NCBI GenBank assembly: GCA_022449545.1 | Contig: JAKUPN010000001.1 | Span: 1 to 64,000 of the forward strand | Source: Alphaproteobacteria bacterium | GTDB taxonomy: Bacteria > Pseudomonadota > Alphaproteobacteria > UBA6615 | Direction of reading: 5' to 3' | Length of the DNA stretch: 64,000 bases | Shown here: one piece after another, positions 1-64,000 of the stretch | How the letters are laid out: every line of letters starts with the position of its first letter | How positions within the stretch are numbered: the first letter of the stretch is position 1 | Notes under the pieces: generated by a model | The model's input: only the letters and a program-made list of their open reading frames with translations | Databases searched by the model: none | What the model was told of the DNA's origin: nothing | Program-made: the position numbers and the translations under genes

Positions 1-458
1 ATATAACGCGTCTGATCAAAAACGTCAGCTCCCAGTTTTTCTCTTCCTGGTATGTGTAGATAGTCTGTTCTGGTTCCAATTGCACAACCTCCAGGAAGAG
101 AAACTTCTGCCTCTCCAACTCTGGCTAATAGCGGGCCAAGAACCAGAATAGAAGCACGCATCTGACGAACAAGGTCATATGGGGCAACAGTATTAGATAT
201 ATTTCCAGCGTTTAAAGATAAAACACGCCCTATATGTCCATCTCTTAAATCCTGTCCCTCTAAAGACACATTCACACCATGCTGACTGAGCAAATTGGCC
301 ATAGTCGTTATATCTGCCAAATGAGGAACATTCGCTAATACAACTGAGCTATCAGTTAGAAGGCTGGCACACATCAACGGCAAAGCAGCATTTTTCGATC
401 CGCCAATAATTATTTTGCCACTAAGTGGAAATCCACCAGTAATCCGCATTTTATCCAT
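1..458 (-). CDS. murA: UDP-N-acetylglucosamine 1-carboxyvinyltransferase (partial, N-terminal part)
   Basis: MurA transfers enolpyruvate from PEP to UDP-GlcNAc, the first committed step of peptidoglycan synthesis in the cytoplasm. The gene runs off the left edge, so only about 152 N-terminal residues are visible. They contain the SKNAALP motif with the conserved Lys22-Asn23 pair. They also contain the active-site loop LPGGCAIG with the catalytic Cys near residue 125, the position equivalent to E. coli Cys115, the fosfomycin target. I chose the ATG giving MDKMRITGG because family members begin the same way. It lies downstream of dcd on the same strand with a 77-bp gap, an arrangement common in alphaproteobacteria. 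Confidence 0.95.
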
Positions 459-535
459 TGCTTGACCGCCGGAAATTCATTTCATAGATACGCTTTAATT
501 AATACATAATTTGGCTTGGATGTAAGTTCTATGAA

Positions 536-1090
536 TCATAATTTGGGTATAGTTATCCCCTGCTGGCGCATATACTTACCTTTCCTATCAGAATAAGAAA
601 CCTCTGGAGGGTACTCTCCTTTTAAAAATAAAAATTGGCACGCTCCTTCATTAGCATATATTTTTGCTGGTAAAGGCGTAGTATTTGAGAACTCTAATGT
701 CACATGACCTTCCCATTCTGGCTCTAAAGGAGTGACGTTAACTATGATGCCACAGCGAGCGTAGGTGGATTTTCCTAAACAAATAACCAAAATATCTCGA
801 GGTATACGAAAATATTCAACTGTCCTTGCTAAAACGAAAGAATTGGGGGGAATAATGCAAACATCGCCTTCTCGATCCACAAAACTACCTTCCTTAAAGT
901 CCTTAGGATCCACGGTCACAGAATTTACATTTGTAAATATTTTAAACTCGGGGGAGACCCTTGCATCATAACCATATGAAGAGAGGCCATAAGAAATTAC
1001 TCCCTCCCTCATCTGGTCATCTACGAACGGCTCAATCATGCCATCCTCTAGCGACTTTTGTCTGATCCAGCTATCCGGCATGATCGACAT
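536..1090 (-). CDS. dcd: dCTP deaminase
   Basis: Dcd deaminates dCTP to dUTP, which feeds dUMP and then dTMP synthesis. The 184-residue protein is the usual length for the alphaproteobacterial form. Visible signatures are the nucleotide-binding segment GKSTYAR (residues 107-112, Ser108 and Arg112) and the stretch [15 protein letters not shown] with the catalytic Glu near residue 133. The fold is the trimeric dUTPase/dCTP deaminase fold. Whether it is mono-functional or also hydrolyses dUTP cannot be decided from sequence alone. An ATG three codons downstream is an alternative start. It probably belongs to one minus-strand transcript with murA. Confidence 0.96.
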
Positions 1091-1204
1091 AGCCGCAGTC
1101 TCCTACATTATTTACCAAATTTTACTATCACTTTTTGTATCATACCTAACATTCAATGACATGACATGTGTATAAACGTCTCATAGATATAATAGCCGAT
1201 TCGG

Positions 1205-1369
1205 TTAATTAGAGATTGATGTAGTCTTCTTATTCTGAATTTTTCTTGAGGAATTTTTTTGCTTATTTCGTTTTTTTAAATTCTGACGTAGGGCGTTGGC
1301 CTGACGTTCAAACCTTTCCTCCGCTCTTATTTGACCTCTCTTAAGTCCTTTTTGGCTATTGTTATTCAT
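1205..1369 (-). CDS. small basic protein, conserved-looking, function unknown
   Basis: A 54-residue, strongly basic protein with an Arg/Lys-rich helix (ERFERQANALRQNLKKRNKQ) and a lysine-rich tail. Short proteins with this 'aLRqNLkkRk' core occur near murA or cell-wall genes in other alphaproteobacteria; that resemblance is from memory and not tested here. The ATG at 1369 lies one base after the stop codon of the upstream Rid gene, so translational coupling is likely. An in-frame upstream Met would overlap that gene and was not chosen. No catalytic motif is visible; a nucleic-acid or ribosome-binding role would be a guess. Confidence 0.6.
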   Translation of the reverse strand: MNNNSQKGLKRGQIRAEERFERQANALRQNLKKRNKQKNSSRKIQNKKTTSISN

Positions 1370-1370
1370 T

Positions 1371-1754
1371 TTACTCTGCCGCAACTGCCTCAACCTCTAC
1401 CTTCCAGGAGGGAGAAGCTAAGGCGGCTACTATGACCAGCGTTGACGCAGCAGCATGTCCTTCTGACCAACGATCGCGTATTTCGCGAAATTTTTGTACA
1501 TCTCCATCGGGAGTTAAATAGGCATTTAGACGCACAAGATCAGTCGTTTTCATATTTATAGCGTCCAATGCAAGCGATAGGTTGTCTAGTGTTTGCTCTA
1601 CTTGCTCAGCAAAATCTTCGGAACAACTACCGTCTGATCTAGCCCCCACTTGACCAGATATAAAGGCCATTCTGGCCCCTCCGGAAATTTCAACTATATG
1701 ACTATAGTTGCTTGGTGGAGAAAATAAAGTTTCTGGGTTTGTTAGTTTTAACAT
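1371..1754 (-). CDS. Rid (YjgF/YER057c/UK114) family protein
   Basis: A 127-residue protein of the Rid family, trimeric chorismate-mutase-like folds of which RidA hydrolyses reactive enamine/imine intermediates made by PLP enzymes. Family features are the N-terminal IVEISGG..AFISGQVG segment, the central LDNLSLALDAINMKTTDLVRLNAYL helix-strand, and the C-terminal KVEVEAVA strand. The Arg of the RidA 'P-A-R-S/T' motif, which binds the substrate carboxylate, is missing: the segment reads AAASTLVIVAA. It is therefore probably one of the Rid subgroups without proven deaminase activity. An AGGAA ribosome site lies 8 bases before the ATG. The small basic gene follows directly. Confidence 0.85.
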   Translation of the reverse strand: MLKLTNPETLFSPPSNYSHIVEISGGARMAFISGQVGARSDGSCSEDFAEQVEQTLDNLSLALDAINMKTTDLVRLNAYLTPDGDVQKFREIRDRWSEGHAAASTLVIVAALASPSWKVEVEAVAAE

Positions 1755-1989
1755 TTTATATTCCTGTGATTAGAGCTTGATTAGATTTACTTATTCAGAT
1801 TCTTATACAAAAATAATAATATAGAAATCTAAAAATAGAGATTAAAAAAATAAACTACAGAAAATAATTGGTTACCAGTGACATATAGATTTCTAACTAA
1901 GCCTGATTCTATAAAATATAAAACAAATTTATAAGGACTATTGCTGCCGTGGATCATGATATGTCATAAGGCTTGTATCATAAATTTAT

Positions 1990-2064
1990 GCCGCCGTAGC
2001 TCAGTGGTAGAGCGCGCCATTGGTAATGGCGAGGCCGATAGTTCAATCCTATCCGGCGGCACCA
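1990..2064 (+). tRNA. tRNA-Thr (anticodon GGT)
   Basis: A complete 75-base cloverleaf. The acceptor stem is GCCGCCG paired with CGGCGGC. The D arm is GCTC/GAGC, the anticodon stem CGCCA/TGGCG with loop TTGGTAA (anticodon GGT), and the T arm GATAG/CTATC with loop TTCAATC. A discriminator A and an encoded CCA end follow. It reads threonine codons ACC and ACU. Confidence 0.95.
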
Positions 2065-2314
2065 TAAACAGACAAAACAAAAGTAAGTTTAAAAAATTAA
2101 TAAATTAGTCTAAAAATATTATATCTCAGAATTTATCTGTAAATTTATTTTATACGTCCACAAATTTTTCTTGTAGTAATGAACAAGAAAGAAGTATTTT
2201 TAAATAAATAAAAATATCTTTTTGTCATGTTAGTCAGGTATTTTGTTAAACCATAAATATGCATAAACTTTATTGAAGTTATCATAAGATAATAATTCTG
2301 ATCAGAGGTAGAGT

Positions 2315-3106
2315 ATGTCGTTGTTTGGGCGGGGAGTTTCACTTGGTCTCAGAGTCCTGTTTATAACGGGAGTAATTGCTATGTTAATTAACTCTCCTGC
2401 TAGTAGCGATTCTTACGTGCAAAAATATAATAGTGATCCTTTCGAAGCACCAAATCGATTAATTTTTTCTTTCAATGTCGGCTTGGACCAACTGGTTCTT
2501 CAACCAGTTGCTATAGCTTATAGAGACTTGATGCCCCCCGAATTAAAAACGCCCATAAATAACCTGCTTGATAACTTACAAATGCCGCTCAGCTTTGTTC
2601 ACTCTTTACTACAAGGCGACTTAGACAGCGCCAATCTAGCAGCTTCTCGTTTCTTTGCTAGTATCCCTACTCTTTTCTTAGGCAATCCAGTTCCCCATCA
2701 GAATCCATTATATGAAGACAGTGGACAAACTCTTGCAATTTGGTTTCACAATCCAGGACCTTATATAATGTTGCCCGTCTTAGGGCCTTCAAATATTCGA
2801 GATACTGCTGGCACAATAATAGATTTTTTTATTGATCCATTTAGTATTGTTGCAAGTCCAGGTATTCGCAGCATTCGCAGCGTAGGATCTACGATACGAT
2901 TTAGGGCTGCTAATATTGAGCAAATAAAGAGCCTTCAAAAAGACTCTTTAGATTATTATGCGGCAGTAAAAAGTCTTTACGAGCAAAGTCGTGAGAATGA
3001 AATTCGGAACGGTTACTTTAAGCCTGACACTATGTCACCAACAATTGGACTAGAACTTGACGCAGCCCCAATGCTAAAAAAGCTTCTAAATACAGCAATA
3101 AAGTAG
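2315..3106 (+). CDS. MlaA/VacJ-family outer-membrane phospholipid-trafficking protein
   Basis: MlaA removes mislocalised phospholipids from the outer leaflet of the outer membrane and passes them to MlaC. The 263-residue protein has the family signatures DPFEAPNRLIFSFN (about 43-55), NNLLDNLQMP, EDSGQTLAIW, and GPYIMLPVLGPSNIRD followed by a DPF segment. An N-terminal hydrophobic segment (about 10-28) acts as a signal peptide. Unusually, no cysteine is present, so there is no lipobox and the protein cannot be a lipoprotein as E. coli MlaA is. An AGAGGT ribosome site precedes the ATG. The MlaC-like gene follows after 5 bp. The ABC core genes mlaFEDB are not in this window. Confidence 0.85.
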   Translation: MSLFGRGVSLGLRVLFITGVIAMLINSPASSDSYVQKYNSDPFEAPNRLIFSFNVGLDQLVLQPVAIAYRDLMPPELKTPINNLLDNLQMPLSFVHSLLQGDLDSANLAASRFFASIPTLFLGNPVPHQNPLYEDSGQTLAIWFHNPGPYIMLPVLGPSNIRDTAGTIIDFFIDPFSIVASPGIRSIRSVGSTIRFRAANIEQIKSLQKDSLDYYAAVKSLYEQSRENEIRNGYFKPDTMSPTIGLELDAAPMLKKLLNTAIK

Positions 3107-3111
3107 ATGAA

Positions 3112-3738
3112 ATGGCACTTGGCCAATTAATTAGTAAAATAACCTTTTCCTTCGTTATTATTTTAGTTTTAACAGGGCCGGTTCGAGCTGACCAACATTT
3201 AGTTAGGTCATCTGAGTTTGTTCGTTCTTTGGCCCAACGGGCTATCAATACTTTAACTGAAGAAGGCATCAGTAATTTAGTAAGAAGAAAACGATTTCGT
3301 AATATATGTAGAGAAAGCTTTGCAATAAATGGCATCGCAAAATTTGCCCTAGGCAGGTATTGGCGTAATACGACCGAAAACACCAAAAGAGAATATTTGT
3401 CTTTATTTGAAGACGTTATTGTAGCAACCTGGGCAGATAAATTTTCTTTATATTCAGGAGAAAAATTTGAGATACAAAATGCTCTTGATGCTTCCATCAA
3501 AGGGAGACCTGAACGAGTTGTCATAGTACGAAGTATTTTTTACATAGACACCAGGAGTCAGATTCGTGTTGACTGGAGAGTGTCTAACTTTGAAAATTTG
3601 TATAAGATTACAGATGTTACGATTCAGGGAATAAGCATGGCCAAAACGACTCGGGACGAGTTTTATTCAGTTATAAGAGGAAATGCAGGGGATATAAACG
3701 CTCTAATCAAATTACTCCAAAAAAAACGAAACAGATAA
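3112..3738 (+). CDS. MlaC/Ttg2D-family periplasmic phospholipid-binding protein
   Basis: MlaC shuttles phospholipids across the periplasm between the outer-membrane MlaA complex and the inner-membrane MlaFEDB transporter. The 208-residue protein has a signal peptide with probable cleavage after VRA (residues 24-26). The mature part follows the family pattern: a helical N-terminal half with FRNICRESFAINGIAKFALGRYW, then EYLSLFEDVIVATWADKF, then strands with IDTRSQIRVDWRVSN and YKITDVTIQGISMAKTTRDEF. The start ATG lies 5 bp after the MlaA stop; an ATG immediately at that stop is out of frame and terminates within 8 codons. Co-transcription with the MlaA gene is likely. Confidence 0.87.
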   Translation: MALGQLISKITFSFVIILVLTGPVRADQHLVRSSEFVRSLAQRAINTLTEEGISNLVRRKRFRNICRESFAINGIAKFALGRYWRNTTENTKREYLSLFEDVIVATWADKFSLYSGEKFEIQNALDASIKGRPERVVIVRSIFYIDTRSQIRVDWRVSNFENLYKITDVTIQGISMAKTTRDEFYSVIRGNAGDINALIKLLQKKRNR

Positions 3739-3832
3739 GAGACACAAATCTCAGTGCATATAATAATTTTGAAAAGACTAAGTAGGTTTTCTGTTTTAGC
3801 CTATGTTTTTTTATACAGTTTACTAAGTGCCG

Positions 3833-4432
3833 TTATAAGTCGATAAGTTTTATTAAATAAACCTCTTTTCTTTCATACAAACCAGATTGAGTATATGGCT
3901 CCTCCGCTAAAAATTCGTTAACACTTTCAAAATCTTCTAGCTGTATAACAAACTCTGAACCCATCCATTTTTCCATTGAATCTGACCATAACGGACCCCT
4001 CACTATAAACTTATCTTGGTAATTATTTTCTATGAAGTAACGCCTATGATCACTAAGTAGATTGTTTCGATTTTTACTCATGCCCTCTCTTGCATATCCT
4101 ATAATCAGATATATTTTTTTTTCAGCAGTGTAATAACTAAACTCCCACATATTCTGCTTCATAGCATTTTGACAAGGATAAAAAAGTGTTTCCCTATAGT
4201 GCTGAGATCGAGTTAAAGGATGATCTTGTAAAAAGTTCTTCGCAGCTTTTACACTATTAAAATTCAAGAGGTAGACGTATCCACATTCCGTATTCTTTTC
4301 CACGAAAAAAGTTTGTCCGCGCAGAACTATTAAATCTTTGTAAAGTTTCATAAAGTTAGCTTCTGCATCTATGTTTCGATTGTCCACATCTAGATCAAGC
4401 GAATTCATTTTAAGGTGAATAAAATATTCCAT
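3833..4432 (-). CDS. tandem YCII-domain protein
   Basis: A 199-residue protein with two ferredoxin-like YCII modules. The second (about 107-199) is clear: a YLIIGYAREG strand, a HRRYFIENN helix, FIVRGPLW, the EFVIQLEDFESVNEFLAEEPYTQSGLY segment and a final Ile/Leu strand. The first (about 1-100) has the same order (YFIHL; NFMKLYKDL; YVYLLNFNSVKAAKNFLQDHPLTRSQHY) but is more diverged. Single-domain YciI-like proteins are about 95 residues, so this is a duplication. Biochemical roles are poorly known for the family. It stands alone between the convergent mlaC-like gene and queG. Confidence 0.75.
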   Translation of the reverse strand: MEYFIHLKMNSLDLDVDNRNIDAEANFMKLYKDLIVLRGQTFFVEKNTECGYVYLLNFNSVKAAKNFLQDHPLTRSQHYRETLFYPCQNAMKQNMWEFSYYTAEKKIYLIIGYAREGMSKNRNNLLSDHRRYFIENNYQDKFIVRGPLWSDSMEKWMGSEFVIQLEDFESVNEFLAEEPYTQSGLYERKEVYLIKLIDL

Positions 4433-4470
4433 TTCTTAATAGTATCTAAAACTAAAATCGAATAAAATTT

Positions 4471-5631
4471 TCATTTTAGCGCTAGATTCCATTCATTTTG
4501 AACATGTGCGACCTTCTCTTTTGAAAATCTTTGTTCACGGCAGTTTAAAAATTTGTCTATAGAAACAAGCTGAAATAGTGCCCACACAGCTGCACCACGG
4601 ACAATTGGAGATGGGTCATCAAGAAGGGACTCTACAGTACTTGTCTCTTTTGGGTTTTTACTATTACCTATAGCAATCAGAACATTGCGAACAAAACGGT
4701 CCCGTCCGGTTCGTTTAATTGAAGTTTTTGAAAATAGTTTTCTAAACGTAGTGTCATTAAGCCTAGCCAACTCAGAGAGATTTGGTTTCTTTAGTGATTG
4801 GCGGGCTTTTAAATCTGGATCCGCTGCTGCCTGAGCAAATTTATTCCATGGACAAACAGCTAAACAGTCGTCACATCCAAATATACGATTTCCCATCAAT
4901 GGCCTTAACTCAGAATCTATGGGGCCTTCGTGCTCTATTGTAAGGTAAGAAATACATTTTCTTGCATCCAGTTGATATGGCGCCGGAAATGCTTTTGTAG
5001 GACATATCTCCATACACCTCTGACAACTTCCACAGTGTCCTTTTAATGTATCATCCAATTCTGTCTCTTCAGAGAGGTCTATATTTATAAAAATCTCTCC
5101 TAAAAAAAGCCACGAACCATGTTCTCTTGAAACAAGATTTGTGTGTTTACCCTGCCAACCCAGTTGAGCTTTTTGAGCCAAAGGTTTTTCCATAACTGGT
5201 GCCGTATCAACAAATACCTTTACTGAGCAAGAGAATTCTTCACTGATCCACCGACCTAATCTTTTAAGTCTTTTTTTCATGACTTCGTGATAATCTCTTC
5301 CTCTGGCGTAAACAGAAATATTACCGATATCACAGTCATAAAGGTTCATAAGAGGGTCTGACTCCGGTGCATAAGAACAAGCCACTGAAATTATAGTGAG
5401 TGCATCGGACCATAGTATTTTTGGGTTAGTTCTTCGGTCTATTCCAGAAGCTAGCCAGCTCATTTCTCCTTGGTGCCCACGATGTAAAAACTCAATCATG
5501 TTATCTTTAGTCTCTGGAAATAATTGAGTTCCACAAAAACCAATAGCCGTAAATCCCTGCTCCATAGCATGGTTTTCAATTTTCTCTCTAATTAGCTTCA
5601 CGTCATCTATACTTGTTGCAAGAGTGGACAA
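4471..5631 (-). CDS. queG: epoxyqueuosine reductase
   Basis: QueG reduces epoxyqueuosine to queuosine in tRNA, the last step of the pathway, using cobalamin and two [4Fe-4S] clusters. The 386-residue protein has VDTAPVMEK (Asp142, the proposed catalytic acid) and cluster cysteines at 200, 203, 206 and 210. Further cysteines at 253, 256 and 260 lie in CDDCLAVCPWNKF. A C-terminal HEAT-like tail follows (about 285-386). The earliest start is a TTG directly after an in-frame stop, with an AGGGA ribosome site 8 bases upstream; a GTG ten codons later is possible. It lies downstream of queA on the same strand, so late queuosine synthesis is clustered here. Confidence 0.95.
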   Translation of the reverse strand: MSTLATSIDDVKLIREKIENHAMEQGFTAIGFCGTQLFPETKDNMIEFLHRGHQGEMSWLASGIDRRTNPKILWSDALTIISVACSYAPESDPLMNLYDCDIGNISVYARGRDYHEVMKKRLKRLGRWISEEFSCSVKVFVDTAPVMEKPLAQKAQLGWQGKHTNLVSREHGSWLFLGEIFINIDLSEETELDDTLKGHCGSCQRCMEICPTKAFPAPYQLDARKCISYLTIEHEGPIDSELRPLMGNRIFGCDDCLAVCPWNKFAQAAADPDLKARQSLKKPNLSELARLNDTTFRKLFSKTSIKRTGRDRFVRNVLIAIGNSKNPKETSTVESLLDDPSPIVRGAAVWALFQLVSIDKFLNCREQRFSKEKVAHVQNEWNLALK

Positions 5632-5745
5632 TTATTTAATCCCTATAAATCAAGATAATCGAATCTAATCAAAACTAACCTGCGTGTAAAATTACTTTGA
5701 TAACCTTTCCCTTGGGTAATTTCAGATCTTGATAATCTAATTTAC

Positions 5746-6819
5746 TTAATTATTTCTTCCCTTACCTCGTGCCAAAAACATTGCATCCCCGTACGAGTAA
5801 AAACGATATCTATGCAATATAGCATGATGATAAACATTTTTAATTTTCTGTGATCCAGCAAAAGCACTAACCAGCATCATAAGAGTCGACCGTGGTAAAT
5901 GAAAATTCGTTATTAATAAATCGACAGCCCTAAAACGAAATCCCGGTGTAATAAAAATATTTGTTTCACCAACGAAAGGAGCCACCACTCCATCAGCTGA
6001 AACTGAACTCTCCAGTAGGCGTAGTGAGGTAGTTCCAATAGATATAATTCTGGAACCACGCCTTCGTGCCTTGTTTATGATTTCGGCGCTTTTGACGCTT
6101 ATTTCTCCATATTCAGCATGCATTTTGTGATCTTCTATATTTTCACTTGTCACAGGCAGAAATGTTCCACCACCAACATGTAATGTTACCGGAACCATAG
6201 TAACATCACGTTTTTTTATTTTGCCTAATAGCTTTTCGGTAAAATGTAAGCCCGCGGTTGGAGAAGCAACCGCTCCGTCCTTTTTCGCAAAATAAGTTTG
6301 ATAGTCAGAACTGTCATTCTCATCTGAAACTTTTGACCGTTTTATATAAGGTGGCAAAGGTACGCTACCATACCTCCTGAGGTTATTTTTAAAGCCCGCT
6401 CCATCAATATTGAAAGATAATAAAACTTCGCCCCTATCGAGTTTTTTCTCAACCTTAGCCCAAAACTCTTCTCCAAATATTATACGATCCCCTTTTTTTA
6501 ATTTTTTTGATGGCCTTACAAAAGAATACCATGAGGCTCCATCTTTTTGTTTATGCAAAGTAACTTTAATTTTACCGGATAAAGATGATACTTCACCAGC
6601 AAGTTCTCTTTCTCTATTTCCAGAGAGTAAAGCGGGAATAACTTTGGTATTATTGAATACAATTAGATCTCCAGATTTGAGCAAATCAGGTAGCTCATAA
6701 AATTTTCTATTTACTAACTGATTTTGAGCATCTAAAAGGCGGGAACTATCGCGAGGAACAGCCGGTCTCTGGGCAATTAACTCTTGTGGTAAGTCAAAAT
6801 CGAATTCAGAAATTTTCAT
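5746..6819 (-). CDS. queA: S-adenosylmethionine:tRNA ribosyltransferase-isomerase
   Basis: QueA transfers and rearranges the ribosyl part of SAM onto preQ1-modified tRNA to give epoxyqueuosine. The protein is 357 residues from the chosen ATG, which gives the standard MKISEFDFDLPQELIAQRP start; an in-frame upstream Met would add 19 atypical residues. Conserved segments are GDLIVFNNTKVIPA, SPTAGLHFTE, HVGGGTFLPV and MLVSAFAG. It is followed on the same strand by queG after 114 bp. The YhhQ-type transporter gene diverges from it 73 bp away, so the intergenic stretch probably carries promoters for both. Confidence 0.96.
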   Translation of the reverse strand: MKISEFDFDLPQELIAQRPAVPRDSSRLLDAQNQLVNRKFYELPDLLKSGDLIVFNNTKVIPALLSGNRERELAGEVSSLSGKIKVTLHKQKDGASWYSFVRPSKKLKKGDRIIFGEEFWAKVEKKLDRGEVLLSFNIDGAGFKNNLRRYGSVPLPPYIKRSKVSDENDSSDYQTYFAKKDGAVASPTAGLHFTEKLLGKIKKRDVTMVPVTLHVGGGTFLPVTSENIEDHKMHAEYGEISVKSAEIINKARRRGSRIISIGTTSLRLLESSVSADGVVAPFVGETNIFITPGFRFRAVDLLITNFHLPRSTLMMLVSAFAGSQKIKNVYHHAILHRYRFYSYGDAMFLARGKGRNN

Positions 6820-6892
6820 TTTTATCTCAGGTGATTGACAGAATATTAAGTTGGGATCCAAGACTGTCTTCTTCACAGTAAGTCGAAAAAAT

Positions 6893-7585
6893 ATGGGCCA
6901 GACACAAAAAACAGAACTATCACAAATATCAAGCTACTTTTTACTGGTTTCTATAGCTTTTGTTACCTGCCTAATTGTTTCAAATATAATAGCAGTCAAG
7001 TTGATTGATGTATCTGGATATATTTTAACAGGCGCAATATTGATTTTTCCAATTACCTATATAATTGGCGACATTCTCACTGAAGTTTACGGTTATTCAA
7101 AAGCCAGGCAAGTCATTTGGATGGGATTTATAGCAAACACCTTTGCAGTATGCATATTTGCAATTGTTGGAATGTTACCCGCAGCAGAAATCTGGAATGA
7201 CCAAAACGCTTATGACGCAATATTTGGGGCAACTCCAAGAATCCTCATTGCTTCAATGGCAGCCTATTTGGTGGGAGAATTTGCCAACTCATATGTTTTG
7301 GCTAAATTAAAAATACTGACTCATGGCCGTTTTTTATGGATACGAACCATAGGCTCAACAATTGTTGGTCAGTCTTTAGACTCAGTAATATTTATCTTTA
7401 TAGCTTTTAGCAGCATACTGCCAATAGAAAGTCTAATTATGGCAACCATAGTACAAATAACCGCTAAATCTGGCTATGAAGCATTAGCAACCCCTATAAC
7501 TTATATTGTCGTTAACTGGCTCAAAAATAAAGAAAATTTAGATACTTTTGACTTGGATACTCATTTCAATCCATTTGTTCGGTAA
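6893..7585 (+). CDS. queuosine precursor transporter, YhhQ/VUT family
   Basis: YhhQ-family inner-membrane proteins import queuosine precursors such as preQ0 and preQ1. The protein is 230 residues with about six membrane segments, including YFLLVSIAFVTCLIVSNIIAV, YILTGAILIFPITYIIGDI and ILIASMAAYLVGEFAN. It carries the family's GDILTEVYGYSKAR loop and IGSTIVGQSLDSVIF segment. The longest reading frame begins with a TTG 14 codons upstream; I prefer the ATG at 6893 because the hydrophobic core starts soon after. The position beside queA and queG supports the queuosine role and suggests salvage as well as late synthesis. Confidence 0.88.
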   Translation: MGQTQKTELSQISSYFLLVSIAFVTCLIVSNIIAVKLIDVSGYILTGAILIFPITYIIGDILTEVYGYSKARQVIWMGFIANTFAVCIFAIVGMLPAAEIWNDQNAYDAIFGATPRILIASMAAYLVGEFANSYVLAKLKILTHGRFLWIRTIGSTIVGQSLDSVIFIFIAFSSILPIESLIMATIVQITAKSGYEALATPITYIVVNWLKNKENLDTFDLDTHFNPFVR

Positions 7586-7591
7586 ATTTGA

Positions 7592-8320
7592 TTATTTTTT
7601 CCAGCAATCAATTATCTCTTCTGATTTGACAACTTGTCCAAACCAACGATCAATATTTACCAACGTTGCTTGATGCATTTCTTCAGTAACTGTTGCCGTA
7701 CAATCATCTGTGAAAACAATATAGTAATCATGAAAAAAACCATCTCTTGCAGTCGATTCAACACAGCCGTTTGTAATAGCTCCAGTCATAATTAAAGAGC
7801 GAATACCATTAGACCTTAAAACCATATCTAAATTAGTGCCAATAAAACCGCCATATCTATGTTTATGTATAATTGGTTCTCCTGGCAAAGGAAGTATCCC
7901 GGCATAAAACTCACCACCCCAGCCTCCTTCTAAACAGACAGGGTATTCTATAAAACGACCTTTCCACTGACGTAAAGACTGTTCAAGCCATACATCAGAC
8001 ATTAGATTCATCTCAGCATTATAGATAGTCTGTATATAGACAATTAAACAACCTGAGGCACGAGCTTGATCAATTAAGTTTACCAGACGTGGAACCATTT
8101 TTTTAATTCTAGAAATATCTAACCCTTCAGTATCAAGCATACCGCCTTCGGCGCAAAAATCATTCTGGACGTCAACTACAACTAAGGCTGTATGATTAGG
8201 ATCAGTTTTGGCCTCCAAAGTTGTCAAAGCTCTGGCTAATGTTTTATCGATATTTTTCCTCATTAAGGGAGTGATTTTATCATTATTTCGATTTGGTATA
8301 TTGGGGTTTTGTTCGGCCAT
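7592..8320 (-). CDS. isochorismatase-fold cysteine hydrolase
   Basis: A 242-residue cysteine hydrolase of the isochorismatase superfamily, whose members cleave amides or enol ethers (nicotinamidase, ureidoacrylate amidohydrolase RutB, biuret and carbamate hydrolases). The triad is visible: Asp50 in VVVDVQNDF, Lys153 in HKHRYGGF, and Cys186 in TGAITNGCVESTARDGFF. The substrate is not decided by sequence; the N-terminal extension and TARDGFF motif resemble RutB or biuret-hydrolase branches, but no other rut gene is nearby. I chose the ATG at 8320, preceded by GGAAGA, over a TTG five codons upstream. It is convergent with the YhhQ gene (6-bp gap). Confidence 0.85.
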   Translation of the reverse strand: MAEQNPNIPNRNNDKITPLMRKNIDKTLARALTTLEAKTDPNHTALVVVDVQNDFCAEGGMLDTEGLDISRIKKMVPRLVNLIDQARASGCLIVYIQTIYNAEMNLMSDVWLEQSLRQWKGRFIEYPVCLEGGWGGEFYAGILPLPGEPIIHKHRYGGFIGTNLDMVLRSNGIRSLIMTGAITNGCVESTARDGFFHDYYIVFTDDCTATVTEEMHQATLVNIDRWFGQVVKSEEIIDCWKK

Positions 8321-8554
8321 GATTCTTCCAATCAAGTCTACCTATAAAGGTTATTTTAATATTACAAAGTTAACGTGAGTTATTAATGAGGTCAAAAGAA
8401 TACCTTTTTATTAAAAAATTTAATTTAAGTTTCGAGTTTTTAGGCCACTAATTATAAGTTATTCTGAAACAAAGAATAACAATTATTCATCTGTTGACTA
8501 TGTTTAAGATCAATATTTCTAAATCAAAAATACTCCAAAGAAAGATACTGAATA

Positions 8555-8803
8555 ATGAATGATTATTTTAAACCTGACCTTGGAACCAATCCTGACAACC
8601 CTTTCGCTAGGGACGGGGAGGGGCAACTTGTAAGACGCGCATTTTGGCTCGACATGACGGACAGGTCTCTTATTTTGGCAATGACACAAGGAATTGGCAG
8701 CAACCTCTCTAATGAGCAAAAGCGCTTACACATGAAGGACCTAGGGAGGGAATCACTTATTGATCAAATTTGTATACAAGAAGTAATTCCGCCAAGCTCT
8801 TAG
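8555..8803 (+). CDS. hypothetical protein upstream of lactonase gene
   Basis: An 82-residue protein I do not recognise. It is soluble with mixed charge, a Pro/Asn/Asp-rich N-terminus (KPDLGTNPDNPFARDGEG) and a central helix-forming part (RRAFWLDMTDRSLILAMTQG). No signal peptide, membrane segment or cysteine pair is seen. Support for its being real is its position: it ends 16 bp before the SMP-30 lactonase gene on the same strand, and that gene has its own AAGG ribosome site. A role linked to the lactonase is possible but unproven. An opposite-strand frame in the same place has no ribosome site and is less likely. Confidence 0.6.
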   Translation: MNDYFKPDLGTNPDNPFARDGEGQLVRRAFWLDMTDRSLILAMTQGIGSNLSNEQKRLHMKDLGRESLIDQICIQEVIPPSS

Positions 8804-8819
8804 TTAAGGTTAAATTATC

Positions 8820-9764
8820 ATGATAAATAACACAGGTTATGAAGTTGTTGTTGATGATTTTAATCAATTTGTAGATATCGGCAATAAGCCAGAAAGGTTG
8901 TGCACGGGCTTTAAATGGACCGAAGGTCCTGTTTATATTTATGAAAAAGGAACTCTATTATTTAGTGATATTCCCAATAATTGTATAATGCAATGGCAGA
9001 GAGGCAAGGGCGAAAGCTATTATTTAAGGCCATCTAATTTTAGTAATGGAAACACTCTTGATAAAGATGGACTTTTAATCACATGCGAACACGGAGGTAG
9101 AAGAGTTGTTCGTCATCATCCAAATGGTAAAGTTGAAATACTTGCCGATAGCTTCGAAGGAAAAAAATTTAACTCACCAAACGACCTAGTAATATCTCGA
9201 GACGGAGCTATCTGGTTTACGGATCCTCCGTACGGCATTCTTAGTAATGTAGAAGGATATAAGGCAAAAAGTGAATTAGATAGAAACTATGTATTCAGGT
9301 TAGATCCGCATTCAAAAAGTATCGACATTGTAGCCGATGATTTTGATAAACCGAATGGGCTAGCATTCTCTCCGGATGAAAAAAAGCTATATATAGCGGA
9401 TAGTGGAGCCATTAATGGCGCTTCGGATCCAAGTTTTAATCGGGATGCACCCCACCACATTCGTTGTTTTGACGTTTTAAACGGTCGAATCATTAGGAAC
9501 AGCACGATATTTGTGGATATTAATCAAGGAGTCCCTGACGGAATCCGCGTTGATTCCGAAGGCTTTGTATGGAGTAGTGCCTCAGACGGAGTACATTGCT
9601 ATTCGCCAACAGGAGTTCTATACGGAAAAATTTTAATACCAGAAGTAGTTGCTAATTTAACATTTGGTGGTCACAACGGTAAATATTTGTTTATAGCCGC
9701 ATCTACATCAATCTATGGGGTAAAAACAAATAGGCAAGATGCAAAAAAAGCTAGACATCTATAG
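8820..9764 (+). CDS. SMP-30/gluconolactonase/LRE-family hydrolase
   Basis: A 314-residue six-bladed beta-propeller enzyme; family members are calcium- or zinc-dependent lactonases acting on sugar lactones. The expected metal ligands are present: Glu35 in WTEGP, Asn121 in SPNDL, Asn179 in KPNGLAFSPD and Asp240 in VPDGIRVD. Blade motifs such as GAIWFTDPPYG and GFVWSSASDGV fit. There is no signal peptide, so the enzyme is cytoplasmic, unlike some periplasmic gluconolactonases. It is probably co-transcribed with the 82-residue protein upstream. No sugar dehydrogenase gene lies next to it, so the lactone cannot be named. Confidence 0.9.
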   Translation: MINNTGYEVVVDDFNQFVDIGNKPERLCTGFKWTEGPVYIYEKGTLLFSDIPNNCIMQWQRGKGESYYLRPSNFSNGNTLDKDGLLITCEHGGRRVVRHHPNGKVEILADSFEGKKFNSPNDLVISRDGAIWFTDPPYGILSNVEGYKAKSELDRNYVFRLDPHSKSIDIVADDFDKPNGLAFSPDEKKLYIADSGAINGASDPSFNRDAPHHIRCFDVLNGRIIRNSTIFVDINQGVPDGIRVDSEGFVWSSASDGVHCYSPTGVLYGKILIPEVVANLTFGGHNGKYLFIAASTSIYGVKTNRQDAKKARHL

Positions 9765-9820
9765 AAAAATCGTTGTCGGCTGACAAATTTGAAAATTTTT
9801 TACCACCAAACGTAAAAAGT

Positions 9821-9897
9821 TGGTGGGCCCGGCAGGACTCGAACCTGCGACATGACCGTTATGAGCGGCCTGTTCTAACCAACTGAACTACGGGCCC
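9821..9897 (-). tRNA. tRNA with anticodon CAT, probably tRNA-Ile2 (lysidine-modified)
   Basis: A 77-base cloverleaf on the minus strand. The acceptor stem is GGGCCCG/CGGGCCC, the anticodon stem GGCCG/CGGTC with loop CTCATAA, the T stem GCAGG/CCTGC, and a CCA end is encoded. CAT can be elongator Met, initiator Met or Ile2. The initiator is excluded because position 1-72 is a normal G-C pair. C4-G69 and C5-G68 are the determinants known for TilS recognition of Ile2, so Ile2 is favoured. A TATAAA -10-like box lies about 10 bases upstream (9907-9912). Confidence 0.93.
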
Positions 9898-10071
9898 AAC
9901 AAATGTTTTATAGGCTACATTAAAATAATCCATATTAAGAACAGACATATATCATAGAAAATAATTTGTTCCAGATAGGGTTATTAAAAAGATTCCAAAG
10001 CTATAGATATGAAGAATTGGTACAAAAATATCAACTGAAAAGATTTAGGTTTATCATTGTGACCGCTTTTA

Positions 10072-12141
10072 CTAATGATCTAGAAAACTTCTCAGTTTTC
10101 TAGAACGAGAAGGATGTTTCAATTTTCGAAGCGCTTTAGCTTCGATCTGTCTTATTCTCTCTCTTGTAACAGAAAACTGTTGCCCGACTTCTTCTAGGGT
10201 ATGGTCTGTGTTCATTCCTATTCCAAATCTCATGCGCAGAACGCGCTCTTCACGCGGAGTTAAAGTCGCTAATACTCTTGTGGTAGTTTCACGCAGATTA
10301 GCCTGGATGGCTGAATCAATAGGGAGGATGGCATTTTTATCTTCTATAAAATCACCCAAATGAGAATCTTCTTCATCACCTATTGGGGTTTCCAAAGAAA
10401 TTGGTTCTTTAGCAATTTTCAGAACCTTACGTACCTTTTCAAGAGGCATATGCAACTTGATAGCTAACTCATCGGGTGTAGGTTCCCGACCAATCTCGTG
10501 TAACATTTGACGTGAAGTACGCACCAATTTATTGATGGTCTCAATCATATGAACTGGTATTCGGATAGTACGAGCCTGATCTGCAATAGAACGAGTAATT
10601 GCTTGACGGATCCACCAGGTGGCATAGGTCGAAAACTTATAACCTCGCCGATATTCAAACTTATCAACTGCCTTCATTAAGCCAATGTTACCCTCTTGGA
10701 TCAAATCTAGAAACTGTAGACCTCGATTTGTATACTTCTTCGCTATTGAAATAACCAATCGTAAATTAGCCTCAACCATTTCCTTCTTGGCACGGCTAGC
10801 TTCTTTCTCACCTTGCTGAACAGTGCTCACTATGCGACGAAACTCGGATACGGGCAAACCAACTCTAGTTGAGATTTCATGAATTTCTCTACGAATTGTT
10901 TTTATTTCTTCAGGCTTTTTAGTAGCAAAATCATTCCAACCCTTACTTTTAAGGCGACCCACTCTACTCACCCACCGAGGCGCTATCTCGTTATCAATAT
11001 ATTGTTCAAGAAATTCAGCCCTACTTACACCAGAATCTACAGCTAGCCTCAACAATTTACCTTCGAAATTAGTTAAACGTCTATTAAGACCATAAAGCTC
11101 ATCAACTAAAGTCTCTATACGAGCATTGTTAAGGCGAACTGACTCCATTAACTCAACTAACTCTGCCTGCAACTTTCCGTAACGCCTTTCTTGTGCGGTA
11201 GAAAGTTGATCAGATTTTTTTCTTAATCCAGCAAGTCTCTGATCTTGTAGCTTACGCAGTTTTTTATAAGTTTTACTGATTTCATCAAAATTTTTAAGCA
11301 CGTCTGGTTTTAAACGCGTCTCCATTGCAGCCAAAGATAAATTGACAGAATCTTCATCAAATTCTTCATCATTATCTTCATCATTATCTTCAGAGTTATC
11401 TTCCTTGTCCTTAATACTATTTTCTGGGGCATTTTGAATATGCCCATTGGCTGAAATACTTCCGTTGCCTTCGACACCACCACCTTGGCCATTCGCCTTA
11501 ACGCTTTCTTGACTTAGGCCATTGGTGCTGACAGCAGACCCTAAACTGTGATCAACTTCAGGAGAATCTGTTCCTAGAGTTGCATCCAGGTCAATCACAT
11601 CACGAAGCAAAATTCGTTCATCTTGAAGAGCATCACGCCACTGAATAATAGCTCGAATAGTCAGTGGTGATTCGCAAATTGAACCAATCATTTTTTCCCG
11701 CCCAGCTTCGATGCGTTTAGCTATGGCAATTTCACCTTCTCTTGATAATAACTCTACGGTGCCCATCTCGCGTAAATACATTCGCACTGGATCGTCGGTT
11801 CTACCAATATCTTCTGAAGAGTTAGAGGCGGAGGTGGATTTTTCAGTACCTTTACTATCACTTTTATTTAAAGATGATGAATTTTCCGAATCTTCTTTCT
11901 CTTCACCCTCAACAACATTAATACCCATTTCAGAAAGCTGGGCTAAAATATCTTCTATTTGCTCGGAAGAGACCTGTTCCTGTGGCAAGGTCTCGTTTAT
12001 TTCATCGTATGTTATATAGCCTCGCTCTTTACCTTTAGCTATCATTTTTTTGACAGCTTGAACTGAGCTATCCATTAATGGACCATCGGCCGCCTCTTCT
12101 CTTTCTTCCGCCATTACTGATGATTCTTGTTTACTCGCCAT
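10072..12141 (-). CDS. rpoD: RNA polymerase sigma factor RpoD (sigma-70)
   Basis: The primary sigma factor, directing RNA polymerase to housekeeping promoters. The 689-residue protein shows region 1.1 (about 20-80), region 1.2 ([21 protein letters not shown]), the non-conserved region, and region 2 ([22 protein letters not shown], then [22 protein letters not shown]). Region 3 and region 4 with the HTH ([38 protein letters not shown]) follow. Between regions 1 and 2 is an Asn/Asp/Glu-rich acidic tract ([17 protein letters not shown]), encoded by imperfect 12-base repeats. It lies 51 bp downstream of dnaG on the same strand, the classic macromolecular-synthesis pairing. Confidence 0.98.
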
Positions 12142-12192
12142 TATTCCCTCATTTGACAGCTCAATTTGTTATAACTGAACAATACTAGGGCT

Positions 12193-13989
12193 TTAAATAC
12201 CGCCCGAACCTGTCTGCTCCCGAAGAATTTCCAATAATTTATTACTGTTTTCTTCGTTCATTTCATCCGCAAGTTCCTCTTTTGCTACATCACGGTCGAC
12301 CTTTAACCTTCGGAAACGATAAGACAAAACTATCTCCTCTAAAGCTGAAGCAGCTAGATCTTTAGAGGAACTGGGCGCCGCAAACAATGCCTGTTTGTAA
12401 ATCTTTTTATTTAAAACAGCCAACATCTGTCTTTCAAACCCATTAGTAACCAGATGGCTCTGCAACGCTTCACTGTCAAGGTCTGGATGATCAACTGTTA
12501 CGTTTAAAATTTCACGCAACATTTTGTCAAGATCCTTATTAGATAGAGAAATCTCAGCTAATTCTTCAACTAGACCATGCACTAAGTCGTTATGATTGAT
12601 CAAGATAGACAATAATACCATCTCCTGACGTTCTTTAAGAGACAATATATCCCCTCTTGGGCCATATTGACTTAATGTTGAAGAACGATCGAATGAGTTT
12701 TCATATTTTCTAGTATTAATTTTATCTTGAAAAAAAGAATTTACTTTTCTTCGAAGACTTTGCCGATAATGATATTGTACGTTCCGATCATTAATACGAT
12801 TAACATGATAATTAAATTTACTTTCTAATTCAGCTCTTCTTTCGGGTGTAGTGAAGCGCTTATTATTTGTTTCCAAGGCCCAAATCATATCGACCAACGG
12901 CAAAGCCTTATCCATAAGTAACTTCAAACCCTGAGCTGTTCTCTTGTGTATAATACTATCTGGATCTTCACCTTCTGGAAGGTTAATAAATCTAAGTGAC
13001 TTACCAGGTTTTAGCATAGGCAAAGCCTTCTCCGCCGCTCGAAAACTAGCTCTAAGTCCAGCATTATCACCATCAAAACATAACAAAGGCTCATCTGCTA
13101 TGCGCCACAACAATAAAATCTGCTCCTCGGTAAGGGCAGTCCCTAAAGGGGCGACAACATTTAATATTCCTGCTTGAGATAGGGATATTACATCCGTATA
13201 GCCTTCAACAACAATTACAGAACCGCTTTCCGCACTAGCTTTCCTAGCTTGAGGCCAATTGTATAAAACTTTGCCTTTTCTGAAAAATGATGTTTCGGGC
13301 GAATTAAGGTATTTGGGCTGACCATCTCCTATTAGTCTTCCACCAAAACCAATAACTTTGTCCTGCCGGTCAACAATCGGGAAAGTAACTCGATTAAAGA
13401 AATAATCCCTATCAGCTCCGGACCCCTCTGAACGTTTAAGCAAACCGCAGCTAATAAGCTGTTCACTAGTAATGTTATGTTGCTCCATTGCTTGTCTCAA
13501 TAAGCCACGACCACTAGGAGCAAAGCCAAGCCTAAATTTCTTAATCGTATCATCAGAAAAACCTCTTTTTTGCAAATAGTCCTTAGCCTGCATACCAACG
13601 GGATCGAAGAGATGCTTTTGATACCAGAGGCAAGATTTTTCGATTATCTGCTGCAGGTCAGCTTGTTCTTTCGTTATTTTTTTATCATGAGAAGAGGTTT
13701 CTGGAATAGGAAGCCCTGCAATTTCTGCTAATTTTTCTACGGATTCCAGAAAACTCAAGCCATCTGCCTGCATTAGAAAACTAATTACATCTCCGTGAGC
13801 CCCACAGCCAAAGCAATGATAAAAACCTTTAGAGTCATTTACAGTGAATGAGGGTGTTTTTTCGTTATGGAATGGACAAAGCCCCGTAAATTCTTGTCCC
13901 CTTTGAACTAAGCGCACCTTAGGGGATACAACTTCTGATACCCTTATTCGAGCTCGTAATTCGTCTAAAAATTGATTAGGAAATGCCAT
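12193..13989 (-). CDS. dnaG: DNA primase
   Basis: DnaG makes RNA primers for chromosome replication. The 598-residue protein has the N-terminal CHC2 zinc-binding domain (Cys38, His41, Cys59, Cys62 in CPFHNEKTPSF and FYHCFGCG), the catalytic core with YLQKRGFSDDTIKKFRLG, and the TOPRIM domain with VVEGYTDVISL and CFDGDNAGLRA. A helical C-terminal helicase-binding part follows. Length is normal for alphaproteobacteria. rpoD follows directly, so the two are probably co-transcribed. Confidence 0.98.
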   Translation of the reverse strand: MAFPNQFLDELRARIRVSEVVSPKVRLVQRGQEFTGLCPFHNEKTPSFTVNDSKGFYHCFGCGAHGDVISFLMQADGLSFLESVEKLAEIAGLPIPETSSHDKKITKEQADLQQIIEKSCLWYQKHLFDPVGMQAKDYLQKRGFSDDTIKKFRLGFAPSGRGLLRQAMEQHNITSEQLISCGLLKRSEGSGADRDYFFNRVTFPIVDRQDKVIGFGGRLIGDGQPKYLNSPETSFFRKGKVLYNWPQARKASAESGSVIVVEGYTDVISLSQAGILNVVAPLGTALTEEQILLLWRIADEPLLCFDGDNAGLRASFRAAEKALPMLKPGKSLRFINLPEGEDPDSIIHKRTAQGLKLLMDKALPLVDMIWALETNNKRFTTPERRAELESKFNYHVNRINDRNVQYHYRQSLRRKVNSFFQDKINTRKYENSFDRSSTLSQYGPRGDILSLKERQEMVLLSILINHNDLVHGLVEELAEISLSNKDLDKMLREILNVTVDHPDLDSEALQSHLVTNGFERQMLAVLNKKIYKQALFAAPSSSKDLAASALEEIVLSYRFRRLKVDRDVAKEELADEMNEENSNKLLEILREQTGSGGI

Positions 13990-14140
13990 TAGGTCCTTAT
14001 AGCTTTTAAACGATTTAAATGGAGTGGCTAATTTCGATCACCATAAATTAGATTTACATATTAAACTTAGTCACGCTAACTGATCACTTTTATCTTAGCA
14101 TAATAATGAAGAGATTGGGGATAACTATGACAGTACTCTA

Positions 14141-14602
14141 CTAACCTGTCGCCAACCTGTCTTTCACCAATGCGCCAGCCTTACCAAAATCCATTTGACC
14201 AGAATATACTTTACGAAGCGCACCCATAACATTTCCCATGTCTCGAAGGTTTTCTGCGCCAATATCTCTTATTACCTGATCTACTATATTCTTAATTTCT
14301 TCGTCATTTAACTGTTTAGGTAAAAACTTTTCAATAACAGTAATCTCTTCGGCCTCTTGCTCAGCTAATTCCAATCGACCGCCTTCCTGGTACATGCTTA
14401 TGGATTCCCTGCGTTGCTTAACCATTGTTTGAAGCATTTGAAGTATTTCATCATCAGCAATTCCTTCAGAATCACCTTTAGAACGAGCGGCTATATCACG
14501 ATCTTTTAATGCTGCCATAATTAGGCGCACCGTGGATATAGTCCGCTTGTCTTGAAGTTTAAGTGCCGACTTTAGAGCTTCTGGAATCGCATTTCTAAGC
14601 AT
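14141..14602 (-). CDS. GatB/YqeY domain-containing protein
   Basis: A 153-residue YqeY-type protein related to the tail domain of GatB. It is thought to interact with tRNA or amidotransferases, but its exact role is unknown. Family features are KDKRTISTVRLI-like N-terminal helices (here KLQDKRTISTVRLIMAALKDRDIAAR), the QMLQTMVKQRRESISMYQ segment, EEITVIEKFLPKQL, and the C-terminal MGNVMGALRKVYSGQMDFGKAGALVKDRL. The frame extends nine codons upstream from a TTG, but the ATG giving MLRNAIPEALK matches the family. It diverges from carA, a frequent alphaproteobacterial arrangement. Confidence 0.92.
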   Translation of the reverse strand: MLRNAIPEALKSALKLQDKRTISTVRLIMAALKDRDIAARSKGDSEGIADDEILQMLQTMVKQRRESISMYQEGGRLELAEQEAEEITVIEKFLPKQLNDEEIKNIVDQVIRDIGAENLRDMGNVMGALRKVYSGQMDFGKAGALVKDRLATG

Positions 14603-14718
14603 ATCAGTATCAACGTTAGTATATGGCAATGATTATAACTTATATTAAAAATAGTAGCAAAAGGATTACCAACCTATAACTTCATGTTTTAAAACAATTT
14701 TTCTATTTTGGTCAACGG

Positions 14719-14747
14719 TTGACGACTCAAAGCTTGTAGCTTAAAAA
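14719..14747 (+). promoter_or_regulatory. candidate sigma-70 promoter for carAB
   Basis: TTGACG at 14719-14724 and TAAAAA at 14742-14747 are separated by 17 bases, upstream of carA. A second possible pair, TTGTTT at 14763-14768 and TATAAA at 14785-14790 with a 16-base spacer, lies closer to the gene. Both are matches by eye only; which is used is not known. Confidence 0.35.
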
Positions 14748-14848
14748 TTCCTTACCTGCGCCTTGTTTTAGTATATTTCCATTGTATAAAGAACCTAAGA
14801 CAAAAATTACAAAACACGCAATAATACTCTGTTTAGGAACCCACTTAC

Positions 14849-16021
14849 ATGACCGCTTATTCGGGTTACGACTGGAAACAGCCCGAATGGGCAACCGGAG
14901 CGCTTATTTTGGCCGACGGTACAGTTTTTTGGGCAAAAGGTGCAGGTTCCGAGGGCGTTGCAGTCGGTGAAGTATGCTTCAATACTTCCATGACTGGCTA
15001 TCAAGAGATAATTACTGATCCATCATACGCAGGCCAAATAATTACTTTTACTTTTCCTCACATAGGTAATGTTGGAGTTAATCCTGAAGATTATGAGTCT
15101 ACAATACCAGCAACCCGAGGTTGTATTTTTCGATCGACAATAACCAAACCAGCGAACTGGCGTTCAACAAGCAGTCTTGATTTGTGGCTAAAAAAAAGCA
15201 GTTTGGTAGCCATTAGCGATCTTGATACACGTCAATTAACGAATGCTATTCGTACTGAAGGAACTCAAGCTGGTGTCATCGTCCATCAGTCCCAAAAGCC
15301 AATTAACATAGATGAATTTTTGTATACAGCCCAGTCTTGGCCTGGGCTAGTGGGAATGGATCTTGCAAAAGAGGTAACCTGCAGAAATGCGTATGTATGG
15401 AATAGCAACGAAGCATCGACTAAAAATGATTACGAACAATTGATCCCTATAAAATACCATATTGTTGCTATTGATTATGGAGCAAAACAGAATATTTTAC
15501 GCTGCTTCGCCAATCTTGGCTGTCGTATCACTGTCTTGCCCGCTTCAGCAACTTCCACCGAAATCTTCAGTCATAACCCTGATGGGATTTTTTTGTCTAA
15601 TGGTCCCGGAGACCCTGTATCTACTGGCAGCTATGCTGTTCCAATGATAAAAGAATTAATATCTTCGGGTCTTCCTGTTTTTGGTATTTGTTTAGGACAT
15701 CAAATGATGGCTTTAGCCTTAGGTGCTAAAACAGAAAAAATGCATCACGGTCATCATGGAGCCAATCATCCGGTAAAAAACTTGATTAGTGGTAGAGTAG
15801 AAATAACAAGTCAGAACCACGGTTTTGTTGTAGCGGACAAATCACTACCAACCGATTTAATTGTTACCCACAGATCACTGTTTGATAATAGTTTGGAAGG
15901 TTTACGATTAAAGGACAAACCGGTTTTTTCAGTTCAATATCATCCAGAATCCTCCCCAGGGCCTCATGACTCCAGATACCTTTTCGAACTTTTCCTTGAA
16001 ATGATCGACTCGAAAGAATGA
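14849..16021 (+). CDS. carA: carbamoyl-phosphate synthase small subunit (glutaminase)
   Basis: CarA hydrolyses glutamine and channels ammonia to CarB for carbamoyl phosphate, the precursor of arginine and pyrimidines. The 390-residue protein has the N-terminal small-subunit domain (GEVCFNTSMTGYQE, DTRQLTNAIR). Its C-terminal class I glutamine amidotransferase domain has nucleophile Cys281 in VFGICLGHQ and the His365/Glu367 pair in SVQYHPESSPGPHDS. An AGGA ribosome site lies about 9 bases before the ATG. carB begins 3 bp after the stop, so the two are one operon. Confidence 0.98.
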   Translation: MTAYSGYDWKQPEWATGALILADGTVFWAKGAGSEGVAVGEVCFNTSMTGYQEIITDPSYAGQIITFTFPHIGNVGVNPEDYESTIPATRGCIFRSTITKPANWRSTSSLDLWLKKSSLVAISDLDTRQLTNAIRTEGTQAGVIVHQSQKPINIDEFLYTAQSWPGLVGMDLAKEVTCRNAYVWNSNEASTKNDYEQLIPIKYHIVAIDYGAKQNILRCFANLGCRITVLPASATSTEIFSHNPDGIFLSNGPGDPVSTGSYAVPMIKELISSGLPVFGICLGHQMMALALGAKTEKMHHGHHGANHPVKNLISGRVEITSQNHGFVVADKSLPTDLIVTHRSLFDNSLEGLRLKDKPVFSVQYHPESSPGPHDSRYLFELFLEMIDSKE

Positions 16022-16024
16022 ATT

Positions 16025-19000
16025 ATGCCTAGACGAGACGATATAAAGACCATAATGATCGTCGGAGCTGGCCCAATTGTAATTGGGCAAGCATGCGAAT
16101 TTGATTACTCAGGCACACAAGCGATAAAAGCGCTTCGCGATGAGAATTATCGGATCGTATTAGTAAATTCAAATCCGGCAACAATAATGACCGACCCTAC
16201 AATGGCGGATAAAACATACATTGAACCAATTACTCCTGAAATCGTTGAAAAAATTTTAGAATTGGAGCGCCCCGAGGCTATTCTTCCTACCATGGGCGGC
16301 CAAACAGCACTAAATACTTGCTTGAGCCTTGAACGCAATGGGGTTTTAGAAAGATTAAATGTAGAGATGATTGGCGCAAAGGCGAAAGTAATAGATAAAG
16401 CTGAGGATCGACTTCAATTCAGGGAAGCTATGTCGGAGATTGGTCTGGAGTCCCCTTCTAGCTTGTTGGTTAAGGACATTTCTGATGCAGAGCAGGGACT
16501 CAAAAAAGTTGGGCTTCCTGCAATTATACGCCCCAGTTTTACTCTCGCAGGCACCGGAGGAGGTATTGCCTATAATCGCGAAGAGTACTTTGAAATCGTA
16601 AGAGGTGGATTAACAGCGTCACCTGTAAATGAAGTTTTGGTGGAAGAATCAGTATTAGGTTGGAAAGAGTATGAAATGGAGGTGGTACGCGATTACAAGG
16701 ATAATTGCATTATAGTTTGCTCGATTGAGAATATTGACCCTATGGGCGTTCATACTGGAGATTCTATTACTGTTGCTCCTGCTCTTACCTTAACAGATAA
16801 AGAATATCAACTAATGCGCAACTCTTCGATCGCATGCCTTCGAAAAATTGGGGTAGATACAGGAGGGTCAAATGTTCAATTTGCGATAAACCCCAAAAAT
16901 GGGCGTATGGTCGTAATTGAGATGAATCCAAGGGTAAGTCGGTCTTCTGCCCTTGCTTCTAAAGCAACTGGATTTCCAATTGCTAAAGTCGCCGCAAAAC
17001 TCGCAGTTGGTTACACATTGGATGAACTGGACAACGATATAACAGGTGTCACCCCAGCAAGTTTTGAGCCAACACTTGACTATGTAGTAACAAAAATCCC
17101 TCGTTTTACTTTTGAAAAATTTCCAGGCACTGAAGCTCTACTTACCACCTCAATGAAATCTGTTGGAGAAGTAATGGCAATTGGTCGTACTTTTTCAGAA
17201 AGTTTACAAAAAGCGATGCGTTCACTCGAAACTGGTTTGACAGGGTTGAATGAAATTGAGATTCCAGGTGCCTTAAATAAACAAAATGGAATGAATTATG
17301 AACCAGATGCATTGCGTGCTGCACTTGGTCGTCCTAGTCCTGATCGACTTTTAATAATTGCCCAAGCAATAAGACTGGGTATGAGCCTTAGCGAAATAGA
17401 AAGGGTCACAAGATATGATAAGTGGTTTCTTGAACAAATAGACAATATTATACAAGCTGAGAATCAGGTAGCAGCCAACGGACTGCCTAATAGCTACGAT
17501 GAGCTAATGAGCTTAAAGAAAATGGGCTTTTCTGATGCCAGATTATCCGAACTTAGCAAAGTATCAGAAAAGAGTATTATGGAGCTTCGCCGATCGATAT
17601 CATTAAATCCCGTCTATAAAAGGGTAGACACTTGTGCTGCAGAGTTTTCGAGCCAAACACCATACCTTTATTCGACTTATGAAGGCAATTACAATCAACC
17701 TGGAGAGTGCGAATCAAAACCCAACAATAATAAAAAAGTTATAATTCTTGGTGGTGGTCCAAATCGTATTGGGCAAGGAATAGAGTTTGATTATTGCTGT
17801 GTCCATGCAGCATTTTCTCTTTCTGAAGCAGGGTACGAAACAATAATGATTAATTGCAACCCAGAGACTGTCTCAACTGACTACGACACTTCTGACCGTC
17901 TTTATTTTGAACCTTTATCTGCGGAAGATGTAATTGAAATATGTAGGCTCGAGAAAACAAGAGGAAAATTACAAGGAGTTATTTTACAGTTAGGGGGACA
18001 GACCCCTCTCAACTTAGCAAAGGCATTAGAAGCTCAGGGCATACCTATTCTGGGAACCTCTTCTGAAGCGATTGACCTTTCTGAAGATAGAAAAAGGTTC
18101 CAAAAACTGCTTCAAGAATTAAACTTTCTACAGCCTGAAAACGGTATAGCGACAAGCAAGGAAGAAGCAATTTTAGTCGCTGAGGGTTTATCTTACCCAT
18201 TATTAATTAGACCATCATATGTCCTTGGCGGCAGAGCAATGGAGATAGTACATGATAAAGAGAGTCTAGAAAAATACATTTCGGATGCTGTTAATGTGTC
18301 AGGCGAAAGTCCAGTTTTGCTAGATAGTTTTCTTCAAGAAGCAACCGAAGTTGATGTCGATATGCTATGTGACAAAGAAGGAGATATATACATAGCTGGG
18401 ATTATGGAACACATAGAAGAGGCTGGTATACATAGCGGAGATAGCGCTTGCGCCTTACCTCCATTTAGCCTGTCCGATGCAATTTTAGATAAAATACAAA
18501 ATCAGGCATCAGAATTAGCGAGAACCCTTAAAGTAGTTGGCCTGATGAATGTACAATTTGCAGTTAAATCCAATGAAGTTTATTTCATAGAAGCCAACCC
18601 AAGAGCAAGCCGAACTGTTCCATTTGTGGCAAAAGCAACAGGAGTACCAGTAGCAAAAATTGCTGCAAGATTGATGACAGGAGAATTACTTTCTAATTTT
18701 AAGCTAGGCCAAAGGTTTCTAAAAACAGCCCCGAAACAAAATCACATTGCCATCAAAGAAGCTGTTTTTCCATTCACTCGATTTCCTGGAGTTGATACGA
18801 TTTTGGGCCCTGAAATGAAGTCAACCGGTGAAGTTATGGGTTTGGACACTGACTTTGGTCACGCTTTTGCAAAATCACAAATTGCTGGAGGAAATCACGT
18901 ACCAGTAACAGGAAATGTGTTCATTTCAGTAAAAAATCAAGATAAAAACAGCACTATTGAGATCGCTCGCCGCTTAATAGAAACAAACTTTAATATTTTA

Positions 19001-19306
19001 GCCACAAGAGGCACTGCCGACCATTTAACTAAAAATGGAATAAAAGTTAAAACTATAAATAAGGTATTAGAAGGACGACCTCATGTTGTGGATGCTATGA
19101 CAAATAATGAAATAGACCTGGTCATAAATACTACAGAGGGAAGCCAATCAATTTCAGATAGCTATAGCCTGCGCAGAACAGCATTAACACAAGGAATTCC
19201 TTACTATACTACTTTGGCTGGAGCTCGTGCAGCATTGATGGTAATTGAATCAATGAGCAGAAGTAGTCTTGAAGTTGCACCTTTACAGTCCTATTTTAAT
19301 AACTAA
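16025..19306 (+). CDS. carB: carbamoyl-phosphate synthase large subunit
   Basis: CarB makes carbamoyl phosphate from bicarbonate, ATP and CarA-derived ammonia. The 1093-residue protein has the two homologous ATP-grasp halves. The first begins [21 protein letters not shown] and has the [14 protein letters not shown] loop. The second begins [19 protein letters not shown] and has [16 protein letters not shown]-terminal allosteric (MGS-like) domain starts near residue 950, with [17 protein letters not shown]. The length and domain order are normal. It is translated directly after carA; greA follows 102 bp later on the same strand. Confidence 0.98.
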
Positions 19307-19408
19307 TTCTTTTTAATTTGTGTCATAGTCTAAAAACATAAATAATTATTAGTTTTCGGATATAATAATAGATAATATATTTTTAATTAAAAAAACCCAG
19401 ATAATATT

Positions 19409-19882
19409 ATGGATAAAACACCTATGACCGCTGAAGGTCATGCCATTCTCCAGGATGAACTGCGCAACTTAAAATCTGTTGAGAGGCCAGCTGTTATAAA
19501 AGCAATAGCAGCTGCACGCGAGCATGGAGACCTATCAGAAAATGCCGAATATCATGCGGCCCGTGAAAGACAAAGTTTCATAGAAGGAAGAATTGGTGAA
19601 TTGGAAGATGCTAGTAAAAGGGCTGAAATTATTGATACTTCGAAACTTAAAGGAAAAACCGCTCGTTTCGGAGCTAAGGTTAAACTATCCGATGAAGATA
19701 GTGGAAATGAAACCACCTATCAGCTCGTAGGCGAGTTCGAAGCGGATTTGAAAAAAAATAAAATTTCTATAGCTTCACCGATTGGAAAAGCATTAATTGG
19801 TAGATCTTCAGGAGACAGCGTGGAGGTTCAAACACCAAATGGCATCCGATATTACGAAATTGTTTCGGTACGATTTAAATAA
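19409..19882 (+). CDS. greA: transcription elongation factor GreA
   Basis: GreA rescues backtracked RNA polymerase by stimulating transcript cleavage. The 157-residue protein has the N-terminal coiled coil (residues about 1-75) with the acidic tip [15 protein letters not shown] that reaches the active site. The C-terminal FKBP-like domain has [30 protein letters not shown]. Length is standard. The carAB-greA order is common in alphaproteobacteria. Confidence 0.97.
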
Positions 19883-19914
19883 AAAATCAACTCTAGTCGT
19901 AAAAATAAACTTTT

Positions 19915-20430
19915 TTATGCCTTTGACTCGTCTATGGGAACGCCTGCCTGATGTTTTGAAGTTCTTATGACTTGGAAAGTTTGTACGGTGCTAACATGTG
20001 TAACACCTGTTAAACGCGTTGTAAGCTCATTTTCATGATAAGTATTTTGCGCTACAATTCTTAACATAAAATCGCCGCCACCTCTTATCATGTCGCACCT
20101 TCGCACTTCCGGCCATGAACCTACTTCAGACTCGAATTCAGCTAGAACCTCTCCTGCTTGACTATTAAGCCCTACTAATGCGTGGAAAGAGACTTCATAG
20201 CCTAAAAGCTCTCCGTCCAACTCTGCATGATAGCCTTTTATATAACCAGCTGCTTCAAGTGACCGAACTCTACGTAGGCAAGGAGGTGCCGAAATCCCTG
20301 ACAGACGCGCCAACTCTACATTGGTTATACGACCATCATCACGTAAGTTACGGAGAATTCGTTTATCGATAGAATCGATTTTAGCTTTTTTTCTACTTTT
20401 AAGATCGCTTTGATTAGAAATTGTTGTCAT
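19915..20430 (-). CDS. Lrp/AsnC-family transcriptional regulator
   Basis: A 171-residue regulator with an N-terminal winged HTH (DSIDKRILRNLRDDGRITNVELARLSGISAPPCLRRVRSLEAAGYIKGY, about 19-67) and a C-terminal RAM/AsnC effector-binding domain with the CDMIRGGGDFMLRIVA segment. Members sense amino acids and control their metabolism. The start at 20430 is favoured by an AAGGA site upstream; an earlier in-frame Met would add ten residues. It diverges from the ELM1-containing operon, 167 bp away, so it may regulate that operon; this is inference from position only. Confidence 0.93.
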   Translation of the reverse strand: MTTISNQSDLKSRKKAKIDSIDKRILRNLRDDGRITNVELARLSGISAPPCLRRVRSLEAAGYIKGYHAELDGELLGYEVSFHALVGLNSQAGEVLAEFESEVGSWPEVRRCDMIRGGGDFMLRIVAQNTYHENELTTRLTGVTHVSTVQTFQVIRTSKHQAGVPIDESKA

Positions 20431-20597
20431 GAACAATATTTCCTTAGAATTTTTATACAATAACTATAAACCAACATAGTAATCATCTAACTTAATCGCA
20501 TATATTAAGATTCAATTGACATCTATGCAGATGCTACCAAATTGAAATAATATTTCAAATGAAACAATCCACCGAATTATTATAAAAAAGAGATAAT

Positions 20598-21593
20598 GTG
20601 AGCAATTCGTCAAATTTAAACAAAGAATTAAAATCTATGAAAACATGGATCCTCACTGATGGACAGAAGGGTATGGTTAATCAATGCCTTGGCCTTACCT
20701 CTGCTTTGGGCATATCCGCATTTTCAAAAGATATCAATTTAAATATTCCTTGGAAATGGCTACCACCGTCATTAACTCCTAAACAATTTTATATTATATC
20801 AGACTATAAAAATTATATATCACCCCCATGGCCCGATTTACTTATTGCAACTGGTCGTAAATCGGTTGCTCCAGCATTAGCAGTTAAAAAAGCCAATAAC
20901 GGAAAAACTTTTTGTGTGCAAATCCAAAATCCGGGAGCTTGTTATAAACGTTTTGACACGGTTGTTGTTCCCTTTCACGACAAAATAAGTGGAGATAATG
21001 TAATTAGCACCTTGGGCTCACTACATGGCGTAACCCCAAAAGTATTAGATGAAGCAAAACAGAGATTTCTGGGCGATATAGCAAGTATACCAAGGCCACT
21101 AGTTACCGTTTTACTTGGCGGTAGCAATTCGACTTATAGAATGAACAGAACCATCAGTAATAAAATAGCAAGTGACTTATTACATCTTTGTTCTTCAAAA
21201 GGCTATGGTCTGGCTATAAGCAGTTCTCCTCGCACTCCACTAGAGACAATAAAGATAATAAAAGACCGACTGACTGACAAAATTAATGAAAAAAAAGTAT
21301 TTTTTTGGTATGGAAACGGCTCTAACCCTTATATGAGCTTTCTGGCACATGCCGACGCTATACTTATAACAAGTGACTCTGTTAATATGATAAGCGAGGC
21401 TTCAGCGACAGGAAAACCCATTTCTGTACTTCATCTACCAAACGCTTCTAACAAATTTAATAGATTTCACACAGCCATGAATCAGGCAGGTGTAACAAGG
21501 CCATTTAAAGGGGATATAGAAAGTTGGTCTTATAAAATACCTGATTATATGAAAGATGTTGCGTCCGAAATATTAATTCGTATGGACAAATAG
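20598..21593 (+). CDS. ELM1/DUF1022-family protein
   Basis: A 331-residue member of the mitochondrial-fission-ELM1 / DUF1022 family, whose bacterial roles are unknown. Recognisable segments are WILTDGQKGMVNQCLGLTSALG near the N-terminus, PDLLIATGRKSVAPAL, VQIQNPG, FDTVVVPFHD, VTVLLGGSNSTYRM, and the C-terminal ADAILITSDSVNMISEASATGKPI followed by NKFNRFH. The two-lobed Rossmann-like organisation and the SD-N-EA segment resemble GT-B glycosyltransferases, a clan this family is grouped with. The start is a GTG; an ATG 13 codons later (20637, MKTWILTDG) is equally plausible. It is the first gene of a four-gene same-strand run. Confidence 0.85.
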   Translation: MSNSSNLNKELKSMKTWILTDGQKGMVNQCLGLTSALGISAFSKDINLNIPWKWLPPSLTPKQFYIISDYKNYISPPWPDLLIATGRKSVAPALAVKKANNGKTFCVQIQNPGACYKRFDTVVVPFHDKISGDNVISTLGSLHGVTPKVLDEAKQRFLGDIASIPRPLVTVLLGGSNSTYRMNRTISNKIASDLLHLCSSKGYGLAISSSPRTPLETIKIIKDRLTDKINEKKVFFWYGNGSNPYMSFLAHADAILITSDSVNMISEASATGKPISVLHLPNASNKFNRFHTAMNQAGVTRPFKGDIESWSYKIPDYMKDVASEILIRMDK

Positions 21594-21663
21594 ATTGTAT
21601 GAAAATGCATTCGTGCACAAAATTGCTCTTTGCATTTGTCCCTAGCCAGTCTAATAGAGAGTT

Positions 21664-22281
21664 ATGAACGCCCTAGACTTAAATGCAATAGAAATAGCTA
21701 AACCAATATTTGATCCTTTTGAACATGTGATCGTTCCGGAAGTTATTTCTAAAACGCACTTATCCTCCGTTATAGACGAATTTCCTGAAGTAAATAAATC
21801 TGGTAGTTTTCCAGTTTCTGATGTCAAATGTGGACCAAATTTTAAAATTTTAATGAAAGAGTTAAACTCTGAAATATTTGCTAAAAAAATAGGCTCCAAA
21901 CTTGGAATTGATTTATCTAACAAACCTAGAATGATTACAATTAGAGGTTATTGCAGACCAAGTGACGGCAAAATACACACCGACTCGAAAGGAAAATTAG
22001 TCACAGTCCTGATATACCTCAATTCTTCTTGGCAAAAGGAAGGCGGCCGGTTAAGGCTTCTCTATAATAATCACGATATGGAAAATTTTGCTGCTGAAGT
22101 GCCCCCTTATCAAGGCTCTATGGTAGCCTTCGCTTGCCATCCACATTCCTGGCACGGCCATCGTTCCTATGAAGGGAATAGAAAGATGATTCAATTAAAC
22201 TGGGTTGTTAGTCGAAGTTACAAAATACGTGAGGAACTAAGACATAATTTGTCTTCTCATTTCAAAAAGTTTTTCAGCTAG
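21664..22281 (+). CDS. 2-oxoglutarate/Fe(II)-dependent dioxygenase
   Basis: A 205-residue double-stranded beta-helix oxygenase. The iron triad is His105 and Asp107 in HTDSKG and probably His164 or His166 in HPHSWHGHRSY; Arg173 is in place to bind the 2-oxoglutarate carboxylate. Further family segments are RGYCRPSDGKIHTD and LVTVLIYLNSSWQKEGGRLRLL, as in prolyl-hydroxylase-like enzymes of this size. An AGAGAG ribosome site precedes the ATG. It lies 70 bp after the ELM1 gene and 19 bp before the 662-residue gene, so a shared transcript is likely. The substrate is unknown; small-molecule or glycan modification would fit. Confidence 0.85.
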   Translation: MNALDLNAIEIAKPIFDPFEHVIVPEVISKTHLSSVIDEFPEVNKSGSFPVSDVKCGPNFKILMKELNSEIFAKKIGSKLGIDLSNKPRMITIRGYCRPSDGKIHTDSKGKLVTVLIYLNSSWQKEGGRLRLLYNNHDMENFAAEVPPYQGSMVAFACHPHSWHGHRSYEGNRKMIQLNWVVSRSYKIREELRHNLSSHFKKFFS

Positions 22282-22300
22282 CCCTTAGCAGAGAGATTTC

Positions 22301-24289
22301 ATGGCTCTGAACATAAATACTTTTTCTAATATAACTGGTGGGTTACCTTTCTTTAAGGCAATTGGTCATCCTGACGCCTCAAATAAAATTAAAACTATAA
22401 TGAGTGAGTTAGGTAAAGATTGTCCAATAGCAGTCTATGACCCACATGGTCACGCTACGACATTCTCAGAGATATACGAACTTAGCCTCTTAAATATTGT
22501 TGGAGTGTTTGTCCAGGATATCAAAGATATAGATAAAAAAACCCTAGGAAAAACAACTAAGCCTATCACCGAACTCCACTCTGTTGAATATGACGTCCTG
22601 TTTATAGTTGCCTTTGACACGAAAAAACTAAAGAAAGATATTTTTAATCTCGTCCCTCAAGGAAAAAAGATTGTGACACTGGATGAAGCGAGAATAAAAA
22701 ATGAATATCTTAGCCATAAGTCGAAGTACTTAGATCCACTAAATTTTGCAACCAATCTTGCATGGTTCCGTGATGAAAAGGATGAAAATAATAAAGCCCT
22801 TCACACACGTCTAACAACCGCAAACTATTGGAACAGATATGGAGCTAATGATGTAACTTTAAGTTTTATACTATTTGATCAGAGCGGTTCTATAATAGCA
22901 AACTGGGAACAACCCTTACCCGCATCACCATCAAGTATAATTGTTGATAGCACAGATGTAAGAAATCGCTTTAATCTGGATGATTTCAATGGACAGCTTT
23001 TTATACATGCGATCGGTATTAAAGGACATGATAACCTAAAGTATGCCTTAGACATATATGGGACCTCTCCTGAAAACCTATCCTGTACACATGATGCAAA
23101 TTCCTGGCCCGCCGATATTTACGCAGGACTTCCTGCACCTAATAATGATGAAAACGTTATTTTATGGATTCAAAATAGTCATCCTTGTAAAATACCTCGA
23201 AAAACAATCAGTATAAATATTATGGGCCGAAATTCTTCTAAAGCGTTTTTAGATGAAGAAATTCCTCCTTATGCAACATACCCTCTGGATACATCTAAGT
23301 TGCTTAATGATGCTGAGTGGCCTGATCAAATAGAGATAAACGCTGGTAAATATTTCGTTCGCCCACGCTATGAAATTACTAAACAGAGAAAAGGGCTAAC
23401 TTCTCAAAGGCGGGTAGCTCATGTAAATATTCAACGTACTGATTTAATACCGAACCCATTAATTTCTAAAATTAGTAATTTAATGGGAAAAGGTTTCCTT
23501 TTGCCAGCTCCTGTATTGCCTACAGATAGATACAATTCTGTAATCCTGCCAACACCAATGTCTACTTCACAAAACAAATTGCCAATTAAATTATATATTT
23601 ATGATCAAACTGGAACTGAAATAGGGAACCATAAATTTGGTGAAATAAAACGTTCGGAAAGTGTATTCCTTGATGTTGGCCCAATAACTAAAGATAGTTT
23701 GAAGAGTCAGGCTGGTCACATGGAATTAGTGTATGACCATGAGTTTTCAACTGAGGCAGTAGATGGGTGGTTGCACGCTTTATTCCGGTATGAAGATAAG
23801 CTAACAGGTCATATTGCAGAATCTAGTTTTGGCAGCCATATATTCAATACTCTTTTAACACTGAATGGAGAACCGCAGTCTTATAGCGGCACTGCACCAG
23901 GACTTTCTACAAGGTTGTTCCTTAGAATTGCACCCAGCATGGGTCTCCCTGAAATCGACACTGAGGGAGACGGAGCAGAGACTTTCTGTCATCTCATATA
24001 TCCTTCTTCAGCTCCCTGGAATCCGTTCTCAGAAACTGAAATTATTTTAATTTCCGGCGATGGCAAAGAAATATCAACGAAAAAAATAAAAATTAATTGT
24101 GGCGGCTCAAATTATTGGCTTCTTTCTGAAATGTTCAGCAAAAATGAAAGAAGAAAAGCTTTCGGCTCCGATGATTCTACGCCCGGATACGTAGTCATAA
24201 AGGATTCTACCTGCAGATTATTCGGTTATCATGGCCTAATAACTGTGGATAAATCAGCATTTAGTTTAGATCATTTGTTCGGATTTTAA
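22301..24289 (+). CDS. uncharacterised 662-residue protein with repeated beta-sandwich-like modules
   Basis: I do not recognise this protein. Residues about 38-132 look Rossmann-like (strand PIAVYDPHGH, helix, VGVFVQDI, then YDVLFIVAF and KKIVTLDEA). The rest seems built from four similar beta-rich modules near 184-255, 285-357, 425-500 and 560-650. Each has a strand, a D-x-x-G-like turn (FDQSGSII, YDQTGTEI, SGDGKEI) and a hydrophobic edge strand. A notable segment is HDANSWPADIYAGLPAP (264-280). There is no signal peptide or membrane segment, so it is predicted cytoplasmic. An AGAGAG ribosome site precedes the ATG. It overlaps the start region of the next gene, so tight operon coupling is likely. 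Confidence 0.75.
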   Translation: MALNINTFSNITGGLPFFKAIGHPDASNKIKTIMSELGKDCPIAVYDPHGHATTFSEIYELSLLNIVGVFVQDIKDIDKKTLGKTTKPITELHSVEYDVLFIVAFDTKKLKKDIFNLVPQGKKIVTLDEARIKNEYLSHKSKYLDPLNFATNLAWFRDEKDENNKALHTRLTTANYWNRYGANDVTLSFILFDQSGSIIANWEQPLPASPSSIIVDSTDVRNRFNLDDFNGQLFIHAIGIKGHDNLKYALDIYGTSPENLSCTHDANSWPADIYAGLPAPNNDENVILWIQNSHPCKIPRKTISINIMGRNSSKAFLDEEIPPYATYPLDTSKLLNDAEWPDQIEINAGKYFVRPRYEITKQRKGLTSQRRVAHVNIQRTDLIPNPLISKISNLMGKGFLLPAPVLPTDRYNSVILPTPMSTSQNKLPIKLYIYDQTGTEIGNHKFGEIKRSESVFLDVGPITKDSLKSQAGHMELVYDHEFSTEAVDGWLHALFRYEDKLTGHIAESSFGSHIFNTLLTLNGEPQSYSGTAPGLSTRLFLRIAPSMGLPEIDTEGDGAETFCHLIYPSSAPWNPFSETEIILISGDGKEISTKKIKINCGGSNYWLLSEMFSKNERRKAFGSDDSTPGYVVIKDSTCRLFGYHGLITVDKSAFSLDHLFGF

Positions 24290-24303
24290 TGAGGAGAATT
24301 ATT

Positions 24304-25035
24304 ATGGGCGAAAAAGAATCTTTGATTAAAACTTCTGAAGGTGAAATGTATGCATTTTCTGCTTGGCCAGCAGAAAATGGGCCTCATCCAGTGGTTATAA
24401 TGTATATGGATGCTCCTGGCATCAGAGAAGAACTGAAAAATTTTGCAAGGAGATTTGCCTCAATGGGTTATTACACTCTTTTGCCTGACCTGTATTATAG
24501 ACTAGGTGATATTCGTTTTAATCTAAAAAATCGTAATGACAAAATGGGAGAAATGATATTTGCTGCATGGCATAGCCTAAGCAATGATCTAGTGGCTAAT
24601 GACACTTCAGCGATGCTAGACTTTTTGAGTGATGATCCCAATGCTTCTGATGGACCTATGGGTTGTGTTGGTTACTGTATGAGCGGGGCTTTTGTGGTCA
24701 CAGTTGCAGGATCGTTCCCCGATAGATTTTCAGCGATTGCGTCTCTATATGGTGTTTGGATAGTAACAGACAAAGATGACTCCCCTCATCTTCTAGCAGA
24801 TAAATTTAAGGGAGAATTTTACTTAGCCTTCGCCGAACACGATCAGTGGGTAGGGGATAATGTTATCCCAGACCTACAGAATGCATTAACCAAAAACGAA
24901 ATAAAACACGAAATAGAAACCTTTCCTGGAACAGAACATGGTTATTCCTTCCCTGAAAGAGATGTGTATAACGAGGGTGCAGCAGAAGCTACTTGGAAAA
25001 AGATAGAAAACCTCTATGCCCGTGTGCTTGGATAA
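24304..25035 (+). CDS. dienelactone hydrolase-family protein
   Basis: A 243-residue alpha/beta hydrolase of the dienelactone hydrolase type. The triad is Cys125 in GYCMSG, Asp180 in AEHDQWV and His212 in GTEHGYSFP, giving the cysteine-nucleophile arrangement typical of the family. Members open lactone rings or cleave esters and thioesters; the substrate here is unknown. The ATG at 24304 has a GAGGAG ribosome site; another ATG 15 bases upstream overlaps the stop of the 662-residue gene. It ends the accessory operon, and trxB follows 112 bp later. Confidence 0.9.
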   Translation: MGEKESLIKTSEGEMYAFSAWPAENGPHPVVIMYMDAPGIREELKNFARRFASMGYYTLLPDLYYRLGDIRFNLKNRNDKMGEMIFAAWHSLSNDLVANDTSAMLDFLSDDPNASDGPMGCVGYCMSGAFVVTVAGSFPDRFSAIASLYGVWIVTDKDDSPHLLADKFKGEFYLAFAEHDQWVGDNVIPDLQNALTKNEIKHEIETFPGTEHGYSFPERDVYNEGAAEATWKKIENLYARVLG

Positions 25036-25147
25036 ATCATGTTTTCAATTTTTTAGATAAGTCTTTAAAAACTTTTCCACTATGTAAGTTTTATTTCAAA
25101 GTGTTAAGTAAGATACTAACTATCCGTTTATTTAGGAATCTTATTTT

Positions 25148-26107
25148 ATGTCAGAAACATATCATTCTAAAGTCATAATAATTGGTTCAGGAGCTGCTGG
25201 CTGTACAGCTGCAGTTTATGCAGCTAGAGCTAATCTTAAACCTATAATGATTAACGGCTTACAACCGGGGGGACAGCTCACTATTACAACAGATGTTGAA
25301 AACTACCCAGGTTTTGCTGACCCCATTCAAGGTCCCTGGTTAATGGAACAGATGGAAGAGCAAGCAAAAAATGTAGGCACACATACGATTAATGATGTGG
25401 TAGTTGATATTGATTTTGAAAGCCGGCCATTTTCATGCCTATGTGACTCTGGCAATACATACACCGGTGACAGTTTAATAATTACTACAGGAGCGTCAGC
25501 AAGATGGCTCGGTTTGGATTCAGAACAAAAATATAGTGGTTTTGGAGTTTCTGCTTGCGCCACTTGTGATGGCTTTTTCTATAGAGAAAAACCAGTGATG
25601 GTAATTGGAGGAGGAAATACTGCTGTTGAAGAAGCTCTCTTTCTGACTAACTTTGCCTCTAAGGTCACATTAGTTCACAGGCGTAAAGAACTACGCGCAG
25701 AAAAAATTATGCAAGACAGGCTATTTACAAATAATAAAATTAACGTTGTTTGGGATTCAGTATTAGAAGAAGTATTAGGTAATGAAGATCCTCTCGGTGT
25801 AACTGGAGCAAAAATTCGTAATACAAAAACTAATACACTGTCAGAAATTCAGGTTGACGGAATTTTCATTGCAATCGGCCATGATCCTAATACTTCTCTA
25901 TTTAAAGACCACTTAGAGATGGATAAGGAAGGCTACTTAATTACAGCCCCAGATAGTACTGCTTCCAATATCCCAGGGATATTCGCAGCGGGTGATGTGA
26001 AGGACAAGACATACAGACAGGCAGTAACAGCTGCCGGAATGGGTTGTATGGCCGCGCTTGAAGCAGAAAAGTATCTTGCCATGGAGGAGCATAAAATTGG
26101 CAAGTAA
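25148..26107 (+). CDS. trxB: thioredoxin-disulfide reductase
   Basis: TrxB reduces thioredoxin with NADPH through FAD. The 319-residue protein has the FAD-binding GSGAAGCTAA (13-22), the redox-active disulfide Cys137-Ala-Thr-Cys140, and the NADPH site GGGNTAVEEA (154-163) with the HRRKELRA phosphate-binding motif. A C-terminal GIFAAGDVKDKTYRQAVTAAGMGC completes the FAD site. An AGGA ribosome site lies upstream. A LysR-type regulator follows closely on the same strand, a pairing seen in other Rhodospirillales. Confidence 0.97.
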   Translation: MSETYHSKVIIIGSGAAGCTAAVYAARANLKPIMINGLQPGGQLTITTDVENYPGFADPIQGPWLMEQMEEQAKNVGTHTINDVVVDIDFESRPFSCLCDSGNTYTGDSLIITTGASARWLGLDSEQKYSGFGVSACATCDGFFYREKPVMVIGGGNTAVEEALFLTNFASKVTLVHRRKELRAEKIMQDRLFTNNKINVVWDSVLEEVLGNEDPLGVTGAKIRNTKTNTLSEIQVDGIFIAIGHDPNTSLFKDHLEMDKEGYLITAPDSTASNIPGIFAAGDVKDKTYRQAVTAAGMGCMAALEAEKYLAMEEHKIGK

Positions 26108-26138
26108 AGATATTATCACTCTACGGAGTAAGTAAATC

Positions 26139-27038
26139 ATGCCAATGGACTGGGATAAATTACGAATTTTTCACAAAGTTGCTGAAGTAGGAAGCTTTAC
26201 TCATGCTGGAGAAAGCATCCATTTAAGTCAATCAGCGGTTAGCAGGCAGGTAAGTTCTCTAGAAGACTCATTAAATTGCAAGTTATTCCATCGTCATGCC
26301 AGAGGGTTATTACTAACTGAACAAGGAGAGCTTCTTTATCGAACTGTTCACGAAGTATTCGGTAAGCTGACTATGGCTGAAGCACAGCTAAACGATTCAC
26401 AAATACGTCCACAGGGTCCTTTAAAAATTACAACAACAGTTGGTCTTGGTTCCCTTTGGCTAACACCACGCATACGGGAGTTTGTTGATTTATATCCTGA
26501 CATAGAAGTAACCTTGATTACTTCAGATGAAGAATTAGATATATCTATGCGGGAAGCTGACTGCGCCATTAGACTTACCAGGCCGACTCAACCTGACTTA
26601 ATTCAGCGCAGATTGACAAGAGTTAATACTCATGTATTTGCTTCATCTGAATACATACAGCTACATGGAATGCCAGATAGGATAAATGATTTAGATAGGC
26701 ACAAACTAATTGTTTATAGCGAAGATAGTGTACTCCCGGCACCAAATTTAAACTGGTTATTGAATGCAACTCGTAGCCAAATTGGTAGAGAGCCAAAAAA
26801 GATATTAATATTAAACAACCTTTACGCAATGGTCAGATCAGTTGAAGCAGGCATTGGTATTGCAGGCTTACCGGATTTTTACGCCAGAGAATCCTCAAGT
26901 CTGGTTCGCATTTTGCCTGAGTTAGAGGGTCCAGGTAATGACGCGTACTTTGTATATCCAGAGGAACTTAGAGCCTCACAACGAATTGGCGTTTTCAGAG
27001 ACTTCATTGTAAGCAAGGTATCGGAAACCCGTTTTTAA
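26139..27038 (+). CDS. LysR-family transcriptional regulator
   Basis: A 299-residue LysR-type regulator. The N-terminal winged HTH (about 3-62) reads WDKLRIFHKVAEVGSFTHAGE, then LSQSAVSRQVSSLEDSL and LFHRHARGLLLTEQGE. The C-terminal periplasmic-binding-protein-like effector domain begins near residue 90 with GPLKITTTVGLGSLWL. It starts 31 bp after trxB and could be read through from it. The effector is unknown. Thiol or redox control is one possibility from its neighbour, but the gene's target cannot be read from the sequence. Confidence 0.93.
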   Translation: MPMDWDKLRIFHKVAEVGSFTHAGESIHLSQSAVSRQVSSLEDSLNCKLFHRHARGLLLTEQGELLYRTVHEVFGKLTMAEAQLNDSQIRPQGPLKITTTVGLGSLWLTPRIREFVDLYPDIEVTLITSDEELDISMREADCAIRLTRPTQPDLIQRRLTRVNTHVFASSEYIQLHGMPDRINDLDRHKLIVYSEDSVLPAPNLNWLLNATRSQIGREPKKILILNNLYAMVRSVEAGIGIAGLPDFYARESSSLVRILPELEGPGNDAYFVYPEELRASQRIGVFRDFIVSKVSETRF

Positions 27039-27129
27039 TCTTCTATCCATAATCTTGGTATGTTATTTTTGCATAGCTGACCAACAATATTAGTGCGAGT
27101 TAATTTCAACTTTTGGAGTTATTAATAGA

Positions 27130-27268
27130 ATAAAGCATGAAATTATATCGGCATATGATTACATCACCCTCCCGATGGGATCGGCCATTAATAATAAATA
27201 TTAATAATTATTTTATTCATGCGTTCTCCCAATTAACAAGGTCGGATCCTTTCGGATCCGACCTTGTT
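27130..27268 (+). other. structured intergenic region, possible small RNA or leader
   Basis: The 282 bases between the LysR and MFS genes contain several inverted repeats in a row. GCATGAA (27135-27141) pairs with TTCATGC (27216-27222). CCGAT (27172-27176) pairs with ATCGG (27180-27184) across three bases. A perfect 15-bp hairpin follows at 27235-27268. No reading frame of note lies here. The clustering suggests a transcribed structure, but this is by eye and no RNA family was recognised. Confidence 0.35.
27235..27268. repeat. perfect 15-bp inverted repeat with 4-base loop
   Basis: The left arm AACAAGGTCGGATCC (27235-27249) is exactly complementary to 27254-27268, with loop TTTC. It contains GGATCC on both arms. 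The stem is strong enough for an intrinsic terminator of the LysR gene, but the bases after it (ATTCATTAGC) are not a T tract. A role as terminator, attenuator of the MFS gene or protein-binding palindrome remains open. Confidence 0.7.
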
Positions 27269-27320
27269 ATTCATTAGCTTAATCGGGTAACTTTAGAAAA
27301 ATAAGATTTTAGGACATAAA

Positions 27321-28547
27321 ATGAATAGTGTCTTAACGAGGCAACAATTATACATAATCATTGCTGCAGGAATTATAATGACTGTGGTTATGGGAGTTAG
27401 GCAGACTTTCGGCCTTTTTCTAGTTCCTATGACCATTGATTTAGACTGGAGCAGAGGGCTCTTTGGCCTAGCAATGGCGTTACAGAATTTAATCTGGGGC
27501 GCTCTACAACCATTTGTGGGGGGAATAGCTGATAGGTACGGTGCCGCTAAAGTAATAGCTACAGGAGCTATAGTCTACGCTATCGGCATATTGGGTATGG
27601 CAAATGCGGTGACACCTACAGAACTAATTTTAACCGGAGGTGTATTAGTAGGAATTGGGATGAGTGGTGCTGGTATTGCCGTTATTTTTGGAGCCGTTTC
27701 TCGAGCCGTGTCTGCAGAAAACAGAACTTATGCTGTTGCCATAGTAAGCACAATTGGATCTTTAGGCCCTATGCTGCTTCCAGTAATGAGCCAAACACTA
27801 ATTGGTATATCTGGATGGTCTTTCTCTCTTATGATTTCAGCTATAATAGTTCTTTTAATGATTTTACTCGTGCGACTTTTAAGAAATGATCAACAAAATA
27901 TTGATCAAGAATCAGAACTTAATGTTAAGGAAGTGCTTAGAGAGGCAAGTCAAAACTCAGGATACATTTTATTACTTTGCGGTTTCTTTGTCTGTGGCTT
28001 CCAAGTCACATTAATAACAACACATTTTCCAGGATACATTACTTCTGAAGGGCTATCATACGAAGCAGGAGCTGTAGCTTTAACAATAATTGGCTTTGCT
28101 AACGTAATAGGTACGTATTTGGCCGGTGAAACAAGCAAAAAGTTTAGACAAAAACATATATTGAGCCTTATATATTTAGGACGAGGTATTTTAATAATAG
28201 CTATGCTGTTATTACCTGCTTCACCTTGGTCTATATATGTAGTTTCAGCTGTTCTTGGGTTTTTATGGCTTGCTACAGTCCCCCTCACAAGCGGCGTCGT
28301 ATCCAGGATATTTGGAGCCAAACATCTTGGCATGTTATTTGGGATTGTGTTTTTTTCCCATCAAGTTGGCGGATTTTTTGGGGCTTGGTTAGGAGGGGAG
28401 ATATTTGACCTAACCGGTAGTTACGATATAGCTTGGTATGCTGCAATTATTCTTTCATTTACCGCTGCTTTTTTGCATTGGCCAATTAAAGACCTGCCTG
28501 CTAATAAGTTTTTATCTACTTCCGTAGAACAGAAATCTGTAACATGA
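27321..28547 (+). CDS. major facilitator superfamily transporter
   Basis: A 408-residue inner-membrane carrier with about 12 membrane segments. It has the MFS loop motif G-G-I-A-D-R-Y-G (GGIADRYGAAK, about 67-77) after helix 2. The RQTFGLFLVPM start of helix 1 and the overall pattern resemble the monocarboxylate/oxalate-formate antiporter branch. The substrate is not known; with glcDEF 1 kb further on, a small carboxylate such as glycolate is a reasonable guess. An AGGA ribosome site lies just before the ATG. Confidence 0.9.
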   Translation: MNSVLTRQQLYIIIAAGIIMTVVMGVRQTFGLFLVPMTIDLDWSRGLFGLAMALQNLIWGALQPFVGGIADRYGAAKVIATGAIVYAIGILGMANAVTPTELILTGGVLVGIGMSGAGIAVIFGAVSRAVSAENRTYAVAIVSTIGSLGPMLLPVMSQTLIGISGWSFSLMISAIIVLLMILLVRLLRNDQQNIDQESELNVKEVLREASQNSGYILLLCGFFVCGFQVTLITTHFPGYITSEGLSYEAGAVALTIIGFANVIGTYLAGETSKKFRQKHILSLIYLGRGILIIAMLLLPASPWSIYVVSAVLGFLWLATVPLTSGVVSRIFGAKHLGMLFGIVFFSHQVGGFFGAWLGGEIFDLTGSYDIAWYAAIILSFTAAFLHWPIKDLPANKFLSTSVEQKSVT

Positions 28548-28603
28548 CCTTCAATCAAAGCAGAAATTATCATTAACAAAATACCAATTCGTGTAAATTA
28601 TTT

Positions 28604-29590
28604 ATGCTTACTAAAACCAGACAGTCTTGGGAAATTTCAGAGAACAGTATTACACCTGAAAATATTTATTTAGATCGTAGAAATATTACTAAATCCATTC
28701 TTCTAGGATCAATCGGTTTGACTAACCTAACCTCACTTATGGCAGGTAAAGCTTTTGCATCGGGAGCAAATCCCGAGATACAAAGCTTTATTAACTCTTT
28801 TATAAGAAATCCAAAGTATATTCTTGATCGACAAATAACTCCTGAAAAATACTCAACAACTTATAATAATTACTATGAATTTGGATCGAACAAAAACATC
28901 TGGAGGCGAGCCCAAAAACTAAAAACACGACCGTGGACAATCCAAATAGATGGAATGGTTGAAAATGAGTTCAGTATAAATATTGAGGACCTTTTTAAGA
29001 AAGTAGATTTTGAAGAACGTCTTTATAGACATCGATGCGTAGAAGCATGGTCAATGGCAGTACCTTGGATTGGCTTCCCAATGCATCAGTTGATAAAGCT
29101 GGCAAAGCCCACATTTGACGCAAAGTATGTGGTTATGGAAACTATTTTGGCCGACAGGTCAATTATGCCAGGTCTCAGACAATCCTGGTACCCGTGGCCC
29201 TATACGGAATCCATTACCCTAGAGGAAGCACAGAACGAGCTATCTTTTCTCGTAACAGGCATGTATGGAAAAGAATTACCCACACAAAATGGAGCTCCAT
29301 TACGACTAGCCATTCCCTGGAAATACGGCTTCAAGTCTATTAAATCTATTGTACGTTTCACTTTCACAAAAGAACGTAAAAAAAGTTTTTGGGAATCTTT
29401 AGCACCTAATGAATACGGTTTTTGGGCTAATGTGAATCCAGATGTGAGCCACCCACGCTGGAGCCAGAAAACTGAATGGAAAATCGGAGGCGGAAAATAC
29501 GACCGTGTGCCAACCATGCTATTCAATGGATATGGAGAATATGTTTCACATCTATACGCAAACATAAAAGACGAGTCATTATATAGGTAG
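28604..29590 (+). CDS. msrP: protein-methionine-sulfoxide reductase, molybdenum subunit
   Basis: MsrP (YedY) repairs methionine sulfoxide in periplasmic proteins with a molybdopterin cofactor. The 328-residue protein has a twin-arginine signal (Arg25-Arg26 in DRRNITKSILLG, followed by a hydrophobic stretch and AFAS cleavage region). The Mo ligand is Cys145 in YRHRCVEAWSM. Family segments WIGFPMHQLIKLAKP, GLRQSWYPWPYTE, NGAPLRLAIPWKYGFKSIKS and NPDVSHPRWSQ are present. The usual partner MsrQ, a haem-containing membrane protein, is not in this window. It converges on glcF with a 34-bp gap. Confidence 0.95.
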   Translation: MLTKTRQSWEISENSITPENIYLDRRNITKSILLGSIGLTNLTSLMAGKAFASGANPEIQSFINSFIRNPKYILDRQITPEKYSTTYNNYYEFGSNKNIWRRAQKLKTRPWTIQIDGMVENEFSINIEDLFKKVDFEERLYRHRCVEAWSMAVPWIGFPMHQLIKLAKPTFDAKYVVMETILADRSIMPGLRQSWYPWPYTESITLEEAQNELSFLVTGMYGKELPTQNGAPLRLAIPWKYGFKSIKSIVRFTFTKERKKSFWESLAPNEYGFWANVNPDVSHPRWSQKTEWKIGGGKYDRVPTMLFNGYGEYVSHLYANIKDESLYR

Positions 29591-29624
29591 TCTTTATTAT
29601 CAGATTTAATAACAAGTCTCAAAT

Positions 29625-30926
29625 CTATCTTTTATCTTCTAATTCCCTAGGTTTAGGACCACCGGTAGCCCAGTCTAGTAACTCAATAGTATGCACTATT
29701 GGAACATTTAATCCCCGCGCAAGTTGCGAAATGCATCCAATGTTTCCAGTTGCAACATAATCTGGATCAGTAGCGCATATTTTTTCTGTTTTTCTTACTC
29801 TTAATTGTTCAGCTATTTCGTTTTGGAGAATATTATATGTTCCTGCAGAACCACAACACAAATGACCTTCTGCTGGTTCACTGACTAAAAAACCAGCAGA
29901 TTCCAAAAGTTCTTTAGGCTGATTTTTTATCCCTTGACCATGCTGCATTGAACAGGCCGAGTGATAAGTTACATTTGATTTATGAATCTCCTCATTCTTA
30001 GTAAAATCAATATCAAGAGAATATAAAAACTCTGATATATCACAAGCCAAATTCGACACCTTTTCAGCTTTCAATGCGTATTCAGGTTCATCACGGAACA
30101 TAAAAGCATAGTCCTTTATCTGAGTTCCACAGCCACTAGTATTAACTACTATAGCATCCAATTCATTATGTTGAATTTCAAGCCACCATGCATCAATATT
30201 AGCCTTGGCTTGCTGACGGGATAAATCTGCCTTACCTAAATGGTGAACCAAAGAACCACAACACCCACTATTTTTTGAAATAACAACTTCTATCCCTAAT
30301 CGTGTGAGGATCCTCACAGTTGATTCGTTTATTTGAGGAGACAATACGGTCTGAGCACAGCCACTAAGTAACGCCACTCTTTTGTTTTTATCTCCTTTAG
30401 CCTGATAGATTCCCTGAAAATCAATTGTAGAATTTTTTGCCAAACTAATTGGAGCCAAATCAATCATATGTCGAAAATATTTGGGAAATAAAAAACGAAC
30501 TGGTCGAACAAGAATCGCTAACCGAATAGCTATACGAAATCTTGACGGATAAGGAATAGTCATTGAAAGACTCCACCTGACTAACCTATCCAAGAATGGA
30601 CGAGTATACGTGTCTTCTATGTAACGACGTCCATGGTCAACCAAATGCTGGTAGTGAACAGCAGAAGGACAAGTAGTCATACAAGACAAACAGGACAGAC
30701 AACGATCAATATGGGTTACAACCTCTTTAGTGGCAGGTTCCTCAGATTCGAGCATCTGCTTCATCAAATAAATTCGTCCCCTTGGACTATCAAGCTCGTC
30801 TCCAAGTAGAACATAAGTAGGACAGGTTGCTGTGCAGAAGCCGCAATGTACGCAGGAGCGCAAAATATCGTTTACAGCAGAAGTATCTGAATCAGATAGC
30901 TGATGAATTGAAAAATGAGTTTGCAT
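29625..30926 (-). CDS. glcF: glycolate oxidase iron-sulfur subunit
   Basis: GlcF passes electrons from the flavin subunits of glycolate oxidase to the respiratory chain. The 433-residue protein has two ferredoxin-type [4Fe-4S] sites, Cys25-28-31-35 (CVHCGFCTATCP) and Cys76-79-82-86 (CLSCLSCMTTCP). Two CCG-domain repeats follow (SGCCGSLVHHLG and LCCGSAGTYN). It is the last gene of glcD-glcE-glcF, starting 4 bp after glcE. Glycolate is a major phytoplankton exudate, so the operon fits a marine heterotroph. Confidence 0.96.
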   Translation of the reverse strand: MQTHFSIHQLSDSDTSAVNDILRSCVHCGFCTATCPTYVLLGDELDSPRGRIYLMKQMLESEEPATKEVVTHIDRCLSCLSCMTTCPSAVHYQHLVDHGRRYIEDTYTRPFLDRLVRWSLSMTIPYPSRFRIAIRLAILVRPVRFLFPKYFRHMIDLAPISLAKNSTIDFQGIYQAKGDKNKRVALLSGCAQTVLSPQINESTVRILTRLGIEVVISKNSGCCGSLVHHLGKADLSRQQAKANIDAWWLEIQHNELDAIVVNTSGCGTQIKDYAFMFRDEPEYALKAEKVSNLACDISEFLYSLDIDFTKNEEIHKSNVTYHSACSMQHGQGIKNQPKELLESAGFLVSEPAEGHLCCGSAGTYNILQNEIAEQLRVRKTEKICATDPDYVATGNIGCISQLARGLNVPIVHTIELLDWATGGPKPRELEDKR

Positions 30927-30930
30927 CGAA

Positions 30931-32181
30931 CTATACCTCCATGTACATACGTCCGGGGTTTAATATTCTTTGCGGATCGAAGCTATTTTTTACTCGGGAA
31001 GTTAATTTTGCTAACGCTAAAGTTTGAGGATGAAAAACATCAGTTTGGGATCTAATATTATCATCTGCTCTTACTAAAGTTGCATGACCTCCACCATTCG
31101 TATTAATTACGTCTCGTATAATAGTAGCACCTGCATCATTCAAATATTCGTCTAATTTGTACCAAACGAGTCCCCCGCCCCAATCATAAAATGCGCAGCC
31201 AGCTATTACCTTATTAATTTTTTCAACAATAGTTGGAGCCATAGAAGGAGTTATAGACAAACGCCAAAGCGGCTCCTTCATTTCATTATATGGGTTAACA
31301 TCACAAACGTCTCTCCAAAAAACAACAGAGTTTTCTTTATCTACCTCTTCTATAACACCAAAGTTATTAAGAAGCTTTTTTAGAGACTCGCAACGAGCAA
31401 CAACTGATGGCCTAAATCCCTCGATTCTCATTGCTGTAACCGAGCTATCTTCGTTCCTTATATCGCTTAGAGATAAACGAGCAGCAGGCCTAACAGGCAA
31501 ATGAGCAGCGCCTGATACTTCATGGCTTGAATTTATAGCGGAGGACAAGGCTCTCTGAGCTGTCTTTTCATCGAGACCAAAAATTAAGAGTGTTGTCATA
31601 CTTTCAGGAGCCGGAAGAACCTTGACCGTTATTTCAGTTAGCGCCGCTAATGTACCATAAGATGCGGTCATTAATTTTGACAAGTCATATCCTGTAACAT
31701 TTTTTACAACCCGACCACCGCTTTTAATATATTCCCCACGCCCGCTGACACCTTTTATACCAAGAACGTGATCTCTTGCAGACCCTGCTTTTATTCGTCG
31801 AGACCCCGTGAGATTGCAGGCTATAAGACCTCCGAGGGTTCCTCCCTCATGACCATAAAGTTTTGCCATATGGATAGGTTCAAAAGCCAATTGCTGCCCT
31901 TCAGATTCTAGTAGCTCTTCTATATCGGAAACAGGTGTACCTGCTCCGGCAGTAAGAACCAATTCATCTGGTTCATATAAAGACACACCCTTTAGTGAAG
32001 ATAGATCTACCGTATGACCTATAACTAGATTACCTTTGTTACCATGTTTTCCTAGAATCGGCCGGCCTAATCCACGTTTAGTGGCTAAACCTGCAATTTC
32101 GAGCGGAATTTCATCGGCTATAGCCCATTTTACTATATCCTCAAGTTGGCTGGAGTCTGAAGGTTTTAAAACCTCAGTCAT
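30931..32181 (-). CDS. glcE: glycolate oxidase FAD-binding subunit GlcE
   Basis: GlcE is the second flavin-binding subunit of glycolate oxidase, required together with GlcD and GlcF. The 416-residue protein has an FAD_binding_4 domain with YEPDELVLTAGAGTPVSDIEELL, HEGGTLGGLIACNLTGSRRIKAGSARDHVLGIKGVSG and GGRVVKNVTGYDLSKLM, and ends in the family's DPQRILNPGRMY. It sits between glcD (5-bp gap) and glcF (4-bp gap), so the three are one operon. Confidence 0.95.
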   Translation of the reverse strand: MTEVLKPSDSSQLEDIVKWAIADEIPLEIAGLATKRGLGRPILGKHGNKGNLVIGHTVDLSSLKGVSLYEPDELVLTAGAGTPVSDIEELLESEGQQLAFEPIHMAKLYGHEGGTLGGLIACNLTGSRRIKAGSARDHVLGIKGVSGRGEYIKSGGRVVKNVTGYDLSKLMTASYGTLAALTEITVKVLPAPESMTTLLIFGLDEKTAQRALSSAINSSHEVSGAAHLPVRPAARLSLSDIRNEDSSVTAMRIEGFRPSVVARCESLKKLLNNFGVIEEVDKENSVVFWRDVCDVNPYNEMKEPLWRLSITPSMAPTIVEKINKVIAGCAFYDWGGGLVWYKLDEYLNDAGATIIRDVINTNGGGHATLVRADDNIRSQTDVFHPQTLALAKLTSRVKNSFDPQRILNPGRMYMEV

Positions 32182-32186
32182 TAGTT

Positions 32187-33674
32187 CTAAAACCGTGGTA
32201 TGTCAGGAAAGGGGACTTTGCCTCGATGTATATGAACTCTTCCTAGTTCAGCACATCTATGTAGGGTAGGAAAAACTTTTCCCGGATTTAAGATCTGGTG
32301 TGGATCAAATGCACACTTTACACGTTGTTGTTGATTTAAATCCATTTCAGAAAACATGACGCTCATTAGATCTCTTTTTTCAACCCCTACTCCGTGTTCT
32401 CCAGTAAGAACTCCTCCAACTTCAACACATAGCTTTAGAATGTCAGAACCAAAGTTTTCAGCCCTTTCTAGTTCGCCTGGATTGTTAGCGTCATACATAA
32501 TTAAAGGATGAAGATTTCCGTCACCAGCATGAAACACGTTGGCCACTTTAAGACCATATATTTTAGACAACTCTGACATTCGATCTAGTACCTCTGGCAA
32601 TTTTGAACGTGGTATAGTGCCATCGACACAATAATAGTCTGGAGTTAAACGTCCAATTGCTGGAAATGCTGCTTTACGCCCAGCCCAAAATTGTTCCCGC
32701 TCTTCATCATTTCTACTTACCCGTAAAGAAACTGCTCCTTGAGAATTAGCAATTTCTTTTACTCGATCAATCAAAAAATTTACTTCTTCGAATGGACCGT
32801 CTAGTTCAACAAGAAGCAACGCGCCAACATTCAAGGGATAGCCCACTTTAACAAATGCTTCAGCCGCTTCAATTGCTGGACCATCCATCATTTCCATACC
32901 TGCTGGTATAATGCCATCTGCTATAATATTTGCGACGCATTTACCTGCTTGTTTAGAACTATCAAAACCAATCATTAGTGCGTTCGCAGAAGTTGGCTTA
33001 GAGAGAATTCTAACAGTAACTTCAGTGATAATTCCCAAAAGTCCTTCTGACCCAGTCATAAGACCCAGTAAATCATAACCTTCACTATCCATATGTTTGC
33101 CACCCAATGAAATAATCTCACCATCAGCTAGAACCATCTGCAACCCAAGAATATTGTTAGTTGTTAGTCCATACTTTAGACAATGGACACCCCCAGAGTT
33201 TTCTGCGACGTTACCACCAATTGTGCAAGCAATTTGGCTAGAAGGATCTGGGGCATAGTAAAACCCATGTCCCTTAACCGCTTCTGAAATGGCTAGATTA
33301 GTAACCCCCGGCTGAACGCGTGCACAACGATTATCATAATCTATTTCTAATATTTTATTAAATTTTCCTAAACCCAAAGTTATACCATCAGCAAGAGGAA
33401 GAGCTCCTCCAGACAAAGAAGTGCCGGCTCCTCTTGGAACAATTTTAACATTATTTTTGTAGCAATAAGACAGCACTTGGCTAATCTGTTCTACAGTTTC
33501 CGGCAATACAACTATCATAGGCACCTGCTGATAAGCGGTCAGTCCATCGGACTCATAGACGGATAACTCCTTTTTCTCTGAAATTATGCTTCCGTTAGGA
33601 ACAAATTTCATTAAAGAAGAAATTATTTGTGTTCTACGCTCAATAACTGCTTTATCCGGTTCAGGCATCTTCAT
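32187..33674 (-). CDS. glcD: glycolate oxidase subunit GlcD
   Basis: GlcD is the catalytic FAD subunit that oxidises glycolate to glyoxylate (and D-lactate in related enzymes). The 495-residue protein has the PCMH-type FAD domain (IVPRGAGTSLSGGALPL; YAPDPSSQIACTIGGNVAENSGG). The FAD-oxidase C-terminal domain has VFHAGDGNLHPLIMYD, GVLTGEHGVGVEKRDLM and NPGKVFPT. It starts at an ATG with AAGGTC upstream and leads the glcDEF operon. No malate synthase or glcG gene is adjacent. Confidence 0.96.
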   Translation of the reverse strand: MKMPEPDKAVIERRTQIISSLMKFVPNGSIISEKKELSVYESDGLTAYQQVPMIVVLPETVEQISQVLSYCYKNNVKIVPRGAGTSLSGGALPLADGITLGLGKFNKILEIDYDNRCARVQPGVTNLAISEAVKGHGFYYAPDPSSQIACTIGGNVAENSGGVHCLKYGLTTNNILGLQMVLADGEIISLGGKHMDSEGYDLLGLMTGSEGLLGIITEVTVRILSKPTSANALMIGFDSSKQAGKCVANIIADGIIPAGMEMMDGPAIEAAEAFVKVGYPLNVGALLLVELDGPFEEVNFLIDRVKEIANSQGAVSLRVSRNDEEREQFWAGRKAAFPAIGRLTPDYYCVDGTIPRSKLPEVLDRMSELSKIYGLKVANVFHAGDGNLHPLIMYDANNPGELERAENFGSDILKLCVEVGGVLTGEHGVGVEKRDLMSVMFSEMDLNQQQRVKCAFDPHQILNPGKVFPTLHRCAELGRVHIHRGKVPFPDIPRF

Positions 33675-33734
33675 CGGCTAAGACCTTTAGCAAAAAATAT
33701 ACACCAACAGATAATTTATTAAAAAGTAAAACTG

Positions 33735-33760
33735 ATAAAAAACCGCGCCTTTGCGCGGTT
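33735..33760 (-). terminator. rho-independent terminator of rpmJ
   Basis: On the minus strand AACCGCGC, loop AAAG and GCGCGGTT form an 8-bp GC-rich stem (33741-33760), followed by a run of six T residues. It lies 40 bases beyond the rpmJ stop codon and fits a strong intrinsic terminator, separating rpmJ from glcD. Confidence 0.85.
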
Positions 33761-33799
33761 ATTAATACTAATTTTTAAATTGCACAAAGACAACAAACA

Positions 33800-33925
33800 T
33801 CAGCCTTGGCGGGCTTTGAAGCGAGGATTACGCTTATTAATAACGTATAGCCTCCCCTTCCTTTTAACCACCTGACAATGGCGATCTCTTTTCTTTAAGG
33901 TTTTTAATGAACTAGCGACCTTCAT
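33800..33925 (-). CDS. rpmJ: 50S ribosomal protein L36 (bL36)
   Basis: A 41-residue, highly basic ribosomal protein. It starts [17 protein letters not shown] and ends [12 protein letters not shown], matching the longer alphaproteobacterial L36 type. The usual CxxC zinc-ligand pattern of short L36 is absent: one Cys remains (residue 17). This matches the zinc-independent form used by many alphaproteobacteria, where rpmJ is also a lone gene away from the ribosomal operons. A terminator follows it and a candidate promoter precedes it. Confidence 0.93.
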
Positions 33926-33970
33926 CTACTTTACCTTCTATCCTTAGAGCTTTAATGCATTAAGTGGCGG

Positions 33971-33999
33971 AAACTACAAATCTACCACTATGCTGTCAA
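33971..33999 (-). promoter_or_regulatory. candidate promoter of rpmJ
   Basis: On the minus strand TTGACA (33994-33999) is followed after 17 bases by TAGTTT (33971-33976). Transcription would begin near 33964, about 40 bases before the rpmJ ATG. The -35 box is perfect and the -10 box weak, so the call is by pattern only. Confidence 0.45.
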
Positions 34000-34021
34000 C
34001 AACTCGTTTTACCTTTTAGAG

Positions 34022-34050
34022 TATTTACTATCATTTGACAGTAGTAAATA
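34022..34050. repeat. 9-bp inverted repeat upstream of the IPNS-type oxygenase gene
   Basis: TATTTACTA at 34022-34030 is exactly complementary to TAGTAAATA at 34042-34050, with 11 bases between. The half-site centres are 20 bp apart, two helical turns, as expected for a dimeric regulator. TTGACA (34035-34040) lies in the spacer and runs toward the oxygenase gene, though no good -10 box follows at 17 bases. It may be an operator; no regulator is identified. Confidence 0.4.
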
Positions 34051-34169
34051 TGCAGCGCATGCTTAAATTTCGGAATTAATCAGTAGAGTAAATTGAGTCT
34101 AGTTTTATAGTACTTTTTTGGGATAGCCATTTATTTACGGCTAAAGAATATTAAAACGGAGATTAATTC

Positions 34170-35204
34170 ATGGCTAACACTGCCCAAAACACTGCAGGAA
34201 AAATACCTATCATAGACGCTTCAGAATATTTTTCTGGTAAAAAAGGGTCGCTTGAATCATTAGCTGAGCAGGTAAAAACTGCACAAGAGCAAATTGGCTT
34301 CTATTATTTAGTAGGCCATGATGTTTCTTCAGACCTAATAAACAAGACCTTCAAATCGGTTAGCCGTTTTTTTGCATTGCCAAAAGAGGTTAAAGAAACT
34401 CTCAAGGTTAATGAGCACCAAATCGGGTACATTCCTCCAAAAGCAAGTCTTTTAAAAACGTCAGGAATTGCCCATAACACCAAGCTAGACACAAATGAGG
34501 CCTATCAGTTAATGAGAGATAGAGTGCCATCTGACCCTAAGGTTGCTAATAATGAACGGTTTTATGGGATGAATCAGTGGCCCCAATCGCGGCTTATTGA
34601 GGGCTTCCGTAAAACTATGACTGAGTATCATGATACCATGAGTAAACTAGGTTGGAAGATGCTTCCTGTGTATTCAGTTTCCCTCGGTATGGATAAAAAC
34701 TATTTATTTCAATTTTTTCGTGAACCACATTTTATAAATCGAAATGCCCATTATGCCCCAAGCCAAGCTGATGAAAATCAATTTGGTCTTGCACCTCATT
34801 CAGATCACGGGTTCATAACATTCTTGCCATTGTCTGATGTCCCGGGATTAGAGGTGAAAACTCAAGAAGGAAAATGGATTGAAGTCCCTCACTTACCGGA
34901 AGCGATGCTTATTAACACCGGTGAGTTCTTAAGCCGATGGACAAATGGAAAGTTTATTGCGACACCTCACCGCGTTTTAATACCCAAAACTGATAGATAT
35001 GCTATAACGTTTTTTTATAATCCAAGTGATGATACTATCAATGAGCCTTTTGAAACCTGTATTAGTAAATCTGTATCAACAGCTTATAAGCCGACCTCAT
35101 TCATCAACTATTTGAAAGAGTATGCCGAGGGCAACTATCTACATCAGGCGGAATTTGCAAAACGACAGATTTCCACTAATGGAAGCTTAGATATTAAACC
35201 TTGA
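34170..35204 (+). CDS. isopenicillin N synthase-family 2OG-Fe(II) oxygenase
   Basis: A 344-residue non-haem iron oxygenase of the IPNS/flavanone-hydroxylase type. The N-terminal DIOX_N domain (about 12-125) has IPIIDASEYF and GFYYLVGHDVS. The C-terminal domain carries iron ligands His210, Asp212 (HSDHGFIT) and His267 (TPHRVL), with Arg276 in DRYAITFF for the co-substrate. In bacteria such enzymes act on varied small molecules; the substrate is unknown. A GGAG ribosome site lies upstream. The pseudo-protease gene follows 63 bp later on the same strand. Confidence 0.92.
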   Translation: MANTAQNTAGKIPIIDASEYFSGKKGSLESLAEQVKTAQEQIGFYYLVGHDVSSDLINKTFKSVSRFFALPKEVKETLKVNEHQIGYIPPKASLLKTSGIAHNTKLDTNEAYQLMRDRVPSDPKVANNERFYGMNQWPQSRLIEGFRKTMTEYHDTMSKLGWKMLPVYSVSLGMDKNYLFQFFREPHFINRNAHYAPSQADENQFGLAPHSDHGFITFLPLSDVPGLEVKTQEGKWIEVPHLPEAMLINTGEFLSRWTNGKFIATPHRVLIPKTDRYAITFFYNPSDDTINEPFETCISKSVSTAYKPTSFINYLKEYAEGNYLHQAEFAKRQISTNGSLDIKP

Positions 35205-35267
35205 ACAGCGTGACAAAAATAATAAAATTAGATTATCTTTTTTTAACTATACACAGGGGAGTGTCGC

Positions 35268-36254
35268 TTGAGTGACCCATCAAATCCTCAATTTTGGAGC
35301 ACACGTCTTGGCAGCCATCCAAAAAGAGAAGACGTACCATTTGAACTAGACAATATTCTGTCGTCTGTTGTTTCACTGAGGGCATCTATACCCGAAGATG
35401 CGTTTACTGCACCTCTTTTAGGAACAGAAAGAGAAGGACAAGGCGTAATAGTTGATGATAATGGGATTGTTCTAACAATTGGCTATCTAATTACAGAAGC
35501 TGAAAAAATTTGGTTGATTGGAAATAACAATGTTGCAGTTCCTGCTGATGTTGTTGCCTATGACCAAGAGACCGGCCTAGGGTTAGTCCAAGCTCTAGGC
35601 AAACTAGGCCTACCTTCAGCTGAAATTGGAGATTCCTCGCCAGTATCAGTTGGTGAACCTGTTATTATTGCTGGACAGGGAGGGACTGAAGGTGCAGTTA
35701 ATGCACAGGTCGTATCTGTAAGAGAGTTTGCTGGCTCTTGGGAGTATTTAATTGAAAATGCAATCTTCACAATACCCGCACATTCTAAATGGAGTGGGGC
35801 TGCTGCATTCAATCAAGTAGGACAATTGATAGGGATTGGTTCACTCTATATACAGCAGGCTATACCAGGGGATGAACAAATAGATGGTAACATGATTGTT
35901 CCAATTGACATTCTTAAGCCCATTTATAATGATTTACTTAGTATGGGACAACCAAGTAAGCCTCCTCGTCCATGGCTAGGTATGACTACAGCCGAAGCTG
36001 ACGATAAATTAGTAGTTGCGGGTTTAGCTAAGCGCGGGCCAGCAATGCTTGCGGGGGTAGACCTAGGAGACATGATATTAGGAATAGCTGGTGAACCAGT
36101 TACCGGCCTTCCTACAATGTTTAGAAAAATCTGGGCATTAGGCAGTGCTGGTGTACCCGTTCCGCTTACTCTAGAAAGGGATGGAGAGACCTTTTCTCTT
36201 ACTATTCAAAGCAGCGCTAGAACTGATTACCTGAAAAAACCTAATTTGAACTAA
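35268..36254 (+). CDS. S1C (HtrA-like) family protein with degenerate catalytic triad and PDZ domain
   Basis: A 328-residue protein with a trypsin-like HtrA fold (about 25-220) and a C-terminal PDZ domain (about 235-320, PWLGMTTAEADDKLVVAGLAKRGPAMLAGVDLGDMI). The catalytic His is replaced by Tyr73 in VLTIGYLI and the Asp by Gly103 in ETGLGLV. A Ser remains at 176 in the KWSGAA segment that replaces GNSGG. Proteolysis is therefore unlikely, and a binding or chaperone role is inferred. Similar degenerate forms occur widely in alphaproteobacteria. The start is TTG with a GGGGAG ribosome site. There is no signal peptide, so it appears cytoplasmic. Confidence 0.85.
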   Translation: MSDPSNPQFWSTRLGSHPKREDVPFELDNILSSVVSLRASIPEDAFTAPLLGTEREGQGVIVDDNGIVLTIGYLITEAEKIWLIGNNNVAVPADVVAYDQETGLGLVQALGKLGLPSAEIGDSSPVSVGEPVIIAGQGGTEGAVNAQVVSVREFAGSWEYLIENAIFTIPAHSKWSGAAAFNQVGQLIGIGSLYIQQAIPGDEQIDGNMIVPIDILKPIYNDLLSMGQPSKPPRPWLGMTTAEADDKLVVAGLAKRGPAMLAGVDLGDMILGIAGEPVTGLPTMFRKIWALGSAGVPVPLTLERDGETFSLTIQSSARTDYLKKPNLN

Positions 36255-36399
36255 AAACATCAGATAGGTTTGAATTTATTTTGTTAGAAAATATTCAAAT
36301 ATTTTTTATTTTCCGCGTAAAGTAGTATTTGGATTCACTATGGAGAAATATTTAAAATTAGTTGATTACAGTTAAAAATTAAAAACTATGGAGAGAATC

Positions 36400-37422
36400 A
36401 TGAAACTTAACCTAATAAGGTTTGCTGCAATGGCAATAATAACCTTGTTGTCTTTCGGCACAGCACATGCCTCGACTTTAAATGATGTGAAAGCAGCTGG
36501 ACATCTAAAGTGTGGTATTAATACTGGTCTGCCAGGTTTTGCCTTTACAGATGACAAAGGTAACTGGAATGGATTTGACGTCGCTTTCTGTAGAGCACTT
36601 GCCGCGGCTGTTCTAGGAAACCCAGATAAGGTTAAATACGTAAACCTAACCGGTAAAACTCGTTTTCCCGCTCTAGCATCTGGTGAAATTGATGTTTTGT
36701 CACGAAATACCACCTGGACATTTTCTAGAGATGTTGACTTAGGATTTACATTTCTAGGAGTTAGTTATTATGACGGACAAGGCTTCATAGGTCGAAAATC
36801 ACTCGGAATTAAAAGCGCTAAAGAGCTTGATGGGGCATCAGTCTGCATCCAAACAGGAACTACGACTGAGCTTAATCTAGCTGACTTCTTCCGCTCTAAT
36901 AACATGAAATATGAACCAGTTCCAATAGAGACCAACGCAGAAGCCAGAGCTGGATATTTAGCTGAACGCTGTGATGTATATACGACTGACGCTTCAGGTT
37001 TAGCCGCAACAAAAAGTACTTTCAAAGATGCTGAAAATCATATGGTTTTTCCAGAAATTATATCAAAAGAACCACTTGGCCCTCTAGTTCGTCAAGGCGA
37101 TGATCAGTGGGCTGATATTGCGCGCTGGACTTTAAACGCATTAATTGTTGCTGAAGAGCTTGGAGTAACCAAAGCTAATGTTAACGAAAAAGCAAAGGGC
37201 ACAAAAAACCCTGAAATAAATCGTATGCTCGGCAAAGAAGGTTCCATGGGGAAAATGTTAGGGCTTGACGCCACATGGGCAGTAAGAGCCATTGCCGCGG
37301 GGGGAAATTATGCTGAAATATTTGATAAATATCTTGGTACAAAAACTCCATTAGGCCTGTCTAGAGGACTCAATGCACTCTATAAGGACGGTGGCATACT
37401 TTACGCTCCGCCAATTCGCTAA
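36400..37422 (+). CDS. aapJ: general L-amino acid ABC transporter, substrate-binding protein
   Basis: AapJ is the periplasmic binding protein of a broad-specificity L-amino-acid uptake system. The 340-residue protein has a signal peptide cleaved after AHA (residues 22-24) and the SBP_bac_3 pattern: HLKCGINTGLPGFAFTDDKGNWNGFDVAFCRALAAAV, then GEIDVLSRNTTWTFSRD, then YDGQGFIGRK. The start at 36400 has a GGAGAG site; an ATG four codons upstream overlaps that site. It heads aapJQMP. A strong stem-loop follows the gene and probably keeps its transcript more abundant than the permease part. Confidence 0.95.
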   Translation: MKLNLIRFAAMAIITLLSFGTAHASTLNDVKAAGHLKCGINTGLPGFAFTDDKGNWNGFDVAFCRALAAAVLGNPDKVKYVNLTGKTRFPALASGEIDVLSRNTTWTFSRDVDLGFTFLGVSYYDGQGFIGRKSLGIKSAKELDGASVCIQTGTTTELNLADFFRSNNMKYEPVPIETNAEARAGYLAERCDVYTTDASGLAATKSTFKDAENHMVFPEIISKEPLGPLVRQGDDQWADIARWTLNALIVAEELGVTKANVNEKAKGTKNPEINRMLGKEGSMGKMLGLDATWAVRAIAAGGNYAEIFDKYLGTKTPLGLSRGLNALYKDGGILYAPPIR

Positions 37423-37433
37423 ATTTCTAAACT

Positions 37434-37474
37434 CAGTCCCCCGTCTAACCATCCTTAGGTTAGTTGGGGGACTG
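37434..37474 (+). terminator. stem-loop between aapJ and aapQ (attenuator or RNA stabiliser)
   Basis: CAGTCCCCC (37434-37442) pairs with GGGGGACTG (37466-37474), continued inside by CTAACC/GGTTAG. The result is a long hairpin of about 15 pairs with one wobble and one mismatch. Only a weak T-rich stretch follows. Such hairpins after binding-protein genes usually allow partial read-through, giving excess binding protein over permease. Confidence 0.75.
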
Positions 37475-37542
37475 TAAATCTTTATTTTAATGGGGTAAGT
37501 GGCAAGGTGATCCACATTAATTGGATGGAATAGCTCGTCAGT

Positions 37543-38697
37543 ATGAACACCAAAAGTTTATGGACAAACGAACGTACCCGAGGTCTTATATTCCAGGTCC
37601 TGTTAGTGGTTGGCATAGCAGTTTTTATTGCTTTCATTATATCTAATACTATTACAAATCTTGAAAAGGCTGGCCTAGCTTCAGGATATAGTTTTCTTGG
37701 GGATACTGCGTCTTTCGATATAAATCAGCGCTTAATTGAATACTCGTCAACTTCAACATATGGCAGAGCCATAATCGTTGGGGGTTTAAATACGATCGTA
37801 ATTGCCATTCTTGGGATTTTAGCAGCAACTGTTATCGGATTCATCGCGGGCATATTGAGACTTTCGAAAAATTATCTAATTAGCCGGCTAGTTACAATAT
37901 ATGTAGAGTTTGTTCGTAATGTCCCAGTACTGCTTCAAATCATTTTTTGGTGGGTCATATTACTGTCTCTTCCTAAAGTTAGAAATAGCCTGTCAATCGG
38001 TGACTCTATTTTTCTTAATAATCGAGGCATAAGGTTACCCTCAGCAAATTTTTCTGAAGGATCGGTTCTAGTTTTTTTAGTCTTTTTCGGCGTCCTTATT
38101 ACCCTATATTTTATCAAGCGTTGGTCACACAAAAGACAAGAAAAAACGGGCAAAATTTTTCCATTTGGATTTACGGCTCTTGGATTGATAATATTTCTTC
38201 CCGCATTAACATTTTTACTAACTGACCAACCAATAGATTTTAACGTTCCCACTCGTGGGCGTTTTAACTTAAAGGGAGGCTTCAATGTTACACCAGAACT
38301 CGTTGCCCTATGGCTGGCTTTATCAACATATACTGCAGCATTTATATCTGAAATTGTGCGTTCAGGGATACTCTCAGTTTCTAGTGGTCAGAGAGAGGCT
38401 GCAAGCGCGCTAGGACTAAAACCAAGTTTGACTATGCGGAAAATAATACTACCGCAAGCACTCAGAGTGATCATACCTCCCCTAACCAGCCAATATTTAA
38501 ACCTCACAAAGAACTCTTCCCTGGCAGTGGCAATAGGGTATCAAGATATAGTCTCTATAGGGGATACAGTATTGAACCAAAGCGGACAAGCTTTGGAAGT
38601 AATATCAATTTTTATGATATTTTATCTGACACTTAGTCTAATCACTTCAGCTTTTATGAATTGGTATAATAAAAGAATAGAGTTGGTTGAACGATGA
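37543..38697 (+). CDS. aapQ: general L-amino acid ABC transporter, permease AapQ
   Basis: The first inner-membrane permease of the Aap system. The 384-residue protein has an N-terminal membrane segment (FQVLLVVGIAVFIAFIIS), then the HisM-type permease domain beginning GRAIIVGGLNTIVIAILGILAATVIGFIAGILRLS. A long insertion loop follows, and the EAA motif reads REAASALGLKPSLTMRKIILPQALRVIIPP. It is followed by aapM with a 4-bp ATGA overlap, showing translational coupling. Confidence 0.95.
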   Translation: MNTKSLWTNERTRGLIFQVLLVVGIAVFIAFIISNTITNLEKAGLASGYSFLGDTASFDINQRLIEYSSTSTYGRAIIVGGLNTIVIAILGILAATVIGFIAGILRLSKNYLISRLVTIYVEFVRNVPVLLQIIFWWVILLSLPKVRNSLSIGDSIFLNNRGIRLPSANFSEGSVLVFLVFFGVLITLYFIKRWSHKRQEKTGKIFPFGFTALGLIIFLPALTFLLTDQPIDFNVPTRGRFNLKGGFNVTPELVALWLALSTYTAAFISEIVRSGILSVSSGQREAASALGLKPSLTMRKIILPQALRVIIPPLTSQYLNLTKNSSLAVAIGYQDIVSIGDTVLNQSGQALEVISIFMIFYLTLSLITSAFMNWYNKRIELVER

Positions 38698-39806
38698 CTA
38701 TAGATAACAACTCAAATAACGATAAAGCTAATCAAAATATAAAACCACCCCCTGCTAACACTGTTGGCATCATCGGATGGATTAGGAAAAATTTATTGGG
38801 CGGATGGGTAAACACCTTATTAACACTTATATCAATATATATTCTATGGTTAGTTCTACCACCTCTTTTTGATTGGGCTCTACTTAATGCTGACTTTTCA
38901 GGAAGTTCGGGAAAAGAATGCACTACTAATGGTGCTTGCTGGGCTTGGTTGGATCAACGGATAAATCAGTTTTTCTATGGATTTTACCCGCCAGATTCAT
39001 ACTGGAGGGTAAACCTCTCTCTCATTTTATTGCTACCTGCCCTAGCTTACATACTATTTGAAAACCTTCCATATTCTACATATGGCAGGTGGTTTGCGCT
39101 GAGCTACCCTATTATTTCAGCAGTACTTCTTTTAGGTGGAGTTGGGCTTGAAGGGGTTACCACAGATAAATTTGGAGGTTTCATGCTTAACCTGGTAGCA
39201 GGATTAGCAGGAATAATTCTTTCACTTCCAATAGGTGTAGTACTCGCTCTTGGACGTAGGTCAAAACTCCCTCTTATAAGAGTGTTTTCAATCGCCTTTA
39301 TAGAGATTATTAGAGGTGTTCCACTAATTACACTTCTATTTGTAGCAGTTATAATTGTTCAACTATTTTTGCCTCCAGGAGTGTCTTTAGATCAGTTAAT
39401 AAGGGTCATGATTATGATAACTATCTTCGCTTCAGCTTATATGGCCGAAGTGATTAGAGGTGGCTTACAAGCGATTCCAAATGGTCAATATGAAGCCGCA
39501 CAGGCTGTTGGATTAGGATATTGGAGGTCCATGCGTCTGGTTATTTTGCCACAAGCTCTGAAAATTTCTATTCCTGGCATTGTTAATACATTTATAGGCT
39601 TATTCAAAGACACAACTTTGGTAATTATCATTGGATTATTTGATATTCTCGGCCAAGCTCGTTTGTTACAAACTAATCCCGATTGGATGGGCAAAGTTGA
39701 TCATGAAACTTTTTTGTTAGCGGCTTTGTTTTTCTTCATAATATGTTTTTCCATGTCAAGATATTCCATCAACTTAGAGAAGCGTCTTGATACAACAAAT
39801 AAGTGA
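38694..39806 (+). CDS. aapM: general L-amino acid ABC transporter, permease AapM
   Basis: The second permease of the Aap system, pairing with AapQ. The 370-residue protein has about eight membrane segments with the HisM-like domain in the C-terminal half: GGFMLNLVAGLAGIILSLPIGVVLALGRRSKLP, FIEIIRGVPLITLLF, and the EAA motif EAAQAVGLGYWRSMRLVILPQALKISIPG. Its ATG overlaps the aapQ stop by four bases. The N-terminal 25 residues are Asn-rich and polar. Confidence 0.95.
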   Translation: MTIDNNSNNDKANQNIKPPPANTVGIIGWIRKNLLGGWVNTLLTLISIYILWLVLPPLFDWALLNADFSGSSGKECTTNGACWAWLDQRINQFFYGFYPPDSYWRVNLSLILLLPALAYILFENLPYSTYGRWFALSYPIISAVLLLGGVGLEGVTTDKFGGFMLNLVAGLAGIILSLPIGVVLALGRRSKLPLIRVFSIAFIEIIRGVPLITLLFVAVIIVQLFLPPGVSLDQLIRVMIMITIFASAYMAEVIRGGLQAIPNGQYEAAQAVGLGYWRSMRLVILPQALKISIPGIVNTFIGLFKDTTLVIIIGLFDILGQARLLQTNPDWMGKVDHETFLLAALFFFIICFSMSRYSINLEKRLDTTNK

Positions 39807-39841
39807 AACTCAGATAGTCCTTAACCATGGAGTGCTATTAG

Positions 39842-40588
39842 ATGAATGAAAATTCTGCTGTTATAGAAATTAGTGACTTAAATAAATGGTTTGGAAATTT
39901 TCATGTTCTCCGAGATATCAACTTGTCGGTTAGTCAAGGTGAAAGAATTGTTATCTGTGGTCCTTCTGGTAGCGGAAAATCTACATTAATTAGGTGTATA
40001 AATCGACTTGAGGAGCATCAGGAGGGTCGTATAGTAGTTGATGGAAATGAACTTACACACGATTTAAAAAACATTGATGCTGTTCGCCGTGAAGTCGGAA
40101 TGGTATTTCAATCCTTTAACCTCTTTCCTCATCTCAATGTCTTAGAAAACTGTACTTTAGCTTTGATCTGGGTAAGAAAAATGCCCAAATTAGAAGCTGA
40201 GAATTTAGCAATGGAATATCTGCATCGGGTAAAAATCCCAGAGCAAGCTCAGAAGTTTCCAGGCCAACTTTCCGGAGGACAGCAACAAAGAGTAGCTATA
40301 GCAAGATCTTTATGCATGCGGCCAAAAATAATGTTGTTTGATGAACCTACTTCGGCTCTCGATCCAGAGATGATTAAGGAAGTTCTTGACGTGATGGTAG
40401 ACCTTGCTGAAACAGGAATGACGATGCTAGTTGTCACGCATGAAATGGGGTTTGCATCACAAGTTGCCGACCAAATAATATTCATGGATGAGGGCTTGAT
40501 TGTAGAACAAAATACCCCCGAAGAGTTTTTTAATAACCCTAAGTCAGATCGAACCAAGCTATTCTTAAGCCAAATACTAAGTCACTAG
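39842..40588 (+). CDS. aapP: general L-amino acid ABC transporter, ATP-binding protein
   Basis: AapP powers the Aap uptake system. The 248-residue ABC ATPase has Walker [10 protein letters not shown] (40-48), the Q-loop in [14 protein letters not shown], signature LSGGQQQR (143-150), Walker B MLFDEPT (164-170) with SALDPE, and the switch His in [14 protein letters not shown] ribosome site precedes the ATG. It completes the aapJQMP operon, 35 bp after aapM. Confidence 0.96.
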
Positions 40589-40633
40589 ACATTTTCGTAT
40601 CTTAAATATTGAGTTAACTACTCAGTAAATGTA

Positions 40634-41566
40634 ATGCAAACGCACGAAATAATAATTGCACTGGCACCTGTCTTTTTAATGATATTTCTAGGTTGGTTTA
40701 CTCGCTACTTTCTATTTAGTGAAAGTATTAAATGGAGGCTGATCGAAAAAGTAACTTATTATCTATTTGTTCCAGCGCTAGTAATAAAACACTTGTTATA
40801 CGTTGATTTAGAAAACATACAAATCACCAATGCCTTACTAACATTGTTGGCAACAATTTTTACAGTTAGCTTAATATTATTATTCTCTCGAAAAAAAATT
40901 AAGAAACATTTTTCCATATCCGACCAATCTTTTACATCGATATTTCAGGGATCAATTAGAGCTAATTTTTTTATTTCCTTAGCTGCTGCACCTGTATTAT
41001 TAGGAAATAATCTAGCTGCTTTGTTAGTGATCTTAGTTGCTATTTTCACAATAACTGTAAACTTTATAAGCGTGCTAGTTCTGGTGCGTTTTGGCAGTGA
41101 GAAAAAAAGAGACCTAAATCATATAGCGCTAAAACTCTTAAGAAATCCATTTATATTATCAACGGTTGTCGGAATCGCGATTAACCTAAGTGGTATAGAT
41201 TTAGCCGAAGAAATAAACTCAGGAATAGCCCTTCTTTCTGGTCTGGGACTACCGATGGCTTTATTCTGCGCTGGCGCAAGTATTTATGCTATCAACTTTA
41301 GGCGTCAGTTTAGCTCAATTTTACTGGCCAGCAGTATAAGACTAATAATTTCTCCATTTATTGCCTATATGATAGGAAAAGTTTTAGGACTTGATGGACA
41401 AATTATTGCTACCCTAGTTTTATTTCATGGACAGCCAACTGCTGTAACCTCCTATATTTTAGCTCGTGAAATGGACGGAGACCATGAACTTATGGCTTCT
41501 ATACTGACAAGCCAAACAGCTCTTTCTGTTATCTCACTCCCTATTATACTTTTATTGTTAACGTAA
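40634..41566 (+). CDS. AEC (auxin efflux carrier) family transporter
   Basis: A 310-residue inner-membrane carrier with about ten membrane segments in two inverted halves, as expected for the bile/arsenite/riboflavin and AEC fold. The N-terminal IIALAPVFLMIFLGWFTRYF, the central IRANFFISLAAAPVLLG and the C-terminal LVLFHGQPTAVTSYILAREMDGD segments are family-typical. Bacterial members export or import organic acids or amino-acid derivatives such as malonate or malate. It lies 45 bp after aapP and could be co-transcribed. It converges on the PLP gene with a 7-bp gap. Confidence 0.9.
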   Translation: MQTHEIIIALAPVFLMIFLGWFTRYFLFSESIKWRLIEKVTYYLFVPALVIKHLLYVDLENIQITNALLTLLATIFTVSLILLFSRKKIKKHFSISDQSFTSIFQGSIRANFFISLAAAPVLLGNNLAALLVILVAIFTITVNFISVLVLVRFGSEKKRDLNHIALKLLRNPFILSTVVGIAINLSGIDLAEEINSGIALLSGLGLPMALFCAGASIYAINFRRQFSSILLASSIRLIISPFIAYMIGKVLGLDGQIIATLVLFHGQPTAVTSYILAREMDGDHELMASILTSQTALSVISLPIILLLLT

Positions 41567-41573
41567 TTTTTCG

Positions 41574-42734
41574 CTAGCTCAGAGCATAATCCAACTCGGC
41601 CAGCAAATCACGAGAATCTTCTAAGCCTACTGAAAAACGGATTAAATTATCCTTTATACCAAGCTCTAATCTTTTTTCTTCTGGAACTGATGCATGAGTC
41701 ATAATTGCTGGATGCTCTATTAAACTTTCCACTCCTCCAAGACTTTCGGCCAATGCAAATAATCTGCATCGCTCCAGAAAAGTTACACTTTCCGAAAGTC
41801 CCCCTTTTAAAAGAATACTTATCATTCCTCCATACCCATTCATTTGCTTAGAGGCTAACTCATATTGGGGATGGCTTTTTAAACCAGGATAATACACCCT
41901 TTCAACCGCATCATGATCTTCAAGATATTCGGCGATTATCTGACCGTTTTTAACGTGTTGAGCCATTCGAAGGTGAAGAGTTTTAAGGGCACGCAATGCT
42001 AAAAAACTATCAAAGGGACTAGAAATAGCGCCGACAGCATTCTGAAGAAAAGATAACTTTTCAGACAGATCCTCTCTACCAACCACCACTACTCCGCCAA
42101 CTAGATCCGAATGACCATTAAGGTACTTTGTAGCTGAATGAACAACAATATCAATTCCGTGGTCTAATGGTCGTTGGATGTAAGGAGAAGCAAAAGTATT
42201 ATCACATACAGCTATCAATCCGTGCTCCTTTGCGATAGCCGAAACAGCAGATAAATCGACTATTCTCAAAAGTGGATTGGTTGGCGTCTCAATCCAGATC
42301 ATTTTGGTGGATGGTTTAATTTTTTCGATAAGACTATGAGGATTTGTCATATCGACAAAAGAAAAGTCAAGCTTAGAAGAGCGGCGGCGCACATTTTCAA
42401 AAAGCCGATAAGTGCCCCCGTAAAGATCGTCCATAGAAATTACATGATCTCCACTATCTAATATCTCTAAAACTGTACTTATAGCGGCCATACCTGATGC
42501 AAACGCAAAACCATTTGAGCCATTTTCTAGGTCTGCCACACAGGACTCGTAAGCTCCTCGAGTTGGATTTTGTGTACGAGAATATTCATAACCGAGATGT
42601 TTGCCTGGGCTCTCTTGAACATATGTAGAGGTCGCATAGATAGGCGTCATGACCGCTCCTGTTGAAGGATCAGGTCGCTGCCCTGCATGTATAGCTCGAG
42701 TCGCAAAGTGAGGCCGATTAGTTTTATGTTTCAT
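41574..42734 (-). CDS. Cys/Met-metabolism PLP-dependent enzyme (cystathionine gamma-synthase/lyase type)
   Basis: A 386-residue fold-type I PLP enzyme of trans-sulfuration. The PLP lysine is Lys203 in HSATKYLNGHSD. Other family segments are PPIYATST-like PIYATSTYVQ, YEYSRTQNPTRGAYE, FASGMAAI, IWIETPTNPLLRIVD, and SLGGVESLIEHPAIMTHA at the C-terminal active site. Synthase (metB), gamma-lyase or methionine gamma-lyase functions cannot be separated by eye. The ATG at 42734 has a GGGAG site; a TTG eight codons upstream is less likely. A Rid gene sits directly upstream on the same strand, fitting clearance of enamine products. Confidence 0.9.
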   Translation of the reverse strand: MKHKTNRPHFATRAIHAGQRPDPSTGAVMTPIYATSTYVQESPGKHLGYEYSRTQNPTRGAYESCVADLENGSNGFAFASGMAAISTVLEILDSGDHVISMDDLYGGTYRLFENVRRRSSKLDFSFVDMTNPHSLIEKIKPSTKMIWIETPTNPLLRIVDLSAVSAIAKEHGLIAVCDNTFASPYIQRPLDHGIDIVVHSATKYLNGHSDLVGGVVVVGREDLSEKLSFLQNAVGAISSPFDSFLALRALKTLHLRMAQHVKNGQIIAEYLEDHDAVERVYYPGLKSHPQYELASKQMNGYGGMISILLKGGLSESVTFLERCRLFALAESLGGVESLIEHPAIMTHASVPEEKRLELGIKDNLIRFSVGLEDSRDLLAELDYALS

Positions 42735-42775
42735 GAGTAAAAAAAGCTCCCAAAGCAAACTCTAATATGAAAATA

Positions 42776-43201
42776 TCAATCAATTACTGCGACGGCATCT
42801 ATTTCAATTTTACATCTTGGATCAGTTGCTAGCTGAACCACTTGGACAGTTGTTGTAGTTGGTTTATTTTCTCCAAAATATTCCGCCCAGACACGATTTA
42901 AAGCATCTTGATCTGAAAGATCAGTACAATAACGATTAGAAGTCACAATATCTGAAAAATTAGCTCCTACCGATTCAAGGCCTTTTTTAATATTTTCTAA
43001 TACAATCCTTGTTTGACCTTCCATGTCCTCCGGAATGTCATCAAATTCTTCTGGCACATGAGGATGACTGTGGTAAACGGGTGTTGCTGTGCAACCAGCT
43101 AAGTAAACTGTCGTTCCCCCACTTACCTTGATTGCAGGGGCATAAGGCATCCAAATATCTGGTGCGTCTGGCCAATGTATGTGTTCTATATTTTTTTTCA
43201 T
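42776..43201 (-). CDS. Rid (YjgF) family protein, second copy
   Basis: A 141-residue Rid-family protein. It shows the pattern YAPAIKVSGGTTVYLAGCTA, TRIVLENIKKGLESVGANFSDIVTSNRYCTDL and CKIEIDAVAVID. Where RidA has P-A-R-S/T, this protein has PTTTTVQVVQLA, so the carboxylate-binding Arg is missing. A His-rich insertion (VYHSHPHVPEEFDD) follows strand two. The ATG at 43201 has a GGAG site; an upstream Met would add six residues. It lies between an NAD-dependent epimerase gene and the PLP enzyme gene, 41 bp upstream of the latter. Confidence 0.85.
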   Translation of the reverse strand: MKKNIEHIHWPDAPDIWMPYAPAIKVSGGTTVYLAGCTATPVYHSHPHVPEEFDDIPEDMEGQTRIVLENIKKGLESVGANFSDIVTSNRYCTDLSDQDALNRVWAEYFGENKPTTTTVQVVQLATDPRCKIEIDAVAVID

Positions 43202-43278
43202 AGGGAAACTCCATCCCAAGTTTTAAGAAAATGTATGAGCTATTAAGCCCACAAGTTATTAACGTATAAACTACTTCT

Positions 43279-44265
43279 CTAAGAGTCATAGAGATTATAA
43301 TAACTTTTGCCCAATGGGTCGATATATGCGTCATCCGCACTTACAAGATTTTCATCCAATAAACTTTTAAAAGAGTCGATAGTTTTTTTCACACCATTTG
43401 AAAGTCCCAGCCTAGGAAAATCCCCTATGAGGCTCCTTAAATATTTATCATTAAGCCCACTAACAAAAGGCAATGGTTCTCCTGTAGAACTTAATTCCGC
43501 TGATGGAATTATCTGTCTAATAATTTCTAGAACCTCTTCTATACTTGTATTAGATCCGGCTAAATCAGCAACATATGCGCCTTTTTTTTTGGTGAGCGCC
43601 GCAGCTATAAAAGCATTAGCTACTTCCGTCGTGTGCTGCAACATTACAGGCCCGCTAAAAGGTATACAAAATCGTTTTCCTGCGGCAGCAGCCAGCATTG
43701 CCTTAGTGGGAGCAGCTGTTACCCCTTGATCTCTACCGGGACCGTAAACAGTATGAGGCCTGATACCAATACTTGGCTGGCTTTTAGTATTCCAATAAAT
43801 ATTTGCGATGGCCTCATCGGCCATCTTAAAAGTGCCATAGAGTGTTGCAGGCCATTTTTCATTCTCTGGCGGTAAAGCCGCTATTGAACTAGCGTAAGCT
43901 AATCCATTAATATTATGCCTCAATGCTGCTTCAAATACATTAATTTGGCCAATAACGTTTACTTGGGCTCCCAAAAGCGGATTCTCATTACAAAACGGCA
44001 CCTGTAGCGCAGCAAGATGTATTATCGCTGAAACAGTATTATCCGATATAACATCCTCTAGTATTCCTTTCTCTGTAATATCCCCAACCACCCATTTAAT
44101 ATCATCGGCATCTTTTTTATTAATAACTAAATTTAATCTGCGGCGATCTTCAGATAGATCAAATACAATGGGCGTAATTCCTTCTTGAATTAAGTTAGCA
44201 ACTACCTGAGCCCCAATGCATCCAGCGGCACCCGTAACTAGAACCGAGCTATAGGGAAGTGTCAT
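43279..44265 (-). CDS. NAD-dependent epimerase/dehydratase (extended SDR)
   Basis: A 328-residue extended short-chain dehydrogenase. The NAD-binding motif is GAAGCIG (12-18), an Asp36 after strand two (VFDLSED) favours NAD, and the active site has Ser126-127 with Tyr143-x-x-x-Lys147 (YGTFK). Further segments are HLAALQVPFCNENP, NVIGQINVFEAA and IRPHTVYGPGRDQG. Such enzymes epimerise or oxidise nucleotide sugars or other sugar derivatives; the substrate is unknown. It is the first of three same-strand genes, 77 bp upstream of the Rid gene. Confidence 0.9.
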   Translation of the reverse strand: MTLPYSSVLVTGAAGCIGAQVVANLIQEGITPIVFDLSEDRRRLNLVINKKDADDIKWVVGDITEKGILEDVISDNTVSAIIHLAALQVPFCNENPLLGAQVNVIGQINVFEAALRHNINGLAYASSIAALPPENEKWPATLYGTFKMADEAIANIYWNTKSQPSIGIRPHTVYGPGRDQGVTAAPTKAMLAAAAGKRFCIPFSGPVMLQHTTEVANAFIAAALTKKKGAYVADLAGSNTSIEEVLEIIRQIIPSAELSSTGEPLPFVSGLNDKYLRSLIGDFPRLGLSNGVKKTIDSFKSLLDENLVSADDAYIDPLGKSYYNLYDS

Positions 44266-44333
44266 GTGTATCTCACAATATTAATAATCGATAGGCCGAT
44301 AAAATACTTTAATTAGTGACCGGAGAATTTAAA

Positions 44334-44408
44334 TGGTGGGCGCGGTAGGGTTTGAACCTACGACCCCCTCGATGTCACCGAGGTGCTCTCCCGCTGAGCT
44401 ACGCGCCC
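44334..44408 (-). tRNA. tRNA-Val (anticodon GAC)
   Basis: A complete 75-base cloverleaf on the minus strand. The acceptor stem is GGGCGCG/CGCGCCC, the D arm GCTC/GAGC, the anticodon stem CCTCG/CGAGG with loop GTGACAT (anticodon GAC), and the T stem GTAGG/CCTAC. An encoded CCA end is present. It reads valine codons GUC and GUU. Confidence 0.95.
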
Positions 44409-44721
44409 TAATAGAATTATATCACTAATAGCACTCTTATTAGAAAACAGTATTACAATTCCGCAAAATTCTAACTTGAAAGTCGGTCATACAACGACAG
44501 CTATTAATTGGCAAGACTGGTAAAAAGATAGATATTCTCGTTAATATATAAATTATATACGTTAGAGATATTCGAATGAAAAAATAAATGGAGTGCTGGT
44601 GTAAAAGGATCGAAAATATTATGATGCATACGCTTTAATGAACATGATAACACTTGCTCCCATTTCTTTTTTTTTATACAGGTATGATTAGGACTTACTA
44701 TTTTAGTAAATCAATAAAGTT
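44409..44721. other. 313-bp intergenic region between divergent tRNA-Val and amidohydrolase genes
   Basis: An AT-rich stretch with no convincing gene; the longest ATG frames are under 20 codons. Its left end carries the tRNA-Val promoter. Its right end should hold the promoter of the amidohydrolase gene, but I find no clear -35/-10 pair there. A run of nine T residues lies near 44668. Confidence 0.6.
44416..44421 (-). promoter_or_regulatory. -10 box of tRNA-Val promoter
   Basis: A perfect TATAAT on the minus strand ends 7 bases before the expected transcript start at 44408-44409. The -35 region is poor (TTCTAA at 18 bases). This is consistent with transcription beginning almost exactly at the tRNA 5' end. 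Confidence 0.5.
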
Positions 44722-45606
44722 ATGACCCAAAAACAACAAGTTAAATCAGATCACCCTATTGAGATTATCAGTCCGACTAAACAAACAGTACCGTTGGTCT
44801 TTTCTTCTCCTCACAGCGGGCGAGCATACCCTGAGGAATTTTTACAGGCAATTCAACTCAACTCTCATGAAATACGTAGGTCTGAAGATAGTTTTGTGGA
44901 CGAAATATTTGCTTCGGTCATCAACTACGGAGCACCTCTCTTGAAAGCCCTATTTCCTCGAGCCTTCATTGACCCCAATCGAGAGCCATATGAGCTTGAT
45001 CCTATGATGTTTAGCGAACCACTTCCTGACTTTGTTAATAAACGTTCTCCCCGAGTGGCCGTGGGTCTCGGTACAATCGCCAAACTAGTGGCTAATGGAT
45101 CGGAGATTTATTCAAAGAAGTTAAGTTTTACAGAAGCCAATAGACGGATCGATAACTTCTATCGTCCTTATCATAAAGCCCTTGAAGAGCTAATTAGGAC
45201 AACTCAGCATCAATTTAATAGGTGTATACTAATTGATTGTCATTCAATGCCCTCTGTTGGCGGACCAATGGAGAATGATGCTGGCAGACACCGTCAGGTA
45301 GATTTTATTATTGGTGATGCGCATGGTCGCAGTTGTTCAAGGGCGTTAACAATTTTGGTTGAGGAGACACTTCGTGAAATGGGTTATTCAGTAATGCGCA
45401 ACACTCCATATTCAGGAGGATTTATTACCCGCAACTACGGATGCCCCGATAAACAGATTCATGCCATTCAAATCGAAATAAATCGTGGTCTATATATGAA
45501 TGAATCAATATTCACACGTCGTGCTGAAATGATGGAAGTAATCGAAAATATTTCCCTTCTGACCGAGCGTTTAATTGGAATAGAGCCTCAAGCTCTCGCA
45601 GCTTGA
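44722..45606 (+). CDS. N-formylglutamate amidohydrolase-family protein
   Basis: A 294-residue zinc hydrolase of the N-formylglutamate amidohydrolase family, which cleaves N-acyl-glutamate to glutamate. Probable metal ligands are His31 in SSPHSGRAYP, His174 in LIDCHSMPS and the Glu of QIEINRGLYM. The RAFIDPNREPYELDPMMF segment is typical. No histidine-degradation (hut) genes are nearby. The N-acetylglutamate-forming enzymes DgcN and DgcA lie about 2 kb downstream, so it may act on N-acetyl- or N-formyl-glutamate. Its TGA stop overlaps the TTG start of the GNAT gene. Confidence 0.88.
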   Translation: MTQKQQVKSDHPIEIISPTKQTVPLVFSSPHSGRAYPEEFLQAIQLNSHEIRRSEDSFVDEIFASVINYGAPLLKALFPRAFIDPNREPYELDPMMFSEPLPDFVNKRSPRVAVGLGTIAKLVANGSEIYSKKLSFTEANRRIDNFYRPYHKALEELIRTTQHQFNRCILIDCHSMPSVGGPMENDAGRHRQVDFIIGDAHGRSCSRALTILVEETLREMGYSVMRNTPYSGGFITRNYGCPDKQIHAIQIEINRGLYMNESIFTRRAEMMEVIENISLLTERLIGIEPQALAA

Positions 45607-46172
45607 CCACGATATTGGCAAAGACGTTGTCCGAAGTAAAATCTAGAAAAGATTATTTTATACGTGAGGCGCTAAGAGCTGATCTGGATATCATTCAAGA
45701 AATATATGCTCATCACGTAAAAAACGGCTTAGGATCTTTTGAAGAGCTGCCACCACAAAGTAAGGAAGTCCATAAAAGAATAACTCAAGCTAGAAGTCTT
45801 AACCTGCCATATCTCGTAGCTGAACTAAATAGTTCCGTAAAAGGATTCGCTTACGTTAGTCCCTTTCGGCATCGCTCTGCGTATAGATACACTCTTGAGG
45901 ATTCAGTTTACGTAGCTCCTGAATCATTGGGGATAGGCATTGGATCAGCTCTTCTTTCAAATTTAATAATGAAATGTACTGCTCTTGGTTTTCGGCAAAT
46001 GATCGCAGTAATTGGTGACAGTAAGAATCAGGCTTCAATTAATCTACATTTGAAATACGGATTTTCTCATATAGGAATAATGCCATCAGTAGGCTTCAAG
46101 TTTGGACGTTGGGTTGATAGCGTGCGTATGCAGAGGCCTCTTGGCCAGGGTGACAAAACGACACCAAATTAG
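45603..46172 (+). CDS. GNAT-family N-acetyltransferase (phosphinothricin-acetyltransferase-like)
   Basis: A GNAT acetyltransferase of up to 189 residues, using acetyl-CoA on an amino group. It resembles the phosphinothricin or L-amino-acid N-acyltransferase branch: FIREALRADLDIIQEIYAHHV, FRHRSAYRYTLEDSVYVAPES, the acetyl-CoA loop LGIGIGSALLSNLI, and ASINLHLKYGFSHIGIMPSVGFKFGRWVDSVRMQRPL. The start is uncertain: a TTG overlaps the upstream stop by four bases (TTGA), and other TTG codons follow; no ATG is available early in the frame. Coupling to the amidohydrolase gene suggests a linked substrate. Confidence 0.87.
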   Translation: MTTILAKTLSEVKSRKDYFIREALRADLDIIQEIYAHHVKNGLGSFEELPPQSKEVHKRITQARSLNLPYLVAELNSSVKGFAYVSPFRHRSAYRYTLEDSVYVAPESLGIGIGSALLSNLIMKCTALGFRQMIAVIGDSKNQASINLHLKYGFSHIGIMPSVGFKFGRWVDSVRMQRPLGQGDKTTPN

Positions 46173-46194
46173 ATTTTTTCTTATAATAAAAAAA

Positions 46195-46219
46195 AGGCCG
46201 CAGATTTTTTTTGCGGCCT
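46195..46219 (-). terminator. intrinsic terminator hairpin
   Basis: AGGCCGCA (46195-46202) pairs with TGCGGCCT (46212-46219), an 8-bp GC-rich stem. On the minus strand it is followed by nine T residues, so it best terminates transcripts from dgcA, which ends 220 bases away. It may also slow transcripts from the GNAT gene on the plus strand, where the T run lies in the loop. Confidence 0.7.
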
Positions 46220-46440
46220 AAGGTAAGGGAGGGAACATAATAGTGCCGCATAATATTGTTCTTGAAATTATTTTCAAGATATAAGTTGTCAAGTAAAAAA
46301 ATAAGAAAAATTTGCAATGACCAACGATGAATAACGAAAGATTATTTCAATATACTTAATTGGTGTATTACTTCTGTAATATCTAATTTGAAGACAAAAA
46401 CTTTATTTGTACTTTTAATCTCAGAAAACTACAAAAGGAA

Positions 46441-47424
46441 TTAACCCCAAAGATTTCTAGTAGGTGGATAAATTTTATTTCCTATAATTTTTAGACCGGG
46501 CTCTCGATCTTCTCTAAGTAACATTGGGCCATCTAAATCCACAAATCTAGCTTTTTGGCCTATAGTAAAAGCTGGAGCAATTGATAAGCTTGTCCCTAAC
46601 ATACATCCGACCATCACTTCAAAGTCTAATATTTCTGCCATTGTTAACATTTGTATGGCTTCAGTTAATCCACCTGCTTTATCGAGCTTAATATTTACCA
46701 TCTCATACTTGCCCTTCAATTTTTTTAAGCTACTGCTATCAATACATGACTCATCAGCACAAACTGGAATTGGATGGGAAACTGTAGCTAAAAAATCATC
46801 TTCTTCTGAGGGCAAGGGTTGTTCAACAAGTTCAACTCCCATGGTAGATAATTCGGTAGATAACTCTACAAACATATCTGCCGTCCAGGCCTCGTTAGCG
46901 TCAACAATTATCCTTGATCTAGGTGCACCTTTTTTCACTGCACGCACACATTCTATATCTCTCACACCGTTGAGCTTTAATTTCAGTAAAGGTAATGAAG
47001 CGTTACTACTGGCCTCCAATTCCATTGATTCAGGTGATCCAATGCTTAGGGTAAAAGCCGTATTTAGTGGACTTGGTTTATCAAAACCTGCCAACTCCCA
47101 TACCCTTTTTCTTTTTCTTTTAGACTCCAAGTCCCAAAATGCACTATCAAGTCCGTTTCTTGCTGCTCCCGGTGGTAATATTTTTTGTAGCTCAAATCTA
47201 TCAAGGCCGCTTGTCATTTCTCCTGATAGATCGGCAATCTGCTTTACAACACTTTCTGGACTTTCATTATAACGTAGATTAGGTCCGCACTCCCCTCTAC
47301 CAACATTAATACCATCACTTAACTCAACAAAAACAACTGTAGCTGTTCTTTTAATACCGCGGGATATTTCAAACCTTTTCAGTAAAGGAAATTTTTCGAC
47401 TTTAACATTAACCTGTAGTTCCAC
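46441..47424 (-). CDS. dgcA: enolase-superfamily epimerase, N-acetyl-D-glutamate racemase type
   Basis: A 327-residue enolase-superfamily enzyme (MLE subgroup, dipeptide-epimerase-like). The catalytic residues are Lys148 and Lys150 in LKLKLNG, metal ligands Asp175, Glu201 and Asp224 (VDANEAW, VEQPLP, CADES), and the second lysine near 246-249 in NIKLDKAGG. Beside a DUF1611 (DgcN) gene, this is the pair reported for D-glutamate catabolism, where DgcA racemises N-acetyl-D-Glu to N-acetyl-L-Glu. An L-Ala-D/L-Glu epimerase role is the alternative. The start is GTG, 9 bp after the dgcN stop. Confidence 0.85.
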   Translation of the reverse strand: MELQVNVKVEKFPLLKRFEISRGIKRTATVVFVELSDGINVGRGECGPNLRYNESPESVVKQIADLSGEMTSGLDRFELQKILPPGAARNGLDSAFWDLESKRKRKRVWELAGFDKPSPLNTAFTLSIGSPESMELEASSNASLPLLKLKLNGVRDIECVRAVKKGAPRSRIIVDANEAWTADMFVELSTELSTMGVELVEQPLPSEEDDFLATVSHPIPVCADESCIDSSSLKKLKGKYEMVNIKLDKAGGLTEAIQMLTMAEILDFEVMVGCMLGTSLSIAPAFTIGQKARFVDLDGPMLLREDREPGLKIIGNKIYPPTRNLWG

Positions 47425-47433
47425 AATAATGAC

Positions 47434-48435
47434 CTAAATAAAATTTTTTATTAATTCAAACACACCATCTTTAACCGGATCAACGGCTGGTAATCCAGTA
47501 AGATTAGAAATATTCTGTAGGCATTCTATTCGTTTATCTTCATTTTCTATGTTCGAGGTGTTAACTGCTAACCCAATACACTCGCACTCTGGGTTTGTCA
47601 GCCTTGCAGCATTAGTATGTAACTCTATGCATTTTAGCAAATCTGGCATTCTCTGATGGGGTAAACCACGCATATGTGTTCTAGTTGGTTCGTGGCACAT
47701 TACTAAAGCATGAGGCTGTGCCCCATGGACTAGCCCCATGGTTACCCCGGCATAAGATGGGTGAGATAATGACCCCTGCCCCTCAATTAAATCCCAGTGA
47801 TCGTCATCATTTTTAGGAGATAACCACTCAGTGGCTCCAGAAATAAAATCTGAGACGACTGCATCAATACATACACCACTATTTGCTATGAAAATGCCTG
47901 TCTGCCCAGTGGCTCTGAAATCACATTTCATATTTTCTGATATCATAGCTTGCTCTAATGCCAAGGCTGTATACATTTTACCAACAGAACAGTCTGTTCC
48001 TACAGTTAGTAATCTTTTTCCGGAACGACCCTTACCAGAGCCGACATTAAAAGTTTGAGTTGGATGACGAACATCAAATAACTGTCTTCCATTAATTTGG
48101 GCTGCTCTACTTAAGTCTTCAATATCATCTAATTTTTGGTGTAAGCCTGCTGCTATATCTAGACCAGATTCAAGTGCGTGCAGTAGAGTAGGTATCCATG
48201 AATCAGGAACTACCCCACCTCTATTTGCAACTCCAATAACTAAAGTTTTACATCCTCGGTCAACTGCTTCCATTATCGACGCATCAGGCAAACTCAAATC
48301 CGCATTGCAACCAGGTAGCTTGATCTGTCCAAAACACCTATCTCGTCTCCAATGAACTATCCCACTAGCAGTTTTCGCTGCTAGCTCATCTTGTGCATCA
48401 CCAAGAAACATTAAATAAGGACTTTCTATTTTCAT
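47434..48435 (-). CDS. dgcN: D-glutamate N-acetyltransferase DgcN (DUF1611 family)
   Basis: A 333-residue DUF1611-family protein. It has an N-terminal Rossmann-like domain with TLVIGVANRGG. The C-terminal part begins with a P-loop-like GTDCSVGKMYTALAL (146-160) and continues RATGQTGIFI, WDLIEGQGSLSHPSYAGVTMGLVHGAQP and CHEPTRTHMRG. DgcN-type proteins acetylate D-glutamate, and the following gene racemises the product. The gene pair and the absence of other D-amino-acid enzymes support this. It diverges from the gamma-glutamyltransferase gene with only 64 bp between start codons, suggesting shared control. Confidence 0.88.
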   Translation of the reverse strand: MKIESPYLMFLGDAQDELAAKTASGIVHWRRDRCFGQIKLPGCNADLSLPDASIMEAVDRGCKTLVIGVANRGGVVPDSWIPTLLHALESGLDIAAGLHQKLDDIEDLSRAAQINGRQLFDVRHPTQTFNVGSGKGRSGKRLLTVGTDCSVGKMYTALALEQAMISENMKCDFRATGQTGIFIANSGVCIDAVVSDFISGATEWLSPKNDDDHWDLIEGQGSLSHPSYAGVTMGLVHGAQPHALVMCHEPTRTHMRGLPHQRMPDLLKCIELHTNAARLTNPECECIGLAVNTSNIENEDKRIECLQNISNLTGLPAVDPVKDGVFELIKNFI

Positions 48436-48499
48436 TGATCTCCTGCTTTGGGTAAGGCTATTGTCAAAGTTAAAACTACTATAATCGAAAAGGTAACAA

Positions 48500-50332
48500 A
48501 TGTTTACTACTCGTCCAGAGATTCGCGGAACTTTTGGAATGGTTTCTTCTACTCACTATCTTGCAACTATGGCTGGTTGGTCAATGCTTGAAAGAGGGGG
48601 CAATGCTTTTGATGCTGCTGTAGCAGCCGGTTTAGCTCTGCAAGTCGTACATCCATATCAGAATGGGCCAGGCGGCGATTTACCAATTATCCTTCATGAC
48701 GCCACATCAGGCTCAACAAAAGTAATTTGCGGACAAGGAGTAGCCCCTCAGAACGCCACAATAGATAACTTTCACAATCTAGGATTAGACCTCATACCAG
48801 GAACCGGTCTTCTAGCAGCATGTGTGCCAGGAGCATTTGGAGCATGGATGTTATTATTAAGAAATTATGGTGTGCTCTCACTAGAGGATGTTATGCAACC
48901 AGCTATTGATTATGCACAAAAAGGCTATGCCGTGGTTCCTATGATGCATTCGATTATAGAAAATGTTGCTGAACTATTCCGTTCTTCATGGCCCTCTTCT
49001 GCAAACACCTATCTAGTCAACGGAAAGCCACCCAAGGTTGGTTCATTTCATAAAAATCAGATTTTGTCAGATACTTTCTCGAAAATTTTAATAGAAGCTA
49101 AAAACAAAGGTTCTAATAGAGAAGCAGTAATTGATGCTGCAATTAAGACCTTTTATGAAGGCTTTGTAGCCGAAGAAATCGATAGGTTTTGTCGAGATAC
49201 TGAGTGGCTAGATAGTTCGGGGAAAATTCATGGTGGCTTACTAAACGGACAGGACATGGCTGACTGGAGGCCAAGCATAGAACCAGCATCAACCTATGAG
49301 TATGAGGGATTTCAGGTCTGCAAGCCGGGCCCTTGGAGTCAGGGGCCTGTCTTTTTACAGCAATTAGCATTGTTAAAAGGTTTTGACTTATCGTCGATGA
49401 ACCCGGTCGGGCCAGAATTTATTCATACCCAAATTGAATGTGCTAAGTTGGCATTGGCAGATAGAGAGGCTTGGTATGGAGACCCAAAAGTAAATAATGT
49501 TCCTCTGAACACACTTCTCACAGAAAAATATAATGACGAGCGAAGAAAATTAATTACAGATAAAGCATCTATGGAATTTACTCCTGGAGAACCAGACGGC
49601 TTGAGACCTAAATTCGCTGATTTTCAAATTAAGGACCTTAATTCAAACTTGCCTGCCGGAACTGGAGAACCAAATACTTCAGAAAGCAAAAACAAAGTTA
49701 TAGAATCATCTGAAAATCAATCATCTGCTGGCCTCAGTGACGGCGACACTGTTCACCTTGATGCCGTCGACCAACAAGGTAACATGGTCGCCTGCATGCC
49801 AAGTGGTGGATGGCTTCAGTCCTCACCAGTAATACCAAATCTTGGTTTTTGTCTTGGCACAAGAGCACAAATGTTTTGGTTGCAGCCCGGATTTTTTTCA
49901 ACTTTAAGCCCAGGTATAAGACCACGAACGACTTTAAGTCCAACACTTGTTTTAAAAGACGAAGCAGCTATTCTTGCTTTTGGCAGCCCTGGTGGTGATG
50001 CTCAAGATCAGTGGGCTTTAAGTATGTTTCTGAGACATATACACCATAATATGAACCTTCAAGAAGCAATTGATGCGCCCAACTTTCACACCGACCACTT
50101 GCCTTCAAGCTTCTATCCAAGAACATTTCAACCGGGAGCAGTCAAAGTTGAAAACCGCCTCCCAGATAAGACGATTGAAGAACTTAAAAAGCGAGGACAT
50201 CGAGTAGAATCAACCGATGGATGGTCACTGGGACGAATGACTGCAGTCGCCCGTGAGAAAACTGATAATGGCTGGATTTTAAAAGGAGCAGCACACCCTA
50301 GATTTCAGGAAGCTTATGCAGTTGGGCGTTAA
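48500..50332 (+). CDS. gamma-glutamyltransferase-family protein
   Basis: A 610-residue Ntn-hydrolase of the gamma-glutamyltranspeptidase family, cleaving gamma-glutamyl bonds in glutathione and similar peptides. The large-subunit part begins GMVSSTHYLATMAGWSMLERGGNAFDAA, with NGPGGDLP replacing the substrate loop. Self-cleavage should occur before Thr417 in GDTVHLDAVDQQGNMV. The C-terminal subunit has PGIRPRTTLSPTLV and FGSPGGDAQDQW. There is no signal peptide, so it may be cytoplasmic, unlike E. coli Ggt. It diverges from dgcN and is followed by a MATE gene after 14 bp. Confidence 0.92.
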   Translation: MFTTRPEIRGTFGMVSSTHYLATMAGWSMLERGGNAFDAAVAAGLALQVVHPYQNGPGGDLPIILHDATSGSTKVICGQGVAPQNATIDNFHNLGLDLIPGTGLLAACVPGAFGAWMLLLRNYGVLSLEDVMQPAIDYAQKGYAVVPMMHSIIENVAELFRSSWPSSANTYLVNGKPPKVGSFHKNQILSDTFSKILIEAKNKGSNREAVIDAAIKTFYEGFVAEEIDRFCRDTEWLDSSGKIHGGLLNGQDMADWRPSIEPASTYEYEGFQVCKPGPWSQGPVFLQQLALLKGFDLSSMNPVGPEFIHTQIECAKLALADREAWYGDPKVNNVPLNTLLTEKYNDERRKLITDKASMEFTPGEPDGLRPKFADFQIKDLNSNLPAGTGEPNTSESKNKVIESSENQSSAGLSDGDTVHLDAVDQQGNMVACMPSGGWLQSSPVIPNLGFCLGTRAQMFWLQPGFFSTLSPGIRPRTTLSPTLVLKDEAAILAFGSPGGDAQDQWALSMFLRHIHHNMNLQEAIDAPNFHTDHLPSSFYPRTFQPGAVKVENRLPDKTIEELKKRGHRVESTDGWSLGRMTAVAREKTDNGWILKGAAHPRFQEAYAVGR

Positions 50333-50346
50333 AAAAAATTCTTAGT

Positions 50347-51699
50347 ATGATCAATTTTCGTGATCGGTACTCAGCCTTGACAAAACTATTCAACAAACAA
50401 CCGTATAGAAAAATTTGGACTCTTTCTTGGCCAACTATTTTATCAAATCTTACCGTCCCTCTTCTAGGTGCAGTAGATACGGCCGTAATGGGCCACCTTC
50501 CTGATGCCTCGTACATAGGAGGCGTTGCCATCGGAAGCATGATATTTAGTTTTGTTTATTGGGGATTTGGTTTTTTAAGAATGGGAACTGTTGGTTTCGT
50601 TGCTCAAGCTAAGGGCAGCAAAAACCTTAACGAAATAAGAGCAGTATTAGTTCGTGTTCTTTTAATAGGCATATCAATTTCACTAGTTCTTTTATTTTTA
50701 CAGGACGTAATTAAATATTTTTCTTTTATGCTTATTGTTGGCGAAGTTAAGGTTGAATCTTTTGCTGAAAAATACTTTGATATAAGAATCTGGGGAGCAC
50801 CTGCAACTCTCGCAAACTACGGATTACTAGGCTGGCTACTTGGTATGCAGTACGTTCGTACGGCTCTGGTTATACAGTTATTTATAAATTCCCTAAATAT
50901 CTTCCTCGATTTGTTTTTTGTTTTTAACCTTAACTGGGGTGTAGAAGGAGTAGCTTTAGCAACAGCTTTAGCCCAATATTCGGGTTTTATCTTGGGTTTA
51001 ATATTAATTCTTCTAAAAATTAATGAAATAGGAGGAAAATGGGAAAGGTCTCTTATCTTTGACAAGACTGCCTTAAGTTTAACTATTAAAGTTAATCGAG
51101 ACATTTTTCTCCGCACATTGGCGTTAATATTATCCTGGTCATTAGTGACTTGGACAAGTGCAGGGTTAGGAACCACGGTTCTTGCAGTTAATGCCATCCT
51201 AATGAATTTTCAGTCTTTTCTTGCCCATGGCTTGGATGGATTCGCCTCAGCCACCTCTGCTTTAGTTGGAGAATCTTTAGGTGCTAGAGATAAAAGAGGG
51301 CTTCGTCGTAATGTTATTTCAGCTACTATTATGGCCGTTATTGTTGCTGGAATATATACAATCGTTTATTTGATCGCCGGCAATACATTAATAGCCCTTT
51401 TCACCAACATTAATGAACTCCGAGATTATTCATCAAACTATCTTGTTTGGATATTCTTATCCCCTCTGATTTCTGTATGGTCTTATCAATTAGACGGTGT
51501 TTTCATTGGAGCCACCCTTTCTAAAGAAATGCGCAACGCAATGTTGTTATCTGCAATTATATACGGCTCATGCATAAGTATTCTGCCTTACGAGTTCGGA
51601 AATCACGGAATTTGGTTATCAGTTATGATATTTATGGTAGTAAGAGCAATAACTTTGATTTGCTACTATCCCAGAGTAGAAAAACTAATAACAAAATAA
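50347..51699 (+). CDS. MATE-family efflux transporter (DinF-like)
   Basis: A 450-residue inner-membrane exporter with about 12 membrane segments in two halves. The first half reads IWTLSWPTILSNLTVPLLGAVDTAVMGHL, the DinF-type start, followed by FGFLRMGTVGFVAQA. The second half has GLDGFASATSALVGESLGARD. MATE proteins export organic cations or metabolites using sodium or proton gradients; the substrate is unknown. It starts 14 bp after the gamma-glutamyltransferase gene and is almost certainly co-transcribed. Confidence 0.92.
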   Translation: MINFRDRYSALTKLFNKQPYRKIWTLSWPTILSNLTVPLLGAVDTAVMGHLPDASYIGGVAIGSMIFSFVYWGFGFLRMGTVGFVAQAKGSKNLNEIRAVLVRVLLIGISISLVLLFLQDVIKYFSFMLIVGEVKVESFAEKYFDIRIWGAPATLANYGLLGWLLGMQYVRTALVIQLFINSLNIFLDLFFVFNLNWGVEGVALATALAQYSGFILGLILILLKINEIGGKWERSLIFDKTALSLTIKVNRDIFLRTLALILSWSLVTWTSAGLGTTVLAVNAILMNFQSFLAHGLDGFASATSALVGESLGARDKRGLRRNVISATIMAVIVAGIYTIVYLIAGNTLIALFTNINELRDYSSNYLVWIFLSPLISVWSYQLDGVFIGATLSKEMRNAMLLSAIIYGSCISILPYEFGNHGIWLSVMIFMVVRAITLICYYPRVEKLITK

Positions 51700-51814
51700 A
51701 ATAATCTGTTCACTGATGCCTAAATACAAATATGGGAACTAATTAATACTATCCTTTTCAATTCTCAATTACGTGATGATTTAAAAGGGTATTAAAAGCA
51801 AGTAAGGGCTTTTC

Positions 51815-53188
51815 ATGAAAGACAGGAAAATATTTGTAAAGACCTTTAAAACTCGGGTCGTCTCGATTTGTCTTTCCATAATTATTTGCACCCTAATAAT
51901 CACGGTCGTTCTTATTTATTTTTTTAGAAACGAAAACATCAAACCTCCAATTGAAATTGATAATAAACAATTAATTCCATTTCAAACAAGTAGTTATCAT
52001 ATATGGGAAGCAGAGACACACACTGGCCCCCCATCAGAAATAACCCGTGTAATTGCTATCCAAAGCGGTGACAACCTGATGGGAGTTTTAGTGCGTGCAG
52101 GCGCAGAGAGACCTGCAGCATATGCCGCAATTGAAGCTTTAAAGAGTTACTACGACCCAAGACGAGACCTGAACATAGGAGACGAGATACAAATATCTTT
52201 CTCTCCTGAGTCTCATTATCAAAAAGCTAACAAATTTGGTAAAATTAAAAGAAAATATTTTTTCAAAGGAGTAACTATTCCTGTTTCATTTGACCGACTA
52301 ATTAAAGTAACACTTAATGAAGAAGGAACGTTTGAAGCAAATGAAGAAAAAAGACATATTCAAAGAGAGACTATAGCAGCATCTGGCATCATAAAATCAA
52401 ATCTATTTGTAGACGCTACTTCTGTTGGGGTTTCTCCCACAATTTTAGCTAAACTTATAAGTATCTATAGCTTTGATATTGATTTTCAACGAGATCTTTG
52501 GAAGGGCGATAAATTTGAGCTAATGTATGAGCAGATTAGAAATGAAAAAAGAAATATTATTCATGATGGGGATATACAGTACGCAAAACTGACACTTAGA
52601 AACACAAAATTACCTCTGTATAGATATAAAACCAGTTCAGGAAATCTCGACTATTTTAATGAGAAAGGTAATAGTGCAAGAAAAACACTCATGCTTACCC
52701 CAATAGACGGAGCTAGGCTATCTTCACGATTTGGCAAGCGAAAACACCCTATATTGGGATACACACGAATGCACATGGGAATAGATTTCGCAGCACCCAT
52801 TGGCACTCCAATCTACGCCGCAGGAAATGGGAGCATACTAAAGGTAGGCCGCAATGGAGGTTACGGAAACTACGTCCGTATACGACATAATAGTACCTAT
52901 CAAACTGCCTATGGACATTTATCTAAATTTGCGAAAAGAACCCGTGTAGGAAATCGCGTAAAGCAGGGACAAATAATAGGTTTTGTCGGCAATACTGGCC
53001 GATCTACTGGGCCCCATTTACATTACGAAGTAATACGAAAAGGTAGGAAAATAAATCCTCGTTCAGTACGAATCCCAAGTGGAGAAAAACTTAAAGGCAG
53101 TGAATTAAAGAAGTTTTTAGTATTTCGTAATACTACAAATAAAAAATTTTCCAATTTATTCAAACCAAATCAAAATTTTACCAAGTAA
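51815..53188 (+). CDS. M23-family peptidoglycan endopeptidase, membrane-anchored
   Basis: A 457-residue envelope protein with one N-terminal membrane segment (about 17-37) and a periplasmic remainder. A LysM/OapA-like region follows (about 78-130, IQSGDNLMGVLVRAGA). The C-terminal LytM/M23 domain has the zinc ligands His320 and Asp324 (HMGIDFAAP) and His403, plus active-site His368 and His401 (YGHLS, GPHLHYE). All catalytic residues are intact, so it should cut peptidoglycan cross-links like MepM. It stands alone, converging on the DUF4167 gene. Confidence 0.93.
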   Translation: MKDRKIFVKTFKTRVVSICLSIIICTLIITVVLIYFFRNENIKPPIEIDNKQLIPFQTSSYHIWEAETHTGPPSEITRVIAIQSGDNLMGVLVRAGAERPAAYAAIEALKSYYDPRRDLNIGDEIQISFSPESHYQKANKFGKIKRKYFFKGVTIPVSFDRLIKVTLNEEGTFEANEEKRHIQRETIAASGIIKSNLFVDATSVGVSPTILAKLISIYSFDIDFQRDLWKGDKFELMYEQIRNEKRNIIHDGDIQYAKLTLRNTKLPLYRYKTSSGNLDYFNEKGNSARKTLMLTPIDGARLSSRFGKRKHPILGYTRMHMGIDFAAPIGTPIYAAGNGSILKVGRNGGYGNYVRIRHNSTYQTAYGHLSKFAKRTRVGNRVKQGQIIGFVGNTGRSTGPHLHYEVIRKGRKINPRSVRIPSGEKLKGSELKKFLVFRNTTNKKFSNLFKPNQNFTK

Positions 53189-53202
53189 GATAAACAATTG
53201 AT

Positions 53203-53829
53203 CTATGTTACTACAGGCTTAGTATCTTGAGGATTTTCTTTTACTACTTCTTCCGAACCACTCTTACTTATCTCTTTTTCTATTTCATCTTTCCCTTTTG
53301 TAGAACCGTTTGATCGTCGACCTCTAGTCCTTTTCTGTGGTTTTTTTTCACTCTTTGTAGCTGTTTTTGTTTCTTCTGATACTTCTTGATCAAGAGCTTT
53401 ATCATCGGAATTATTTTTTTCCACAGCTTCAATAAGAGCTGCCACACTCTCGGGGGCACGATCACCAGGCGATTCTTTCTTTTCATCAGATACATTCGTA
53501 TCTACGTTATTATTATTTTTAGTTACATTGTCACTCTGGGACTGAGACTGGGATTGAGATTGATCTTGAGCAGAGTTTTCACGATTACTATTTGTGGTCT
53601 CCATTAATCTATAATAGTGCTCTGCGTGTTGATAATAACCTTCAGCAGCAACTCGATCGCCGCTAGAAAATGCATCTCTTGCTAACTGTTGATATTTTTC
53701 ATATATCTGAGATGAATTTCCTCGAACACGTGCGCCCGGTCCATTGCTATCAAAAACTTGATTTCGTCCATTACCTGACTTTCTGTTGCCCCGTCCCCGT
53801 GACCTTCTTGCATTAGAATTTTGTCGCAT
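53203..53829 (-). CDS. DUF4167 domain protein
   Basis: A 208-residue protein with the DUF4167 domain at its N-terminus (about 10-80): a basic RRSRGRGNRKSGNGR stretch, then FDSNGPGARVRGNSSQIYEKYQQLARDAFSSGDRVAAEGYYQHAEHYYRLM. The rest is low-complexity, with a QSQSQSQSQS run and a Lys/Glu-rich tail, probably disordered. The Arg-rich start suggests RNA binding, but no role is established. The gene follows prmC-prfA in many alphaproteobacteria, which supports the call. Confidence 0.93.
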   Translation of the reverse strand: MRQNSNARRSRGRGNRKSGNGRNQVFDSNGPGARVRGNSSQIYEKYQQLARDAFSSGDRVAAEGYYQHAEHYYRLMETTNSNRENSAQDQSQSQSQSQSDNVTKNNNNVDTNVSDEKKESPGDRAPESVAALIEAVEKNNSDDKALDQEVSEETKTATKSEKKPQKRTRGRRSNGSTKGKDEIEKEISKSGSEEVVKENPQDTKPVVT

Positions 53830-53982
53830 TTGTTAAATAGTCCAGATTTATAAAATTTCCCGGTATCGAAAATTAACGACCTACATTTTGGTCGATAATT
53901 TCTTACTAACATATATATCGCCAAACCCTTGGGTGGAGTGCTCAGCGCTTATTTCTATTCGGAGGTTCCATCTCCAACTAAA

Positions 53983-54019
53983 TGTCTAATAGATTGTGAT
54001 CACATAGACATTCATGTCT
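53983..54019. repeat. cluster of overlapping palindromes upstream of DUF4167 gene
   Basis: TGTCTA (53983-53988) and TAGACA (54005-54010) form an inverted pair. Between and beside them lie the perfect palindrome TGTGATCACA (53995-54004) and AGACAT-TC-ATGTCT (54006-54019). All fall in the 262 bp between prmC and the DUF4167 gene. They could be operator sites or parts of an RNA structure. Confidence 0.45.
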
Positions 54020-54091
54020 TGAGAACCAACACCAGAGTAGAAAAGTCGAACGAATAAACCAAGCCCTTTTTTAAAAAAAATATCATAAGGT

Positions 54092-54979
54092 TTATAAATG
54101 GCACAAAATAGCAACACGTAGAATACCTGCAATGTCGGCTCTAAAGCCCTTTATCCTTATCCCTGATTTATGAGCTATATCTCGAATTGCTTCTTCTTGT
54201 CCTTCTCCCAACTCTATTATAGCCGTACCTTGAGGCTTGAGAAAAGATCTTATATTAGGAAAAATACTTCTATAACAATCTAAACCATCTGTTCCACCAT
54301 CCAAAGCAACTTTTGGTTCAAACTTAGATATTTCAGGTGCTAAATTCTTTATTTTTTTTGAAGATATATAAGGTGGATTACAGATTATCAGATCAAATTG
54401 TCCATTTAATGCAGAAGCCCAGTTACTAACAACAAACAAAGACCTATTATTAACTCCTAATTTATGGGCATTTTCTCTAGCCACTTGAATTGCAGGGAAA
54501 CTAACATCAACCCCTAATCCAGAAGAATATTTATACTCTTTTAGAAGAGATATTAAAAGACAGCCAGAACCCACACCCAAATCCAAAATACTCATAGTGT
54601 TATTTTGATCTAGTAAAATTTCCCTAACAGTCTGTATTAAAGTCTCTGAGTCAGGCCTCGGAGAAAGAACTCTCTCGTCTACATTAAAATCAAGTGACCA
54701 AAACTCTCTACTTCCTAATATATAAAAAATTGGTTCACGAGAATAACGTCGTCTGGACAAATTTACTAACTTTTGGACTTCATTTGATGTCAGACGAACC
54801 TCAGATTCACATATTATCTCTGAACTTTTTAGGCCAGTTGCCTCCTTGAGAAGGATTTTTGCTTCCAAAAAAGAAGTCTCAATTCCAGCCCCTGACAAAT
54901 ACTTAGCTGTCTTGTGTAATACAGCGTCTATATTATCTGCTTGATTCAGAGCGCTTTTAAGACTTTGTTTGTAATTCAT
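54092..54979 (-). CDS. prmC: peptide chain release factor glutamine methyltransferase
   Basis: PrmC (HemK) methylates the glutamine of the GGQ motif in release factors, raising termination efficiency. The 295-residue protein has an N-terminal helical domain with REPIFYILGSREFWSLDFNV, the SAM-binding motif ILDLGVGSG (131-139) and the catalytic NPPY (201-204). Its ATG follows the prfA stop codon by one base, so the enzyme is made with its substrate. Length is normal. Confidence 0.96.
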   Translation of the reverse strand: MNYKQSLKSALNQADNIDAVLHKTAKYLSGAGIETSFLEAKILLKEATGLKSSEIICESEVRLTSNEVQKLVNLSRRRYSREPIFYILGSREFWSLDFNVDERVLSPRPDSETLIQTVREILLDQNNTMSILDLGVGSGCLLISLLKEYKYSSGLGVDVSFPAIQVARENAHKLGVNNRSLFVVSNWASALNGQFDLIICNPPYISSKKIKNLAPEISKFEPKVALDGGTDGLDCYRSIFPNIRSFLKPQGTAIIELGEGQEEAIRDIAHKSGIRIKGFRADIAGILRVAILCHL

Positions 54980-54980
54980 C

Positions 54981-56057
54981 TTATCTGTCTTGTGCTAGAC
55001 GGGCTGCTTGATCTTCAGTCGTTAATGCCTCCACAAGTTCGTCCAGCCCTTCCCCATTTAAAATCTTATCCAGTTTGTGCAAGGTCAAACCTATACGATG
55101 ATCTGTTATGCGACCCTGAGGGTAGTTATATGTACGAATTCTCTCTGAACGATCACCACTACCAATTTGGCTCCTCCTATCAGCAGATCTCTCTTCAAGT
55201 TGCATTTGATGTTCATACTCATAGAGACGGGCTCGCAAAACTCTCATGGCCTTAGCTCTGTTCTTATGTTGAGATTTCTCATCCTGCTGAGTTACTACAA
55301 GTCCAGTTGGTAGGTGTGTAATTCTTACCGCACTATCAGTGGTGTTCACCGACTGTCCACCAGGCCCTGAGGCTCTATAGGTGTCTATCCTTAAATCATT
55401 ATCATTTATTTCGATATCAACATCTTCAACTTCAGGCAGTACTGCCACCGTAGCCGCAGAAGTATGAATCCTTCCACTACTCTCAGTCTCTGGTACTCTT
55501 TGAACTCTGTGGACACCAGATTCAAACTTCAACTTTGAAAAAACGTTCTTGCCAGTAATGCTTGCTATTATTTCCTTATACCCACCAATGCCCGTACTAC
55601 TTGCACTCATAACCTCCACTTTCCAACTCTTTAATTCTGCATAGCGTTGGTACATTCGAAATAAATCAGCAGCAAAAAGACCAGCCTCATCTCCTCCTGT
55701 GCCTGCACGAATTTCTATAATTGAATCACGTGCATCCGCAGCATCCTTCGGTATGAGCATAATCTGTAGTTCCTGCTCTAACTCTGGTTCATTTAGCTTA
55801 AGCTCTTTATGTTCAGTCTCCGCCATTGCACGCATCTCTTCATCAGTTTCAGAATCCTCCATAAGTAATTCCAAATCTGAACACTCTTCTCTAAGACTTC
55901 TTAATGAGTTTATTGTTTCTACAATAGGTGTAAGATCCGAATATTCTTTTGATACTTTTGCATAAACTTCAGAATCAGTCATATCGGCCTCAGATAAGAG
56001 TTTTTCTAATTCCTTATGTCTTTGAACAACTCTATCTAATTTTACTTCTAGACTCAT
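54981..56057 (-). CDS. prfA: peptide chain release factor 1
   Basis: RF1 ends translation at UAA and UAG. The 358-residue protein has the GGQ motif (233-235, [21 protein letters not shown]) and the codon-recognition tripeptide, here Pro-Glu-Thr (189-191, [20 protein letters not shown]), where E. coli has PAT. The [11 protein letters not shown] segment (119-129) opens the core. It lies between hisS upstream and prmC downstream on the same strand. Confidence 0.97.
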
Positions 56058-56139
56058 AAACGCACGTTCTCCAAGTACAAGCTTTTAAATATGGTTATTA
56101 TGTTAAAAGCTGTCACATTCAAAACAAATTTTTGATACT

Positions 56140-57405
56140 CTAGTCTGTGATTAAAGTAGCAGAATCATAAATAGCCAAATGGGAATCTAACTCAGAAAAA
56201 CCTACTTCGGTTTGTGATCCATTATCTAAATTACGAACCGTTACTATGTTATTGGTTAATTCATTTTCTCCTATTAAAATGGCTGCCACAGCGCCAATCT
56301 TATTAGCACGCCTCAGACCTCTTTTTAAGCCACCCTTATAGATAAGCTCTGTCTTAAACTTACTCTGTCTAAGTTTCAGAGCTATTTTAGCCGCTTCCTG
56401 TTCTCCCAGTTTACCAAGACCGATAACACAAATTGCTCTAGGTTCTTCTATAGGTTTTTGTATTAACATACAGATACGCTCAATTCCTGCAGCCCACCCG
56501 ACTCCAGGAATAGATTGTCCGCCCATCATTGGAATTAACCCATCGTAACGACCACCAGCCAATAGTGTTCCTTGAGCGCCAAGTTTATCACTAATGAATT
56601 CAAACGTTGTGTGACAATAATAATCTAATCCTCTGACGAGATAAGGATTTGAAGAATATTCAATCCCTAGATCCTCTAGCCCAGAGCACATATTTTTAAA
56701 AAATAAGTCAGCTTCTGGAGTTAGAAAATTATGAAAAGATGGTGCCCCAGAAATAATTTTTTTGTCGTTAATATCTTTTGAATCAAGAATTCGAAGTGGA
56801 TTACGAGTTAGGCGAATTTGACTTTCCTCAGACAGTTCATCTTTATAATCACTCAAATAGTTTATTAAGGTTTCTCTGTAGGTTTTGCGACTCTGTAAAT
56901 CACCCAGCGTATTCAACTGCAATTTTACTTCTGATAACAAGTCTAAATCTCTTAAAAACTCGGTTGCCATAGAAATAACTTCTATATCGGCAACAGGGTC
57001 GGCAACCCCTATTAATTCTGCACCAAATTGATGAAATTGTCGTAATCGTCCCTTCTGTGGTCGTTCATGTCGAAACATTGGGCCCGAGTAATACCATTTA
57101 AGTGGTGTGTTATCTTGCAGTCCTCCCGAGATTACAGCCCTAGCAATTCCAGCTGTCCCTTCCGGTCTTAAAGTAAGACTGTCTCCACCTTTATCTTTAA
57201 AGGTATACATTTCCTTATTAACTATATCAGATGTCTCACCAAGGGTGCGTTGATAAACATCTGTTGATTCGAATATTGGGGTTTCTATAGGCTCATACCC
57301 GAAGATCTCGGCCACAAAACGAGCAGATTTAATTACATGGTTTTGTAATCGGAAATTTTCTCCGATTAAATCATGAGTTCCCCGGACAGGAAGTAGCTTA
57401 CTCAA
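56140..57405 (-). CDS. hisS: histidine-tRNA ligase
   Basis: HisS charges tRNA-His. The 421-residue class II synthetase has motif 1 in the N-terminal region (YEPIETPIFESTDVYQRTLGETSD), TLRPEGTAGIARA, motif 2 FRHERPQKGRLRQFHQFG (111-128), the histidine-specific LVRGLDYYCHTTFE and motif 3 with GVGWAAGIER. A C-terminal anticodon-binding domain follows (about 325-421). The start is TTG, giving the standard MSKLLPVRGTHD opening, with an AGGGG site upstream. It lies 33 bp downstream of ispG. Confidence 0.97.
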   Translation of the reverse strand: MSKLLPVRGTHDLIGENFRLQNHVIKSARFVAEIFGYEPIETPIFESTDVYQRTLGETSDIVNKEMYTFKDKGGDSLTLRPEGTAGIARAVISGGLQDNTPLKWYYSGPMFRHERPQKGRLRQFHQFGAELIGVADPVADIEVISMATEFLRDLDLLSEVKLQLNTLGDLQSRKTYRETLINYLSDYKDELSEESQIRLTRNPLRILDSKDINDKKIISGAPSFHNFLTPEADLFFKNMCSGLEDLGIEYSSNPYLVRGLDYYCHTTFEFISDKLGAQGTLLAGGRYDGLIPMMGGQSIPGVGWAAGIERICMLIQKPIEEPRAICVIGLGKLGEQEAAKIALKLRQSKFKTELIYKGGLKRGLRRANKIGAVAAILIGENELTNNIVTVRNLDNGSQTEVGFSELDSHLAIYDSATLITD

Positions 57406-57438
57406 CTCAAAACCCCTATTTTTGTCACAAGCATTTTT

Positions 57439-58575
57439 TTATATTCTTGCTGATAACACCTTACTTATGGATGCGCCTGAATCTGCTTCTATTTCAGCAG
57501 CTTTTTCTTCTATCAATTTAACTAAATGATCTACTATACTTTCATCCTTCAAACGATGATGAGGCTGGCCTGTAATATAAACTTGATGTGTACCTCGGCC
57601 TCCCCCCGTAAATCCAATATCTGTTGAGATTGCCTCCCCAGGACCATTGACCACACAACCAATTACCGACACTGTCATAGGAGTTGTAATATGAGCAAGT
57701 CGTTCTTCTAACATTTGAACAGTTTCGATTACATTAAATTGCTGCCTAGAGCAGGAAGGACAGGAGATTAAATTAACTCCACGGTGTCGCAAACCCAACG
57801 ACTTAAGTAATTCAAAGCCAACTTTAACTTCCTCAACAGGATTTGCAGATAAAGAAACTCTAATTGTATCCCCTATGCCAGACCAAAGTAGCATTCCCAT
57901 GCCTATAGATGATTTTACTGTGCCGCTTCTTAAACCGCCTGCTTCAGTAATGCCAATATGTAGAGGATAATCACAGGCCTGCGCTAAACCCTGATAAGCT
58001 GACACGGCCAGAAAAACGTCTGACGCTTTTACTGAAATCTTAAACTCTCGGAAATCAGCCTCCTCAAGAAGGTTTATGGAATTAAGAGCACTCTCTATCA
58101 TCGCCTCAGGGCATGGTTCACAGTACTTCTCTAAAAGTTTGGTCTCCAAACTTCCCGCATTTACTCCAATTCGCAGTGAACAATTATTATCTTTAGCTGC
58201 TTTAATAACTTCTAGCACCCTTTCATGAGAACCTATATTACCTGGATTCAGACGCAAGCAAGCAGCCCCGGCCTCAGCCGCTTCAATAGCTCGACGATAA
58301 TGAAAATGTATATCAGCCACCAATGGGACTTCAACCTCTCGTACTATTTCCTTCAAGGCAAAAGTACTCTCTTTGTCAGGGCAAGAGACCCTAACAATAT
58401 CTGCACCAGCACTCTGAAGGTCATGTATTTGGGCTATTGTGGATTTTATGTCAGAGGTTAAAGTGTTGGTCATTGACTGAACAGTTATTGGTGCATCTCC
58501 ACCCACAGGAACTTTTCCAACAAAAATCTGTCGACTTTTGCGACGATTAATTTCTTTATATGGGCGCACACTCAT
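57439..58575 (-). CDS. ispG: 4-hydroxy-3-methylbut-2-en-1-yl diphosphate synthase
   Basis: IspG (GcpE) reduces MEcPP to HMBPP in the MEP isoprenoid pathway. The 378-residue protein has the TIM-barrel N-terminal domain ([31 protein letters not shown]) and the [4Fe-4S] ligands Cys272 and Cys275 ([10 protein letters not shown]), Cys307 and Glu314 ([10 protein letters not shown]). The short bacterial form is seen. It lies between the RodZ-like gene and hisS on the same strand, an order common in alphaproteobacteria. Confidence 0.97.
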
Positions 58576-58671
58576 AATTAATTCCTATTGGTAAAAACGA
58601 CAAAACATTAATGAAACAGTTAATTTTTAAAACATCAAGTTACACTCATCGCAAACCCTCAAAAACTAAAT

Positions 58672-59766
58672 TTATGGCCTTGCAACCCTACCAGCCTTCA
58701 GCAGGTCTGTATTTAGACTAACATTATGCAAAATTTCCCCTTTATCCCCTATTGTGGGGACTAGGCTTCCATCTACAGAAATTGACAGACCTCCAGCATT
58801 GCCTGTCAACATAATCAGGTCACTACGATTCGGAACAAAATATCTATCGCCTTTATGTAGCATTCTAGTAAGTAAGACTATTTTATCTTGGTCTATTACT
58901 TGAACCCAACTATCCTCCGTAGCAGAAATTATTATTCTAACATCACTATTAAGATCGCCATATATTTTTCCTTTTTTATGATCGTTTGTAGTATTTAAGT
59001 TGGACAATTTAATATCAATCGTCTCTTCATTATTAGCTATAATAGGTTTTGGTGCACCCGACGAATCTCCAGACAAACTATCATTTTTCTCAATACCCAA
59101 TTTTGTATTTGATACAATAGTATCTTTCTTTGTTAATTTGACACTCGCATTACTTTTAGATTGTGCTTTAACATTAGTTTGATCAACTTTATTTTTCTCG
59201 TTTTTAGAATCATTAAAGGACTGGATTAGGGTTTTTGTAGTCGGATCAGGATTATTTTTTAGTCTGATGTTTTCCGACATAGGACCGTCATTTCCTATAT
59301 CTGCAGCGGATATAGAATCTGCTATATCAGGAACACCTAGCAGCTCACTACTGTTTTCTGTTTGAAGCAAAAACCAAAACACAAAAGTAAAACTAGATAA
59401 TATAGCGCAAATTATTATTACTTTTCCCTTTGGAAACCATCCAGAAGCAGTAGGGGTAGGAAACTCTAATTCTGGGCTTGCTTCTGAGCTCTTAGACTCT
59501 TCCTTAAATCTTTCAACCAAATTTTCGCTATCTAGTTCTAAAAATTTTGCGTAAGAACGGACGAACCCGATAGCATAAGTTGGCCCGGGCAAAGTCTCAT
59601 AGTGACCAGCCTCAATAGCCTGAAGATGCTCTAGACGAATACGTAATGAATTAGAAATATCCCTAAGAGTATATTTTTTTATTTCACGGGCATCTCGGAG
59701 AAATAAACCGACAGAATCTATGTGAATATGGCCATCTCTTTTTTGCACAATGTCACTTTCAAGCAC
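58672..59766 (-). CDS. RodZ-like membrane protein (HTH-DUF4115)
   Basis: A 364-residue protein with a cytoplasmic helix-turn-helix (about 18-88: VGLFLRDAREIKKYTLRDISNSLRI, LEHLQAIEAGHYETLPGPTYAIGFVRSYAKFL). One membrane segment follows (114-135), then a long Lys/Asn/Ser-rich linker and a C-terminal periplasmic DUF4115 beta domain (about 270-360). This is the domain order of RodZ, which links MreB to the elongation machinery. The linker is poorly conserved in the family. The start is a GTG; no ATG exists near the N-terminus. Confidence 0.9.
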   Translation of the reverse strand: MLESDIVQKRDGHIHIDSVGLFLRDAREIKKYTLRDISNSLRIRLEHLQAIEAGHYETLPGPTYAIGFVRSYAKFLELDSENLVERFKEESKSSEASPELEFPTPTASGWFPKGKVIIICAILSSFTFVFWFLLQTENSSELLGVPDIADSISAADIGNDGPMSENIRLKNNPDPTTKTLIQSFNDSKNEKNKVDQTNVKAQSKSNASVKLTKKDTIVSNTKLGIEKNDSLSGDSSGAPKPIIANNEETIDIKLSNLNTTNDHKKGKIYGDLNSDVRIIISATEDSWVQVIDQDKIVLLTRMLHKGDRYFVPNRSDLIMLTGNAGGLSISVDGSLVPTIGDKGEILHNVSLNTDLLKAGRVARP

Positions 59767-59968
59767 TTAAAAGTTTCGATCTAGATCCAAATATCGTCTA
59801 TTATAACACATCAATCCAATTAATTTACTTTACAGCACTATTACAAGATCGATTAATATTTAACCACCCGAGGTTAATTTTAGCTAATAAACAACCCAAT
59901 CATAACTGTCCTTGCAATAAAAATTGTATCAATAATCAGCACTTTAGTTATTAACTATTAGGTAATTT

Positions 59969-61204
59969 TTAAGTTTTATCTAAACCATATGCTGAGTGTA
60001 ATGCGCGCAAGGCCAATTCTGTAAATTCTTCGGCTATTAAAACACTTATTTTGATTTCCGAAGTCGAAATGACCAAAATATTTATATTATGTTCAGCTAA
60101 AGCAGCGAACATACGTTTTGCAACGCCAGCGTGGCTGCGCATTCCTACACCAACTACTGAAATCTTAGCAACACTGGAGTCTGGAACAGAAGCTAAGAAT
60201 CCTAACTCGCTCTTACAGGATTCTAAAACTTCTAGAGCTTTATCCAATTCCCCTCGTGCCACAGTAAAGGTTAGGTCTGTTGCATTATTGTTCTCAGAAA
60301 TGTTTTGGACAATCATATCTACATTTACATTTGCATCAGATAATGGGCCAAATATTGCAGCGGCAACCCCTGGTCTATCCGGCACCTGTAACAATGTAAT
60401 TTTGGCCTCATCGCGACTATAAGTAACGCCGCTTACTATTTCCTGTTCCACAATTTCTTCCTCTGCTACCACTAGTGTTCCTGGCAGTACACTTCCCATC
60501 ATACCCGTAAATGAAGACAATACCTGTAAAGGAACTTTATGACTCATCGCTAACTCTACAGAACGTGTTTGTAACACTTTAGCACCCAATGAAGCCATCT
60601 CAAGCATCTCTTCATAGGTAATTTTCTCTAATTTTCTAGCGCTTGTAACTATTCTTGGATCAGAAGTGTACACTCCATCTACGTCAGTATAAATATCACA
60701 ACGATCTGCCTTTAATGCTGCAGCTAAGGCCACAGCCGTAGTATCGGATCCACCGCGCCCCAATGTAGTGATTCGATTTTCGGGACTAAGACCCTGAAAT
60801 CCAGCAATCACACAAACTTGATTCTCTGACAACCTTTTTATGATCTTTTCTGTATCTATTCCTAGAATTCGTGCCTTGCCATGAACTCCATCAGTATTAA
60901 TTGGTATCTGCCAACCCTGCCATGAACGAGCCGATACGCCAGCTTCTTGTAAACATAATGATAATAGACCACTACTGACCTGTTCACCACTTGCTACGAT
61001 TGAGTCATATTCACGAGCATCGTGTAACGGATTCGCCTCACGAGCTAACGCTACCAAATCATTCGTTATCCCTGCCATTGCAGAAACAACAACAACAATC
61101 TGGTTACCAGCCTCTACTTCAGACTTCACTGTAGTTGCAATATCCCGCATACGTTGCAGATCAGAAACAGAAGTTCCACCAAATTTTGCGACTATTTGAG
61201 CCAT
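59969..61204 (-). CDS. lysC: aspartate kinase
   Basis: LysC phosphorylates aspartate, the entry to lysine, methionine, threonine and diaminopimelate synthesis. The 411-residue monofunctional form has the KFGGTSV motif (6-12), GFQGLSPENRITTLGRGGSDTTAVALAAAL and DIYTDVDGVYTSDPRI. Two ACT domains (about 265-340 and 345-411) follow for feedback control, with FGPLSDANVNVDMIVQNIS. It diverges from ubiG across 114 bp, too short for a lysine riboswitch. An internal start giving a beta subunit is possible but not evident. Confidence 0.96.
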   Translation of the reverse strand: MAQIVAKFGGTSVSDLQRMRDIATTVKSEVEAGNQIVVVVSAMAGITNDLVALAREANPLHDAREYDSIVASGEQVSSGLLSLCLQEAGVSARSWQGWQIPINTDGVHGKARILGIDTEKIIKRLSENQVCVIAGFQGLSPENRITTLGRGGSDTTAVALAAALKADRCDIYTDVDGVYTSDPRIVTSARKLEKITYEEMLEMASLGAKVLQTRSVELAMSHKVPLQVLSSFTGMMGSVLPGTLVVAEEEIVEQEIVSGVTYSRDEAKITLLQVPDRPGVAAAIFGPLSDANVNVDMIVQNISENNNATDLTFTVARGELDKALEVLESCKSELGFLASVPDSSVAKISVVGVGMRSHAGVAKRMFAALAEHNINILVISTSEIKISVLIAEEFTELALRALHSAYGLDKT

Positions 61205-61318
61205 AGGCTTTCCATTTTTGTATGTTTAAAAGTTATTAAGATTTTTAATAAATTGATAATCTATTTTTTCTGCCTTAATTATGTTTTTCTATGATATCCA
61301 TAACCATTAGTAGAATTT

Positions 61319-62107
61319 ATGACAAGTAAAGTTATCAGATACAAAATGACGGAAAAAACAATAAACAATATAGAAAAGAGCTCAATCGATCCAATTGAAA
61401 TGGAAAAATTTCGGGCCATGGCCAACGAATGGTGGGATCCTGAAGGCAAATTTAAGCCATTACACAAAATTAATCCGCTCCGGATTGAGTATATTCGAGA
61501 TAATGCGTCCCAACATTTTAATCTGGATAAGAACTCACTCTCATCTTTTTCTGGGTTGAAAGTATTAGACATTGGTTGCGGAGGAGGACTTTTGTGTGAG
61601 CCCATGGCTCGATTAGGTGCAACTGTTACTGGTATAGATGTGCTTAGTGAAAATATCGAAATAGCCAAAATTCATTCTGAAGAAACTTCCCTCTCAATAA
61701 AATATAGACAGGCTACAATAGAGGAATTGGTCAGCGAAAATATGGAATTTGATATTATTCTGAACATGGAAGTTGTCGAGCACGTTGCAAACATTGAAGA
61801 TTTTTTGGATAATTGTGCAAGCTCAGTTTCACCGAACGGCTTATTATTTTTTTCTACCTTAAATCGAACCCCAAAGTCATTTCTTTTAGCGATCATCGGG
61901 GCAGAGTATATTCTTCGCTGGCTCCCACGTGGAACTCACGATTGGAAAAAGTTTATCAAACCATCTGAAATCACAAATTTTCTATCAAAGGCAGAAATTG
62001 ATGTCAGAGATCTTACAGGAGTTACATTTAACCCAATAAATGGTCTGTGGGATGCGAACTCTAACGATTTAGAAGTAAACTATATGGGATACGGAAAAAA
62101 AATTTAA
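61319..62107 (+). CDS. ubiG: ubiquinone biosynthesis 3-O-methyltransferase
   Basis: UbiG performs both O-methylations of ubiquinone synthesis. The 262-residue protein has the family's MANEWWDPEGKFKPLHKINPLRIEYI start region, the SAM motif LDIGCGGGLLCEPMARLGATVTGIDV, LNMEVVEHVANIEDF and the C-terminal RWLPRGTHDWKKFIKPSEI. An ATG nine codons downstream is an alternative start. The divergent lysC/ubiG pair is standard in alphaproteobacteria. Confidence 0.96.
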   Translation: MTSKVIRYKMTEKTINNIEKSSIDPIEMEKFRAMANEWWDPEGKFKPLHKINPLRIEYIRDNASQHFNLDKNSLSSFSGLKVLDIGCGGGLLCEPMARLGATVTGIDVLSENIEIAKIHSEETSLSIKYRQATIEELVSENMEFDIILNMEVVEHVANIEDFLDNCASSVSPNGLLFFSTLNRTPKSFLLAIIGAEYILRWLPRGTHDWKKFIKPSEITNFLSKAEIDVRDLTGVTFNPINGLWDANSNDLEVNYMGYGKKI

Positions 62108-62134
62108 CACTTAATTTAAGTTAACTTACAATAT

Positions 62135-62551
62135 TTAACTATTAGGACGTTTAATCCAAGGTAACCTTCCAACCGGCACACCCTCTTCAACTAAGTCTTC
62201 TGCTTCCTCGTCAGAGGCATTACCATAAATATCTCTGGCTTCGCTTTCTCCATAGTATATTTTACGAGCCTCTTCCGGAAATTGATCGCCCACATCATCA
62301 AAGTTCTTTTCAACATGATCCCTAACTTCTGAAAGAAGCTTACGAAATTTTGTAGAATTGACTTTGGGTTCGGATTTATTGACACTTTTTGAGGAAATAG
62401 CTGGTGCCATTATAGACTTTGACACAGAGGTATCACCACAATCAGGACAAGAAATCTGTTTTTTCTTTACCTGCTCTTCAAAACTATCAGAGTTCGGGAA
62501 CCAACCACCGAACTCATGTCCCCTAGAACAGATCATGTTAAAGCTAATCAT
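62135..62551 (-). CDS. DUF1178 family protein
   Basis: A 138-residue protein of the DUF1178 family, restricted mainly to alpha- and betaproteobacteria. It has ICSRGHEFGGWFPNSDSFEEQ, a CPDCGD zinc-binding-like pair (Cys35, Cys38) with Cys8, the KSIMAPAIS segment, a charged helix (KLLSEVRDHVEKNFDDVGDQFPEEARKI) and a C-terminal EEGVPVGRLPWI. Role unknown. The ATG at 62551 matches the family start; the frame opens three codons earlier with a TTG. It converges on ubiG with a 27-bp gap. Confidence 0.93.
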   Translation of the reverse strand: MISFNMICSRGHEFGGWFPNSDSFEEQVKKKQISCPDCGDTSVSKSIMAPAISSKSVNKSEPKVNSTKFRKLLSEVRDHVEKNFDDVGDQFPEEARKIYYGESEARDIYGNASDEEAEDLVEEGVPVGRLPWIKRPNS

Positions 62552-62649
62552 TTCATACAATAATTGTTTAATCGGTTTGTTATGTGCTTACATTTTCCAA
62601 CCATTTAAATAAAATGGATTATTAACATGAATACAAGAACTACTATTTT

Positions 62650-63228
62650 ATGATTAAATCAAGTGAAAATATTAAGTTTCATGACAAACCGTCATCCTGG
62701 GTAATTAGATTCGCACCCCTTATCACCGGAGAAGTTCTTGATGTGGCTTGTGGCAAAGGAAGACATACTCGATTCTTTTTATCCAAAGGAAACTCTGTTA
62801 CTGCCGTAGATAAAGATTTATCGGGACTAAACGATATAGAATCCTGTAGTCGATTAAAACTTATAAAAATAGATCTTGAAAAAAAAACCAATAAAGGTAA
62901 AAACCCTTTGCCAATTAGGCCGGTCGGCAGTGTCGTAGTAACCAACTATTTGTGGCGACCACTTCTACCTCACATTGTTAGCTCTGTAGCAAAAGGCCAT
63001 TTTCTTATTTATGAAACGTTCGCAACAGGTAACGAAGTTTTCGGAAAACCTAAAAACCCTGATTACCTACTTAACCCTCGAGAACTAATAGAAGCTGTAC
63101 AAGATGAATTATTCATAGTGGCATATGAAAACTTATTTTCTCAAGAGCCAAGGCCATCCGTTTTGCAAAGGATCTGCGCAGTTAGAACAAGGAATAATTT
63201 GAAACCTGAGGTGCAATTAATTTATTGA
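62650..63228 (+). CDS. class I SAM-dependent methyltransferase
   Basis: A 192-residue methyltransferase. Motif I is VLDVACGKGRHTRFFLSKG (about 34-52), followed by VTAVDKDLSGL (acidic end of strand two) and a VVVTNYLWRPLLP segment in place of motif IV. The KPKNPDYLLNPRELIEAV ending is typical of short, TehB-like bacterial methyltransferases of unknown substrate. It diverges from DUF1178. Its 3' end overlaps the 3' end of grxC on the other strand by 12 bp. Confidence 0.87.
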   Translation: MIKSSENIKFHDKPSSWVIRFAPLITGEVLDVACGKGRHTRFFLSKGNSVTAVDKDLSGLNDIESCSRLKLIKIDLEKKTNKGKNPLPIRPVGSVVVTNYLWRPLLPHIVSSVAKGHFLIYETFATGNEVFGKPKNPDYLLNPRELIEAVQDELFIVAYENLFSQEPRPSVLQRICAVRTRNNLKPEVQLIY

Positions 63229-63477
63229 TAGTTTTAAATCAAGCTTTCCTTCTTGTTCCAAAGCATACAAATCATCACACCCTCCGATATGTTCTCCATT
63301 AATAAAAATTTGTGGAACAGAGCGCCGTCCACCTGAACGATCAATCATCTGAACCCTTGCTTCTTGATCGGAAGAGACATCTTTTTCGATAAATTCAATG
63401 CCTTTCGAATCCAACAAACGCTTAGCTGCAGTACAGAAACCACACATAATGGTAGTATATATCTCAACGTTCGCCAT
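63217..63477 (-). CDS. grxC: glutaredoxin 3
   Basis: An 86-residue glutaredoxin reducing disulfides with glutathione. The active site is Cys12-Gly-Phe-Cys15 (more often CPYC or CPFC), and the glutathione-binding SVPQIFINGEHIGGCDDLYALEQEGKL segment follows. Its length is standard for GrxC. The usual alphaproteobacterial neighbours comF and a carbon-nitrogen hydrolase gene are not beside it. It diverges from the NDUFAF5-like methyltransferase gene. Confidence 0.96.
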   Translation of the reverse strand: MANVEIYTTIMCGFCTAAKRLLDSKGIEFIEKDVSSDQEARVQMIDRSGGRRSVPQIFINGEHIGGCDDLYALEQEGKLDLKLSIN

Positions 63478-63624
63478 TTTGAAAAATACTCCGTAACTTT
63501 AATTTAATTTATATACTATAGTAGATGTACAAACAAATCACTGAGGATCTATCTACATACTATTTTATAATATTTCTAAGAATAAATTTACAAAGATAAT
63601 ATAATTAAACAAAACCGAAACAGA

Positions 63625-64000
63625 ATGGTTGATAAAATTAATATATTTGATCGTCACCTATTGTTAAAACGTCGTGAAAAGGCATCAGTAACTTTTCATG
63701 ATCACGATTTTTTATTCAAAGAAGTGGCCACCAGACTTGTCGATCGGGTGAAAGATATTAATCGTAAATTTCCTCTTGCCCTTGATTTGGGATGTCGAAA
63801 TGGCCTTTTAAGTAATACTTTTAGTGAACTAGCCCCAAAAAAAATTGGGACATTAGTTCAGGCAGACCTTTCTCCGGGCATGGTTACTAGTGCTATGTTA
63901 AACACTGGTTTATGTTCGCTCGTGATTGACGAAGAACGTTTACCAATGGGCGAAGGATGTCTCGATCTCATATTAAGTTGTCTTAATCTACATCATGTAA
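63625..64000 (+). CDS. NDUFAF5/BioC-like SAM-dependent methyltransferase (partial)
   Basis: The first 125 residues of a methyltransferase cut by the right edge. It begins MVDKINIFDRHLLLKRREKA, and has DHDFLFKEVATRLVDRV, the SAM motif ALDLGCRNGLLS, LVQADLSPGMVTSAM, and PMGEGCLDLILSCLNLHHV. This matches the alphaproteobacterial relatives of mitochondrial NDUFAF5, often annotated as BioC. The role in bacteria is not settled; NDUFAF5 hydroxylates an arginine of complex I. The gene normally precedes comF and grxC in this class; here it diverges from grxC. Confidence 0.88.
   Translation, partial: MVDKINIFDRHLLLKRREKASVTFHDHDFLFKEVATRLVDRVKDINRKFPLALDLGCRNGLLSNTFSELAPKKIGTLVQADLSPGMVTSAMLNTGLCSLVIDEERLPMGEGCLDLILSCLNLHHV

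Follow-up and report, generated by a model that had tools for sequence, protein, structure and literature searches.

The window (the whole 64,000-nucleotide stretch of alphaproteobacterial DNA analysed here) contains four genes on one strand that encode an ELM1/DUF1022 protein, a Fe(II)/2-oxoglutarate oxygenase (2OG), an unnamed 662-residue protein (P662) and a dienelactone hydrolase (Table 1). The intergenic gaps are 70, 19 and 14 bp, and purine-rich ribosome sites precede the 2OG, P662 and hydrolase genes. The likely start of the hydrolase gene, an ATG 14 bp past the P662 stop, is preceded by GAGGAG. The first-pass annotation had described the four open reading frames, their spacing, good ribosome sites and the Lrp-type regulator diverging at the left in the same way, and its family names for ELM1, 2OG and the hydrolase were borne out by profile matches.

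Table 1. Features of the P662 locus, with positions in the window
Feature	Position	Strand	Basis
Lrp/AsnC-family regulator, divergent	19915..20460	-	PF13404/PF13412/PF01037
ELM1/DUF1022, predicted KdoT-like GT-B glycosyltransferase	20598..21593	+	PF06258, E 2.4e-91
Codons of Ser-Pro-Arg-Thr in ELM1	21225..21236	+	Corresponds to the donor-binding motif SRRT of KdoT
Fe(II)/2-oxoglutarate oxygenase (2OG)	21664..22281	+	PF13640, 4.7e-10
P662, unnamed 662-aa protein	22301..24289	+	No family match
P662 Rossmann-like N-terminal domain, residues 1-145	22301..22735	+	AlphaFold model; invariant His23-Pro24, Asp47-Pro48
P662 D1, residues 146-262, predicted beta-sandwich	22736..23086	+	AlphaFold model; repeat of D3/D4, P about 0.001
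P662 D2, residues 263-385, predicted ASRAH-type fold	23087..23455	+	Foldseek, VIA
P662 D3, residues 386-505, predicted beta-sandwich	23456..23815	+	AlphaFold model
P662 D4, residues 533-662, predicted ASRAH-type fold	23897..24286	+	VIA
Dienelactone hydrolase, open reading frame	24289-25035	+	PF01738, E 1.2e-38
Dienelactone hydrolase, likely gene	24304..25035	+	ATG at 24304

The predicted sugar transferase and the neighbouring oxygenase

Plant ELM1 is a mitochondrial fission factor and the source of the Pfam family name, but the fission role is plant-specific and the bacterial members are glycosyltransferase-like. To our knowledge, bacterial ELM1 had no assigned function until late 2025. In Acinetobacter, the ELM1-family member KdoT (A1S_2903) uses CMP-Kdo as donor in vitro and attaches KdoIII to Kdo2-lipid IVA; a homologue from Rickettsia can take its place in part (PMC12856342, PMC10936431). 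Nothing further on DUF1022/COG3660 was found in the literature beyond the Acinetobacter work and a pan-genome study. The window protein covers positions 2-303 of the 304 in the PF06258 profile, and KdoT of A. baumannii, which is of about equal length, is ELM1-like by InterPro. When the two were compared through the residue numbers in PMC12856342, the SRRT motif corresponded to S-P-R-T in the window protein, with the first arginine replaced by proline and the second, Arg212, kept as the counterpart of KdoT R180. In KdoT, R180 is needed for activity and R179 is dispensable (PMC12856342). Arg212 was found in 122/122 relatives, and Ser210 and the His127-Asp128 pair, also shared with KdoT, are invariant or nearly so in the same set. 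The gene may start at ATG 20637 instead of GTG 20598, because the aspartate of 'WILTDG' would then be residue 8, the same number as KdoT Asp8.

Outside the Alphaproteobacteria, relatives of the window ELM1 occur in a lipopolysaccharide context: beside the WaaA Kdo transferase, an O-antigen ligase and a UDP-glucose dehydrogenase at one locus (L281), beside a lipid A acyltransferase and a GT4 glycosyltransferase at another (L273), and beside an ABC exporter with GT4 at a third (L276). The window genome makes lipopolysaccharide, as it encodes WaaA and LpxC. As a prediction from sequence, a role of ELM1 as a sugar transferase in the lipopolysaccharide core is well grounded, in agreement with its earlier description as a GT-B glycosyltransferase-type protein; transfer from CMP-Kdo to Kdo2-lipid A is here predicted from homology and the motif. 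Unlike at the window locus, 2OG and P662 have not been reported as partner genes in Acinetobacter.

The oxygenase has an intact HxD...H iron triad and arginine (His105, Asp107, His164 and Arg173), all invariant or 99% conserved, and PF13640 was matched by the window protein and its 13 relatives (14/14). KdoO, the Fe(II)/2-oxoglutarate Kdo 3-hydroxylase of Burkholderia and Yersinia, would be a functional parallel, as an oxygenase of this type beside Kdo transfer. However, a Pfam scan (hmmscan) of 2OG and the 13 relatives gave no match to the KdoO family and only PF13640/PF13661, and the sugar substrate is putative. A profile search of solved structures returned two bacterial hydroxylases first (9blq and 9ei6), followed by HIF and collagen-type prolyl hydroxylases. 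The structural relatives of 2OG include protein hydroxylases, and its substrate may be other than a sugar. On the strength of the prolyl hydroxylases among these matches and of its position next to P662, 2OG could be a protein hydroxylase of the PHD/P4H type that acts on P662 or ELM1, which would turn the module into a switch that controls core synthesis in response to oxygen or 2-oxoglutarate. We regard this as quite improbable, since the weak prolyl hydroxylase matches (E 6e-4 to 0.07) are confined to the metal-binding core, and since 2OG is not obligatory, being absent from about half of the P662 loci.

Fold and conservation of P662

P662 had no sequence match in Pfam, NCBIfam, PHROG, PADLOC or PDB. 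The central protein had previously been called one without a nameable function, which holds for its family; its fold, however, is recognisable in the model as a Rossmann-like domain with ASRT/ASRAH-type beta-sandwiches. P662 did not turn out to be a member of some well-known family whose role is unrelated, an outcome that the first-pass annotation had named as a point against its proposal. An alignment query of genome contigs recovered at least 566 P662 loci; a single-sequence scan of genome and viral contigs, run with poorly conserved back-translated peptides, gave no match. The AlphaFold model (pLDDT 88.4, pTM 0.90) consists of the Rossmann-like N-terminus and four beta-sandwich domains, D1 to D4. 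Searched as a whole with Foldseek, the model also matched complement C5, transglutaminase and GH2 enzymes, but these matches have low TM-scores and reflect generic sandwich stacking, and they were rejected. A secreted or membrane location was also rejected, as the window protein has no N-terminal hydrophobic stretch and a membrane span is not typical of the family.

Both sugar binding and an occurrence as tetramers, dyads or tetrads have been inferred for the ASRT/ASRAH superfamily (PMC2739507). P662 resembles this superfamily (TM1070, 1nc7; Anabaena ASRT, 2ii8) in the predicted fold of D2 and D4 and in its multi-copy domain arrangement. In a comparison of the predicted model with 995 chains, D4 matched 1nc7 at a VIA Z of 11.2 over 110/116 residues, followed by ASRT itself (2ii8, Z 8.6), and the best unrelated chain reached Z 5.3. 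For D2 against 1nc7, Foldseek gave a probability of 1.00 and a TM(target) of 0.63, and VIA a Z of 4.5 over 106 residues. The ASRAH hallmarks, a tryptophan at the start of strand 1 and an asparagine at the end of strand 2, are both present in D2 (Trp269 in 37/37 and Asn292 in 36/37 sequences) and are both missing from D3 and D4. In D1, His168 and Asn175 (the latter in 35/37 sequences) have the His-x6-Asn spacing of ASRT His25 and Asn32. The SHExxCxxN ligand signature of the ASRT-like family was not found in P662, where D1 has only the histidine and asparagine at matching spacing and D2 carries Trp289 at the cysteine position; P662 is therefore not filed in that family. Profile-profile alignment (hhalign) of each P662 domain with 11 ASRT sequences (PF07100) gave probabilities of at most 2.3, that is, no significant similarity, and homology by this route was rejected. 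Since this negative result stands beside a fold match, we claim the fold alone: the model places P662 as a probable fold-level relative of ASRT/ASRAH, with homology not proven. P662 further differs in that its sandwiches are fused to a Rossmann-like domain and that it is a predicted cytoplasmic multi-domain form, with four sandwich domains and no amidase or lipoprotein signal.

The alignment of 37 P662 sequences (39-88% identity) contains 61 invariant columns, rich in His, Asp, Arg and Trp over all domains. Together with the invariant His23-Pro24 and Asp47-Pro48 of the Rossmann-like domain, this conservation would suit an enzyme that works in the envelope pathway of ELM1 and acts through the Rossmann-like head, perhaps as a hydrolase, epimerase or transferase, with substrate bound by the beta-sandwiches. 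We consider such an enzyme possible but rather unlikely. P662 has no profile match to any enzyme family, and a classical nucleotide-binding glycine motif was not seen in its sequence. The best structural match of the head, the Rex family (Z 7.7 over 98 residues), reflects a common arrangement only, and the head is a candidate Rex-type NAD domain at most.

Conservation of the gene neighbourhood

Neighbours of P662 were counted at 112 distinct, fully flanked loci from Alphaproteobacteria. ELM1 lies within 1.5 kb upstream in 80 of these and 2OG in 61, with median gaps to P662 of 68 and 36 bp, respectively. Within 3 kb downstream of P662, the hydrolase occurs at 12/117 loci, most of which belong to the same family as the window; sister genomes carry it as one of several variable genes between P662 and trxB. 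The conserved unit comprises three genes, ELM1, 2OG and P662, and not four; the proposed four-gene operon was accordingly rejected, and the hydrolase, which looks co-transcribed, is a lineage-specific local passenger outside the unit. A pathway of all four genes that leads to a secondary metabolite or a lipid and needs the hydrolase as an essential step would be favoured by the 14 bp spacing and the strong ribosome site, both seen in the window and also in its nearest relative. The rarity of the hydrolase and its place among unrelated insertions in sister genomes leave this reading with hardly any probability.

P662 (640-660 residues) was found in about a fifth of the alphaproteobacterial genomes sampled, and ELM1 in about four of five, from free-living and intracellular lineages. 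ELM1 is present in 86/87 genomes with P662 versus 228/298 without it (Fisher 6e-8, kinship ignored). 2OG adjoins ELM1 in at most one of 20 P662-less genomes; therefore, 2OG and P662 travel together.

The order greA-lrp-elm1-trxB-lysR was found in 19/20 P662-less genomes, and the Lrp/AsnC gene occupies the same place in at least 19 P662-less and most P662-bearing genomes. This neighbourhood, Lrp included, is ancestral, and the adjacency of ELM1 and P662 is therefore partly an inherited position. The cluster could even be a by-product of this order if P662 and 2OG came to lie between elm1 and trxB through a chance ancestral insertion and are functionally unlinked to ELM1. In line with this, trxB, for which no plausible role is apparent, follows P662 at 68/112 loci, a frequency similar to that of ELM1 upstream (80/112), and 22 loci have P662 and trxB without ELM1 within 1.5 kb. 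We nevertheless consider a by-product unlikely, as the gaps are short and operon-like, ELM1-P662 persists in eight loci from which lrp and trxB are gone, P662 depends almost completely on ELM1 being in the genome, and the 2OG-P662 pair is retained in 10/32 loci that lost ELM1.

A phage or defence origin was rejected. P662 had no PHROG or defence match, and no relatives were found in plasmids or in viral contigs, the latter scanned with the poorly conserved back-translated peptides. No anti-phage defence model was matched by two or more of the genes: the sole match was that of a generic 2OG model, and none was obtained for ELM1, P662 or the hydrolase.

A tentative model of lipopolysaccharide core assembly

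We tentatively favour, at slightly less than an even chance, the reading that ELM1, 2OG and P662 form an undescribed module of lipopolysaccharide inner-core assembly. The earlier expectation of a pathway for a glycan, lipid or secondary metabolite would thus be narrowed to a cell-envelope glycan, and the secondary metabolite found no support. The lipopolysaccharide-core reading is favoured by the activity of KdoT, the kept R180 counterpart, the neighbours of ELM1 outside the Alphaproteobacteria and the WaaA and LpxC genes of the window genome, by the short-gap linkage and co-occurrence of the three genes and the match of D2 and D4 to TM1070, and by one divergent genome in which P662 lies downstream of lptF-lptG-lptD in the same orientation. 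It is weakened by the ancestral gene order and the P662-trxB loci without nearby ELM1, by ELM1 working without P662 in most Alphaproteobacteria, by the ASRAH match being fold-level, and by protein hydroxylases among the structural relatives of 2OG.

The module would act in the cytoplasm, where ELM1, judging from homology and motif, would transfer a sugar in inner-core assembly and 2OG may hydroxylate a sugar of the core or of the donor. The ASRAH-type beta-sandwiches of P662 may bind a sugar or core intermediate and its Rossmann-like head a nucleotide, so that P662 would be a sensor, scaffold or acceptor-presenting partner of ELM1 and not a second transferase. In a more specific and doubtful form of this model, P662 would be the founding member of a new class of core-assembly factors in the cytoplasm. 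Its four ASRAH domains on a Rossmann-like head would gate the lipid-linked core for an ELM1/KdoT transferase or hand it over, or would sense CMP-Kdo or a hydroxylated product for that enzyme, and 2OG would make a hydroxylated inner-core sugar. We are not aware of a similar partner for any Kdo transferase. Binding of core sugars or CMP-Kdo by P662, if it occurs, would make this protein the first accessory factor known for a Kdo transferase of the ELM1 type and provide a testable cellular role for the ASRT/ASRAH fold. Annotators would gain a correct name for two gene families that currently carry the labels 'mitochondrial fission protein' and 'hypothetical protein'.

Gene content and distribution of the P662 family

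The four open reading frames listed in the table agree in strand and spacing with the first-pass annotation, and the gene diverging from the cluster is the Lrp/AsnC regulator named there. Three of them belong to Pfam families; the 662-residue product of the third gene, termed P662, has no match in Pfam or NCBIfam. Purines resembling a ribosome site precede the oxygenase and P662 starts, and a ribosome-site-like GAGGAG precedes that of the hydrolase. ELM1 has two candidate starts, GTG 20598, as annotated earlier, and ATG 20637. Elsewhere in the window, three open reading frames resemble, judging by sequence, an ordinary glycolate oxidase set, with FAD subunits plus one iron-sulphur subunit.

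Location of features in the window, in P662 and in loci of other genomes
Feature	Location	Strand	Start	Pfam family (E-value)
ELM1	20598-21593	+	GTG 20598 or ATG 20637	PF06258 (2.4e-91)
2OG-Fe(II) oxygenase	21664-22281	+	ATG 21664	PF13640 (4.7e-10)
P662	22301-24289	+	ATG 22301	
Dienelactone hydrolase	24304-25035	+	ATG 24304	PF01738 (1.2e-38)
Glycolate oxidase-like set	29625-33674	-		
P662, Rossmann-like domain	residues 1-145			
P662, domain D1	residues 146-262			
P662, domain D2	residues 263-385			
P662, domain D3	residues 386-505			
P662, domain D4	residues 533-662			
P662 remnant	G355:C18:29128-29385			
Paired ELM1 genes	L275:6923-11536			
Paired ELM1 genes	L276:6200-10915			
Separated ELM1 and P662	L078:8035-10945			
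P662 after lpt genes	L118:6001-13861			
Oxygenase-like frame	L236:3235-3954			

P662 was present in 21 of 24 genomes of the window's order, all from a single family. Of the genomes sampled, 87 of 385 carried it within the class and only 4 of 398 across the phylum, these four being of the same class. Querying one genome per species with an alignment yielded at least 566 loci, with carriers including Azospirillum, Nitrospirillum, Thalassobaculum, Pelagibius and Oceanibaculum; at the search sensitivity used, P662 was not found in plasmids or viral contigs. Most relatives share 39-57% identity with the window protein and 61 columns are invariant among 37 diverse sequences, which indicates a strongly constrained family. 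In locus L125 (G185:C55), P662 is broken by in-frame TGA codons, and in genome G355 it is reduced to a C-terminal remnant with a TAG; these breaks point to independent losses of P662, with ELM1 retained. Four loci (L140, L142, L167 and L181) come from records named Anaerolineae, Hydrogenophilales or Rhizobium sp., yet are typical of Rhodospirillales-like bacteria, and these records are probably misnamed genome bins.

ELM1 as a candidate core glycosyltransferase

In Acinetobacter baumannii, the lipooligosaccharide core depends on the ELM1-like protein A1S_2903 for its third Kdo (PMC10936431). Homologues of A1S_2903, including one from Rickettsia, rescue the core to varying degrees, and activity of this CMP-Kdo transferase (KdoT) depends on the second arginine of its SRRT motif, R180, and not on the first, R179 (PMC12856342). 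The second arginine is invariant in 122 ELM1 relatives, as is a His-Asp pair (127-128), and the window protein carries Ser-Pro-Arg-Thr. PF06258 genes with SRRT or SPRT outside the class were found in LPS loci: in L281 the neighbours are WaaA, O-antigen ligase and UDP-glucose dehydrogenase, in L273 a lipid A acyltransferase plus a GT4 glycosyltransferase, and in L276 an ABC exporter and GT4. The window genome itself encodes WaaA and LpxC. From the Acinetobacter studies, the conserved motif, the LPS loci and the presence of WaaA and LpxC, we conclude that the window ELM1 is likely a KdoT-like glycosyltransferase of the LPS core. Outside Alphaproteobacteria (L275 and L276), two different ELM1 genes stand in one sugar-synthesis or LPS-type cluster, one of the pair having SPRT in place of SRRT, suggesting paralogues that differ in donor or acceptor.

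Predicted structure of P662

An AlphaFold model built with 58 relatives (pLDDT 88.4, pTM 0.90) predicts an N-terminal Rossmann-like domain followed by four beta-sandwich domains. In the PDB, TM1070 (1nc7) was the sole structure to match one domain of the full model convincingly, on residues 268-381 (Foldseek probability 1.00, target-normalised TM 0.63). Residues 386-662 folded alone (pLDDT 86, pTM 0.86) matched 1nc7 with Z 11.2, 110 of its 116 residues being placed on residues 533-662, and Anabaena ASRT (2ii8) with Z 8.6, the first unrelated chain scoring 5.3. The ASRT/ASRAH superfamily, to which both structures belong, comprises beta-sandwiches with inferred sugar binding that form homotetramers, dyads or tetrads (PMC2739507). 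Profile comparison gave weak repeat matches within P662, pairing D1 with D3, D1 with D4 and D3 with D4 (P about 0.001), and no significant similarity between P662 domains and 11 ASRT sequences. D2 has both structural hallmarks, Trp269 (37/37) and Asn292 (36/37), with Trp289 (34/37) in the place of ASRT's ligand-contacting Cys; His168 (31/37) and Asn175 (35/37) of D1 are spaced as His25 and Asn32 of ASRT. As P662 lacks the complete ASRT-like signature, we describe it as apparently built of ASRAH-type folds and not as an ASRT family member. The best neighbours of the Rossmann-like domain were Rex proteins (Z 7.7), within the range of a common arrangement. The start of the window protein has no signal-peptide character, in line with a cytoplasmic location.

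Gene order and proposed mechanism

Homologues of the window genes were located in 80 regions chosen by place and 80 named loci, giving 112 distinct P662 loci with sufficient flank on both sides. ELM1 (80 loci) and the oxygenase (61) lay upstream of P662 within 1.5 kb on the same strand, and trxB within 3 kb downstream (68). Median gaps, counted as far as the homologous stretch of the protein, were 68 bp from ELM1 to oxygenase, 36 bp from oxygenase to P662, and 88 bp from ELM1 to P662 where no oxygenase intervened. The hydrolase followed P662 in 12 of 117 loci, mainly of the window's own family, where it is one of several variable genes between P662 and trxB. In L078, PAP2 phosphatase and PMT_2 (ArnT-type) glycosyltransferase genes separate ELM1 from P662.

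ELM1 was followed by trxB in 19 of 20 class genomes without P662 (L223-L242), in most cases with greA and lrp on the upstream side and lysR on the downstream side. We therefore regard greA-lrp-elm1-trxB-lysR, deeply conserved in the class and a useful anchor for spotting insertions, as the ancestral order. An oxygenase match adjoined ELM1 in one of these genomes, a weak one (27 bit) upstream of ELM1 in L236, possibly a remnant or an unrelated oxygenase. This order and the scarcity of the oxygenase indicate that the oxygenase and P662 together make up an additional module between elm1 and trxB. The adjacency of ELM1 and P662 is thus in part an inherited position; on the other side, the two stay together without lrp and trxB in eight loci (L103, L104, L105, L108, L109, L117, L123 and L142), and ELM1 occurs in 86 of 87 genomes with P662 versus 228 of 298 without (Fisher 6e-8, uncorrected for kinship).

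In the window oxygenase, none of the iron and 2-oxoglutarate residues is missing. Among 14 relatives scanned, all matched PF13640 and none the KdoO family; the nearest solved structures are the bacterial hydroxylases 9blq and 9ei6, followed by protein prolyl hydroxylases. A parallel for sugar hydroxylation near Kdo transfer may be seen in KdoO, which hydroxylates Kdo to Ko.

From the observed gene content, conservation, linkage and folds, and the function of the ELM1 family in another organism, we tentatively propose a mechanism, as a whole somewhat doubtful, in which ELM1 would attach an inner-core sugar, most likely Kdo, P662 would bind the sugar, nucleotide sugar or growing core and gate or assist ELM1, and the oxygenase, in roughly half of the lineages, would hydroxylate either a core sugar or one of the module's proteins. 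Such a role of P662 agrees with the proposal that sugar binding by intracellular ASRAH proteins acts on neighbouring enzymes, and Acinetobacter KdoT, too, works in the cell with a partner, although a different one, GnaT. ELM1 and the oxygenase are members of known families. P662 represents a family not described before, in which a known fold takes a new domain arrangement; a link between P662 and an ELM1 transferase was not found in the literature searched. In the divergent genome of L118, P662 has a different setting: on one strand with them, it follows lptF-lptG-lptD and a PTPS_related/YfhO-like membrane protein gene, which in this single genome ties it directly to LPS export.
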